Under the pieces are notes generated by a model that did not search any database, was not told the DNA's origin, and was given only the letters and a program-made list of their open reading frames with translations. A stretch of 33,590 nt of DNA from a virus. Location of the stretch: the IMG/VR virus record IMGVR_UViG_3300047551_002370, positions 1 through 33,590 of that record; one strand, written 5' to 3'. Positions within the stretch are counted from its first letter, which is position 1. Every line of letters begins with the position of its first letter. This document shows positions 1-33,590 of the stretch, piece by piece. Position numbers and translations under genes: made by a program.

Positions 1-412
1 CTCCAGGAGATGATTTGGAGTTAGATGTAGATGACTGCCTTCTTGCAGCATCATATGCTCCCTGTCCCATTGCATCTGGAAATGCACCGGTTGGTTTTCC
101 TAATTCTCCACCAGTTTTTCCAGGTTCTAATGCTGGTCTAGATGCAGGAGTAGGAGACTGTCTAATTACTTGTTGACCAGGAACTTCCTTTGATCCTTCA
201 GGTGCAGCAGAAGAAAGTCTTCTGGATGCTGGAGTTGGTCTTGGTGGTTTTACTCCAGTAGTTGCTCTTGGATTAGTTTTCTTTACTCCAGGAGATGATT
301 TGGAGTTAGATGTAGATGACTGCCTTCTTGCAGCATCATATGCTCCCTGTCCCATTGCATCTGGAAATGCACCGGTTGGTTTTCCTAATTCTCCACCAGT
401 TTTTCCAGGTTC
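1..412 (-). repeat. 285-bp in-frame tandem repeat (1-127 identical to 286-412)
   Basis: Bases 1-127 are identical to 286-412, an offset of 285 bp or exactly 95 codons. Identity breaks at 128/413, and the rest of the unit is similar but diverged (for example the PGQQVIRQ segment recurs). Perfect conservation of 127 bp next to diverged sequence suggests recent duplication or gene conversion inside the coding region. A further copy may lie beyond the window. Confidence 0.9.
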
Positions 413-667
413 CAATGCTTTCGTAGTTGGTGGATTGGAAGTTTGTCTAATTACTTGTTGTCCTGGAGCTTCTTTTGGTGCTTCTGGTGCTGAAGGAGAA
501 AGTCTTCTATTTGCAGGAAGTGGAGTTGGATCTGTAGCGATTCCTCTATTTCCTATGGGTTTTCTAAGATCATACGCAGTTTTATTATCTCTTTTCAATA
601 TTCTGAGTTGATCTGCTTGCTCTTCTTCAATATAAGATTCTTGCAAAAATTGACTAAAAGACTTCAT
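1..667 (-). CDS. Repeat-containing probable internal/virion protein, C-terminus beyond window
   Basis: The ATG is at 665-667 and the frame stays open for 222 codons to the window edge, so the C-terminus is missing. The protein starts MKSFSQFLQES, which fits the T4 capsid-targeting peptide (MKTYQEFIAEA in T4 internal proteins) and the prohead-protease site (L/I)-x-E before a small residue, with predicted cleavage after E10. The rest is Pro/Ser/Ala-rich, low in hydrophobic residues and built on a 95-residue tandem repeat. A late promoter 22 nt upstream and a preceding terminator make it an independent late gene. Role is inferred: packaged internal protein or other late virion protein. No catalytic motif is seen. 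Confidence 0.75.
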   Translation of the reverse strand, partial: MKSFSQFLQESYIEEEQADQLRILKRDNKTAYDLRKPIGNRGIATDPTPLPANRRLSPSAPEAPKEAPGQQVIRQTSNPPTTKALEPGKTGGELGKPTGAFPDAMGQGAYDAARRQSSTSNSKSSPGVKKTNPRATTGVKPPRPTPASRRLSSAAPEGSKEVPGQQVIRQSPTPASRPALEPGKTGGELGKPTGAFPDAMGQGAYDAARRQSSTSNSKSSPG

Positions 668-689
668 TTTTCTTTCTTACTTTTTTAGT

Positions 690-697
690 TATTTATA
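690..697 (-). promoter_or_regulatory. T4-type late promoter TATAAATA
   Basis: The minus strand reads TATAAATA, the exact T4 late consensus recognised by the gp55/gp33 sigma system. It lies 22 nt before the ATG at 667 and directly after the T-tract of the preceding terminator. Confidence 0.75.
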
Positions 698-702
698 AAA
701 AA

Positions 703-722
703 AGAGGGTATTGAGACCCTCT
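703..722 (-). terminator. Rho-independent terminator after the 341-aa gene
   Basis: A 7-bp stem (703-709 with 716-722, AGAGGGT/ACCCTCT), a 6-nt loop and a run of seven T on the minus strand. It is preceded by an AT-only perfect inverted repeat (732-744 with 747-759, 2-nt loop) over the stop codon of the upstream gene. The T-tract runs into the late promoter at 690-697. Confidence 0.85.
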
Positions 723-746
723 ATGATTATTAAATTTAAAATAATT

Positions 747-1772
747 TTATTTTAAATTTGATGGTGTTGGTTTTGCTTGAGTCTGAGCAGTTCTTGGTTT
801 TACTGTTTGACCTCTAAGATTGTGCTTTGCCTCATCTTTCATTTGCGATTCTCTTGTTGGAAAGTATCCAGACTCAAGAATACTTTCTTTCCACTCTTCA
901 CTCATGTTTGCCATAATGACTGCTGCTGCCTCTTCAGTTTCAGCATAACCTTCATCAATCAGATATCCTTGAACAATATCAAAAAGATCCAGATCCATAT
1001 TCAATCTGCGTTGTCTGATTTGTTGTTGAGCACTTGGTTTTGCTGCAACAACTGGAGCGGCAACAGATCCACCAGCCCCACCAACCTCTGTTCCTCTAAG
1101 AGCTCTACTGCGAATATCTGAAGATGCATTTCCAGTATTAATAGGAGCTCCTTGCCTAATTTGAGATCTACCGATCATATCAGTAATACTTGTATCTCTT
1201 TGTCTTGGTGCTGCTGGAGTTGCTGCTGGTGCAGTTGTAGCAGTAGTAGTTGGTTTTGCTACTCCTCCTGTTGGAGCAGCAGCGGGTCTTGCAGGTGCTT
1301 GTGCTACAGGTCTTGCTGGAGCAGCAGCAGGAGTTGCAACTCTTGGACCAACTACAGGAGAACCTTGAATTTGTCTTGCTCTTGCAAAAGCAGCATCACG
1401 AGCACCTGCAAAGCGAGATTGATATGGTGCATTGGCAGGTACTCTAAGTGCTCCAGGAGAAGAACTAGTTTGATAAGAAGTTCTATCTCTTCCGCTACCT
1501 CTCAGACCTCCCATACCACCTCCTGCAGGTCTATATGCTGGTGATGGTGCAGTCATTTGTCCAGTAGTTGCCCTTTGCCCCATTTCGTTCAGATATTCTT
1601 CATACATATCTTCCCAAGTATACTCACTCAGGTCATAACCTTCTTCTACGAGTGAATTTACCCACGCTTCAACTTCTTCCCAAACTTGCTCTTCTGTAAG
1701 TTCTTGTGGAGCATAAATTGCATTATATGCTTCCATCATATTGAAAGCATCAGTTCCCGTAATTCTAGACAT
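747..1772 (-). CDS. Conserved cyanophage late protein with MSEEWK module
   Basis: 341 aa. Residues 1-65 are acidic and helical, rich in Glu, Trp and Tyr (SRITGTDAFNMMEAYNAIY, then VWEEVEAWV). Residues about 65-240 are a Gly/Ala/Pro/Thr-rich low-complexity region. Residues about 260-300 form a helical module ending MANMSEEWKESILE that recurs in the protein at 32522-33590. I recognise this type from T4-like cyanophages but know no assigned function. A perfect late promoter 25 nt upstream and terminators on both sides indicate a single-gene late transcript. Virion or internal protein is the likely role; no enzyme motif is visible. Confidence 0.8.
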   Translation of the reverse strand: MSRITGTDAFNMMEAYNAIYAPQELTEEQVWEEVEAWVNSLVEEGYDLSEYTWEDMYEEYLNEMGQRATTGQMTAPSPAYRPAGGGMGGLRGSGRDRTSYQTSSSPGALRVPANAPYQSRFAGARDAAFARARQIQGSPVVGPRVATPAAAPARPVAQAPARPAAAPTGGVAKPTTTATTAPAATPAAPRQRDTSITDMIGRSQIRQGAPINTGNASSDIRSRALRGTEVGGAGGSVAAPVVAAKPSAQQQIRQRRLNMDLDLFDIVQGYLIDEGYAETEEAAAVIMANMSEEWKESILESGYFPTRESQMKDEAKHNLRGQTVKPRTAQTQAKPTPSNLK

Positions 1773-1796
1773 TGTTTCTTTATGTTTTTATAATTT

Positions 1797-1804
1797 TATT
1801 TATA
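1797..1804 (-). promoter_or_regulatory. T4-type late promoter TATAAATA
   Basis: Exact TATAAATA on the minus strand, 24 nt before the ATG at 1772, immediately after the T-tract of the terminator at 1811-1828. Confidence 0.75.
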
Positions 1805-1810
1805 AAAAAA

Positions 1811-1828
1811 GAGGGTCAGAAGACCCTC
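1811..1828 (-). terminator. Terminator of the primase-nrdA-nrdB operon
   Basis: 7-bp stem GAGGGTC/GACCCTC (1811-1817 with 1822-1828), tetraloop, then seven T on the minus strand. The stop codon of the 53-aa gene (1827-1829) overlaps the base of the stem. Confidence 0.88.
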
Positions 1829-1988
1829 AAACTACATCATTATTCCTTTTTCCCAACCATTCCTTTTCATAATCATAATCCCCAAACAGAAACTCATCTG
1901 CTTCTGCTGCTTGTTGGTATGCATTCAGGATTTCCTGTTCACACCATTCATCATAATTGGAATCCTGAGAAAGTATCTTTGGTAACAT
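1827..1988 (-). CDS. Small acidic protein downstream of NrdB, 53 aa
   Basis: This short frame begins with ATG at 1986-1988, inside the last codons of nrdB (38-nt overlap), and ends exactly at the terminator stem. A GGTGGG about 10 nt upstream could be its ribosome site. The protein is acidic and aromatic-rich (NYDEWCEQEILNAYQQAAEA, then a Tyr/Asp/Glu-rich tail) with no recognised domain. Its position as last gene of the nrd operon and its fit to the terminator argue that it is real. Function unknown. Confidence 0.6.
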   Translation of the reverse strand: MLPKILSQDSNYDEWCEQEILNAYQQAAEADEFLFGDYDYEKEWLGKRNNDVV

Positions 1989-3093
1989 CTTGTTTAATCC
2001 CACCTACTATATAGGATTCAACCTCAGTTTCCTGGGGAGCAACTTGAAGACCCTTAGAAGAAATCCAGTGCTCAGTCCAAGGAAGTGGGTTATTCTTGGC
2101 AGGAATATCATAAAGAGGTCTCAATCCAATTGCCTTCATTCTACGGTTTGCAATCCATTCAACATATTGCTGTAACAGTTTGTCATTCAGACCAATCATA
2201 GATCCGTCCTTGAACAGATACTCTGCCCAAAGTTTTTCTTGATTCACCGCATTCTCAAAGGTCTTGTAGACCCACTGCTCTTCTTCTTTGGCGATACGTG
2301 CCATCTCAGGATCATCACCCTCTTTCCATTTGTTCATAATGTTTTGAGTGATAACCAGATGCTGGTTCTCATCACGAGCAATCAGTGAGATGATTTTTGC
2401 ACTTCCTTCCATAAGTTTGAGTTCGCCAAACGCAAAACTGCAAGCGAAACTGACGTAAAAGCGAATACCTTCAAGAATATTAACGTTTGCAACTGCTCTG
2501 AACAATTTGCGCTTGAGTTCATACCTTGCCTCTTGTGCGTATGGTACTTGTTCCAAAGCGTGGACCCACTCACTAGAATTATCATAGCGATGAGCACTGT
2601 TAATAAAATCATTATATGCCTGAGTAACACTCACAGCACGTTCCATGATACGATCCTCCTTGAGAATTGTATCAAATACTTCTGATGGGTCAGAATAAAC
2701 GTTCTTGATGATATAAGTGTATGAACGGGAATGGATCATCTCCATAAACTCCCATACTTTCATACATGCTTCCAGTTCGGGAAGTGAACAGTAGGGCGCG
2801 AACGCCATACCAGGACCACGACCCTGAACTGAGTCCAGCATCACCTGATACTTGAGGTTGCTGGTGAAGATGTGTTTTTGCTCTGGGCGAAGAGATTGAT
2901 AATCTCCACGATCTTTTTGGAGGGAGACCTCTTCTGGTCTCCAGAAATACCCCAGTTGCTGTGTTGTTAGTTTATCGAAAATTGGATACTTGTAAGAATC
3001 GTATCTCTGTATTCCTAATGGTTGTCCAAAAAACATTGGTTGCTTTTTGGTATCTACTTCTTGAGAATTAAAAACAGTCATTGATTCGACCAT
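1951..3093 (-). CDS. nrdB: Ribonucleotide reductase class Ia small (beta) subunit
   Basis: 380 aa. It carries the di-iron/tyrosyl-radical cofactor that starts ribonucleotide reduction by NrdA, supplying dNTPs for phage replication. Ligands align with E. coli NrdB: D87 (LDSVQGR), E118 and H121 (EMIHSRSY), radical Tyr125, the Glu in NILEGIRFY, and Glu and His in ARDENQH. The C-terminal tail (FSGFQL) is the NrdA-docking peptide. I chose ATG 3093 (MVES) because GGAGG lies just upstream; a longer reading from 3135 would overlap nrdA and has no ribosome site. It starts 22 nt after the nrdA stop. Confidence 0.97.
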   Translation of the reverse strand: MVESMTVFNSQEVDTKKQPMFFGQPLGIQRYDSYKYPIFDKLTTQQLGYFWRPEEVSLQKDRGDYQSLRPEQKHIFTSNLKYQVMLDSVQGRGPGMAFAPYCSLPELEACMKVWEFMEMIHSRSYTYIIKNVYSDPSEVFDTILKEDRIMERAVSVTQAYNDFINSAHRYDNSSEWVHALEQVPYAQEARYELKRKLFRAVANVNILEGIRFYVSFACSFAFGELKLMEGSAKIISLIARDENQHLVITQNIMNKWKEGDDPEMARIAKEEEQWVYKTFENAVNQEKLWAEYLFKDGSMIGLNDKLLQQYVEWIANRRMKAIGLRPLYDIPAKNNPLPWTEHWISSKGLQVAPQETEVESYIVGGIKQDVTKDTFSGFQL

Positions 3094-3115
3094 TTTTTTA
3101 TCCTCCAAACCTGTT

Positions 3116-5413
3116 TTAAATCTTACAAGACTCACAATCTTCCTCCTCCGTTTCTAGAATATCGGAAATTAAATTTTCTAATGTTTGACGTGTTTCCTCA
3201 ACTTCGTCAGTTTTGGCGTCATAAGTATTTTGATAGTAACTGTTTTTCCAACCGTACTTATATGTAGTCAAAAGGTCCTGTGCCATTACTGAAGTAGGAA
3301 CTTCATTGTCGGCATAATTTTCTGGATTATAACTCCAGTTACCAGAGATTGCCTGATCAAAAAACTTCTGCATTACCGCAACAATATGAATATACCCACG
3401 ATTGCTAGGCATATCCCACAAAAGCGTGTAATTGTTCTTAAGTGTTTGATACTGGGGAACAATCTGCTTAAGTGGTCCTTTCTTCGATTTCTTAATGGAC
3501 AAGTATCCGCGAGGTGGTTCAATTCCATTTGTTGCATTTGACACCACGGAACTGCTCTCCGATGGCATCTGTGCGGACAATGTTGAGTTCCGTACACCAT
3601 ATTGCTTGACTTGTTCCCTAAGACTATCCCAATCATATTTCAGTTCATTAGGGACGATTTCATCAACGTCCTTCTTGTATGTATCAATCGGTAAAATACC
3701 CTGAGAATACTTAGTGCGATGAGAATATTCACAAGCACCCTTTTCTTTTGCAAGATTTACGGTCGATTGAATCAGATAATATTGAAATGCCTCAGTCAGA
3801 TCGTGTACCAGTTTCCAAGCACCAGGATCATCATAGTGCTCACCGTGCTTGGCAAGATAGTGTGCAAGACCAATAAATCCTATACCCAGAGAACGACGTG
3901 CTCTGGTGGCGATTTCTGCTGCTCTAACGGGGTATCCTTGGAAATCAATAAGTTCATCCAAAGAGCGCACAGAAAGATCACAGAGTACTTCAAGGTCTTC
4001 AAGGTCACGGATTTTTCCGACATTAATTGCACTAAGAATGCAGAGAGCGATTTCACCATCAGTATCATCAATATGTTGAAGTGGTTTGGTAGGAAGAGTA
4101 ATTTCCTGACACAAATTGCTCATCTCAACTTTATCTAAGAAAGATGAGTGAGAATTACAGTGGTCAATATTCATAATGTAAATGCGACCAGTTTCAGCAC
4201 GTTCTTTTAGAAGATCCAGAAAGAGTTCTTGAGCACCGATAGTTTTTCTTGGAATAGATGTATCTCGTTCATAAGATACATATAACTCGTCAAATCGATC
4301 AGTGCCAAAAGCATCATACAAACCAGGAACGTCGTGTGGAGAGAAGAGTGAGACTTCTCCGTTTTGAATGAATCGTTCATAGAAGAGTTTGGAGATTTGG
4401 ATACTATAGTCTAACTTACGAACACGATTATCTTCGGTTCCCTTGTTATTTTTTAATACTAGGATATCTTCTATTTCTTGGTGCCAGATTGGGAAGTGGA
4501 CAGTTGCTGATCCACCACGAATGCCATTTTGAGTGCAGCATCGGACAGTTGCTTCAAACTTTTTGAGGAATGGAACAACACCTGTGTGCTGAACTTCTCC
4601 GCCTCTGATTTTACTGTTGATGCCACGGATGCGACCTGCGTTGATACCGATTCCCGCCCTTTGTGCAACGTATCTGCCAATAGCCATATCACTAGTAAAG
4701 ATACTATCGAGGGTGTCATCAACATCAACCAAAACACAACTAGCGTATTGTCTAAGTGGAGTTCGCACTCCTGCCATGATGGGGGTCGGAATGTTGATTT
4801 TGTGTTTGGAGATTGCATCGTAGTACCTCTTAACGTAGTCTAAACGTGTTTCCTTAGGATACTTGGAGAAGATAGTTGCCGCAATCAAAAGGTACATAAA
4901 CTGTGGCGTTTCATAAAGTGCTCCAGTGCTTCTGTCTTGCACAAGGTACTTATCAACGACCTGACGTAGACCTGCATAAGTGAACAGATAGTCACGACTA
5001 TGATCAATAAACGACTGAAGTTTATCAAACTCTTCATCGGTATAAAGATCAAGAATTTCTGAGTCATAAACACCTCTAACAACACAACGATCTACATGCT
5101 GTTTTACTGTGGGACACTCATGCATTCTTCCAAACAATTGCTTACGGAGGGCAAACAACAGTAGGCGAGCAGCAACAAACTGATAGTTGGGGTGATCAAG
5201 ATCAATCAGGTCAGATGCAGATCTAATCAAGATTTCCTGAATCTCTGCAGTTGTAATCCCATCATAAAACTGAATACCAGATTGCATTTCAACTTGACTG
5301 GCGGATACTCCAGCAAGATCTTTACATGCTTCTTCCACCATAACATGGAGTTTATTCAAATCAAGTGATTCAGTTTTTCCATTTCTCTTAACGACTTTTG
5401 TACCGTTGCTCAT
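3116..5413 (-). CDS. nrdA: Ribonucleotide reductase class Ia large (alpha) subunit
   Basis: 765 aa. Reduces ribonucleoside diphosphates to deoxy forms together with NrdB. Visible: an N-terminal ATP-cone (VVKRNGKTESLD) for allosteric control, the active-site Cys in YASCVLVD, the N-x-C-x-E triad in SNLCQE, the partner Cys in ALCILSAINVG, the radical-path Tyr pair in SYYQNT, and the C-terminal shuttle cysteines CESCKI. Start ATG 5413 overlaps the primase stop as ATGA, with GGAAG upstream. The upstream TTG at 5425 is less likely. The gene looks less AT-rich than the neighbouring small genes, as expected for a host-related, highly expressed enzyme. Confidence 0.97.
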   Translation of the reverse strand: MSNGTKVVKRNGKTESLDLNKLHVMVEEACKDLAGVSASQVEMQSGIQFYDGITTAEIQEILIRSASDLIDLDHPNYQFVAARLLLFALRKQLFGRMHECPTVKQHVDRCVVRGVYDSEILDLYTDEEFDKLQSFIDHSRDYLFTYAGLRQVVDKYLVQDRSTGALYETPQFMYLLIAATIFSKYPKETRLDYVKRYYDAISKHKINIPTPIMAGVRTPLRQYASCVLVDVDDTLDSIFTSDMAIGRYVAQRAGIGINAGRIRGINSKIRGGEVQHTGVVPFLKKFEATVRCCTQNGIRGGSATVHFPIWHQEIEDILVLKNNKGTEDNRVRKLDYSIQISKLFYERFIQNGEVSLFSPHDVPGLYDAFGTDRFDELYVSYERDTSIPRKTIGAQELFLDLLKERAETGRIYIMNIDHCNSHSSFLDKVEMSNLCQEITLPTKPLQHIDDTDGEIALCILSAINVGKIRDLEDLEVLCDLSVRSLDELIDFQGYPVRAAEIATRARRSLGIGFIGLAHYLAKHGEHYDDPGAWKLVHDLTEAFQYYLIQSTVNLAKEKGACEYSHRTKYSQGILPIDTYKKDVDEIVPNELKYDWDSLREQVKQYGVRNSTLSAQMPSESSSVVSNATNGIEPPRGYLSIKKSKKGPLKQIVPQYQTLKNNYTLLWDMPSNRGYIHIVAVMQKFFDQAISGNWSYNPENYADNEVPTSVMAQDLLTTYKYGWKNSYYQNTYDAKTDEVEETRQTLENLISDILETEEEDCESCKI

Positions 5414-6381
5414 ATTTTCTTCCAATTGTTAAATTTAATTTTTGCTTCTAAACCTGAGTAGGTATTTGATTCTAACACATCCATAATATTAAGTCCAGCT
5501 AGTACCATATCATTGATGTCTTTTTGTTCAATAGATGTTGGCCAAATAATTACTTTCTCTCCTCTATGGATGGTTTTTGATATTCGGTTGACGATTTCTC
5601 GGTTGCGAGGTTCATTATCAAAAACATAAATATAATCGCTCCAACCAAACGACCCAATATCAACGTCGGACCCACACATAGCAACAGAATTTTGAACAAA
5701 CGTGGAATCGAAGGGTCCTTCAACAATGTAAATGGGTTTTGAAGAATCGACTTGATCAAGACCATAGATTTTTGGGAAATCATTATAAAGCATCACAGTG
5801 ATATATTTAACAGAGTTTGGAACTAGTGCTCTTCCTTGAAAACCGATTAAATTTTTTTCACTATTATACATTGGTATAATAATGCGACTTTCATCTTTAT
5901 CTACAGTGTCAAAAGTAACTTTTTGAGTATTTGTCCATGTTTTAAAGTTGTTAGCAAAATAAAACTTTTCTGGATTCAGTTTTCTCTTTTCCAAATATTC
6001 TTTAGCAATAGGAACTTCCGATGCTTTAGGTAAATCAAGTTTCTTTTTAAATACTGGTTTAATAAATTCAAACTTTGGTTGTTCTACAACAAAATTTTTA
6101 CCAGTATGTCCTTCTTTAAACTTTTCCATTGTATATTGTTTATGCAATACAATATCAAGTTCTTTAAGAAAATTGTTGAATGACATATTAATGCCACAGT
6201 TGTGGCACTTAAAGTTAGTATTATTTTTAACTGAATAAATATATCCCCTTGCTTTATTTTTATTCTTCTGAGAGTCTCCACAAATAGGGCAGCGAAAGTT
6301 GTAGAGATCCGACTTGACCCTCTTAAATTTTTGCAAGCGTGATGAAACAAGTCCAATGTACTTGGAGTCAACAAAATCCAT
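5410..6381 (-). CDS. 61: DNA primase, T4 gp61-like
   Basis: 323 aa. Synthesises RNA primers for lagging-strand replication in complex with the gp41 helicase. The N-terminal zinc-binding domain has CPIC (31-34) and CHNC (59-62). A Toprim core follows: the Glu motif in IYIVEGPFDS (about residue 215) and the acidic Asp motif in IYVFDNEP. Length is close to T4 gp61 (342 aa). The stop overlaps the nrdA start (ATGA), so primase and reductase are translationally coupled. Its gp41 partner lies far upstream in another operon. Confidence 0.95.
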   Translation of the reverse strand: MDFVDSKYIGLVSSRLQKFKRVKSDLYNFRCPICGDSQKNKNKARGYIYSVKNNTNFKCHNCGINMSFNNFLKELDIVLHKQYTMEKFKEGHTGKNFVVEQPKFEFIKPVFKKKLDLPKASEVPIAKEYLEKRKLNPEKFYFANNFKTWTNTQKVTFDTVDKDESRIIIPMYNSEKNLIGFQGRALVPNSVKYITVMLYNDFPKIYGLDQVDSSKPIYIVEGPFDSTFVQNSVAMCGSDVDIGSFGWSDYIYVFDNEPRNREIVNRISKTIHRGEKVIIWPTSIEQKDINDMVLAGLNIMDVLESNTYSGLEAKIKFNNWKKI

Positions 6382-6393
6382 TACGAAGAAATT

Positions 6394-6750
6394 TTACCTG
6401 ATGCGCTCTACTGTAACTGGTTTTGATTGGTTTGTCAAGAGTTTAGGTCCAAAAGCGTTTATGATTCCGATTAATGTCATAATTACAGCAAGTACTGCTC
6501 CTGCTTGCCATCTAAATTTATATAAACCATCTACCTTTATTTCTATATCATCAACTTTTTTACAAAGTTCTCCATCATCTTTTTTACACTGCTCTAAACG
6601 TTCATCATGAACTGCAAGCATTTTGCAGATATTTTGATTGGTTTCACTTAATGTTTGTATTGCTGTATCAACTTTCTCAATGATTTGCTCATGAGCCTTA
6701 AATCTTTCTTGAAGTACGGCTAATTGAACCTTTGAGTCGTTGCTAAACAT
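6394..6750 (-). CDS. Coiled-coil protein with one C-terminal membrane helix
   Basis: 118 aa. Residues about 1-75 are heptad-patterned charged helix (QERFKAHEQIIEKVDTAI, KKVDDIEIKVDGLYKF). Residues about 80-105 (AGAVLAVIMTLIGIINAFG) form a single membrane segment, followed by a short basic tail. The layout resembles XhlA-type phage membrane proteins associated with lysis or cell-surface attachment, but that is only a shape similarity. AGGA lies upstream of the ATG. It lies 12 nt upstream of the primase gene. Confidence 0.75.
   Translation of the reverse strand: MFSNDSKVQLAVLQERFKAHEQIIEKVDTAIQTLSETNQNICKMLAVHDERLEQCKKDDGELCKKVDDIEIKVDGLYKFRWQAGAVLAVIMTLIGIINAFGPKLLTNQSKPVTVERIR
6410..6438 (-). 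promoter_or_regulatory. Possible sigma70-like promoter for primase-nrdA-nrdB
   Basis: TTGACA at 6438-6433, a 17-bp spacer, then TACAGT at 6415-6410 (4 of 6 matches to TATAAT). It sits in the 3' end of the coiled-coil gene, about 30 nt before the primase start. It would let this early operon be expressed separately from the late genes upstream. The -10 is weak. Confidence 0.4.
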
Positions 6751-6760
6751 TTTAGAATTC

Positions 6761-6991
6761 CTATTTTCGTTTTTTATCCTTTATTAATGCTGACTTGTAT
6801 GGTGGAGGAAGTCTTCTTGCTATTTTACTTCTTCCATCAAATAATTTTTTATCATAACCTGCAGTTGGACCAGGATCAAATCCTTGAGCACTGCCACCAA
6901 ATCCAGACTTTCCTACAGTACTTGCAGTTGTCATTACCATTTCTTCACGAATATTTCTAATAATTGAAATTAATTTATCTACTTTATCCAT
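6761..6991 (-). CDS. Small basic conserved phage protein, 76 aa
   Basis: I start it at ATG 6991, which overlaps the preceding stop as TAATG; a TTG at 7018 would overlap by 28 nt. The first 20 residues form an amphipathic helix (MDKVDKLISIIRNIREEM). The middle is Gly/Ser-rich with FDPGPTAGYD, and the end is strongly basic (IKDKKRK). No domain recognised. Its place between the structural protein and the membrane protein suggests a late role. Confidence 0.65.
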   Translation of the reverse strand: MDKVDKLISIIRNIREEMVMTTASTVGKSGFGGSAQGFDPGPTAGYDKKLFDGRSKIARRLPPPYKSALIKDKKRK

Positions 6992-7371
6992 TAAATTGTT
7001 TGCAATAATGTGAGACAATCTTTATCTTCTTGAATAGTATTAATAGTAGTAACTGGATACTCTGGTAAGCGATTCAAAAAAATTAAAAAACTTTTAAGAA
7101 CAGACCAATGAGACTGATCCAAATTATAAAACAATAATGGAACAGCAGCATCATTGAAGACATTAAACAAAACTATTAAATGATTTAAAATTAGATGGAC
7201 TTTTAAATCTTCAATATTTTTAGTATTTTTATAACGATTTAAAAGTCTTTTTACGTATTTAAATCTTTTCAAATCATTATCAAAATCCTCTTTCGTTAAA
7301 GATTGAGGATTATCATAAAATTTAATTGCAAATAGTAAATAATTATCTTTATTCAGTTCTTCAAATCTCAT
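6991..7371 (-). CDS. Conserved hypothetical helical protein, 126 aa
   Basis: An all-helical looking protein with alternating charged and hydrophobic stretches (FDNDLKRFKYVKRLLNRY; HLILNHLIVLFNVF; SVLKSFLIFLNRLPEYP). I recognise the pattern as a conserved T4-like cyanophage protein but know no function. It begins 9 nt after the structural gene stop and overlaps the next gene by one base (TAATG), so it is co-transcribed from the late promoter at 8271-8278. No transmembrane segment or catalytic motif is convincing. Confidence 0.72.
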   Translation of the reverse strand: MRFEELNKDNYLLFAIKFYDNPQSLTKEDFDNDLKRFKYVKRLLNRYKNTKNIEDLKVHLILNHLIVLFNVFNDAAVPLLFYNLDQSHWSVLKSFLIFLNRLPEYPVTTINTIQEDKDCLTLLQTI

Positions 7372-7380
7372 ACCATATTA

Positions 7381-8238
7381 TCATGCATAAGTCAATCTTG
7401 CAGCATCAGAGGTTGCAGTTGCTCCACCATCAGCAGTGATGTTAACGCGATAGTAGAAACCATTAGGTCTATTAGCAGTAACTGATGTAGATGCGATTCC
7501 AACAGTTGCTGTAGTAACATTACTGTAGATAGCATTGTTAGAAAGATCGGTATATGCTGCACCAACACTAGATGCATACTGCCACTGGTAAGAAAGATTC
7601 GCTGTAGGAGTTGCAGAGGCAACCACAGTAAATGTGGTATTTGATGTTGTAGAAATACCAGTTCTATTAGATGGTTGAGTTGTAATAGAAATTAAACGAT
7701 CAGGATATTCTGCATCATCGGCAGCATCACCATAAGAAGTTCCAACAGCAGCAGTTCCTGAAGTAATTCCAGAGAACGCTACAAGAACTTCACTTTTAAC
7801 ACGATAATTACCATGCATGTCAATATAAGTATGAACACCAACCCATCCAGCATGTGCTACTTTTTGCTTAGTGTTGACTGCAGATTGTGCCTCATATACA
7901 TCAACACCAACAACAGAATTAATAGTTCCTACACCAACTGGAGATTCTGCATAATTTGAATCATGAAGTACATACTTTGGTTTTTGTGACATTGTATATG
8001 CAACACCAGAAATTGGAGCACCACTTAAGAATTGAGTTGATGCAATTGAAATTGCTGTATTGGAAGTAATTGCTGAAATTATTGCTTCACCATAGGTAAC
8101 ACCGACACCAATGCTAATTACAGATCCTACGGTGGCATTAGTGAAACTTGTTCCAGAACCAGTAACTGTTTTGTTTGCATAATCAACAGTTACTGTTCCA
8201 GGAGAGTAAATACTATCTGCTGTTCCCCAGAGTGCCAT
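7381..8238 (-). CDS. Virion structural protein with C-terminal Ig-like domain
   Basis: 285 aa, rich in Ala, Thr, Ser, Val and Gly, nearly free of charge clusters, with beta-strand patterning throughout, as in phage exterior proteins. Residues about 1-80 are a beta-rich N-domain (MALWGTADSIYSPGTVTVDY); the middle has HAGWVGVHTYIDMHGNYRVK. Residues about 183-285 have Ig-like features: LISITTQPSNRTGISTTSN opening, the LSYQWQYAS core Trp strand, and FYYRVNITADGG closing strands. Ig-like domains of this kind decorate phage capsids and tails. AAAGG precedes the ATG and an exact late promoter lies 32 nt upstream. Confidence 0.85.
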   Translation of the reverse strand: MALWGTADSIYSPGTVTVDYANKTVTGSGTSFTNATVGSVISIGVGVTYGEAIISAITSNTAISIASTQFLSGAPISGVAYTMSQKPKYVLHDSNYAESPVGVGTINSVVGVDVYEAQSAVNTKQKVAHAGWVGVHTYIDMHGNYRVKSEVLVAFSGITSGTAAVGTSYGDAADDAEYPDRLISITTQPSNRTGISTTSNTTFTVVASATPTANLSYQWQYASSVGAAYTDLSNNAIYSNVTTATVGIASTSVTANRPNGFYYRVNITADGGATATSDAARLTYA

Positions 8239-8270
8239 TCTTTTTACCTTTAAAGTTCTTTATATAATGA

Positions 8271-8278
8271 TATTTATA
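8271..8278 (-). promoter_or_regulatory. T4-type late promoter TATAAATA
   Basis: Exact late consensus on the minus strand, 32 nt before the structural-protein ATG and fused to the T-tract of the upstream terminator. Confidence 0.8.
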
Positions 8279-8282
8279 AAAA

Positions 8283-8310
8283 AAAGAGACTTTTAGTTTT
8301 TAGTCTCTTT
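8283..8310 (-). terminator. Terminator after the two small genes
   Basis: 9-bp stem AAAGAGACT/AGTCTCTTT (8283-8291 with 8302-8310), 10-nt loop, and about eight T on the minus strand. The stop codon of the 54-aa gene lies within the loop and stem. Confidence 0.85.
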
Positions 8311-8457
8311 CTTTAAGATAGTTTTTAAAAATAGTTGAAAAAATTCTATTATTCCATTTGCTTTTACTTTTTTTGTCTTAGATAACCATTCAGATAAGGA
8401 AAGTAAAAGTCCCAGAATAATAGTTACTCCCCAGTTAGTTAAAAAACAAGTAATCAT
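8293..8457 (-). CDS. Small single-pass membrane protein, 54 aa
   Basis: ATG at 8457 overlaps the stop of the preceding 57-aa gene as ATGA. Residues about 5-23 (FLTNWGVTIILGLLLSLSE) form one membrane helix, followed by a basic amphipathic tail (WLSKTKKVKANGIIEFFQLF and onwards). The frame ends inside the terminator hairpin. Small membrane proteins of this kind occur in many T4-like cyanophages. A holin-like or envelope role is possible but unsupported. Confidence 0.65.
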   Translation of the reverse strand: MITCFLTNWGVTIILGLLLSLSEWLSKTKKVKANGIIEFFQLFLKTILKKETKN

Positions 8458-8627
8458 GCTTGTGGAGTAAAGAGTTTATCTTTTACAAGTTCATATACTA
8501 CATCATCAATGCTATTGTCAGTTGATTTAACATACTTTGCAAGCAATTCAAGAACAAGATTTTTAACTGCTGGATGTGTTGCAATTTGAATCAAAAGTGG
8601 TTTTACCACTGTTACTACTACATCCAT
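8454..8627 (-). CDS. Small conserved helical protein, 57 aa
   Basis: ATG 8627 is preceded at 5 nt by a perfect GGAGG. The product starts MDVVVTVVKPLLIQIATHPA and continues as an amphipathic helical protein (LVLELLAKYVKSTDNSIDDV). It is translationally coupled to the 54-aa membrane protein (ATGA), so the pair probably works together or is co-expressed at fixed ratio. Function unknown. Confidence 0.7.
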   Translation of the reverse strand: MDVVVTVVKPLLIQIATHPAVKNLVLELLAKYVKSTDNSIDDVVYELVKDKLFTPQA

Positions 8628-8657
8628 GATGTCCTCCGTGTAAAGAGTATCCTATCC

Positions 8658-8665
8658 TATTTAGA
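8658..8665 (-). promoter_or_regulatory. Possible late promoter TCTAAATA
   Basis: One mismatch to TATAAATA, 31 nt before the ATG of the 57-aa gene and directly after the stop of the upstream gene, the position expected for a late promoter of the small-gene pair. Confidence 0.4.
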
Positions 8666-8667
8666 TT

Positions 8668-10122
8668 TTAAGCAAGTCTACGTCTATTTTCTTGATCTCT
8701 TTCAGATCTTTCTCTTGAGGATTGAGAAGCTGCTTCTCTTGTTCTTCTTGCTTGAAGTCTATCAGCAGTTGTTTTTTCTGCTTTTTTAGGACGATCTCTT
8801 TCAGGTACACCTCTTTCTGCTTCATGTTGAGAAACAGTTCTACCACTTCTGGTCATCATTCCTTTATTTTGCGACCTCACAAATTCAGTTGCACGATTAC
8901 GTTCCTTTCTTGGTGTTCCTTTTTCCTCTCTTCTTCTTTCATCAAGTACTTCACCTTCGGGTTCATAATCCATTTTGAGACCCATTGCTCTCAATTTATT
9001 TTTTACCATATTAACTTTTGTTGGCATTTCTCTGGAATCATTTGAAGTATCCTTTTTGTCTCCACATGATTCTTCCTTCATCGATTGCTTACGAATCGTG
9101 GCAAAATAAACTTGCTCCCCTTTTTCTGGACCATATTGTTTAATCATACTTGCCTTCATACCAGAAGGATCGTATTTTTTCTTCAACTTCTTTTCCTTAG
9201 TAACCTCACCTTTAGTCATTTCTCTTTCATTCAATAAACCAAGAAATTTAGAATAGGAACTCTCATTTACACCATCATTTGGAGCAACAACTACACTATT
9301 CTTTCCCTTCATTACATCATAAACTCTTTTTTCAGAACTATTGTTTTTTTTTACCTCACCAAGAAATTCTTCTTTTACACTTGAGGTATCCTTACCATCA
9401 GGAACTCCACCTTTTTTGCGCTGAATTGCATTGTGAACTGCACCACGATATTCCTTTGCTCCACTTTCTACTTTACGATCACCATCATAATCCTTACCAG
9501 ATTTTGCTGCTGCGGTTCTTTCTCCTTTGGTTCTTTCACCTTCATATGGTTCACCATACTCAGTCATTTCAACAGACTGAATGTTTGGATTTGATCTTAA
9601 TGAATTAATTTTTTCACGAGTAGCAAATCTCACATAAGATGTTCCATTTTTATCAGTTACTCTGACTTTATATTTTCTATCACTACCACTATTGTATTTG
9701 TTAACATGTGCTGCTTCTTCTAATTCATTTTTAAGTTGATCGTAATCAATAGTTTCAGATTTTTTCTCAACAAAAACACTATACAATGCCTTTGCAACTG
9801 AGGAAGATGCTAAATCAGAAATTCCTTCCAAATAAGTTTCCTTCACGAGACCACCTTTTCCGAATAACTTTTCTCTTACCAATGACTTTTCCTGCTCACC
9901 TAAAGAACTATTTTGCATATATTGAGTATATGCAGATCTTAATGGAATATTTTCTCTTCTTGCACGATAACGAATATCATAAACAGCTTGTCTTATCCTC
10001 TGTTCGGGAGATTTAGACTCACCATCTTTTTTATCGTCACGTTCCTTTTCGCCACCACCTTTTGATAAAGACGCCTGTGGGAATTTTCTTGCAGGTAAAT
10101 CTTCAGCAATATGCTTTTTCAT
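8668..10122 (-). CDS. Large basic, charged late protein
   Basis: 484 aa, extremely rich in Lys, Arg, Glu, Asp and Ser, few hydrophobics, probably extended or disordered over much of its length. Segments typical of cyanophage virion-associated proteins are seen: IRQAVYDIRYRARRENIPLR near residue 45, YDPSGMKASMIKQYGPEKGE with EQVYFATIRKQSMKEE near 315-345, NKLRAMGLKMDYEPEGEVLD near 375-395, and an Arg/Glu-rich tail. No enzymatic motif. The charged composition would suit DNA binding or packaging inside the head. A variant late promoter (CATAAATA) lies 34 nt upstream in the tail of the preceding gene. Confidence 0.78.
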   Translation of the reverse strand: MKKHIAEDLPARKFPQASLSKGGGEKERDDKKDGESKSPEQRIRQAVYDIRYRARRENIPLRSAYTQYMQNSSLGEQEKSLVREKLFGKGGLVKETYLEGISDLASSSVAKALYSVFVEKKSETIDYDQLKNELEEAAHVNKYNSGSDRKYKVRVTDKNGTSYVRFATREKINSLRSNPNIQSVEMTEYGEPYEGERTKGERTAAAKSGKDYDGDRKVESGAKEYRGAVHNAIQRKKGGVPDGKDTSSVKEEFLGEVKKNNSSEKRVYDVMKGKNSVVVAPNDGVNESSYSKFLGLLNEREMTKGEVTKEKKLKKKYDPSGMKASMIKQYGPEKGEQVYFATIRKQSMKEESCGDKKDTSNDSREMPTKVNMVKNKLRAMGLKMDYEPEGEVLDERRREEKGTPRKERNRATEFVRSQNKGMMTRSGRTVSQHEAERGVPERDRPKKAEKTTADRLQARRTREAASQSSRERSERDQENRRRLA

Positions 10123-10138
10123 GAGAAAACTTTTTACT

Positions 10139-11449
10139 TTACTTTTTTCTATTTCTATTTATGAAATTCTTTATACTAGATATTCCCATAACTTCCATTG
10201 CATTTTTTCTATATCCATCAGTTCCAATTAAAGTATTTCTTTTTCCAGGAACTCGCATTTTTCTGGACATATGATTTTCAGTATATGCTTCAGAAACATC
10301 TTTAATCCACGATTTAAACATCATACCATCTTCAGTAACACAAATTAAATAATTAGTTCCTCTACGAATAATTGTTCCAGAAAGACCAGTATTTAAATTT
10401 TCAACCATAGTACCTACTTTAAAAATATTTCCACATACATAATTTTCTCTTAAAGATTGTAAATCAAACTTTGGCGCAATTTCCCAAAGATTATATCCTT
10501 CTTGTTGTATTTCTTCAATTCCCATACCTTGACGAACTAAATCAAAAAGTTGAATAATTTCTTTTCTTGGTATTGACTGTGGTATTAAATTTCTAAATGT
10601 AACAAGATCTCCTTCAGCAGCAGCAAGTCTTAATCTTGATGAAGTTATTCCATCTACTTCTTTACCATCAGCATCAATTTCCCCAACAGGTAAGACTTCA
10701 ATCATATCAAACAAATATAACTGTCCATTATAATTGTTTGCCAGATTTTCGAATTCTTTTACTCTCGTAGTTCCACATATAATTCTTACAGAAGAATATC
10801 CATCATTATGTGCTTTTTTAAGAGTATCAAAAATTGTAATCTGATTAGGATCATTTACAATCCTTTCTCCATGATCTGGAAATAATTTTCTCATGAAAAA
10901 TATTTTTGTATCAGGATCCAATGGATTCTTTTTAGGATCAAAACTACGTGAAGGAACTATAACATACTCACTACCTTCTTCCTCTGCAACTTGTGCTGCA
11001 GTATCTATCAATTCCTGATGTGCAACTGTAGGAGGATTAAATCTACCAAACACAATCGTCAAGGTTCCTTTTGTTTTTTCAACGGGGAGAAAACTTTGAG
11101 GAACTTGTTCTTGTGGCATTTCTTCTTGAGGAACTTGTTCTTGAGGTATTTCTTCTTGAGGAACTTGTTCTTGAGGTATTTGTTGAACTTGTTGTACTTG
11201 TTGCACCATCGCTGGGTCATTATATCCAGGAGAAGCAATTTGCTTTTCTCTTGGTGTTTGTGCTGGATCTTTTCCAGGTACTCTTTGCCTCTTATTATAA
11301 TACTGCAGTCCGCCACCAACTGTTTTAGCCTCAAATTCACCAGTCGCTCTGTTATACCAACCACCATGACCATCTCCAACAAGGCCTAACCTTTTTGCTT
11401 GCTGAGAAGCTGCAGTTGCTTCTGTAATAAATGTTGAGAATAATTTCAT
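10139..11449 (-). CDS. Probable internal capsid protein with nucleotidylyltransferase domain
   Basis: 436 aa from ATG 11449; an upstream TTG at 11479 is unlikely because MKLFSTFITEA matches the T4 capsid-targeting peptide with cleavage predicted after E10. Residues 11-75 resemble a conserved cyanophage N-domain (LGLVGDGHGGWYN). Residues 90-118 are a PQEQVPQEE(I/M) repeat linker. Residues about 128-280 are a nucleotidylyltransferase fold: GRFNPPTVAH (135-144, variant of the (H/T)xGH motif) and ITSSRLR (268-274, matching ISSTxxR of NMNAT-type enzymes). The C-terminus has a KOW-like segment (GTIIRRGTNYLICVTEDG) and a basic tail. NMN or another nucleotide may be the substrate; this cannot be decided here. 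Confidence 0.8.
   Translation of the reverse strand: MKLFSTFITEATAASQQAKRLGLVGDGHGGWYNRATGEFEAKTVGGGLQYYNKRQRVPGKDPAQTPREKQIASPGYNDPAMVQQVQQVQQIPQEQVPQEEIPQEQVPQEEMPQEQVPQSFLPVEKTKGTLTIVFGRFNPPTVAHQELIDTAAQVAEEEGSEYVIVPSRSFDPKKNPLDPDTKIFFMRKLFPDHGERIVNDPNQITIFDTLKKAHNDGYSSVRIICGTTRVKEFENLANNYNGQLYLFDMIEVLPVGEIDADGKEVDGITSSRLRLAAAEGDLVTFRNLIPQSIPRKEIIQLFDLVRQGMGIEEIQQEGYNLWEIAPKFDLQSLRENYVCGNIFKVGTMVENLNTGLSGTIIRRGTNYLICVTEDGMMFKSWIKDVSEAYTENHMSRKMRVPGKRNTLIGTDGYRKNAMEVMGISSIKNFINRNRKK
10156..10163 (-). promoter_or_regulatory. Possible late promoter CATAAATA
   Basis: One mismatch to the T4 late consensus, 34 nt before the ATG at 10122, lying within the last codons of the upstream gene. Confidence 0.4.
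11096..11185 (-). repeat. Three 30-bp tandem repeats in coding sequence
   Basis: Units at 11096-11125, 11126-11155 and 11156-11185 encode a 10-residue PQEQVPQEE(I/M) unit. They separate the N-terminal domain from the nucleotidylyltransferase domain and are in frame. Confidence 0.9.
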
Positions 11450-11498
11450 TACTTTATATAAGTATACTTCTACACACAATATAAAGTATTTAGTAATA

Positions 11499-11571
11499 TG
11501 GAGATAAGGAGACTCGAACTCCTGACATCAGCCTTGCAAAGACCGCGCTCTACCAACTGAGCTATATCCCC
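11499..11571 (-). tRNA. tRNA-Ala (anticodon UGC)
   Basis: 73 nt. Acceptor GGGGATA pairs with TATCTCC (one G-T pair), the D arm is GCTC...GAGC, the 7-nt anticodon loop TTTGCAA gives anticodon TGC, the T arm is AGGAG-TTCGAGT-CTCCT, and the discriminator is A. CCA is not encoded. It lies between the zincin-like gene and the nucleotidylyltransferase gene. It reads GCA and GCG, codons used in the Ala-rich late proteins. Confidence 0.95.
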
Positions 11572-11586
11572 AATAAAAGAATTATA

Positions 11587-11985
11587 CTACCTGATTGGCA
11601 TAAGGTCAAATAATTCTGGATGAAGTTTACCATATTTTCTCATGATTTCTCCTGCTTTTGCATTTGCTTGATTTTCAGCAGGACTTCCTAGATTTGATGA
11701 GATTATTTTACCATCCATAACTTGTTTGTAATGTACAAATTCATGGGATACTGTTCTTAGAATGTCTACAGGATGGCGATTAATAATACTAATATAAAGT
11801 ATTTCTCTGTTCATCATACCAAAAGTCATATTCTTTTTGGCAAAATCAGAGTCATCTATGAGTACATATGGAATATCGTATGTTAAACGAAGTTCTCTTT
11901 TAAGGAAGACAATAAATCTTTTAAGAATACCATCAAACTGGATTCTTGTGGTTGGTCTTCCTTTTCTTTTGCCAATCAGAGACAT
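11587..11985 (-). CDS. Zincin-like (HExxH) small putative metallopeptidase
   Basis: 132 aa. HEFVHYKQ (about residue 86) is an HExxH zinc-binding helix, and a downstream Glu in SPAENQANAKAGEIM fits the third ligand of a gluzincin-like or minimal zincin fold. The N-terminal third is basic (GKRKGRPTTR). The substrate is unknown; processing of phage or host protein is possible. No good ribosome site is seen; an AATAAATA about 12-19 nt upstream is one base off the late promoter. A second unrelated HExxH protein is encoded at 27453-27884. Confidence 0.65.
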   Translation of the reverse strand: MSLIGKRKGRPTTRIQFDGILKRFIVFLKRELRLTYDIPYVLIDDSDFAKKNMTFGMMNREILYISIINRHPVDILRTVSHEFVHYKQVMDGKIISSNLGSPAENQANAKAGEIMRKYGKLHPELFDLMPIR

Positions 11986-12002
11986 TTTTTTTAAATTATT
12001 TA

Positions 12003-12188
12003 TTAAACACCAAGAAAAGCACCAATACTATCATCAAGATTTTGAATTACTGCACGAATATCAGAAATACGTGGAGGAACACTTTCTGAATTATAAGTAT
12101 ATCCCTTTTGAGATTCAAAAAGTATTTGACGAACTGCAGCAGCAGAACGAACATCCATTTTAATTGTTACTTGTTTTTCTTTAGTCAT
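12003..12188 (-). CDS. Small hypothetical protein, 61 aa
   Basis: The start overlaps the MazG stop (ATGA), so it is translationally coupled to MazG. The sequence has a strand-like start (KQVTIKMDVRSAAAVRQIL) followed by a helical end (ISDIRAVIQNLDDSIGAFLG). No domain recognised. Confidence 0.65.
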   Translation of the reverse strand: MTKEKQVTIKMDVRSAAAVRQILFESQKGYTYNSESVPPRISDIRAVIQNLDDSIGAFLGV

Positions 12189-12601
12189 CGGTCGTCAACA
12201 GCACGGTTTTCAGAGAAATAAACATCAAAAGCACCCTCAGGATAACGTTTGAGAAGTTTTTGAACGTTTTGAGCAACCACATCATCAAGGGTCACACCAA
12301 GTGCCATACATGCCTGAGCAACATACCACATAATATCACCGAGTTCAATGATCAGGTGCTCACGATTATCTTCATTATAAGGTTTACCTTGGAATACCAT
12401 CTTTTTGACGATTTCCATAAACTCACCACCTTCAGCATTGATACCAACAGCAGCAGTTAAAAGTCTCTCAATATTAGCACCCTTTTCATCAAGTTCAACC
12501 AAACGATCAGAAAGGGAAACAAAATCCTTAGATGCATCAGAAGTTACGGCATCTACGAACTCAGCATACTTATCAAAATCAACGTGTTTTGCAGTTTCCA
12601 T
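12185..12601 (-). CDS. mazG: MazG-like nucleotide pyrophosphohydrolase
   Basis: 138 aa. All-alpha NTP pyrophosphohydrolase, which cleaves (d)NTPs to monophosphates. The metal-binding signature is visible: Glu residues in NAEGGEFMEIVKK (about 54-66) and the Glu/Asp pair in IELGDIMWYVAQAC (about 85-98), followed by the typical ALGVTLDDVVAQNVQKLLKR helix. Cyanophage MazG was once proposed to degrade ppGpp; published biochemistry on the S-PM2 enzyme found nucleotide hydrolysis but not ppGpp hydrolysis. The start overlaps the stop of the C-terminal gp41 piece as TAATG. Confidence 0.93.
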   Translation of the reverse strand: METAKHVDFDKYAEFVDAVTSDASKDFVSLSDRLVELDEKGANIERLLTAAVGINAEGGEFMEIVKKMVFQGKPYNEDNREHLIIELGDIMWYVAQACMALGVTLDDVVAQNVQKLLKRYPEGAFDVYFSENRAVDDR

Positions 12602-13023
12602 TAAAATTTAAATCCTTCAAACGACTTTTTAGGTTTCTTGTCTTCGTAATCATTATACTCATCATCCTGCCCACTGTCAAGTATATCCTTTTGGGCAGTT
12701 TGTTCACAATCATAAAGACGCATTTTTGCACGATCAATTCCTACGATAAAACGTTTATAGATCGTAGGATCATTATAACGATTCTTTAGTTGCTTCACCA
12801 TAATCTGTCCCATCTGCTCAAGTTCTTCAGTACTAATAAGAGCAAACATAAGATCGGCAGTAGCAGGCAGACCAAAGGACTCGGAAGTATCAGTCAATTC
12901 TACGTCAGAGTTGCTATTATGAGTTAGAATATTATTAGCATAAAATAGATGATTTCCTGATACTTCAATATCAATCATTTCTCTTTCATCAAGTTCTTCA
13001 ATTTTTATAATTTTTTTCATCAT
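12601..13023 (-). CDS. 41: gp41 helicase C-terminal piece with C-intein
   Basis: 140 aa. Residues 1-36 are a C-intein: IKIEELDEREMIDIEVSG, then NHLFYANNILTHN with penultimate His and terminal Asn. They closely match the C-half of the gp41-1 split intein. Ser+1 opens the C-extein (SNSDVELTDTSESFGLPATA), 104 residues of DnaB-type helicase that align with T4 gp41 after its DSSDV segment, including LVKQLKNRY-like strand VKQLKNRYND and IVGIDRAKMR. After trans-splicing to the N-piece at 14085-15416 the mature helicase would be 459 aa (T4 gp41 is 475). No clear ribosome site precedes the ATG. Confidence 0.95.
   Translation of the reverse strand: MMKKIIKIEELDEREMIDIEVSGNHLFYANNILTHNSNSDVELTDTSESFGLPATADLMFALISTEELEQMGQIMVKQLKNRYNDPTIYKRFIVGIDRAKMRLYDCEQTAQKDILDSGQDDEYNDYEDKKPKKSFEGFKF
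12916..13023 (-). other. Split intein, C-terminal half (36 aa)
   Basis: Blocks F and G of an intein: Asp in IDIEVSGNH, HLFYANNILTHN, then Ser+1. The split lies where an endonuclease domain would sit in a full intein. Pairs with 14088-14351. Confidence 0.95.
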
Positions 13024-13037
13024 TATTTTAGTTAGAA

Positions 13038-13274
13038 TTAACAGAAACCGAAAGGTTTGCGATACTGATTAAGAAATTCTTTTAATTTTTGGTTATTTTC
13101 ATCCTTACTATTAAGACTTTGATAGGTTTTTGTTTTACTATCAAACTTAAACCACTCATTATCTTCTGGAATTGGTTTATTTAAGTATGCATATTGTTCT
13201 CCATTTGGTGTAGTATAAACCTCAAAATGCCCAGCAAAAAACGGAATTAGATATTTAAATTTTGGTTCATTCAC
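13038..13274 (-). CDS. Companion protein in the split-gene gap, 78 aa
   Basis: A GTG start at 13274 overlaps the endonuclease stop (GTG/TGA sharing two bases) with GGGAG 9 nt upstream, so GTG is supported. The product is hydrophilic and aromatic-rich (KFKYLIPFFAGHFEVY, EWFKFDSKTKTYQSL) and ends KPFGFC. No domain recognised. It lies between the GIY-YIG gene and the C-intein gene and probably travels with the endonuclease insert. Possible roles are endonuclease accessory or simple passenger. Confidence 0.6.
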   Translation of the reverse strand: MNEPKFKYLIPFFAGHFEVYTTPNGEQYAYLNKPIPEDNEWFKFDSKTKTYQSLNSKDENNQKLKEFLNQYRKPFGFC

Positions 13275-14035
13275 TTTTGTATTCTCCCATCAATATATCC
13301 ACAAGAAATAAAACTTTGGTAATCCCAAATATCAGCACACATACATTCTACACCATTATTCATCCAAAGAACACCTTTTCCATTTTCCCAACCATTTTGT
13401 AAGTAAGAACTTACTTCTTCCTTTTTAATAAACTTTCTTTCTTTTAATTTTTTGTTATGTATCCAAGTTCTACCAACAGAAGATTTTGCAATATTATCTC
13501 TATGTTGTTTGGTTAGTTTTTTTCCTCTTTTACTTTCTGATATTTTATCTTTTGTTTCTTGAGTATGATTTGTATTGAATTTAGTATAAAGACCAAGAGA
13601 GTATCTATGTTTTTTAGTTTTTCTCATTTTCTCTTTTGATTGTGAAGAAAAACTTATTCCATAGTTCCACACTCTTCCATTTTTAATGTTCTCTTCTATC
13701 TGTTCTTGATTTGCTCCGTGATAATGTTTTTCATAATTACAAGTTTCATATTTCATATTATATCCACACCCATCTCTATAATGAGATTTATACTTGCGGA
13801 TATAATAATCTTCTTTCATTCTTGCTTCACTCTCATTAACTTCTTCTATGACTTCAATAGTAAAGTTTCTTTTACCATATTCAATAATAGCATCAGACAA
13901 AAGTTTATTACCTTCGTGCCTCCCAAGAGTAATGTGTTCTTGTAATCTTCTATCTAATTTATTTTTAGTCAGTCCAACATAATACATATGCGGATTAACT
14001 GCTGTGTTGGTAATTAGATAAATCTTTACTTTCAT
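13271..14035 (-). CDS. GIY-YIG homing endonuclease inside fractured gp41
   Basis: 254 aa. Residues 1-90 are a GIY-YIG nuclease: IYLI (5-8), YYVG (18-21), catalytic Arg in KLDRRLQEH (29/30) and Glu75 in MKEDYYIRKY. Residues about 125-190 hold NUMOD3-like DNA-binding repeats (SSQSKEKMRKTKK; HTQETKDKISESKRGKK; KQHRDNIAKSSVG). The C-terminus has two WxxN-type units (TWIHNKKLKE and LWMNNGVECM, each ending GW/GY then G). It probably cleaves intein-free gp41 alleles so that the whole split locus spreads. Expression seems restricted to late infection by the hairpin and late promoter upstream. Confidence 0.93.
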   Translation of the reverse strand: MKVKIYLITNTAVNPHMYYVGLTKNKLDRRLQEHITLGRHEGNKLLSDAIIEYGKRNFTIEVIEEVNESEARMKEDYYIRKYKSHYRDGCGYNMKYETCNYEKHYHGANQEQIEENIKNGRVWNYGISFSSQSKEKMRKTKKHRYSLGLYTKFNTNHTQETKDKISESKRGKKLTKQHRDNIAKSSVGRTWIHNKKLKERKFIKKEEVSSYLQNGWENGKGVLWMNNGVECMCADIWDYQSFISCGYIDGRIQK

Positions 14036-14039
14036 ATCA

Positions 14040-14079
14040 GTAAGTTATACTACTATTATTTATAAGAAGTATAACTTAC
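14040..14079 (-). promoter_or_regulatory. Hairpin with late promoter in its loop, upstream of the endonuclease
   Basis: Perfect 11-bp inverted repeat GTAAGTTATAC/GTATAACTTAC (14040-14050 with 14069-14079) with an 18-nt loop holding TATAAATA at 14064-14057. The ATG follows 4 nt after the 3' arm, so the arm covers the ribosome-binding region. Read-through transcripts from gp41 would fold and hide the start; late transcripts starting near 14050 would lack the 5' arm and stay open. This is the known arrangement of I-TevI in the T4 td intron. Confidence 0.8.
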
Positions 14080-14084
14080 ACACA

Positions 14085-15416
14085 CTATTCATTTACATAA
14101 AGAAACATTCCCTCTTCAAGACCATCTTTGATATTCAATTCTCCATTTTCAGTTGGGAACAAGTGCTCTTCACTACAAATAATTTCTTTACCATCTTCCA
14201 AAGTAATCTTATAAGATTTCTTTTTAGTTTTAGGAAAGACATTCAACACTTCATTATAACCAGTATTAGAAAGCACGAAATCCCCAACTTGAATGTTAGA
14301 AATATCTTTCAGTCCTTGCTGTGTTTGAACTTGTGTTTTCAAGTCCAAGCAATAACCTGAACGAGTGGTCTGAGTAGCGGATACAATTGGGACATTAAAT
14401 TCCACTGCTAAACCACGAAGTTCTTCTGCAATTGACTTAATATACGAATAAGAATTGATAGAACTATTTGCCTTGTGCCTACTAGAGGCACAAATATTAA
14501 GATAATCAATAAAAATAATATCAGGTCTAAATGATTTCTTAAGAGAAAGTTCATTAAGAAGTGCCTTAAAATGACCAGAGTGTGCAGAAGCAGTTGGATA
14601 TTCTTTAATAATTAAAGATCCTTGCGTCTTTTTTACAATACCATTTACCTTATTTTCAAATGTTGAACGTGGAAGATCAATTAATTGTTGAATAGGTACA
14701 TTTAAAAGGTTTGCATCAATTCTTTCAGCAATGCGTTCTTCTGCCATTTCCAACGTAATGTACAGAACGTTCCGTCCTTGGAGCAAGACGGAGCTAGCCA
14801 CATGGCACATGAATAAAGATTTCCCGACACCCGTACCAGCAAGAGCGATGTTAAGAGTTTTGTTAGGGAGACCACCTTTTGTGATTTTGTTAAAGTATTC
14901 GAGATCAAATTCAATTTTGTCTTCTTTTCTGTGGTAAAACTCATACCGTTCTTCATAGTTTTGTAAATAGTCATGTCCAATATTATTATCAAAAGATACA
15001 GCAAGAGCATCCGAAAGAATATTGGGAATTGCATCCCGATTCTTTTTATCATTATTTCCATCAGCAATATGAATAGATTCCATAAGTGCCATGTAAATAG
15101 CACGGTCACGACACCACTTTTCAGTTGTATCGAGTAACCATTGCTTCTCTACTGGAAAATCATTCAAAGACTTATTAATTTCTCTGATTTCTTTAATTTG
15201 ATCTTCAGATAAATCTGTGCGATTTTCTACTTCAATGTTAAGTGCTTCGATTGTAATTGCCGAACCATATTTAACAATGAATTTGACAATTTCTTCAAAA
15301 ACGACCTTTTCCGTCTTTTGCTCAAAATAATCTGGTTGAATGAAAGGTATGACCTTACGTGAGTAATCTTCATTAAATACTAAATTTCTGAGAATAGTTG
15401 TCTCAATTCGTTCCAT
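14085..15416 (-). CDS. 41: gp41 replicative helicase N-terminal piece with N-intein
   Basis: 443 aa. Residues 1-355 are DnaB-type hexameric 5'-3' helicase: Walker A AGTGVGKS (193-200), Walker B in IIFIDYLNI (300-308), and the ATQTTRSGY switch where the gene breaks. Residues 356-443 are an N-intein starting Cys1 (CLDLKTQVQT), with block A IQVGDFVLS and block B CSEEHLFPT. ATG 15416 (MERIETT) aligns with the T4 gp41 start and overlaps uvsX by 14 nt; ATG 15443 is the alternative. Alone it lacks the last 104 helicase residues, including the end of the RecA core, so splicing should be required for activity. Confidence 0.95.
   Translation of the reverse strand: MERIETTILRNLVFNEDYSRKVIPFIQPDYFEQKTEKVVFEEIVKFIVKYGSAITIEALNIEVENRTDLSEDQIKEIREINKSLNDFPVEKQWLLDTTEKWCRDRAIYMALMESIHIADGNNDKKNRDAIPNILSDALAVSFDNNIGHDYLQNYEERYEFYHRKEDKIEFDLEYFNKITKGGLPNKTLNIALAGTGVGKSLFMCHVASSVLLQGRNVLYITLEMAEERIAERIDANLLNVPIQQLIDLPRSTFENKVNGIVKKTQGSLIIKEYPTASAHSGHFKALLNELSLKKSFRPDIIFIDYLNICASSRHKANSSINSYSYIKSIAEELRGLAVEFNVPIVSATQTTRSGYCLDLKTQVQTQQGLKDISNIQVGDFVLSNTGYNEVLNVFPKTKKKSYKITLEDGKEIICSEEHLFPTENGELNIKDGLEEGMFLYVNE
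14088..14351 (-). other. Split intein, N-terminal half (88 aa)
   Basis: Cys1 codon at 14349-14351 follows extein TRSGY. The 88 residues match the gp41-1 N-intein almost throughout as I remember it, including GYNEVLNVFPK and SYKITLEDGKEIICSEEH. A stop follows directly, so there is no endonuclease domain in cis. Confidence 0.95.
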
Positions 15417-16410
15417 AAGAGAATTGTTGTTTTGCGGCAGCATCAAGTTGCTGCATTACTTCTTCAGTAAAATACTGATCAGGATTCTTTAAAATCTCCT
15501 TCCCATAAATTTTTTTACCATTAATTTCATACCGACCAGCAACATTTTTCCACATTCCTGCAATTTCACCAAGTTCAAGTAATCCATAATAACGGTCAAG
15601 ACCACGCTCATCATAATAAAGACGAACTTCCACATCTTTGTTTTCTTTACTTAAACGCGACTTAGCAGTTTTTGCCTTAATGATGTTACCAACAATTTCA
15701 GTTCCATCTTTCTCTTTTTTCTTTGAAAGATATACGATAGTAGAAGCGGCATACTTAAGACCACTACCACCACCCATTTCTTTAGTAGGAACGTAAGCAC
15801 CGATAACATCATAAGTATGATTTGTTACAATCATCGGAATTTTCGCTTGCCCAAGTTTAAGGGTAAGCATACGAAATGCGCCTTTAATAAGTTGTGATTT
15901 TGTCATATCCCGAACTTCTTTATCATTCAGAGCATCATTGATCTCCTTACTAGTTGAAAGCATCCCCAAAGAGTCTAGCACAAAAATACATGGTTTGCGT
16001 TCTGCTTCTGGTTTTTTCATATACAAGTCTACTGCCTTGAGTGCCGTTCCCCGAAACTCTTCAACAGTAACAACATTTACAACCACAAGACGAGAAGTAT
16101 CAATTCCACGAGATTCTAGAAGAGATTTAGTGATAGCAGCTTCAGTATCAAAATAGAGACAATAACCATCGGGGTGAGTATCAAGGAAATTCTTAACAAC
16201 GGCGAGAGAGAAAAAAGTCTTTCCAGTAGAAGACTCTCCAGCAATAGCAGTAATCTTATTCCCAGATACACCGCCAAATATGCTACCTGAAACCAATGCA
16301 TTAAAAATGTACGAACCTGTGTCAACATAACTTTCAGTCTCATCAATATCGGAAGCAAGTTGCGTATACTCACCACCAATTTCTTTTACAATATCCTTAA
16401 GAAAGTCCAT
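15403..16410 (-). CDS. uvsX: RecA-like recombinase UvsX
   Basis: 335 aa. Forms filaments on ssDNA and drives strand exchange and recombination-dependent replication. Walker A GESSTGKT (58-65), Walker B CIFVLDSLGM (about 140-150), and the MIVTNHTYD plus EMGGGSGLKYAAS loop region are all present. GGGAG precedes the ATG by about 9 nt. It shares 14 nt with gp41 and 14 nt with the 46-aa gene upstream, giving a coupled recombination-helicase unit. Confidence 0.96.
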   Translation of the reverse strand: MDFLKDIVKEIGGEYTQLASDIDETESYVDTGSYIFNALVSGSIFGGVSGNKITAIAGESSTGKTFFSLAVVKNFLDTHPDGYCLYFDTEAAITKSLLESRGIDTSRLVVVNVVTVEEFRGTALKAVDLYMKKPEAERKPCIFVLDSLGMLSTSKEINDALNDKEVRDMTKSQLIKGAFRMLTLKLGQAKIPMIVTNHTYDVIGAYVPTKEMGGGSGLKYAASTIVYLSKKKEKDGTEIVGNIIKAKTAKSRLSKENKDVEVRLYYDERGLDRYYGLLELGEIAGMWKNVAGRYEINGKKIYGKEILKNPDQYFTEEVMQQLDAAAKQQFSYGTN

Positions 16411-16537
16411 TAATTTTTTCTCCCTTTAATTTATTTAATTTATGTGACCACAACTTAGCATAAAGTTGTGGATTGCGAGTTTCCAATATTTTGATTATGT
16501 AATCCAACTCTTTTTCGTTTATTGGTAATTGTATCAT
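16397..16537 (-). CDS. Small conserved protein between gp43 and UvsX, 46 aa
   Basis: ATG 16537 overlaps the gp43 stop as ATGA, and the frame runs into the first codons of uvsX. The product (MIQLPINEKELDYIIKILET, then RNPQLYAKLWSHKLNKLKGE) is a short helical basic protein. I recognise the pattern from other cyanophages, where it occupies the same place. Function unknown; recombination or polymerase accessory is possible from position only. Confidence 0.75.
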   Translation of the reverse strand: MIQLPINEKELDYIIKILETRNPQLYAKLWSHKLNKLKGEKINGLS

Positions 16538-19035
16538 AGGAAAAAACTTTCTAAATTAATATTCTTCTCTACAGACCATCCAATTGAATCTAAGATTGAT
16601 TTTAATGGTTCAACAAAACTCTTTTCAAATTGTAATTCATAATCAATATACTTGTCAAGACCAAGTTCTTTGGGAAAATCCTGAATAAAGGAAATTATGT
16701 TTTCACGAATAATATTTGGTTTTTTTAAATATATGAATTTAATTTTTTCACCATTACCTATAAGAGAATACTTTTTACTTAATTTTTTTTCTTTTATATA
16801 ATGATTAAAAAGCAATGCTCCTCTAATATGAATGGGTGTTCCTTTTATGTAAATATCAGATGATGAATGATATTTACGAACATCAGAAGCAGTTCTTGGA
16901 AAAGCAATTTGTTCTGGTGGAAGTTTTTTAAACTGTTCACGACATTTATCTACAAATTTAATTACATCATCTTCGGTTCCATTCATCATCAATTTAAGTC
17001 CATCTTTAATCATCTTTCGACAAGGTGCAGGAGTTGATGATTTAACTGCTTCAATACCCATCATTTTAAGTTTAGGTTCTTCATAGCGAACACCTTCACT
17101 ATCCCAAACATTCAGAATGTAACGCTTCTTTGCAGTCCAGATTCCACGCTCAGCAATGTTCTCACGCTTCATCTGCATCTTCTGGTCATAAGCATTTACG
17201 TACTCGGCCAGTTCTTGGTAGCAACTTTCAATATACTTTTCAAGTTCCACCTTACAGACCTTATCAAGGAACGAAACAATGCTTTCAGTAGTTTTTTCTC
17301 TTCCTTTGTATACACCCTCAACCAGAGGACCCATGTTAAGATAAACAGAATCAGTATCAGAAGCAATAACATAATCTATCTCTTTCGTTTTGAGTATTTT
17401 ATTCAAATATTGATTGAGTTTATTTTCAATCCAACGAATTGCAACTTGACCTGATAAAGTAATTGCCTCAGCATTTTCTAATTTATAATAACGAAAATAT
17501 TGATTACCAATAGCACCATAAGCAGAATTAAGTTGAATCTTTCTCGCCATTTGGATGTTGTTACAGCGAGCAATCTCTTTTTCTAGTTCTTTTGTCTTTT
17601 TCTTTTCATATTCTTGTTTTGCGGCAATCATTTTCTTCTTATAAACTGTACGATCTTCATAAATCTTTTCCATCAGTTCAGGTAAGAAACCACGCACATC
17701 CTTACGGAACATAGCACCATTTGGACATACTGCATAATCTTTATAAAGTTCAAACGTAAGTTCTTGATTAAGAATTTTATCAACCGTAACTGTTGGATGT
17801 TTTTCTTCAACAAGAGTTTCTGGACTTACGTTAAACTGCATAATCAAGTGAGGATAAAGTGAGTTTAAATCAAAATTAACAACCCAATCATACATTCCAG
17901 GAATTGGTTCTTTTACATAAGCGCCAGCATACTTAGAATCCTTATCAGACTTTTCTTTAGGCGGAATTACAATATTTCTTTTTTTGAGATAATTGTAGAT
18001 GATTGTATCCCACATTCTTACTTGCGAAAATACATCATCATAATTCGCTTTAGCATCATATGCCATCGTAAGAGCAAGTTCAATCAACTTCATCTTGTCT
18101 TCCATTCGGTCAACAAGTTCTACGTCAACAATGTTGTATTCTACAAACTTTTGCCAACCATTAGTATAAAAGTCTTTAAATGTATCAAACTCGGAGTGAT
18201 CAAGTTTTTTCTGGCCAAGTTCTACCTCAGCAATATAATCAAGACGATAAGACTCTTGTGCTTTGTAAGTAAATTTTTTATAAAGATCGAGATAGTCTAA
18301 CTGTGAAATACCTCCAACATCATAACAAAGATGTCTACGTCCAGAAATATAAGTTTCAGTTTCTGTTACAAGTCCCCAAGGGGAAATTCTTTTCATTAAC
18401 TTTTCACCAAGAACCCTATCAATTCTACGGACAAGATATGGAATATCATATAGTTTACTATTCCACCCAGTTACAACTTCTGGTGTATTAGTTTCAATCA
18501 TCCACCAATTAATAAAATCATTTAAGAGATCATATTCAGTTTTAAAAGATTTATAGATAACATTTTTTTGTCGGTTCTGAAATGGACCTTTTCCCCAAGT
18601 GCGAATTTGCTTTGAAGAATAGTCCTGAATAGTAATCAAAAGAACTTCTTCTGCGGCAGATTCCACATCAGGAAATCCATTCTCGGATGCAACCTCAATA
18701 TCAATCGTAGTTACTTTAATCTTATTGATGTCAAACTTCAGTTCTTCTTCTGGGTAAATGTCGGAAATATACTGATAAATGTATTGAGTATTTCCGAAGA
18801 TTTTAAAGTTTTCTACATTTTCATACTTCTTGACAAACTCACGACATTCACGAACAGAACCAGGTTGAACTGATTCAACATATTCTCCATTTAGAGTTTG
18901 GTATTTAGTTTTTTTATTCGCAGGGACAAAAAGAGTCGGGTTAAACTTCTCACGGGTCATAAAATGATTTCCATTTTCATAACCACGGACCAAGAAGTGA
19001 TCCCCGACCATTTGAACGTTAGTATAAAAACGCAT
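16534..19035 (-). CDS. 43: Family B DNA polymerase gp43
   Basis: 833 aa (T4: 898). Replicative polymerase with proofreading. Exonuclease motifs: DIE (112-114), the Exo II region around TGWNSKLYDIPYL (189-201), Exo III YNIVDVELVD (300-309). Polymerase motifs: A DLNSLYP (389-395), B KIQLNSAYG (499-507), C SDTDS (559-563). The C-terminal NLESFFL fits a clamp-binding peptide for gp45. No intron or intein interrupts it. The start overlaps the previous stop as TAATG. Confidence 0.97.
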   Translation of the reverse strand: MRFYTNVQMVGDHFLVRGYENGNHFMTREKFNPTLFVPANKKTKYQTLNGEYVESVQPGSVRECREFVKKYENVENFKIFGNTQYIYQYISDIYPEEELKFDINKIKVTTIDIEVASENGFPDVESAAEEVLLITIQDYSSKQIRTWGKGPFQNRQKNVIYKSFKTEYDLLNDFINWWMIETNTPEVVTGWNSKLYDIPYLVRRIDRVLGEKLMKRISPWGLVTETETYISGRRHLCYDVGGISQLDYLDLYKKFTYKAQESYRLDYIAEVELGQKKLDHSEFDTFKDFYTNGWQKFVEYNIVDVELVDRMEDKMKLIELALTMAYDAKANYDDVFSQVRMWDTIIYNYLKKRNIVIPPKEKSDKDSKYAGAYVKEPIPGMYDWVVNFDLNSLYPHLIMQFNVSPETLVEEKHPTVTVDKILNQELTFELYKDYAVCPNGAMFRKDVRGFLPELMEKIYEDRTVYKKKMIAAKQEYEKKKTKELEKEIARCNNIQMARKIQLNSAYGAIGNQYFRYYKLENAEAITLSGQVAIRWIENKLNQYLNKILKTKEIDYVIASDTDSVYLNMGPLVEGVYKGREKTTESIVSFLDKVCKVELEKYIESCYQELAEYVNAYDQKMQMKRENIAERGIWTAKKRYILNVWDSEGVRYEEPKLKMMGIEAVKSSTPAPCRKMIKDGLKLMMNGTEDDVIKFVDKCREQFKKLPPEQIAFPRTASDVRKYHSSSDIYIKGTPIHIRGALLFNHYIKEKKLSKKYSLIGNGEKIKFIYLKKPNIIRENIISFIQDFPKELGLDKYIDYELQFEKSFVEPLKSILDSIGWSVEKNINLESFFL

Positions 19036-19304
19036 TATTTAATAAATTCAAGATACTTTTCAATAACTTCATGAGTTGGATCTGCAATAGTTAAAATATC
19101 TTCAGATCTAATCATAAGTTCTTTTTGATTTGTTGCTTCTATCCATGGTTCAAGATAAAACTCTTCGGAAGATTCTTTCTTTTTCCATTGACAAGGATTA
19201 ATCAATTTACAATTTGGATCCCCAAGTTCAGCATCAATTTCGATTATTTCAGTTATTAAAATAGTATCAACTTTCAACAATAGACACTTCACATTCTTTT
19301 CCAT
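19035..19304 (-). CDS. Sm-like family small protein, copy 2
   Basis: 89 aa, beta-rich: NVKCLLLKVDTILITEIIEI, DPNCKLINPCQ, then EPWI and the RSEDILTIADPTHEVIEKYL ending. It is a diverged paralogue of the protein encoded directly upstream (shared PWI and following ILT/VITV-x-P pattern) and overlaps it by 38 nt. GAGG lies 9 nt before the ATG. A cyanophage-type Sm-like protein has a solved structure, and this pattern resembles that family as I remember it. RNA binding is therefore a hypothesis. Confidence 0.7.
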   Translation of the reverse strand: MEKNVKCLLLKVDTILITEIIEIDAELGDPNCKLINPCQWKKKESSEEFYLEPWIEATNQKELMIRSEDILTIADPTHEVIEKYLEFIK

Positions 19305-19602
19305 TTACTTTTTCCTCAAACATTTCTTTTAAAGAACTAATGGGTTCTACTACAGTTATAACCCAATCTGGCGTAACAATAACATCTTTATCTTCAGATA
19401 AAATAATCCATGGAGATAAAGTTACACTGACAACATTTTCAGAATCTTCATTAATGTTTTCAGTTAAAAGAACTGGAGAATTTAAAATAACTTTATGTGG
19501 ATTGGAAAACAAATATCCACATGGTTTTTCATCAGAAACAAGTTCTTTTGCATCGGAAATAATGTAATCTCCGGACTTTAACAATGCTAATTTAGTTGAC
19601 AT
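19267..19602 (-). CDS. Sm-like family small protein, copy 1
   Basis: 111 aa. It shares with the next gene a strand (KLALLKSGDYIISDAKEL), a NPHKVILNSPVLL segment matching DPNCKLINPCQ, a LSPWIILSEDKDVIVTPDWV stretch matching EPWI...IRSEDI, and a terminal acidic helix. First gene of the gp43-uvsX-gp41 operon, directly behind the promoter at 19626-19654. Possibly an Sm/Lsm-like ring protein; family function is not established. Confidence 0.7.
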   Translation of the reverse strand: MSTKLALLKSGDYIISDAKELVSDEKPCGYLFSNPHKVILNSPVLLTENINEDSENVVSVTLSPWIILSEDKDVIVTPDWVITVVEPISSLKEMFEEKVNGKECEVSIVES

Positions 19603-19625
19603 GCTCAGATAATTTCCTTAATCTC

Positions 19626-19654
19626 ATTTTAGCAAAAAAAGGGGGAGGTGTCAA
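19626..19654 (-). promoter_or_regulatory. Strong sigma70-like early promoter for the gp43 operon
   Basis: TTGACA (19654-19649), 17-bp spacer, TAAAAT (19631-19626). The -35 lies inside the terminator hairpin of Hsp20 and the spacer contains its T-tract. The host sigma70 holoenzyme could use it early. Confidence 0.75.
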
Positions 19655-19677
19655 CTGGATTTTGCCAGTTGCCTCCC
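19643..19677 (-). terminator. Terminator of the Hsp20 gene
   Basis: Stem GGGAGG/CCTCCC (19672-19677 with 19643-19648) plus CAACTGG/CCAGTTG (19665-19671 with 19652-19658), with a 3-nt bulge and 6-nt loop, followed by seven T. It is the strongest terminator in the window and overlaps the next promoter. Confidence 0.93.
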
Positions 19678-19702
19678 AAGCGCCGACGATATTCAAATAT
19701 AT

Positions 19703-20143
19703 TTATAGATAATCTTTACGAGCATGATGTTCTGGAATAATCTTACCAAGAGTTACATTCAATAGTCCATCTTCAAATGTGACCTCTTTGATTGTTGTGT
19801 CGTCAGATAATGTCCATGATCTCTTGAAAGATCGTTGAGCCAATCCCTTATGAATGTATTGTGTATCAGACTCTTTATCCTCTTTTTGCCCTTCGACAAA
19901 AAGTTTTCCATACTCTGTGTATACATGTACTTCCTCCTTCTTAAATCCAGCAAGTGCAAGTTCTAATCTTGATTCTACGTTACTGATTTGAACAAGATTA
20001 TATGGTGGGTAATTAGAAGTCGTCTCGTGAATCTTAAAAATACGATCAAAATATTCATCCATTCCAATGCTATTACGTGTAATCCTGTCCATCAAGGCAG
20101 GAAGATCCGCAGATGTAAACCTAGAAGTTGCAAGGTTAGTCAT
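19703..20143 (-). CDS. hsp20: Small heat-shock protein Hsp20 (alpha-crystallin family)
   Basis: 146 aa. ATP-independent holdase chaperone. The alpha-crystallin domain spans about residues 45-135: YPPYNLVQISNVESRLELAL, GFKKEEVHVYTEYGKLFVEG, FKRSWTLSDDTTIKEVTFED, and the GLLNVTLGK strand. The N-terminal arm and short tail are typical. AAGGAGCT precedes the ATG. It has its own promoter and terminator, so it is a single-gene unit between helicase and polymerase operons. Hsp20 is a common T4-like cyanophage gene; a role in virion folding or host-stress relief is inferred. Confidence 0.95.
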   Translation of the reverse strand: MTNLATSRFTSADLPALMDRITRNSIGMDEYFDRIFKIHETTSNYPPYNLVQISNVESRLELALAGFKKEEVHVYTEYGKLFVEGQKEDKESDTQYIHKGLAQRSFKRSWTLSDDTTIKEVTFEDGLLNVTLGKIIPEHHARKDYL

Positions 20144-20203
20144 TATAGTAGCTCCTTAAAAAGCGAGTTTATGTTGTGTGGACCCTTACGGCATCCGCAT
20201 ATA

Positions 20204-20209
20204 ATTATA
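20204..20209 (-). promoter_or_regulatory. Extended -10 promoter for Hsp20
   Basis: TGTTATAAT on the minus strand gives an extended -10 (TGnTATAAT). No recognisable -35 lies 16-18 bp upstream, where the helicase terminator sits. The 5' leader is about 55 nt. Confidence 0.6.
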
Positions 20210-20225
20210 ACAGAAAGCATAAAAA

Positions 20226-20244
20226 AGGGAGTGTTGAACTCCCT
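20226..20244 (-). terminator. Terminator of the SF2 helicase gene
   Basis: 7-bp stem AGGGAGT/ACTCCCT (20226-20232 with 20238-20244), 5-nt loop, six T on the minus strand, directly upstream of the Hsp20 -10 region. Confidence 0.88.
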
Positions 20245-20258
20245 ACTTTTTTATTCGG

Positions 20259-21866
20259 TTATACGAAAAATTTATCAAGTGCTCCTGAAATTGCCCATTC
20301 AGAAATTTTATCTTCAATAAATTCTCCACAATAAGGACAATTTAATGGGAGTTCATTATTAACAGTATGATTTATACAATTGGGTTTTTGCACACCAGTA
20401 AATTTGTAAAGATAATCAAAACCTTTTTGAGATGTATTAACATAATCTTTTTCAAATTCTTCTAATGATTCTTCCCAAGTTCTTTTTGCCTTGTTATTGG
20501 TAGGGTGCCAGATATCAAAAACATTTGAAATTTTAATAGTTTCAATTACAGTTTCAATATCTACATTATAATCCTGAGGATAATACTTTAAATAATTGTC
20601 AAGATTATTAATATATTCTTTACGAATGATATCGCCAGTTCCAACATTCAATCTCACCATTCTCCCAAAAATTTGAATGGGTATTGGTGTTTTAATCTCC
20701 TTTGGATCACGAACACGACATACAACAGCTGCTGTTAAATTATGGACATTAATTCCAGATCTACCCCTATTAATGACAAGAAGAAATCTAACTGGATCAT
20801 TTGGATCTTGCAATCTAGTAAATAATTCTGAAGAAGTTGGAACAGTTTCTTTAGATCCATCTAATCCCCAAATAGTATTCCCACCACTATTATTTTCTAC
20901 CATAGTAGCAATCATCTTATCTGAAGGATTGCCAAACCCCTCAGTTAAAAGATAATCAGCAATTATTTCTCTAGTTTCAGTAATAGAACATCCCCAAATT
21001 CCCCTCGAATCTCCACACACATAAAATGCACTAAGTTTAGGGTTAATATTTGGATCAGATTTTTTTAATTTAAATAACAGTTCTTCCCGTTTGAAAAGCA
21101 ATTCGATACTTTCTTGAACTGCAGGTTTAATTGAATCAAAACCTTGTGTTTTAGTAAAACTATATGGTTTTGGTCTATTTAACCAAGATTGGGAAGGGAG
21201 AATATCCTCTAATGGTGCAAGTTCTCCAGAAATTTCAAATTGATCAGATAATTTATCATTACCCCTATGATGTTCAGTAGCAGTAGCAGTAAATCCCAAA
21301 ATTCTAGGATTTACATCTCTCCATTTTAAAATTAGTTTAGAAGTTTCGGCAGAGTATTCTGAGGTATAACCAAAATTAACAGTATATGCTTCTCTACCTG
21401 CATCAGCACATCCAATGAATTGATGAGCTTCTTCAATAATTAAAACAGATTCTTTAGCATATTTTAGCAATCTTTCAAAATTAGTAGAGAAGTAAGTGTG
21501 AGTACAAGAAACACAAAGAACTGTCTTTGGTATTTTTCCAATAGCATCTAAAATACTATTACTTGCAGGATCAGCTATAAAAGTGAAATTAACCTCATCT
21601 TCTTTGGATAGTTCTTCAACATGACAAAATGTTCCATCATATGCAACTTCTCTTGTTGGAGATAACCTAAAAATATATTTCATGTCGGGAAATGCATTCT
21701 TAAGTACTAAAGGCATTTCCTTATCTTGATAGTATGATTTTCCTCCACCAGTTTGTAAAATAAAAACCTTTACTTTAGGTTGTGTGTATAGTGAACTATT
21801 AATAGTTTTTTCAAAATTAGAAGCGAACTGTTCATACGCTTTATTTGGACGCATTTCTCTCGTCAT
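20259..21866 (-). CDS. SF2 DEAD/DEAH-type helicase, type III restriction-like
   Basis: 535 aa. NTP-dependent helicase or translocase. Motif I QTGGGKS (38-44), motif II EEAH (145-148), motif III GFTATATEH (about 190), motif VI QIFGRMVRLN (about 405), and a C-terminal probable zinc ribbon (CINH then CPYC). It differs from T4 UvsW in its N-terminus and motif I context, so I do not call it uvsW. ATG 21866 has GAGG upstream. It is a monocistronic unit with its own strong promoter, a structured leader of about 115 nt and its own terminator, suggesting dose control separate from the replication genes. Confidence 0.88.
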   Translation of the reverse strand: MTREMRPNKAYEQFASNFEKTINSSLYTQPKVKVFILQTGGGKSYYQDKEMPLVLKNAFPDMKYIFRLSPTREVAYDGTFCHVEELSKEDEVNFTFIADPASNSILDAIGKIPKTVLCVSCTHTYFSTNFERLLKYAKESVLIIEEAHQFIGCADAGREAYTVNFGYTSEYSAETSKLILKWRDVNPRILGFTATATEHHRGNDKLSDQFEISGELAPLEDILPSQSWLNRPKPYSFTKTQGFDSIKPAVQESIELLFKREELLFKLKKSDPNINPKLSAFYVCGDSRGIWGCSITETREIIADYLLTEGFGNPSDKMIATMVENNSGGNTIWGLDGSKETVPTSSELFTRLQDPNDPVRFLLVINRGRSGINVHNLTAAVVCRVRDPKEIKTPIPIQIFGRMVRLNVGTGDIIRKEYINNLDNYLKYYPQDYNVDIETVIETIKISNVFDIWHPTNNKAKRTWEESLEEFEKDYVNTSQKGFDYLYKFTGVQKPNCINHTVNNELPLNCPYCGEFIEDKISEWAISGALDKFFV

Positions 21867-21885
21867 GTTACCTCTTTAGATTCGT

Positions 21886-21975
21886 TAACTGTCTTTCGAC
21901 ATGTTAGTTGTTATGGGAACATATCCCACCTGAGTGTTTCCACAACAGGTATCTACTACTCAACCGATGTAGTAG
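21886..21975 (-). ncRNA. Structured 5' leader of the helicase gene, four hairpins
   Basis: On the minus strand, in order: CTACTAC/GTAGTAG stem (21969-21975 with 21953-21959); ACCTG/CAGGT with inner GTG-GAAA-CAC (21928-21950); TGGGA/TCCCA (21914-21928); TAAC-TGTC with GAAA loop and one bulge (21886-21906). Two carry GAAA tetraloops. A five-codon frame (MSKDS) lies in the last hairpin at 21902-21885. No riboswitch class is recognised. It could be a cis-regulatory RNA or attenuator, or only stabilise the message. Confidence 0.55.
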
Positions 21976-21990
21976 ACGGTTTATTTATGC

Positions 21991-22019
21991 ATCATAGCAT
22001 AAATAAAGAGGGGTGTCAA
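21991..22019 (-). promoter_or_regulatory. Strong sigma70-like early promoter for the helicase
   Basis: Perfect TTGACA (22019-22014), 17-bp spacer, TATGAT (21996-21991). The -35 sits in the loop and stem of the RegA terminator. The -10 lies between 11-bp inverted-repeat arms (21980-21990 and 21997-22007). A late-like CATAAATA (21989-21982) overlaps the expected start site. Confidence 0.8.
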
Positions 22020-22025
22020 CCCCTC
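22008..22025 (-). terminator. Terminator of the replication operon after RegA
   Basis: 7-bp stem GAGGGGT/ACCCCTC (22008-22014 with 22019-22025) with tetraloop, then a short interrupted T-tract. It begins 5 nt after the RegA stop and contains the next promoter's -35. Confidence 0.75.
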
Positions 22026-22030
22026 AAAGA

Positions 22031-22471
22031 TCATTCGGGTTCTTCACCTCGTTTCTTTTTAGATCCAATGTTGTATTTGGTTTCAAGAATCCAATCACCT
22101 TTGTCCTTGTATGCAAGAACTTTGATTTGATTTAAGGGTGCAATATCCTGAATTTTCGTTACATCCACAATCGTAATTAGACCCCAATCTGCAAGAAGTT
22201 GGGCAATACGATTACGACGCTGAACATCATTCACAGTAAGGTTAGCGTGTTTACCGTCCAGGGCAAACAGTTCCTTAAAGTGAACGAGATAATATCTACC
22301 TTGCTTGTGAAGAATATGGCAAGACTGATAGATTTTCTTTTCCTTTCGTGATGCGACTCCGATACGAGTCAAAGTTTCGCGTACCTTCAAAAAGTCGTCT
22401 GGTTCATTAAGAACCACTTCGACCATTTGATCGGGCGTCCACTTCACTTCAGGTTCTTGAACGACACTCAT
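22031..22471 (-). CDS. regA: RegA translational repressor
   Basis: 146 aa (T4: 122). Binds AU-rich start regions of early phage mRNAs (in T4: gp44, gp45, its own) and blocks ribosome entry. The RegA core is clear from about residue 16: MVEVVLNEPDDFLKVRETLT, YQSCHILHKQGRYYLVHFKE, RRNRIAQLLADWGLI, ETKYNIGSKKKR. GGAGGA 6 nt before ATG 22471 supports the longer start, giving a 15-residue N-terminal extension relative to T4. The start overlaps the gp62 stop (ATGA), as in T4 gene order 45-44-62-regA. Confidence 0.95.
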   Translation of the reverse strand: MSVVQEPEVKWTPDQMVEVVLNEPDDFLKVRETLTRIGVASRKEKKIYQSCHILHKQGRYYLVHFKELFALDGKHANLTVNDVQRRNRIAQLLADWGLITIVDVTKIQDIAPLNQIKVLAYKDKGDWILETKYNIGSKKKRGEEPE

Positions 22472-22848
22472 TTTGTTCCTCCAGTTTCAAATTTCGATTT
22501 AATAAATGTTAGTTGTTCTTTAGTAAGAATCCTCAAAGCTTGTTTTGCCTTTTCATTACTATAACCATAGTAACGTTTAACATAATCAAGATCTTTGATT
22601 TTATCTTGTCGGAGCCAGGGAGAAAATCTCTTCTTTTTCCTCAGACTATTTATATAAAAGTCATATTGTAACTTTTTAGGCAAAGAATGATATCTATTCA
22701 TTTCATTAGAAAACATTACAGAATCAATATGACCAGAAAAGCAACGATTAATAACATATGGAGAATATTCTTTCTCCAACAAAGGATCTTCATCAATCAA
22801 ATTTTTCTTTGTTTGATTAATTGAATTTAACCAGTCTTTAAGTTCCAT
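22468..22848 (-). CDS. 62: Clamp loader small subunit gp62
   Basis: 126 aa (T4 gp62 is 187, cyanophage forms are shorter). Partner of the gp44 ATPase in loading the gp45 clamp. Assigned from the characteristic MELKDWLNSINQTKKNLI start, INRCFSGHIDSVMFSNEMNR and FYINSLRKKKRFSPWLRQDK, and its place directly before regA. It has no ATPase motif, as expected. It is separated from gp44 by five genes, unlike T4 where 44 and 62 are adjacent. Confidence 0.9.
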   Translation of the reverse strand: MELKDWLNSINQTKKNLIDEDPLLEKEYSPYVINRCFSGHIDSVMFSNEMNRYHSLPKKLQYDFYINSLRKKKRFSPWLRQDKIKDLDYVKRYYGYSNEKAKQALRILTKEQLTFIKSKFETGGTK

Positions 22849-22849
22849 A

Positions 22850-23914
22850 TTATCTAATAATTTCTAAATTGGAATTTGCAGTCCATAATTCCAAAGTTTT
22901 CCTAAGTTTATTGTCTTGAATCAGTTTATTATATCTTCGTGTTGCCTTGACTTTCCACCACTCAATAACCTCTTCAGGTTCATACCCAAACTTTGAAATA
23001 TAATATCTCTTCTTTTCAGTCAAAGTTTTTGCATGTTCAATACATTTTTTAAATTCATGTAGCTTTGAAGCATCTTGAAGAGACTTTATGATGATTGAAA
23101 CCATCTTAGTTTGAATTTTCAATTTCTTTGAAGACTTATCTGCAGAAATTAATCTTTCACCACCATTAGCATTATTGTTAAACCACCAAAACATTTCACG
23201 AAAATAGTCATCATGAAATAGAGGAAGGAAATTACTTTCAGTGTCTCCTATGTGTCGAATATAAGGTTTAAGACCATCATACATGGATACTCCTTTTGTT
23301 GTACCGTATAATGAAGTTGTTTCAAAGTATTGAAGATCAGTTCCATACTTTGCATCAAATTGTCTTTTGAGTTCATTAGAAGATGCCAACAATGCAAGAA
23401 GTTTTCCACCAAGATAATTGTACCCAAATGGTTGTACTGGAACAATGTTAAATCCCATTACAAACTCATGGTTAATTTTAGATAAAGGTAGAACCTCTCC
23501 AAAATAATCATTTCTTGGTTTTGAATTAATAGTTGGAGATCCAAATCGAACAACTCCAATTACTTTATTAGTTGTGTCTTCAGTAATAATCCATTTAATT
23601 GTTCTACCTGGAATTGCTTCTTCAATTGCATTAGAAGCAGTCATGTTTAAAATTTCAGAATACAATTCTTGATTGTACTTAGTCTTTGGTTTAGAACTGG
23701 TATCAACCTCATGAATTGTAAATGTCATATCATTTGGATTTACTGAAAAATCAGAAAATATCTCATCTTCAGGTCCAAATAATTTTCCAGAAGAATTTTG
23801 AATTCTACTCTTCTTTACAAATCGCATATAGTCATCAATGCGATTAAACTTAGAATAATATTCTATAAATTGATCTGCTGCCCAAATAGCATCACTTTCA
23901 GATAATAAACTCAT
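22850..23914 (-). CDS. DUF4338 (DruA-like) protein in the replication operon
   Basis: 354 aa. The core from about residue 105 reads TIKWIITEDTTNKVIGVVRF, then GSPTINSKPRNDYFGEVLPL, FNIVPVQPFGYNYLGGKLLA, LKRQFDAKYGTDLQYFETTS, LYGTTKGVSMYDGL. This follows the order of the DUF4338 family: a strand followed by F-x-S, a conserved R, a helix that begins with a Gly-rich GGKLLALLA, and the E-T-x-LYGT block. DUF4338 includes DruA of the Druantia defence system. Here it lies among clamp-loader genes, so a nucleic-acid-linked role is inferred. Its stop and the gp62 start nearly abut. Confidence 0.65.
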   Translation of the reverse strand: MSLLSESDAIWAADQFIEYYSKFNRIDDYMRFVKKSRIQNSSGKLFGPEDEIFSDFSVNPNDMTFTIHEVDTSSKPKTKYNQELYSEILNMTASNAIEEAIPGRTIKWIITEDTTNKVIGVVRFGSPTINSKPRNDYFGEVLPLSKINHEFVMGFNIVPVQPFGYNYLGGKLLALLASSNELKRQFDAKYGTDLQYFETTSLYGTTKGVSMYDGLKPYIRHIGDTESNFLPLFHDDYFREMFWWFNNNANGGERLISADKSSKKLKIQTKMVSIIIKSLQDASKLHEFKKCIEHAKTLTEKKRYYISKFGYEPEEVIEWWKVKATRRYNKLIQDNKLRKTLELWTANSNLEIIR

Positions 23915-24453
23915 ACAACTAAAAACTGCGTTTCATAATCTAAAAGTTCTTTTGGTACATCAATAATACTACTATTCATAGGAATAGAATCTGTCCATCT
24001 TGCCCCAATTCTTTTATGCAATTTAATATCTAAATGATTATACTTTAAGTTTGTAGGAACATGAACTTTATAATCATAACCATTATTTTCAGTCAACTGA
24101 CTCAGTGAGGTATTTTCTTTTTTAGTTACAGTAATAGTAGAACAAGCCAACCAAAAAAGATTCTTGAAAGATTCATAATCATTCAAGAACTTGTCAGGAT
24201 TATCCATTACCATCCTCCCAATGAATTGTGGAGAAAGGCAGTGGTCATGAGTTCTTTCTTTTGGATTTTCAATTGCACTCTCACTAATAAACCCGGTGTG
24301 ATTTACCCCAGCACAATCAAAAACGTTAATATAAAAAGTCCTAGTAATTGGACGATAAAAGTCTTCCTTACCCCAATTGTGGAGATTGGATTTTAAGTTA
24401 TTGAAAGCAGTTTCACAATATGCTTCCCAGTTTTTTTTATACTTTTTGGTCAT
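23911..24453 (-). CDS. Hypothetical protein, 180 aa
   Basis: Mixed alpha/beta protein with aromatic-rich segments (NLKSNLHNWGKEDFYRPITR; TFYINVFDCAGVNHTGFISE; HDHCLSPQFIGRMVMDNPDK). The His/Cys cluster (HDHC) could bind metal but no known motif is matched. It is coupled to the DUF4338 gene (ATGA overlap) and overlaps the previous gene by 17 nt. Its constant partner position suggests it works with the DUF4338 protein; function unknown. Confidence 0.72.
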   Translation of the reverse strand: MTKKYKKNWEAYCETAFNNLKSNLHNWGKEDFYRPITRTFYINVFDCAGVNHTGFISESAIENPKERTHDHCLSPQFIGRMVMDNPDKFLNDYESFKNLFWLACSTITVTKKENTSLSQLTENNGYDYKVHVPTNLKYNHLDIKLHKRIGARWTDSIPMNSSIIDVPKELLDYETQFLVV

Positions 24454-24658
24454 CGTTTAAATAATCAGTGGGATGGTACTTTAAATACTCAAGAAAGGTC
24501 ATTTTCATTTCTTTCTGCGTCATGCCACAGTGTTTGGCAGCAGCAGGAAGAGTCATTTTAGCACGAAACAAAGATTCGTTTGATTCTTTTACATTTTCTG
24601 GGGTAGTCTTAACACGTTCTTCTTTTAATGACTTATAATCAATTTTTAATGGATTCAT
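24437..24658 (-). CDS. Small helix-turn-helix-like protein, 73 aa
   Basis: Residues about 37-65 (LPAAAKHCGMTQKEMKMTFL) fit a helix-turn-helix: small residues, Gly-Met turn and a polar recognition helix. The rest is charged. DNA binding is possible but the family is not recognised. ATGA overlap with the membrane protein gene upstream. Confidence 0.65.
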   Translation of the reverse strand: MNPLKIDYKSLKEERVKTTPENVKESNESLFRAKMTLPAAAKHCGMTQKEMKMTFLEYLKYHPTDYLNDDQKV

Positions 24659-24858
24659 TCAAATTCTCCTTCCTTATTTCTAGGAACAACTACATATTGG
24701 GGAGTACAAGTCACAGCAATAGAAGTATCTTTAGTTGCTTCTGCCATTTTTCGGTATCCGAGTCCAACGTAGATTTGTCCTCCAACCACAGCAACTGCCA
24801 TAGTACCCCAAAAAATATAGTACCACTGAGATTTAATTTGATGTCTGAGATTTTTCAT
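24655..24858 (-). CDS. Small membrane protein, 67 aa
   Basis: Residues about 12-32 (YYIFWGTMAVAVVGGQIYVG) form one membrane helix after a basic N-terminus (MKNLRHQIKSQW), so the C-terminus is probably outside the cytoplasm. The N-terminal pattern MKxxRHxxKS is shared with the next upstream gene, and both starts lie in copies of a 28-bp repeat. Function unknown. Confidence 0.65.
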   Translation of the reverse strand: MKNLRHQIKSQWYYIFWGTMAVAVVGGQIYVGLGYRKMAEATKDTSIAVTCTPQYVVVPRNKEGEFE

Positions 24859-25280
24859 TTAAATTCACACTCCACCATCACGACGACCTGTTTTTGGATT
24901 AATAGGTGGTTTTCCCCTGTTTAATTTATCATAAGGGTTATAATTTGGATCTGGTTTTCTTAAACGAGCATTAGTACCTCTGTTTTTTGTTTTCCAATTA
25001 TAACCATTTTCATACTTATTATCTACAGGGAGTTTGATTACCCCTTCATTAATTTCAACTTCTTCACATCCAATATATTCAAAAAAAGCGGCACTAATTG
25101 CCTCATTTGATGCCTTTTGGTCATAAGTGAAAAATCTTTGTGTAGATTTTTCACTATAAAGTTTTAAACCACTTATTCTTTGAAAATCTTTAATGTCAGA
25201 TGTTCTAACTAAATTAAAGTTTACTGATGTAGATTTGTAATAATGTCTAATTTTTTTCATTTGAATTCACACTCCACCAT
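24851..25280. repeat. 28-bp direct repeats flanking the 131-aa gene
   Basis: 24851-24878 and 25253-25280 match at 27 of 28 bases (mismatch 24861 A versus 25263 G), 402 bp apart. Each spans a stop/start junction: gp44 to the 131-aa gene, and the 131-aa gene to the membrane-protein gene. A further six bases (ATGTCT) match at the same offset, and the encoded N-termini are alike. Confidence 0.85.
24865..25260 (-). CDS. Hypothetical protein, 131 aa, between direct repeats
   Basis: Not recognised. The N-terminal half is mixed alpha/beta (FNLVRTSDIKDFQRISGLKL; FFEYIGCEEVEINEG); the C-terminal third is basic, Asn/Pro/Gly-rich and likely unstructured (RKPDPNYNPYDKLNRGKPPI). It overlaps the gp44 stop by ATGA. 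It is bounded by near-identical 28-bp sequences at both ends, so it may be an inserted cassette. Confidence 0.65.
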   Translation of the reverse strand: MKKIRHYYKSTSVNFNLVRTSDIKDFQRISGLKLYSEKSTQRFFTYDQKASNEAISAAFFEYIGCEEVEINEGVIKLPVDNKYENGYNWKTKNRGTNARLRKPDPNYNPYDKLNRGKPPINPKTGRRDGGV

Positions 25281-26201
25281 AATTTCAGTAAGAGCTGCAA
25301 GAAGATTTATTTCTTGGTCAGCAACGAATGCACATTGGTATTGATACTTAGCAATAACAAGAACGGCAGCAGGGATAGATGCGGGAACAAGGCAATCATA
25401 AGAGGCGTCATAAATCCTGCGAAGTAAACTAGAAGCATCGTTGTCCAAGTTGGAGACCACCCACTTGCGGACTTCTGAAAAGTTTTTGTCTTTGAGATTT
25501 TTAATGAGTTCATTTACTGTGATGTCTGAGAACGATGCAAGAATTCCTGAGTCAATTTTACCCCCCGTAGAATATCTTTGACATTCGTTGAGGACTCGTC
25601 TGAAATCTGGGAAGTGCTTGGATACCAATTCCGCAACGACTTTTTGATCATAATCAATCCTTTCCTGATCCAAGATCGTTTGGAGACGTTTGAAGAAAGA
25701 TCCTGCAAGTTGTTGTTTTTGCTTTCCTTTGATTGTGAAGTCAATAACGGCACATCGGGAGTGAAGAGGTTCAATAATTTTGTTCTTGTAGTTACAGGTG
25801 AAGATAAATCGGCAGTTGTTATAAAATGCCTCAATATTCGCCCGTAGTAGGAGTTGAACATCATTACCGGTATTGTCTGCTTCGTCAATAATAATTACTT
25901 TATGCCTATCGTTCCCTTGAAGTGATACTGTTGAAGCAAAATTCTTTGCTTGATTACGCACAGTATCCAGAAAACGACCTTCATCAGACCCGTTGATTAC
26001 ATAATAATCTGCACCTAATTCATTACATAATGCCTTTGCGATAGTGGTTTTACCAATACCAGGAGGACCAGAAAGAAGAAGATTAGGAATTTCTCCCTTT
26101 TCAATAAAGTCCAAAAAGGTTTTTTTAGTATCCTCTGGAAGGATACAATCTTCTACCTTTTTTGGTCTCCACTTTTCCACCCACAAAAAATTGTCACTCA
26201 T
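25257..26201 (-). CDS. 44: Clamp loader ATPase gp44
   Basis: 314 aa (T4: 319). AAA+ ATPase that opens gp45 and places it on primer-template. Walker A GPPGIGKT (45-52), Walker B IIDEAD (104-109), sensor 1 around RFIFTCNYKN, and the SRC arginine-finger motif (148-150). Start ATG 26201 (MSDNFLWVEKWRPK) has GGAG upstream and overlaps the HNH endonuclease stop as TAATG; an ATG at 26228 would extend into that gene and is unlikely. Confidence 0.96.
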   Translation of the reverse strand: MSDNFLWVEKWRPKKVEDCILPEDTKKTFLDFIEKGEIPNLLLSGPPGIGKTTIAKALCNELGADYYVINGSDEGRFLDTVRNQAKNFASTVSLQGNDRHKVIIIDEADNTGNDVQLLLRANIEAFYNNCRFIFTCNYKNKIIEPLHSRCAVIDFTIKGKQKQQLAGSFFKRLQTILDQERIDYDQKVVAELVSKHFPDFRRVLNECQRYSTGGKIDSGILASFSDITVNELIKNLKDKNFSEVRKWVVSNLDNDASSLLRRIYDASYDCLVPASIPAAVLVIAKYQYQCAFVADQEINLLAALTEIMVECEFK

Positions 26202-26650
26202 TAATAAACTCCATTCAATACATTCCAAATACTTCTTTGACTTTTTCCCATAATATCAGCAATTTGTCTTTGAGACAAACCTTGATGAGAAAGGTTGGTG
26301 ATTTCTTCTTTTACTTTATCCTCCATTTGGACTACTGCTTTTCTTGGATTTACTCTTCCAACTTGAGACCTTCTTGTGTTTTCGGAACGAGGCAACCATC
26401 TTAAGTTTTCTACTTTGTTGTTGGTTTTGTTTTCATCAATATGGTCTATGCACCAATCTCTACCTTTTGGTCTTGGTTCGCCCCAACATTCTACCACAAG
26501 TTGATGTAGTCGTTTTTCACGAACTACAACATATCCATCTCGTTTATCAACTCTTCCAATAGGTTTCACATTTAGAATTTTACCACAAGAACTAACATAA
26601 ATGTCAGGATAAGTTTTTGATTGTTTGTAGATAATTCCTTCGAGTTCCAT
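26201..26650 (-). CDS. HNH homing endonuclease upstream of gp44
   Basis: 149 aa. N-terminal NUMOD4-like unit (YPDIYVSSCGKILNVKPIG), an HNH_3 core with WCIDHIDENKTNNKVENLRW and flanking SENTRRSQVG, and a C-terminal helix-turn-helix (LSQRQIADIMGKSQRSIWNV) for DNA recognition. Free-standing: it is not inside an intron or intein. It has its own exact late promoter although the surrounding operon is early, and its stop provides the gp44 start. It probably targets the neighbouring clamp-loader region of related phages. Confidence 0.93.
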   Translation of the reverse strand: MELEGIIYKQSKTYPDIYVSSCGKILNVKPIGRVDKRDGYVVVREKRLHQLVVECWGEPRPKGRDWCIDHIDENKTNNKVENLRWLPRSENTRRSQVGRVNPRKAVVQMEDKVKEEITNLSHQGLSQRQIADIMGKSQRSIWNVLNGVY

Positions 26651-26671
26651 TAGAAGAGTTGTAACTAATAT

Positions 26672-26679
26672 TATTTATA
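26672..26679 (-). promoter_or_regulatory. T4-type late promoter TATAAATA for the HNH gene
   Basis: Exact late consensus 22 nt before ATG 26650, immediately downstream of the hairpin at 26681-26705. Confidence 0.7.
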
Positions 26680-26680
26680 A

Positions 26681-26705
26681 CCAAACGACATTTTATGTAG
26701 TTTGG
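26681..26705 (-). terminator. Hairpin upstream of the HNH late promoter
   Basis: Ten-bp arms with one mismatch (26681-26690 with 26696-26705) and a 5-nt AT loop, right after the 73-aa gene. There is no T-tract, so it may be a weak terminator or a structural barrier rather than a true terminator. Confidence 0.4.
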
Positions 26706-26709
26706 ATAA

Positions 26710-26931
26710 TCAAATCTCACCAAGTTTCATACTCTTCATTTCATATTCTTTATATTCACCATCCTTATCAACTTTATCTTCACATCTAATATAAAAGATA
26801 ATGTTAGTACCACTCGAAAGTTGTTCTTCAATTCCTTCCATAGTTCTATACTTTCCAGTTCTCAGTTTTTCTGGAAGAGAATTAAATGCGTCTTCAAGAG
26901 TTTTGATTTGTTCTTGTGTTAGTTCAATCAT
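26710..26931 (-). CDS. Small hypothetical protein, 73 aa
   Basis: Starts MIELTQEQIKTLEDAFNSLP, then a beta-like stretch (GTNIIFYIRCEDKVDKDGEY). Compact alpha/beta. No family recognised. It is next to the 171-aa gene (3-nt gap) within the replication operon. Confidence 0.65.
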   Translation of the reverse strand: MIELTQEQIKTLEDAFNSLPEKLRTGKYRTMEGIEEQLSSGTNIIFYIRCEDKVDKDGEYKEYEMKSMKLGEI

Positions 26932-26934
26932 AAT

Positions 26935-27450
26935 TTAATTTACCCAAGATGGTCGTCTTTCGGGCATACGAAGATAGTTATCAGCAACCCAAGGTTTGGA
27001 TGCGATATACATCTTGTAAGCAGTAAAAGTGTCAATGCTTGTGTCAAGTTTATACTCATCGGGCATAGCACGGGCAAATGATGTTACTTCAGTAATCTTC
27101 CCTTTAGGAAACAAGTAATAAGCATCTACAAGAGTCTTATAGCAGGCATGAACCTTATTATACCTCAAAGTGTACTCATCGCACAAGTTCAAACCATGCT
27201 TGATCAACCAGTAAGCATTATGGATACTTTCCAGCGCCCACTTGGTACAGGGATGATTGCGAAAGGCACCCCTGTCCGTCTTATAGGGAGTCCCATCAAC
27301 CTTAAGAAGAGTACCATACCCATTCCCCCACTTGTCTGAAGCGACGATGGAGAGCATCTGGCAGCACTCCAGAGGCATTTTAACGATGTGTTTGTCGGGA
27401 AGGCAAATGGCACTCTCAGCAGGCCAAGGAGAAGTAACAAAGATGTTCAT
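26935..27450 (-). CDS. Conserved cyanophage protein, 171 aa
   Basis: ATG 27450 (MNIFVTSPWPAESA) lies 2 nt after the preceding stop; a TTG at 27462 is the only longer option. Conserved-looking features are LPDKHIVKMPLECCQMLSIV, FRNHPCTKWALESIHNAYWL and HGLNLCDEYTLRYNKVHACY. The pattern of His, Cys and Lys in helices suggests an enzyme. A distant link to the pyrimidine-dimer glycosylase (Pyr_excise) type is my guess only. It uses more G and C than the flanking genes. Confidence 0.72.
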   Translation of the reverse strand: MNIFVTSPWPAESAICLPDKHIVKMPLECCQMLSIVASDKWGNGYGTLLKVDGTPYKTDRGAFRNHPCTKWALESIHNAYWLIKHGLNLCDEYTLRYNKVHACYKTLVDAYYLFPKGKITEVTSFARAMPDEYKLDTSIDTFTAYKMYIASKPWVADNYLRMPERRPSWVN

Positions 27451-27452
27451 GG

Positions 27453-27884
27453 TCAAAAACAATACTTTTGAAGCACGTATTTAACTTGATCTGGTTTATC
27501 TTCCATCCAATATGCTTCTCGCTCAATGGACAGAACTTCATTTCCTCCGATTGAATAAGATAATTTTAAATCGTTTTTCCTAATATCAGAAAGATGCATC
27601 TTAGAGGGAGAAATCCCAAATGGTTTTACTTCTTTCATATTTTGCCTACATGCCTGAGCAACATGAGCAGATTCATGAAAGAGAGTTTCATTTACATAAT
27701 ACTTGGGATTTCCTTTAGAAATAATTTTATCAGTACAAAAAACCATAGTTTTGGTTGTGTTCTGATACCACCCAAAAATGTCATACTTTTGACAAATAGG
27801 AGTGTTTTCAACTACCCGAACTTTTCTTGAAATCATATTGTAGATTTCAGTACCTTCGGGAGAAAGATAAAGAAGAAAATGCAT
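27453..27884 (-). CDS. Zincin-like protein with HESAH motif
   Basis: 143 aa. ETLFHESAHVAQACR (about residues 65-79) carries HExxH, and SIEREAYWMED about 40 residues on supplies a candidate third ligand, so a minimal metallopeptidase fold is likely. The N-terminal half is beta-rich. The start overlaps the gp45 stop (TGATG), coupling it to the clamp. It is unrelated in sequence to the other HExxH protein at 11587-11985. Substrate unknown. Confidence 0.65.
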   Translation of the reverse strand: MHFLLYLSPEGTEIYNMISRKVRVVENTPICQKYDIFGWYQNTTKTMVFCTDKIISKGNPKYYVNETLFHESAHVAQACRQNMKEVKPFGISPSKMHLSDIRKNDLKLSYSIGGNEVLSIEREAYWMEDKPDQVKYVLQKYCF

Positions 27885-28549
27885 CAGTTGAAGGAGGAAT
27901 CAGGTTCCAGAGCAATATAATACTTCAAATTGTAGGTAGAATTTGTAAACTGTGACAGTAGTTTTTCTGACACAACCACGTCATATGCACCAGGAATAAT
28001 TTTAATATTTTCAACTTTGAAATTGAAGGTGAACTCTTTATCAGTTTCACCAACTGTAATCGAGTACTCGTTTGAAGTATCGTTTTTCTTATCACGGACA
28101 ACAAGGCGAATGACTCCTGCCTCACCAACAGCAGAAAGATCTGGAAGTTGATAGACTGAAGATGCCTTAAGAAGTTTTTCTAAAGTAACACTATCAAGTT
28201 GGAAGCAAACATCCTTAGAGGGAAGTTGGATTTCTTTCTCTGGAGGAGAAACGATTACATTAGGATCTGCATAAAAATATTTAACCTTTCGCTTGCCTTC
28301 ACGAATTGTGATATAGGAATCTTCAGTAAAATCAAGATCAGGATCTTTATGAAGACTAAGACCATTCAAAAATTGATTCAGATCATAAACAGCAAATTCG
28401 CGTGGAAAATCTTCAGTAATTTCTGCTTCAGCAAGAATATTCTTAGCAACAGAAATAGTGCGAAGTTTAGTACCCATTTTCACAAGAATTGAATTGTTAA
28501 TCCCAGCAAAATTCTTAAGGATTGTCAGGGTATTATCAGAAAGTTTCAT
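27884..28549 (-). CDS. 45: Sliding clamp gp45
   Basis: 221 aa (T4: 228). Trimeric DNA clamp that tethers gp43 and, in T4, activates late transcription with gp33 and gp55. ATG 28549 gives MKLSDNTLTILKNFAGIN, matching T4 MKLSKDTTALLKNFATIN; a GTG at 28570 overlapping the previous stop is the longer alternative. Further matches: FAVYDLNQFLNGLSL, an ADPNVIVSPPEKEIQLP segment and the IALEPDSS end. Its dual role links replication to the many TATAAATA late promoters in this window. Confidence 0.96.
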   Translation of the reverse strand: MKLSDNTLTILKNFAGINNSILVKMGTKLRTISVAKNILAEAEITEDFPREFAVYDLNQFLNGLSLHKDPDLDFTEDSYITIREGKRKVKYFYADPNVIVSPPEKEIQLPSKDVCFQLDSVTLEKLLKASSVYQLPDLSAVGEAGVIRLVVRDKKNDTSNEYSITVGETDKEFTFNFKVENIKIIPGAYDVVVSEKLLSQFTNSTYNLKYYIALEPDSSFN

Positions 28550-28566
28550 AGTTTTGTTTGGGAGTT

Positions 28567-29070
28567 TCACTTGTTTTCAATGAGATTGAGATGGTTGATC
28601 AAAAGAATAGTGTAATGAAGAACCTTGAACAAATCGGCACGAGGAGTACCTTTAGTATCATAACGATCAATGTACTTGGTCACATTACCTGCACAGAATC
28701 CTTCACGACGATTATGTTTGATTTTGTCAAGAGTTTGTTCCTTTCCCCCACCAGTTCGATCAACATAATGCTGACGATAAGTGCTAGCAATATATTCTTC
28801 AAGTTGTTTCAGGATTTTATCTTCGTTGTATTTCCAGAAACCATTTTTGTTAGTGTCTTCAGTCATATTCAAATTAAAAGTAATTGTATCGGTAGCATAA
28901 AAAGGATTTCCAATCAAACTAACTCCATCTTCATACCAATAATCCTGTGCAGGTTGAGCAGCACCAAAGTCAATTGTATCAGTTGCAGTTGATCCAGAAA
29001 TCATCGTGTCATTTTTGTTAGACATAAGGTTTCTCTCATCTTCAGGTCCAAACATAAAGGGAAAAGTCAT
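28567..29070 (-). CDS. DUF3310-domain protein
   Basis: 167 aa. The C-terminal 80 residues match the DUF3310 pattern: a Glu-x-Leu-Asp start (KEQTLDKIKH), FCAGNVTKYIDRYDTKG and ADLFKVLHYTILLINH. DUF3310 occurs in many phages; T7 gp1.7, reported as a nucleotide kinase, carries this domain as I recall, but the activity may not transfer. The N-terminal half is polar and acidic. AAGG lies upstream of ATG 29070, with a strong promoter just before it. First gene of the replication operon. Confidence 0.72.
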   Translation of the reverse strand: MTFPFMFGPEDERNLMSNKNDTMISGSTATDTIDFGAAQPAQDYWYEDGVSLIGNPFYATDTITFNLNMTEDTNKNGFWKYNEDKILKQLEEYIASTYRQHYVDRTGGGKEQTLDKIKHNRREGFCAGNVTKYIDRYDTKGTPRADLFKVLHYTILLINHLNLIENK

Positions 29071-29085
29071 AATTAACCTTCCCCA

Positions 29086-29114
29086 ATTATATCAGGATTG
29101 AGTCTGTTGGTCAA
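29086..29114 (-). promoter_or_regulatory. Sigma70-like early promoter of the replication operon
   Basis: TTGACC (29114-29109), a 17-bp spacer and perfect TATAAT (29091-29086). The -35 and spacer lie in the last codons of the CobS-like gene. The first ATG is at 29070. Confidence 0.72.
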
Positions 29115-30201
29115 CATCAACAGGCATCTTGAAATCAGCATCAACCTTGTCGTACAGTTCAAGGAATGCTTGCTTAGTTTCGTCATCAAAACGATTGATG
29201 CAAACTTGAATTGCTTTTGCCTTGTCACTGAAGATGCTGTAGGCACGAATGATGTGAACCAGGCGGCGAGTGCTGATGATTTCCTCAATACCACCATCGT
29301 AGAAGGTCTTGCGGATGATGTCTGCCCAGTCCACCAGGCGCTTGCAGAAGTCACGGTCTTCCACACCAAGGTCCAGAGCGATGCCTTCCAGGATCTTCTG
29401 CTCAGTTGCAGGAGCAGGATAGGACTGCTCAAAGGTCACAGGGAAACGCTCTAGGAATGCCTCATTGAGCACGTTGGTACCGATGAAGCGACCATCATCA
29501 GAACCCTTGCCCTTGGTGTTGGCGGTGGCAATCACGTTGAAACCCGAAGAAGGTTTCACGAAGCGACCGATCTTCTTGAGAAACACACCCTTGCCTTCCA
29601 GAATAGATTGCAGACACAGGATCTTATTTGAGGCAAGGTCAATCTCATCCAGAAGCAACACGGCACCACGTTCAAGTGCTTCCACCACAGGACCATTGTG
29701 CCAAACAGTTTCGCCATTCACCAGACGGAAACCACCGATCAGATCATCCTCATCAGTTTCAATGGTGATGTTCACACGGATCAGTTCACGCTTAAGTTGA
29801 GCACACGCTTGCTCAACCGAGAACGTTTTACCATTACCCGAAAGACCCGTAATAAACGCAGGATAAAAAATACTGGACTGAATAATCTTTTTAATATCGT
29901 TAAAGTTACCAAACTTGACGAAGGTATCATCTTTATCAGGAATAAGATTTTGTTCAGAAGTAGGCAGGACTGCAGGAGCACTATAAGAACGTTCAATCTC
30001 TTCAACACGTTCTTGAGTCACTTCCAGATTCCAACGACCACGATCTGTTTTAAAAGGTTCAAGATAACGAGTCACAGTAGGATAAGAAATACCTTTGGAT
30101 GCACAATAACCACGAACATCACCAGCAGAAAACTCTATACCATACAGAGACTTGAGTTCAGAAATGAGTTGTTCGTTATTCACAGAAGATTTGCGAGACA
30201 T
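29092..30201 (-). CDS. cobS: CobS-like AAA+ (MoxR-type) ATPase
   Basis: 369 aa. N-terminal 75 residues include a CobS-N-like DNA-binding-type segment (AGDVRGYCASKGISYPTVTR). The AAA+ core has Walker A GLSGNGKT (119-126), Walker B VLLLDEIDLA (181-190), and an arginine-finger region around NEAFLERFPV. CobS is a cobaltochelatase ATPase subunit in bacteria and is a common cyanophage gene, proposed to aid B12 synthesis. No cobN lies in the window. The partner at 30293-32443 has the VWA domain of a CobT-like subunit, so an AAA-VWA machine is likely whatever the substrate. It is markedly richer in G and C than its neighbours. Confidence 0.9.
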   Translation of the reverse strand: MSRKSSVNNEQLISELKSLYGIEFSAGDVRGYCASKGISYPTVTRYLEPFKTDRGRWNLEVTQERVEEIERSYSAPAVLPTSEQNLIPDKDDTFVKFGNFNDIKKIIQSSIFYPAFITGLSGNGKTFSVEQACAQLKRELIRVNITIETDEDDLIGGFRLVNGETVWHNGPVVEALERGAVLLLDEIDLASNKILCLQSILEGKGVFLKKIGRFVKPSSGFNVIATANTKGKGSDDGRFIGTNVLNEAFLERFPVTFEQSYPAPATEQKILEGIALDLGVEDRDFCKRLVDWADIIRKTFYDGGIEEIISTRRLVHIIRAYSIFSDKAKAIQVCINRFDDETKQAFLELYDKVDADFKMPVDVDQQTQS

Positions 30202-30235
30202 GATGTAATTAGGTGTGTTTCATTTGAACTCTCAT

Positions 30236-30241
30236 ATTATA
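30236..30241 (-). promoter_or_regulatory. -10 element TATAAT before the CobS gene
   Basis: Perfect TATAAT 34 nt before ATG 30201, just after the terminator T-tract of the CobT-like gene. No -35 is recognisable at 16-18 bp. Confidence 0.55.
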
Positions 30242-30244
30242 CAA

Positions 30245-30269
30245 GAAAAAAGGTGCCTTGTGGGCACCT
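30245..30269 (-). terminator. Terminator of the CobT-like gene
   Basis: 7-bp GC-rich stem AGGTGCC/GGCACCT (30251-30257 with 30263-30269), 5-nt loop, six T on the minus strand. Confidence 0.92.
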
Positions 30270-30278
30270 GAGTGGACG

Positions 30279-30292
30279 GTTTGGAAAGTGGT
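30279..30292 (-). repeat. 14-bp element just after the stop codon, copy A
   Basis: Minus-strand ACCACTTTCCAAAC begins right after the CobT-like stop (30293-30295). The same 14 bases occur right after the stop of the upstream gene at 32507-32520. Each lies before a terminator. Confidence 0.8.
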
Positions 30293-32443
30293 TCAAGCAA
30301 CAAGTTCCACAAACTCACCAAGAATACGCTTATTCATTTTTTTAGTCTTAAGACTCTTCACAAATGCATTCTTAATTTGAGATTTAGTAGCATCTTCTGC
30401 AACAGCAAACGCAGAGTCTTGCGAAAGAGCATTAGAAGAAAGACCAAAATAAGTATGATATCCTGATTTTTTGATAGAAAATGCTTTTTCTTTTCTCCAA
30501 GCATTCATCACCTTATCATACTCATCCCCATAATATCCACAATAGCGGCGGATAAAAGAACCAGCATCACGAGATTCCAAAACACGAATTCCAATAAAAT
30601 TAATGTTAGTAAAACAGTCCCTCAAGTTGCGAAGAAGAACATCAGTAAATTCATGCCACTCACAATCAAAAGAATAAGTATTGCCAGTTTTACGATCCCT
30701 AAGGAAAGCACTTGGACCGATATGTGCAGTTCCCATAAAAGGTTCTTGTTCCCAGCGTCGTTGGATTTCACGATGATACTTGACTACACACGCTTCACCA
30801 TCAGTCAAAACAACACACTGAACTTTTTGAAGTTTGTTTTCTGTTTGAAATTTAGGTAAAATTTGGTGCAGAGAAATCAGAGCCTCATTCAAAGGAGTTC
30901 CAGAAAGACTCATACCAACAGGAACAGGGTATCGGGAATAATTCCTACAGTTAAATGAAGTAGCAAGGCGGAAAATATTCTTCATCTGTTCTTCAAGAGT
31001 ATTTGCATTTACTTTGCTGGTAAGAAGATTCATCATAGAAAACCATTCCCCAACTTGAAGAAGTCCATCTTTTTTCTTGTATGCAAGTTGCCGATAATTT
31101 GGTTTACCGTCTTCATACTGAACTAGCGGATAATCCGTAGTAAAAGCATAAACTTCAAAAGGAATACTAACTTTTTTACAGAACCAAATCAAGTTATAAA
31201 GTTGTTTGACAGTATCCGCCATAACGTCACACATAGAACCAGACCAGTCAAGAACAAACACAAGACCATGATTCTTACCGTCCGCAAGAGTTGTTACCTT
31301 GCGGAAGATATCTTCGTTATATTTGTATGTGTGAAGTTTAGAGCAGTCCAAAACGCCAGTACGTGCAGTTGAAGCACGAGAATAGGAATCTGCTGCCTTA
31401 CGGCATTCAAACTCTTTCACAAGATAGTTAACTTCCTTCTGTGCGGAACGCTTGAACTCTACAAACTTCTTATCAACTTCACCAAAAATTTCTTGATGAG
31501 TATATCCACAGTTGGTGAGGTAACCATCCCAACTTTCTTTACACTTTGCGTGAATTTCAGAATTGGGAACGATCACTTTATCCAGATCAAGTTTAGGAAG
31601 TTCAAGATATACATTCTCATAACCATCATCATTAATCAATTCCTTGAGTGCTTCCTCAAGTTTGTCCATGGTCTTAACTTCTGGTTCATTATCTTCCCCA
31701 CCTTCATTAGTAGTAGAAGGATTTTGTTTTGGTTGAGAAGAGTCTTGGTTGGAAGAAGATTCTTCAGATCCCTCCGACGAAGGTTGATCATTCTCACCCT
31801 CTTGTTGATCAGAAAAATCAGATGCAGGTTGTTGACTTGAACCAGAACTCTGCGATTGAAGTTCATCAATTTGGATTTTGGTTTCTTCCTGCTGCTTTTG
31901 CTTACAATACTTATAGAGTTCTTCTGCAGCAATCAGAACATCTGCAAAAGTTTCACTGTCGGCAATCAGATTGATAATTTCAGTCTCTTCACCACGTTCA
32001 ATCGGAACATCAACATAGTTACCAATCTTGAACCACAGATTTGCACGGTCGGCAAGGTTATAAGTTTCCAGATTGTCGTCTTTGATTTGAAAAAAATCAT
32101 CATCAGTGAGTTCTTTATATCCATTGAAGAAAGTCTTAGCAAGACCAGGATAACGGCGCTTCATCATCTTTTCAATACGGGCATCTTCCACAATGTTCAC
32201 AAACTGTGGAGGAACCTTTACGTTTACTGTCCAATCCTCATCGGGGGTGTAAAGGGCGTGTCCCACCTCATGCCCCACCAGGAGATCGTATACGGTGTTG
32301 CTTGCTTTCTCCCACATAGGAAGCGTGAGCACACGGGTGTGAACGTTGAATTGAGCAGTCTCCACCTTCTTGTGCTCAACCACAAGATCTTCCGTGGCAA
32401 GCAGCTTAGCAAGTTGAGATTTGATTTCGTGGCGAACGGTCAT
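30293..32443 (-). CDS. CobT-like protein: zincin motif plus VWA domain
   Basis: 716 aa from ATG 32443; a TTG at 32473 would overlap the -10 box. HEVGHALYT (58-62 for HExxH) in the N-terminal part fits a zinc peptidase-like site. Residues about 185-255 are an acidic, Gln/Ser/Glu-rich linker (SSGSSQQPASDFSDQQEGEN) like that of CobT. The C-terminal half has a VWA domain: MIDAS VFVLDWSGSM, with Thr in SLSGTPLNEAL and Asp in VVLTDGEA. CobT proteins pair with CobS AAA+ ATPases. The neighbouring gene supplies that ATPase. Function may be metal insertion or protein remodelling. Confidence 0.85.
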   Translation of the reverse strand: MTVRHEIKSQLAKLLATEDLVVEHKKVETAQFNVHTRVLTLPMWEKASNTVYDLLVGHEVGHALYTPDEDWTVNVKVPPQFVNIVEDARIEKMMKRRYPGLAKTFFNGYKELTDDDFFQIKDDNLETYNLADRANLWFKIGNYVDVPIERGEETEIINLIADSETFADVLIAAEELYKYCKQKQQEETKIQIDELQSQSSGSSQQPASDFSDQQEGENDQPSSEGSEESSSNQDSSQPKQNPSTTNEGGEDNEPEVKTMDKLEEALKELINDDGYENVYLELPKLDLDKVIVPNSEIHAKCKESWDGYLTNCGYTHQEIFGEVDKKFVEFKRSAQKEVNYLVKEFECRKAADSYSRASTARTGVLDCSKLHTYKYNEDIFRKVTTLADGKNHGLVFVLDWSGSMCDVMADTVKQLYNLIWFCKKVSIPFEVYAFTTDYPLVQYEDGKPNYRQLAYKKKDGLLQVGEWFSMMNLLTSKVNANTLEEQMKNIFRLATSFNCRNYSRYPVPVGMSLSGTPLNEALISLHQILPKFQTENKLQKVQCVVLTDGEACVVKYHREIQRRWEQEPFMGTAHIGPSAFLRDRKTGNTYSFDCEWHEFTDVLLRNLRDCFTNINFIGIRVLESRDAGSFIRRYCGYYGDEYDKVMNAWRKEKAFSIKKSGYHTYFGLSSNALSQDSAFAVAEDATKSQIKNAFVKSLKTKKMNKRILGEFVELVA

Positions 32444-32464
32444 GAGTTTGTTGCGTATGAGCGT

Positions 32465-32470
32465 ATCATA
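32465..32470 (-). promoter_or_regulatory. -10 element TATGAT before the CobT-like gene
   Basis: TATGAT directly after the terminator T-tract, about 22 nt before ATG 32443. A -35 is not convincing. Confidence 0.45.
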
Positions 32471-32478
32471 CAAAAAAA

Positions 32479-32496
32479 GAGGGTGGTGAAACCCTC
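32479..32496 (-). terminator. Terminator of the repeat-rich late gene
   Basis: 6-bp stem GAGGGT/ACCCTC (32479-32484 with 32491-32496), 6-nt loop and seven T on the minus strand. Confidence 0.88.
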
Positions 32497-32506
32497 CTGT
32501 ATACCA

Positions 32507-32520
32507 GTTTGGAAAGTGGT
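32507..32520 (-). repeat. 14-bp element just after the stop codon, copy B
   Basis: Identical to 30279-30292 (ACCACTTTCCAAAC on the minus strand), one base after the stop of the repeat-rich gene and upstream of its terminator. Confidence 0.8.
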
Positions 32521-32521
32521 C

Positions 32522-33590
32522 TCAGACTCCCTTGACACTAGGAAATCCATTAGGGTACGCTTTCATTTTATCTAAAGCATCTCTTGTACCTTTAAGATCT
32601 TTATCTCTGGTAGATCCTCTTCTCTGATCATCAACAACTCCAGCAGTTTTTATTCCAAGAGGTGTTAATCCCTCAATAACATTCTGCTTCCATTCTTCAC
32701 TCATTACACTAATGATTGCCTCTGCAGATTTTTCATCCGTTGCAAATCCCCCATCAAGCAGATAATTAATTAAATTCTCTTCTTTCATTTTAGTTGAATA
32801 CTCCTTACCACCATAAGTAAATGTTGTTTTAACTGGATCTCCAATTCTCTTTGCCTCCTTTTCTTTTCTTTTTGCCTCTCTGAAAGCATCATCAAAAGTA
32901 GAACCAATCTTACGAGAACCAACTTTTAAACGACTGCGAATTTGCCCTGTTGGTTTATCTATAGATGGTGCATCAATAGTATTATAAACATTAGTTTTTA
33001 CATTCTTTCTCAATTCAGCATCACGTCTACTCTTTTCACTCTTTAACCCTTGATCAACTGCTGCGGTTCCAGCAGCTGCTGCACCAACAATTCCTGCAGT
33101 TTTTAGATTTCTCGATAAAGAAGAAATTGGTGATTTTGATGGACCACCAGAAGAAGATGATCCTGTTGCATATTTTTCCAAACCTGGATACTTCATATTT
33201 CCAGTTTTTTCTGCAGGTGATAAAGTAGCACGAACAGTTTGTGTTAAACCACTACCTTTAGGTGTTTTTCCACCACCACCAGAAGTAGATGTTTTTGAGG
33301 TTGGTTTAGGTGCCTTTGTGCGAACTAATGCTCCACCAGGTTCAGCAGACTTTATTGCCTTAGGAAGTGCTTCTGGTTTAAAGGTTGGTTTAGGTGCTCT
33401 TGTAGAAACCAGTGCTCCACCAGGTTCAGAAGAAGTTCCTTTAATTTTAGGATATATTGGTTTAGGTGGTTTAGGTGCCTTTGTGCGAACTAATGCTCCT
33501 GCAGGTTCAGCGGACTTAGTTGCCTTAGGAAGTGCTTCAGGTTTAAAGGATGGTTTAGGTGCCTTGGTACGAACCAGTGCTCCTGCAGGT
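32522..33590 (-). CDS. Repeat-rich late-type protein, N-terminus beyond window
   Basis: The frame is open from the window edge to the stop at 32522, about 355 codons; the Met at 33196 is internal. Visible order: about four copies of a P(A/G)GALV(R/S)T(K/R)APKP unit; a Ser/Gly/Thr linker; a basic central region (KYPGLEKYATGSSSSGGPSK); a short Gly/Ala-rich hydrophobic stretch (GIVGAAAAGTAAVDQG) preceding a long basic helix; then NLINYLLDGGFATDEKSAEA followed by VMSEEWKQNVIE, the module seen in the 341-aa protein. Probably a head-internal or virion protein; function unknown. Confidence 0.78.
   Translation of the reverse strand, partial: PAGALVRTKAPKPSFKPEALPKATKSAEPAGALVRTKAPKPPKPIYPKIKGTSSEPGGALVSTRAPKPTFKPEALPKAIKSAEPGGALVRTKAPKPTSKTSTSGGGGKTPKGSGLTQTVRATLSPAEKTGNMKYPGLEKYATGSSSSGGPSKSPISSLSRNLKTAGIVGAAAAGTAAVDQGLKSEKSRRDAELRKNVKTNVYNTIDAPSIDKPTGQIRSRLKVGSRKIGSTFDDAFREAKRKEKEAKRIGDPVKTTFTYGGKEYSTKMKEENLINYLLDGGFATDEKSAEAIISVMSEEWKQNVIEGLTPLGIKTAGVVDDQRRGSTRDKDLKGTRDALDKMKAYPNGFPSVKGV
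33302..33590 (-). repeat. About 28-residue imperfect tandem repeats (coding)
   Basis: Four copies of P(A/G)GALV(R/S)T(K/R)APKP; two are followed by a FKPEALPKA(T/I)KSAE half and one by an unrelated PKPIYPKIKG variant. Lys/Pro/Ala composition suggests an extended, basic rod or DNA-contacting tail. More copies may lie beyond the window. Confidence 0.85.

What the first reader, a model, noticed from the sequence alone, without database searches (positions are those of the whole stretch)
19626..22025. Terminators that carry the -35 box of the next early promoter
At two loci (19626-19677 and 21991-22025) TTGACA lies within the terminator hairpin of the upstream gene, and its T-tract forms part of the exact 17-bp spacer to the -10. 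Hsp20, CobS and CobT-like genes also place a -10 directly after a terminator. This compact terminator-promoter fusion insulates each unit, and termination and initiation complexes would compete for the same DNA.
Basis: seen in the sequence. Interest (0 to 1): 0.65.

Follow-up and report, generated by a model that had tools for sequence, protein, structure and literature searches.

The report
Terminators that double as phage promoters
In this cyanobacterial virus, stop signals for one gene contain part of the start signal for the next, and one of them closes a ~60-letter stretch, probably a small RNA made late in infection, that is conserved once per genome in about two thirds of related viruses but is missing from the RNA family catalogue.

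Summary
Both sites have a strong terminator hairpin containing TTGACA, and the T-tract lies in an exact 17-bp spacer before an extended -10. Two such sites occur in the window; 1 of 300 shuffles reached two. The design recurs: pulling the 14-mer GGGGTTGACACCCC from IMG/VR gave 57 sites with a T-tract, 49 of them with a -10 at 16-18 bp.

The kind is known (PeSL promoter-terminator cassettes of T4-like phages). Site 2 behaves like one: it opens a cargo gene inserted between regA and hsp20.

It is the 3' half of an element found in ~310 cyanophage records (about two thirds), once per genome in 18 of 22 genomes tested. Its order is: T4-type late promoter; a purine 6-7 nt later beginning (GA)ATATCGTCGNCGC; terminator hairpin with covarying stem; T-tract. 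This predicts a ~59-nt late RNA. The -35 is an optional overlay: S-PM2 keeps the RNA unit but lacks -35 and -10 where its neighbour is convergent. The element moves between loci (hsp20-gp43 or hli-psbA), is absent from Rfam, and its core was not found in cyanobacterial genomes.

Transcription, termination and any target are inferred; no RNA data could be examined.

The parts
19700..19707 (-). T4-type late promoter TATAAATA; its TAA is also the hsp20 stop codon
   Evidence: sequence; same position in relatives
19680..19694 (-). predicted +1 (G19694) and conserved 5' block GAATATCGTCGGCGC of the candidate late RNA
19634..19694 (-). predicted ~61-nt late small RNA (5' block, terminator hairpin, U-tract)
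   Evidence: alignment A1 and model R1; no RNA data
19643..19677 (-). terminator hairpin, -19.0 kcal/mol, 3-nt bulge in its 3' arm, covarying base stem
19649..19654 (-). -35 TTGACA inside the hairpin 3' arm
19634..19642 (-). CC plus T-tract, part of the 17-bp spacer
19626..19631 (-). extended -10 (TGCTAAAAT) of the early promoter
19267..19602 (-). gene driven by the early promoter (phrog_431, unknown), followed by a small ORF and gp43
19703..20143 (-). hsp20, the gene ended by the site-1 terminator
22008..22025 (-). terminator hairpin after regA, TTGACA in loop and stem
22014..22019 (-). -35 TTGACA of site 2
21991..21996 (-). extended -10 (TGCTATGAT) of site 2
21982..21989 (-). late-promoter-like CATAAATA just after the site-2 early promoter
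   Evidence: sequence
20259..21866 (-). cargo ORF (535 aa, no family match) inserted between regA and hsp20
22031..22471 (-). regA
20204..20244 (-). terminator GGGAGTTCAACACTCCC, T-tract, then extended -10 TGTTATAAT of hsp20; standing terminator of the regA-hsp20 junction
30236..30269 (-). terminator then TATAAT upstream of cobS
32465..32496 (-). terminator then TATGAT upstream of the CobT/peptidase-like gene

Best explanation
Both sites are composite terminator-early-promoter elements. The hairpin and T-tract end the upstream transcript, while the same DNA supplies the -35 and the spacer for host-sigma70 transcription of the next gene early in infection. At site 1 this composite is laid over the 3' end of a separate unit: a gp55-type late promoter (overlapping the hsp20 stop codon) that starts a ~60-nt RNA, GAAUAUCGUCGGCGC plus terminator hairpin. 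Most likely this is a late small RNA whose 5' block is the working part. The hairpin serves three transcripts: it ends hsp20 mRNA, ends the small RNA, and as DNA carries the early promoter of the gp43-proximal genes. Shown: sequence anatomy, conservation, covariation, copy number, mobility between loci, and loss of the promoter overlay with the RNA unit retained. Inferred: transcription, termination, timing, trans action.
For: Element found by blastn in 298-322 phage records, nearly all cyanophage, against ~440-470 records with a cyanophage-like RegA. Exactly one copy in each of 17 genomes and in S-SSM5, reversed-pattern control zero. In 74 IMG/VR loci chosen only for hsp20, 71 hold it, all in sense. 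Of 237 late-promoter-plus-block sequences, 225 have a terminator 40-60 nt on; 188 have TTGACN wholly inside it; 189 of 191 TTGAC have a -10 at 16-18. Base-stem pairs covary (62/62, 59/62 and 62/62 paired, above every shuffle; 7 of 9 consensus pairs with two-sided changes). The base 6 nt after TAAATA is G in 168/170, and where the spacing shifts the purine shifts with it. S-PM2, with a convergent neighbour, keeps the block and hairpin but lacks -35 and -10. Syn9 and S-PM2 keep hsp20 next to gp43 but carry the element 24-29 kb away. Site 2: TTGAC-in-hairpin in 8 of ~20 filled regA-hsp20 junctions and none of ~95 empty ones.
Against: No transcript, TSS or termination data could be examined. No conserved phage mRNA target emerged. 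P-SSM2, P-SSM4, P-HM1 and S-SSM7 lack it, so it is not essential for all cyanophages. Only one annotated case (S-PM2) has a convergent neighbour. The conserved block was partly used to select the IMG/VR set, so its own conservation is best judged from the flanking CGC, the hsp20-selected loci and S-SSM5.
Confidence: 0.58

Rival explanations
1. Ordinary PeSL-type cassettes only: terminator plus early promoter at module borders; the conserved block at site 1 is just a 3'UTR or late-leader sequence with no RNA function of its own.
For: Composite promoter-terminator motifs are described in T4-like phages (cited in PMC4503421). Site 2 fits exactly. Independent fusions occur in S-PM2, S-SM2, DSL-LC03 and S-SRM01.
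Against: Site 1 is single-copy and its 5' block is better conserved than the promoter; the block persists where the promoter is gone.
Confidence: 0.22
2. A cis-acting late leader/attenuator: late RNA polymerase starting at TATAAATA is conditionally stopped at the hairpin, controlling the downstream gene.
For: Mostly a co-directional gene lies downstream, often phrog_431-gp43.
Against: Downstream genes differ between phages; S-PM2 has none in the same direction. No alternative antiterminator pairing is conserved.
Confidence: 0.1
3. A DNA-level signal (replication origin or protein-binding site) that happens to be transcribed.
For: Single copy, position-independent, invariant ATATCGTCG and common hairpin apex.
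Against: Not tied to GC-skew extremes in six genomes. The element's borders coincide with a promoter start and a terminator, and unrelated hairpins can replace the 3' part.
Confidence: 0.08
4. Chance overlap of AT-rich promoter-like matches with hairpins.
For: Promoter-like matches overall are at shuffle level.
Against: Specific geometry nearly absent from shuffles and conserved across relatives.
Confidence: 0.01

Closest known systems
PeSLs (promoter-early stem-loops) of T4-like phages (Arbiol 2010; Comeau 2014)
   Same: Strong sigma70 early promoter joined to a stem-loop terminator at borders of exchangeable genes; site 2 opens a cargo module
   Different: Here TTGACA sits inside the hairpin with the T-tract in an exact 17-bp spacer (whether PeSLs do the same could not be checked, papers not held). 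Site 1 is single-copy and overlaid on a late-promoter RNA unit
Bacterial 3'UTR small RNAs with their own promoter (from general knowledge)
   Same: Promoter near the end of an upstream ORF, shared terminator, conserved single-stranded 5' block
   Different: Phage-encoded, late sigma promoter, and the terminator also holds the next gene's -35
CfrI antisense RNA of cyanophage S-PM2
   Same: Non-coding RNA of a T4-like cyanophage
   Different: CfrI is ~225 nt, antisense to psbA/endonuclease (PMC2984593); this is ~60 nt, intergenic, elsewhere
Rfam cyanophage motifs (wcaG, manA, PhotoRC-II)
   Same: Conserved RNA motifs in cyanophages
   Different: cis-regulatory 5'UTR motifs; no Rfam match to the element even at E 10

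Membership tests
PeSL | sigma70-like early promoter | tested here: met
   TTGACA-17-extended -10 at both sites
PeSL | adjacent stem-loop terminator | tested here: met
   hairpins and T-tracts
PeSL | lies at borders of exchangeable genes | tested here: met
   site 2: filled versus empty regA-hsp20 junctions
PeSL | many similar copies per genome as recombination substrates (site 1) | tested here: not met
   one copy per genome
PeSL | effective termination and recombination shown by experiment | not testable with these tools
   no wet data
T4-type late promoter | NATAAATA-like box with purine start about 6 nt downstream | tested here: met
   box reported for cyanophages in PMC2984593
Small RNA gene | own promoter and intrinsic terminator | tested here: met
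   (motifs only)
Small RNA gene | conserved independently of neighbours | tested here: met
   different loci, single copy, convergent neighbour in S-PM2
Small RNA gene | discrete transcript observed | not testable with these tools
   no RNA-seq reads available
Small RNA gene | conserved base-pairing target | tested here: inconclusive
   no recurrent phage target; host not tested
Any Rfam family | covariance-model match | tested here: not met

The most novel reading that the evidence does not exclude
Site 1 marks a widely conserved, single-copy, trans-acting small RNA of T4-like cyanophages, made late by gp55-type RNA polymerase. Its terminator doubles as the early promoter (-35 as a bulge, T-tract as spacer) of the next operon, so late RNA synthesis and early operon initiation use the same 60 bp.
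Probability: 0.4. Interest if true: 0.75.

Novelty: new variant of a known kind. Interest (0 to 1): 0.6.

Why it matters
T4-like cyanophages are among the most abundant ocean viruses, and their post-transcriptional control is almost unknown (one antisense RNA confirmed in the papers read). A ~60-nt element with defined ends, one copy per genome and natural variants with and without the promoter overlay gives a directly testable small RNA, and a clean system for asking how termination and initiation share DNA.

Tried and rejected
Replication origin: no link to GC-skew extremes. Known RNA family: none. Phage mRNA targets of the 5' block: RNAduplex on start regions of six genomes gave no recurrent target. 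Host origin: the hairpin core gave one match, in an archaeal MAG, among 84,980 species genomes. Motif bound to one downstream gene: rejected, neighbours differ. The PeSL papers and the Syn9 transcriptome paper are not held, so their content is recalled from memory, titles or citing papers. The first shuffle test missed site 1 because of a coarse hairpin-length grid; it was repeated.

Full report
The window is a 33.6-kb viral contig from a T4-like cyanophage (Kyanoviridae). The replication genes are in order on the - strand: cobT/peptidase-like, cobS, gp45, gp44, gp62, regA, a 535-aa orphan, hsp20, a phrog_431 gene, gp43, uvsX, gp41. The nearest annotated relative found is Synechococcus phage DSL-LC03.

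At 19677-19626 and 22025-21991 a terminator hairpin contains TTGACA and a T-tract leads into an extended -10 at exactly 17 bp. Promoter-like matches in general are not enriched, but the composite occurs twice against a mean of 0.06 per shuffle.

The design is recurrent. In complete genomes, composites occur in S-PM2, S-SM2, DSL-LC03, S-RIM8 and S-SRM01, all with 17-bp spacing; over the cyanophage sequences, 12 hairpin -35 overlaps are on the terminator strand and 3 on the opposite strand. None was found in Syn9 or T4 under the same strict criteria. An unbiased pull of GGGGTTGACACCCC from IMG/VR gave 109 distinct sites: 57 have a T-tract and 49 of these a -10 at 16-18 bp. Reading the same palindrome the other way gives a -10 in 7 of 116.

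Site 2 is a module border. In 89 loci the regA-hsp20 junction is ~108 bp: a terminator (typically GGGAGTTCAACACTCCC), T-tract and extended -10 for hsp20, with no TTGAC in the hairpin. Where a cargo gene has been inserted (about 20 loci, 0.5-4 kb), a second terminator stands before it, and in 8 of them it carries TTGAC with a -10 for the cargo. Most cargo genes in these filled sites end in (A)ACCGAATAA or a close variant, repeating the end of regA before the standing terminator. This is what promoter-stem-loop-mediated module exchange would leave.

Site 1 is different. Aligning relatives shows conservation starting well upstream of the hairpin: TAAATA, 5-6 nt, purine, (GA)ATATCGTCGNCGC, linker, hairpin, T-tract. 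TAAATA fits the cyanophage late promoter NATAAATA (PMC2984593). The predicted +1 is G in 168 of 170 copies with the commonest spacing and follows the box when spacing changes. A terminator follows in 225 of 237 copies, giving a predicted RNA of median 59 nt. The remaining copies include chance matches and a few whose terminator the test missed, such as L054.

The terminator hairpin has a base stem that covaries. Its apex CTGGCAAAATCCAG is common but replaceable: DSL-LC03, S-RSM4 and others carry unrelated hairpins. The 5' block is the constant part. In 191 copies the hairpin holds TTGAC, usually as a 3-nt bulge plus two paired bases, and 189 of these have a -10 at 16-18 bp. In copies without it the next promoter can be a late one whose TATAAATA begins in the T-tract (L043, L117, L137, L341). 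S-PM2, whose neighbour is convergent, has no promoter overlay.

Copy number and place: exactly one copy in 17 of 17 BLAST-selected genomes and in S-SSM5, chosen without regard to the element; none in P-SSM2, P-SSM4, P-HM1, S-SSM7 or T4. blastn finds it in 298-322 records, nearly all cyanophages; about 440-470 records hold a cyanophage-like RegA. It lies after hsp20 in the freshwater group, S-CAM1, S-SM2 and S-SRM01, and between hli genes and psbA in Syn9, S-RIM8, P-SSM7, S-SM1 and others. Syn9 and S-PM2 still have hsp20 next to gp43 without it. One copy, independent of neighbours, with transcript-like borders, is the pattern of a small RNA gene.

What remains inferred: no transcript data could be read, no target was found, and origin function was only weakly tested. 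The composite promoter-terminator kind is known as PeSL from papers that could not be opened; the claim of novelty concerns the -35-in-hairpin geometry at scale and, chiefly, the conserved late RNA unit, which Rfam does not contain.

Noticed in passing
window 20259-21866 (-): 535-aa ORF inserted between regA and hsp20 with no Pfam, PHROG, NCBIfam, PADLOC or PDB match; homologues in L052 (66%) and L065/L096 (96%). The translation looks helicase-like by eye.
   Followed up: partly
window 22850-23914 (-): DruA-like protein (Pfam PF14236, 5.5e-12) inside the phage replication cluster next to gp62; a 'putative cytoplasmic protein' of the same size sits at the same place in S-SM2 and S-SRM01 (homology not tested).
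   Followed up: no
window 1828-1811 and 722-703 (-): Two more terminators whose T-tract runs straight into TATAAATA, i.e. terminator-late-promoter fusions.
   Followed up: partly
regA-hsp20 junction in L008, L052, L062, L095, L096, L104, L153, L160: Cargo genes repeatedly inserted at the same junction, most ending in ACCGAATAA-like sequence that repeats the regA end: an insertion hot spot.
   Followed up: partly
hsp20 5'UTR, window ~20203-20144 (-): GGATGCCGNAAGGGTCCACA...AACTCGCTT leader conserved upstream of hsp20 in most loci, with a possible small hairpin; not followed.
   Followed up: no
site-1 5' block, 19692-19682 (-): In variants with C at the variable position, AUCGUCGCC would be complementary to a conserved 16S rRNA segment as recalled from memory (GGCGACGAU); the commonest variant (G) breaks it. 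Untested lead.
   Followed up: no
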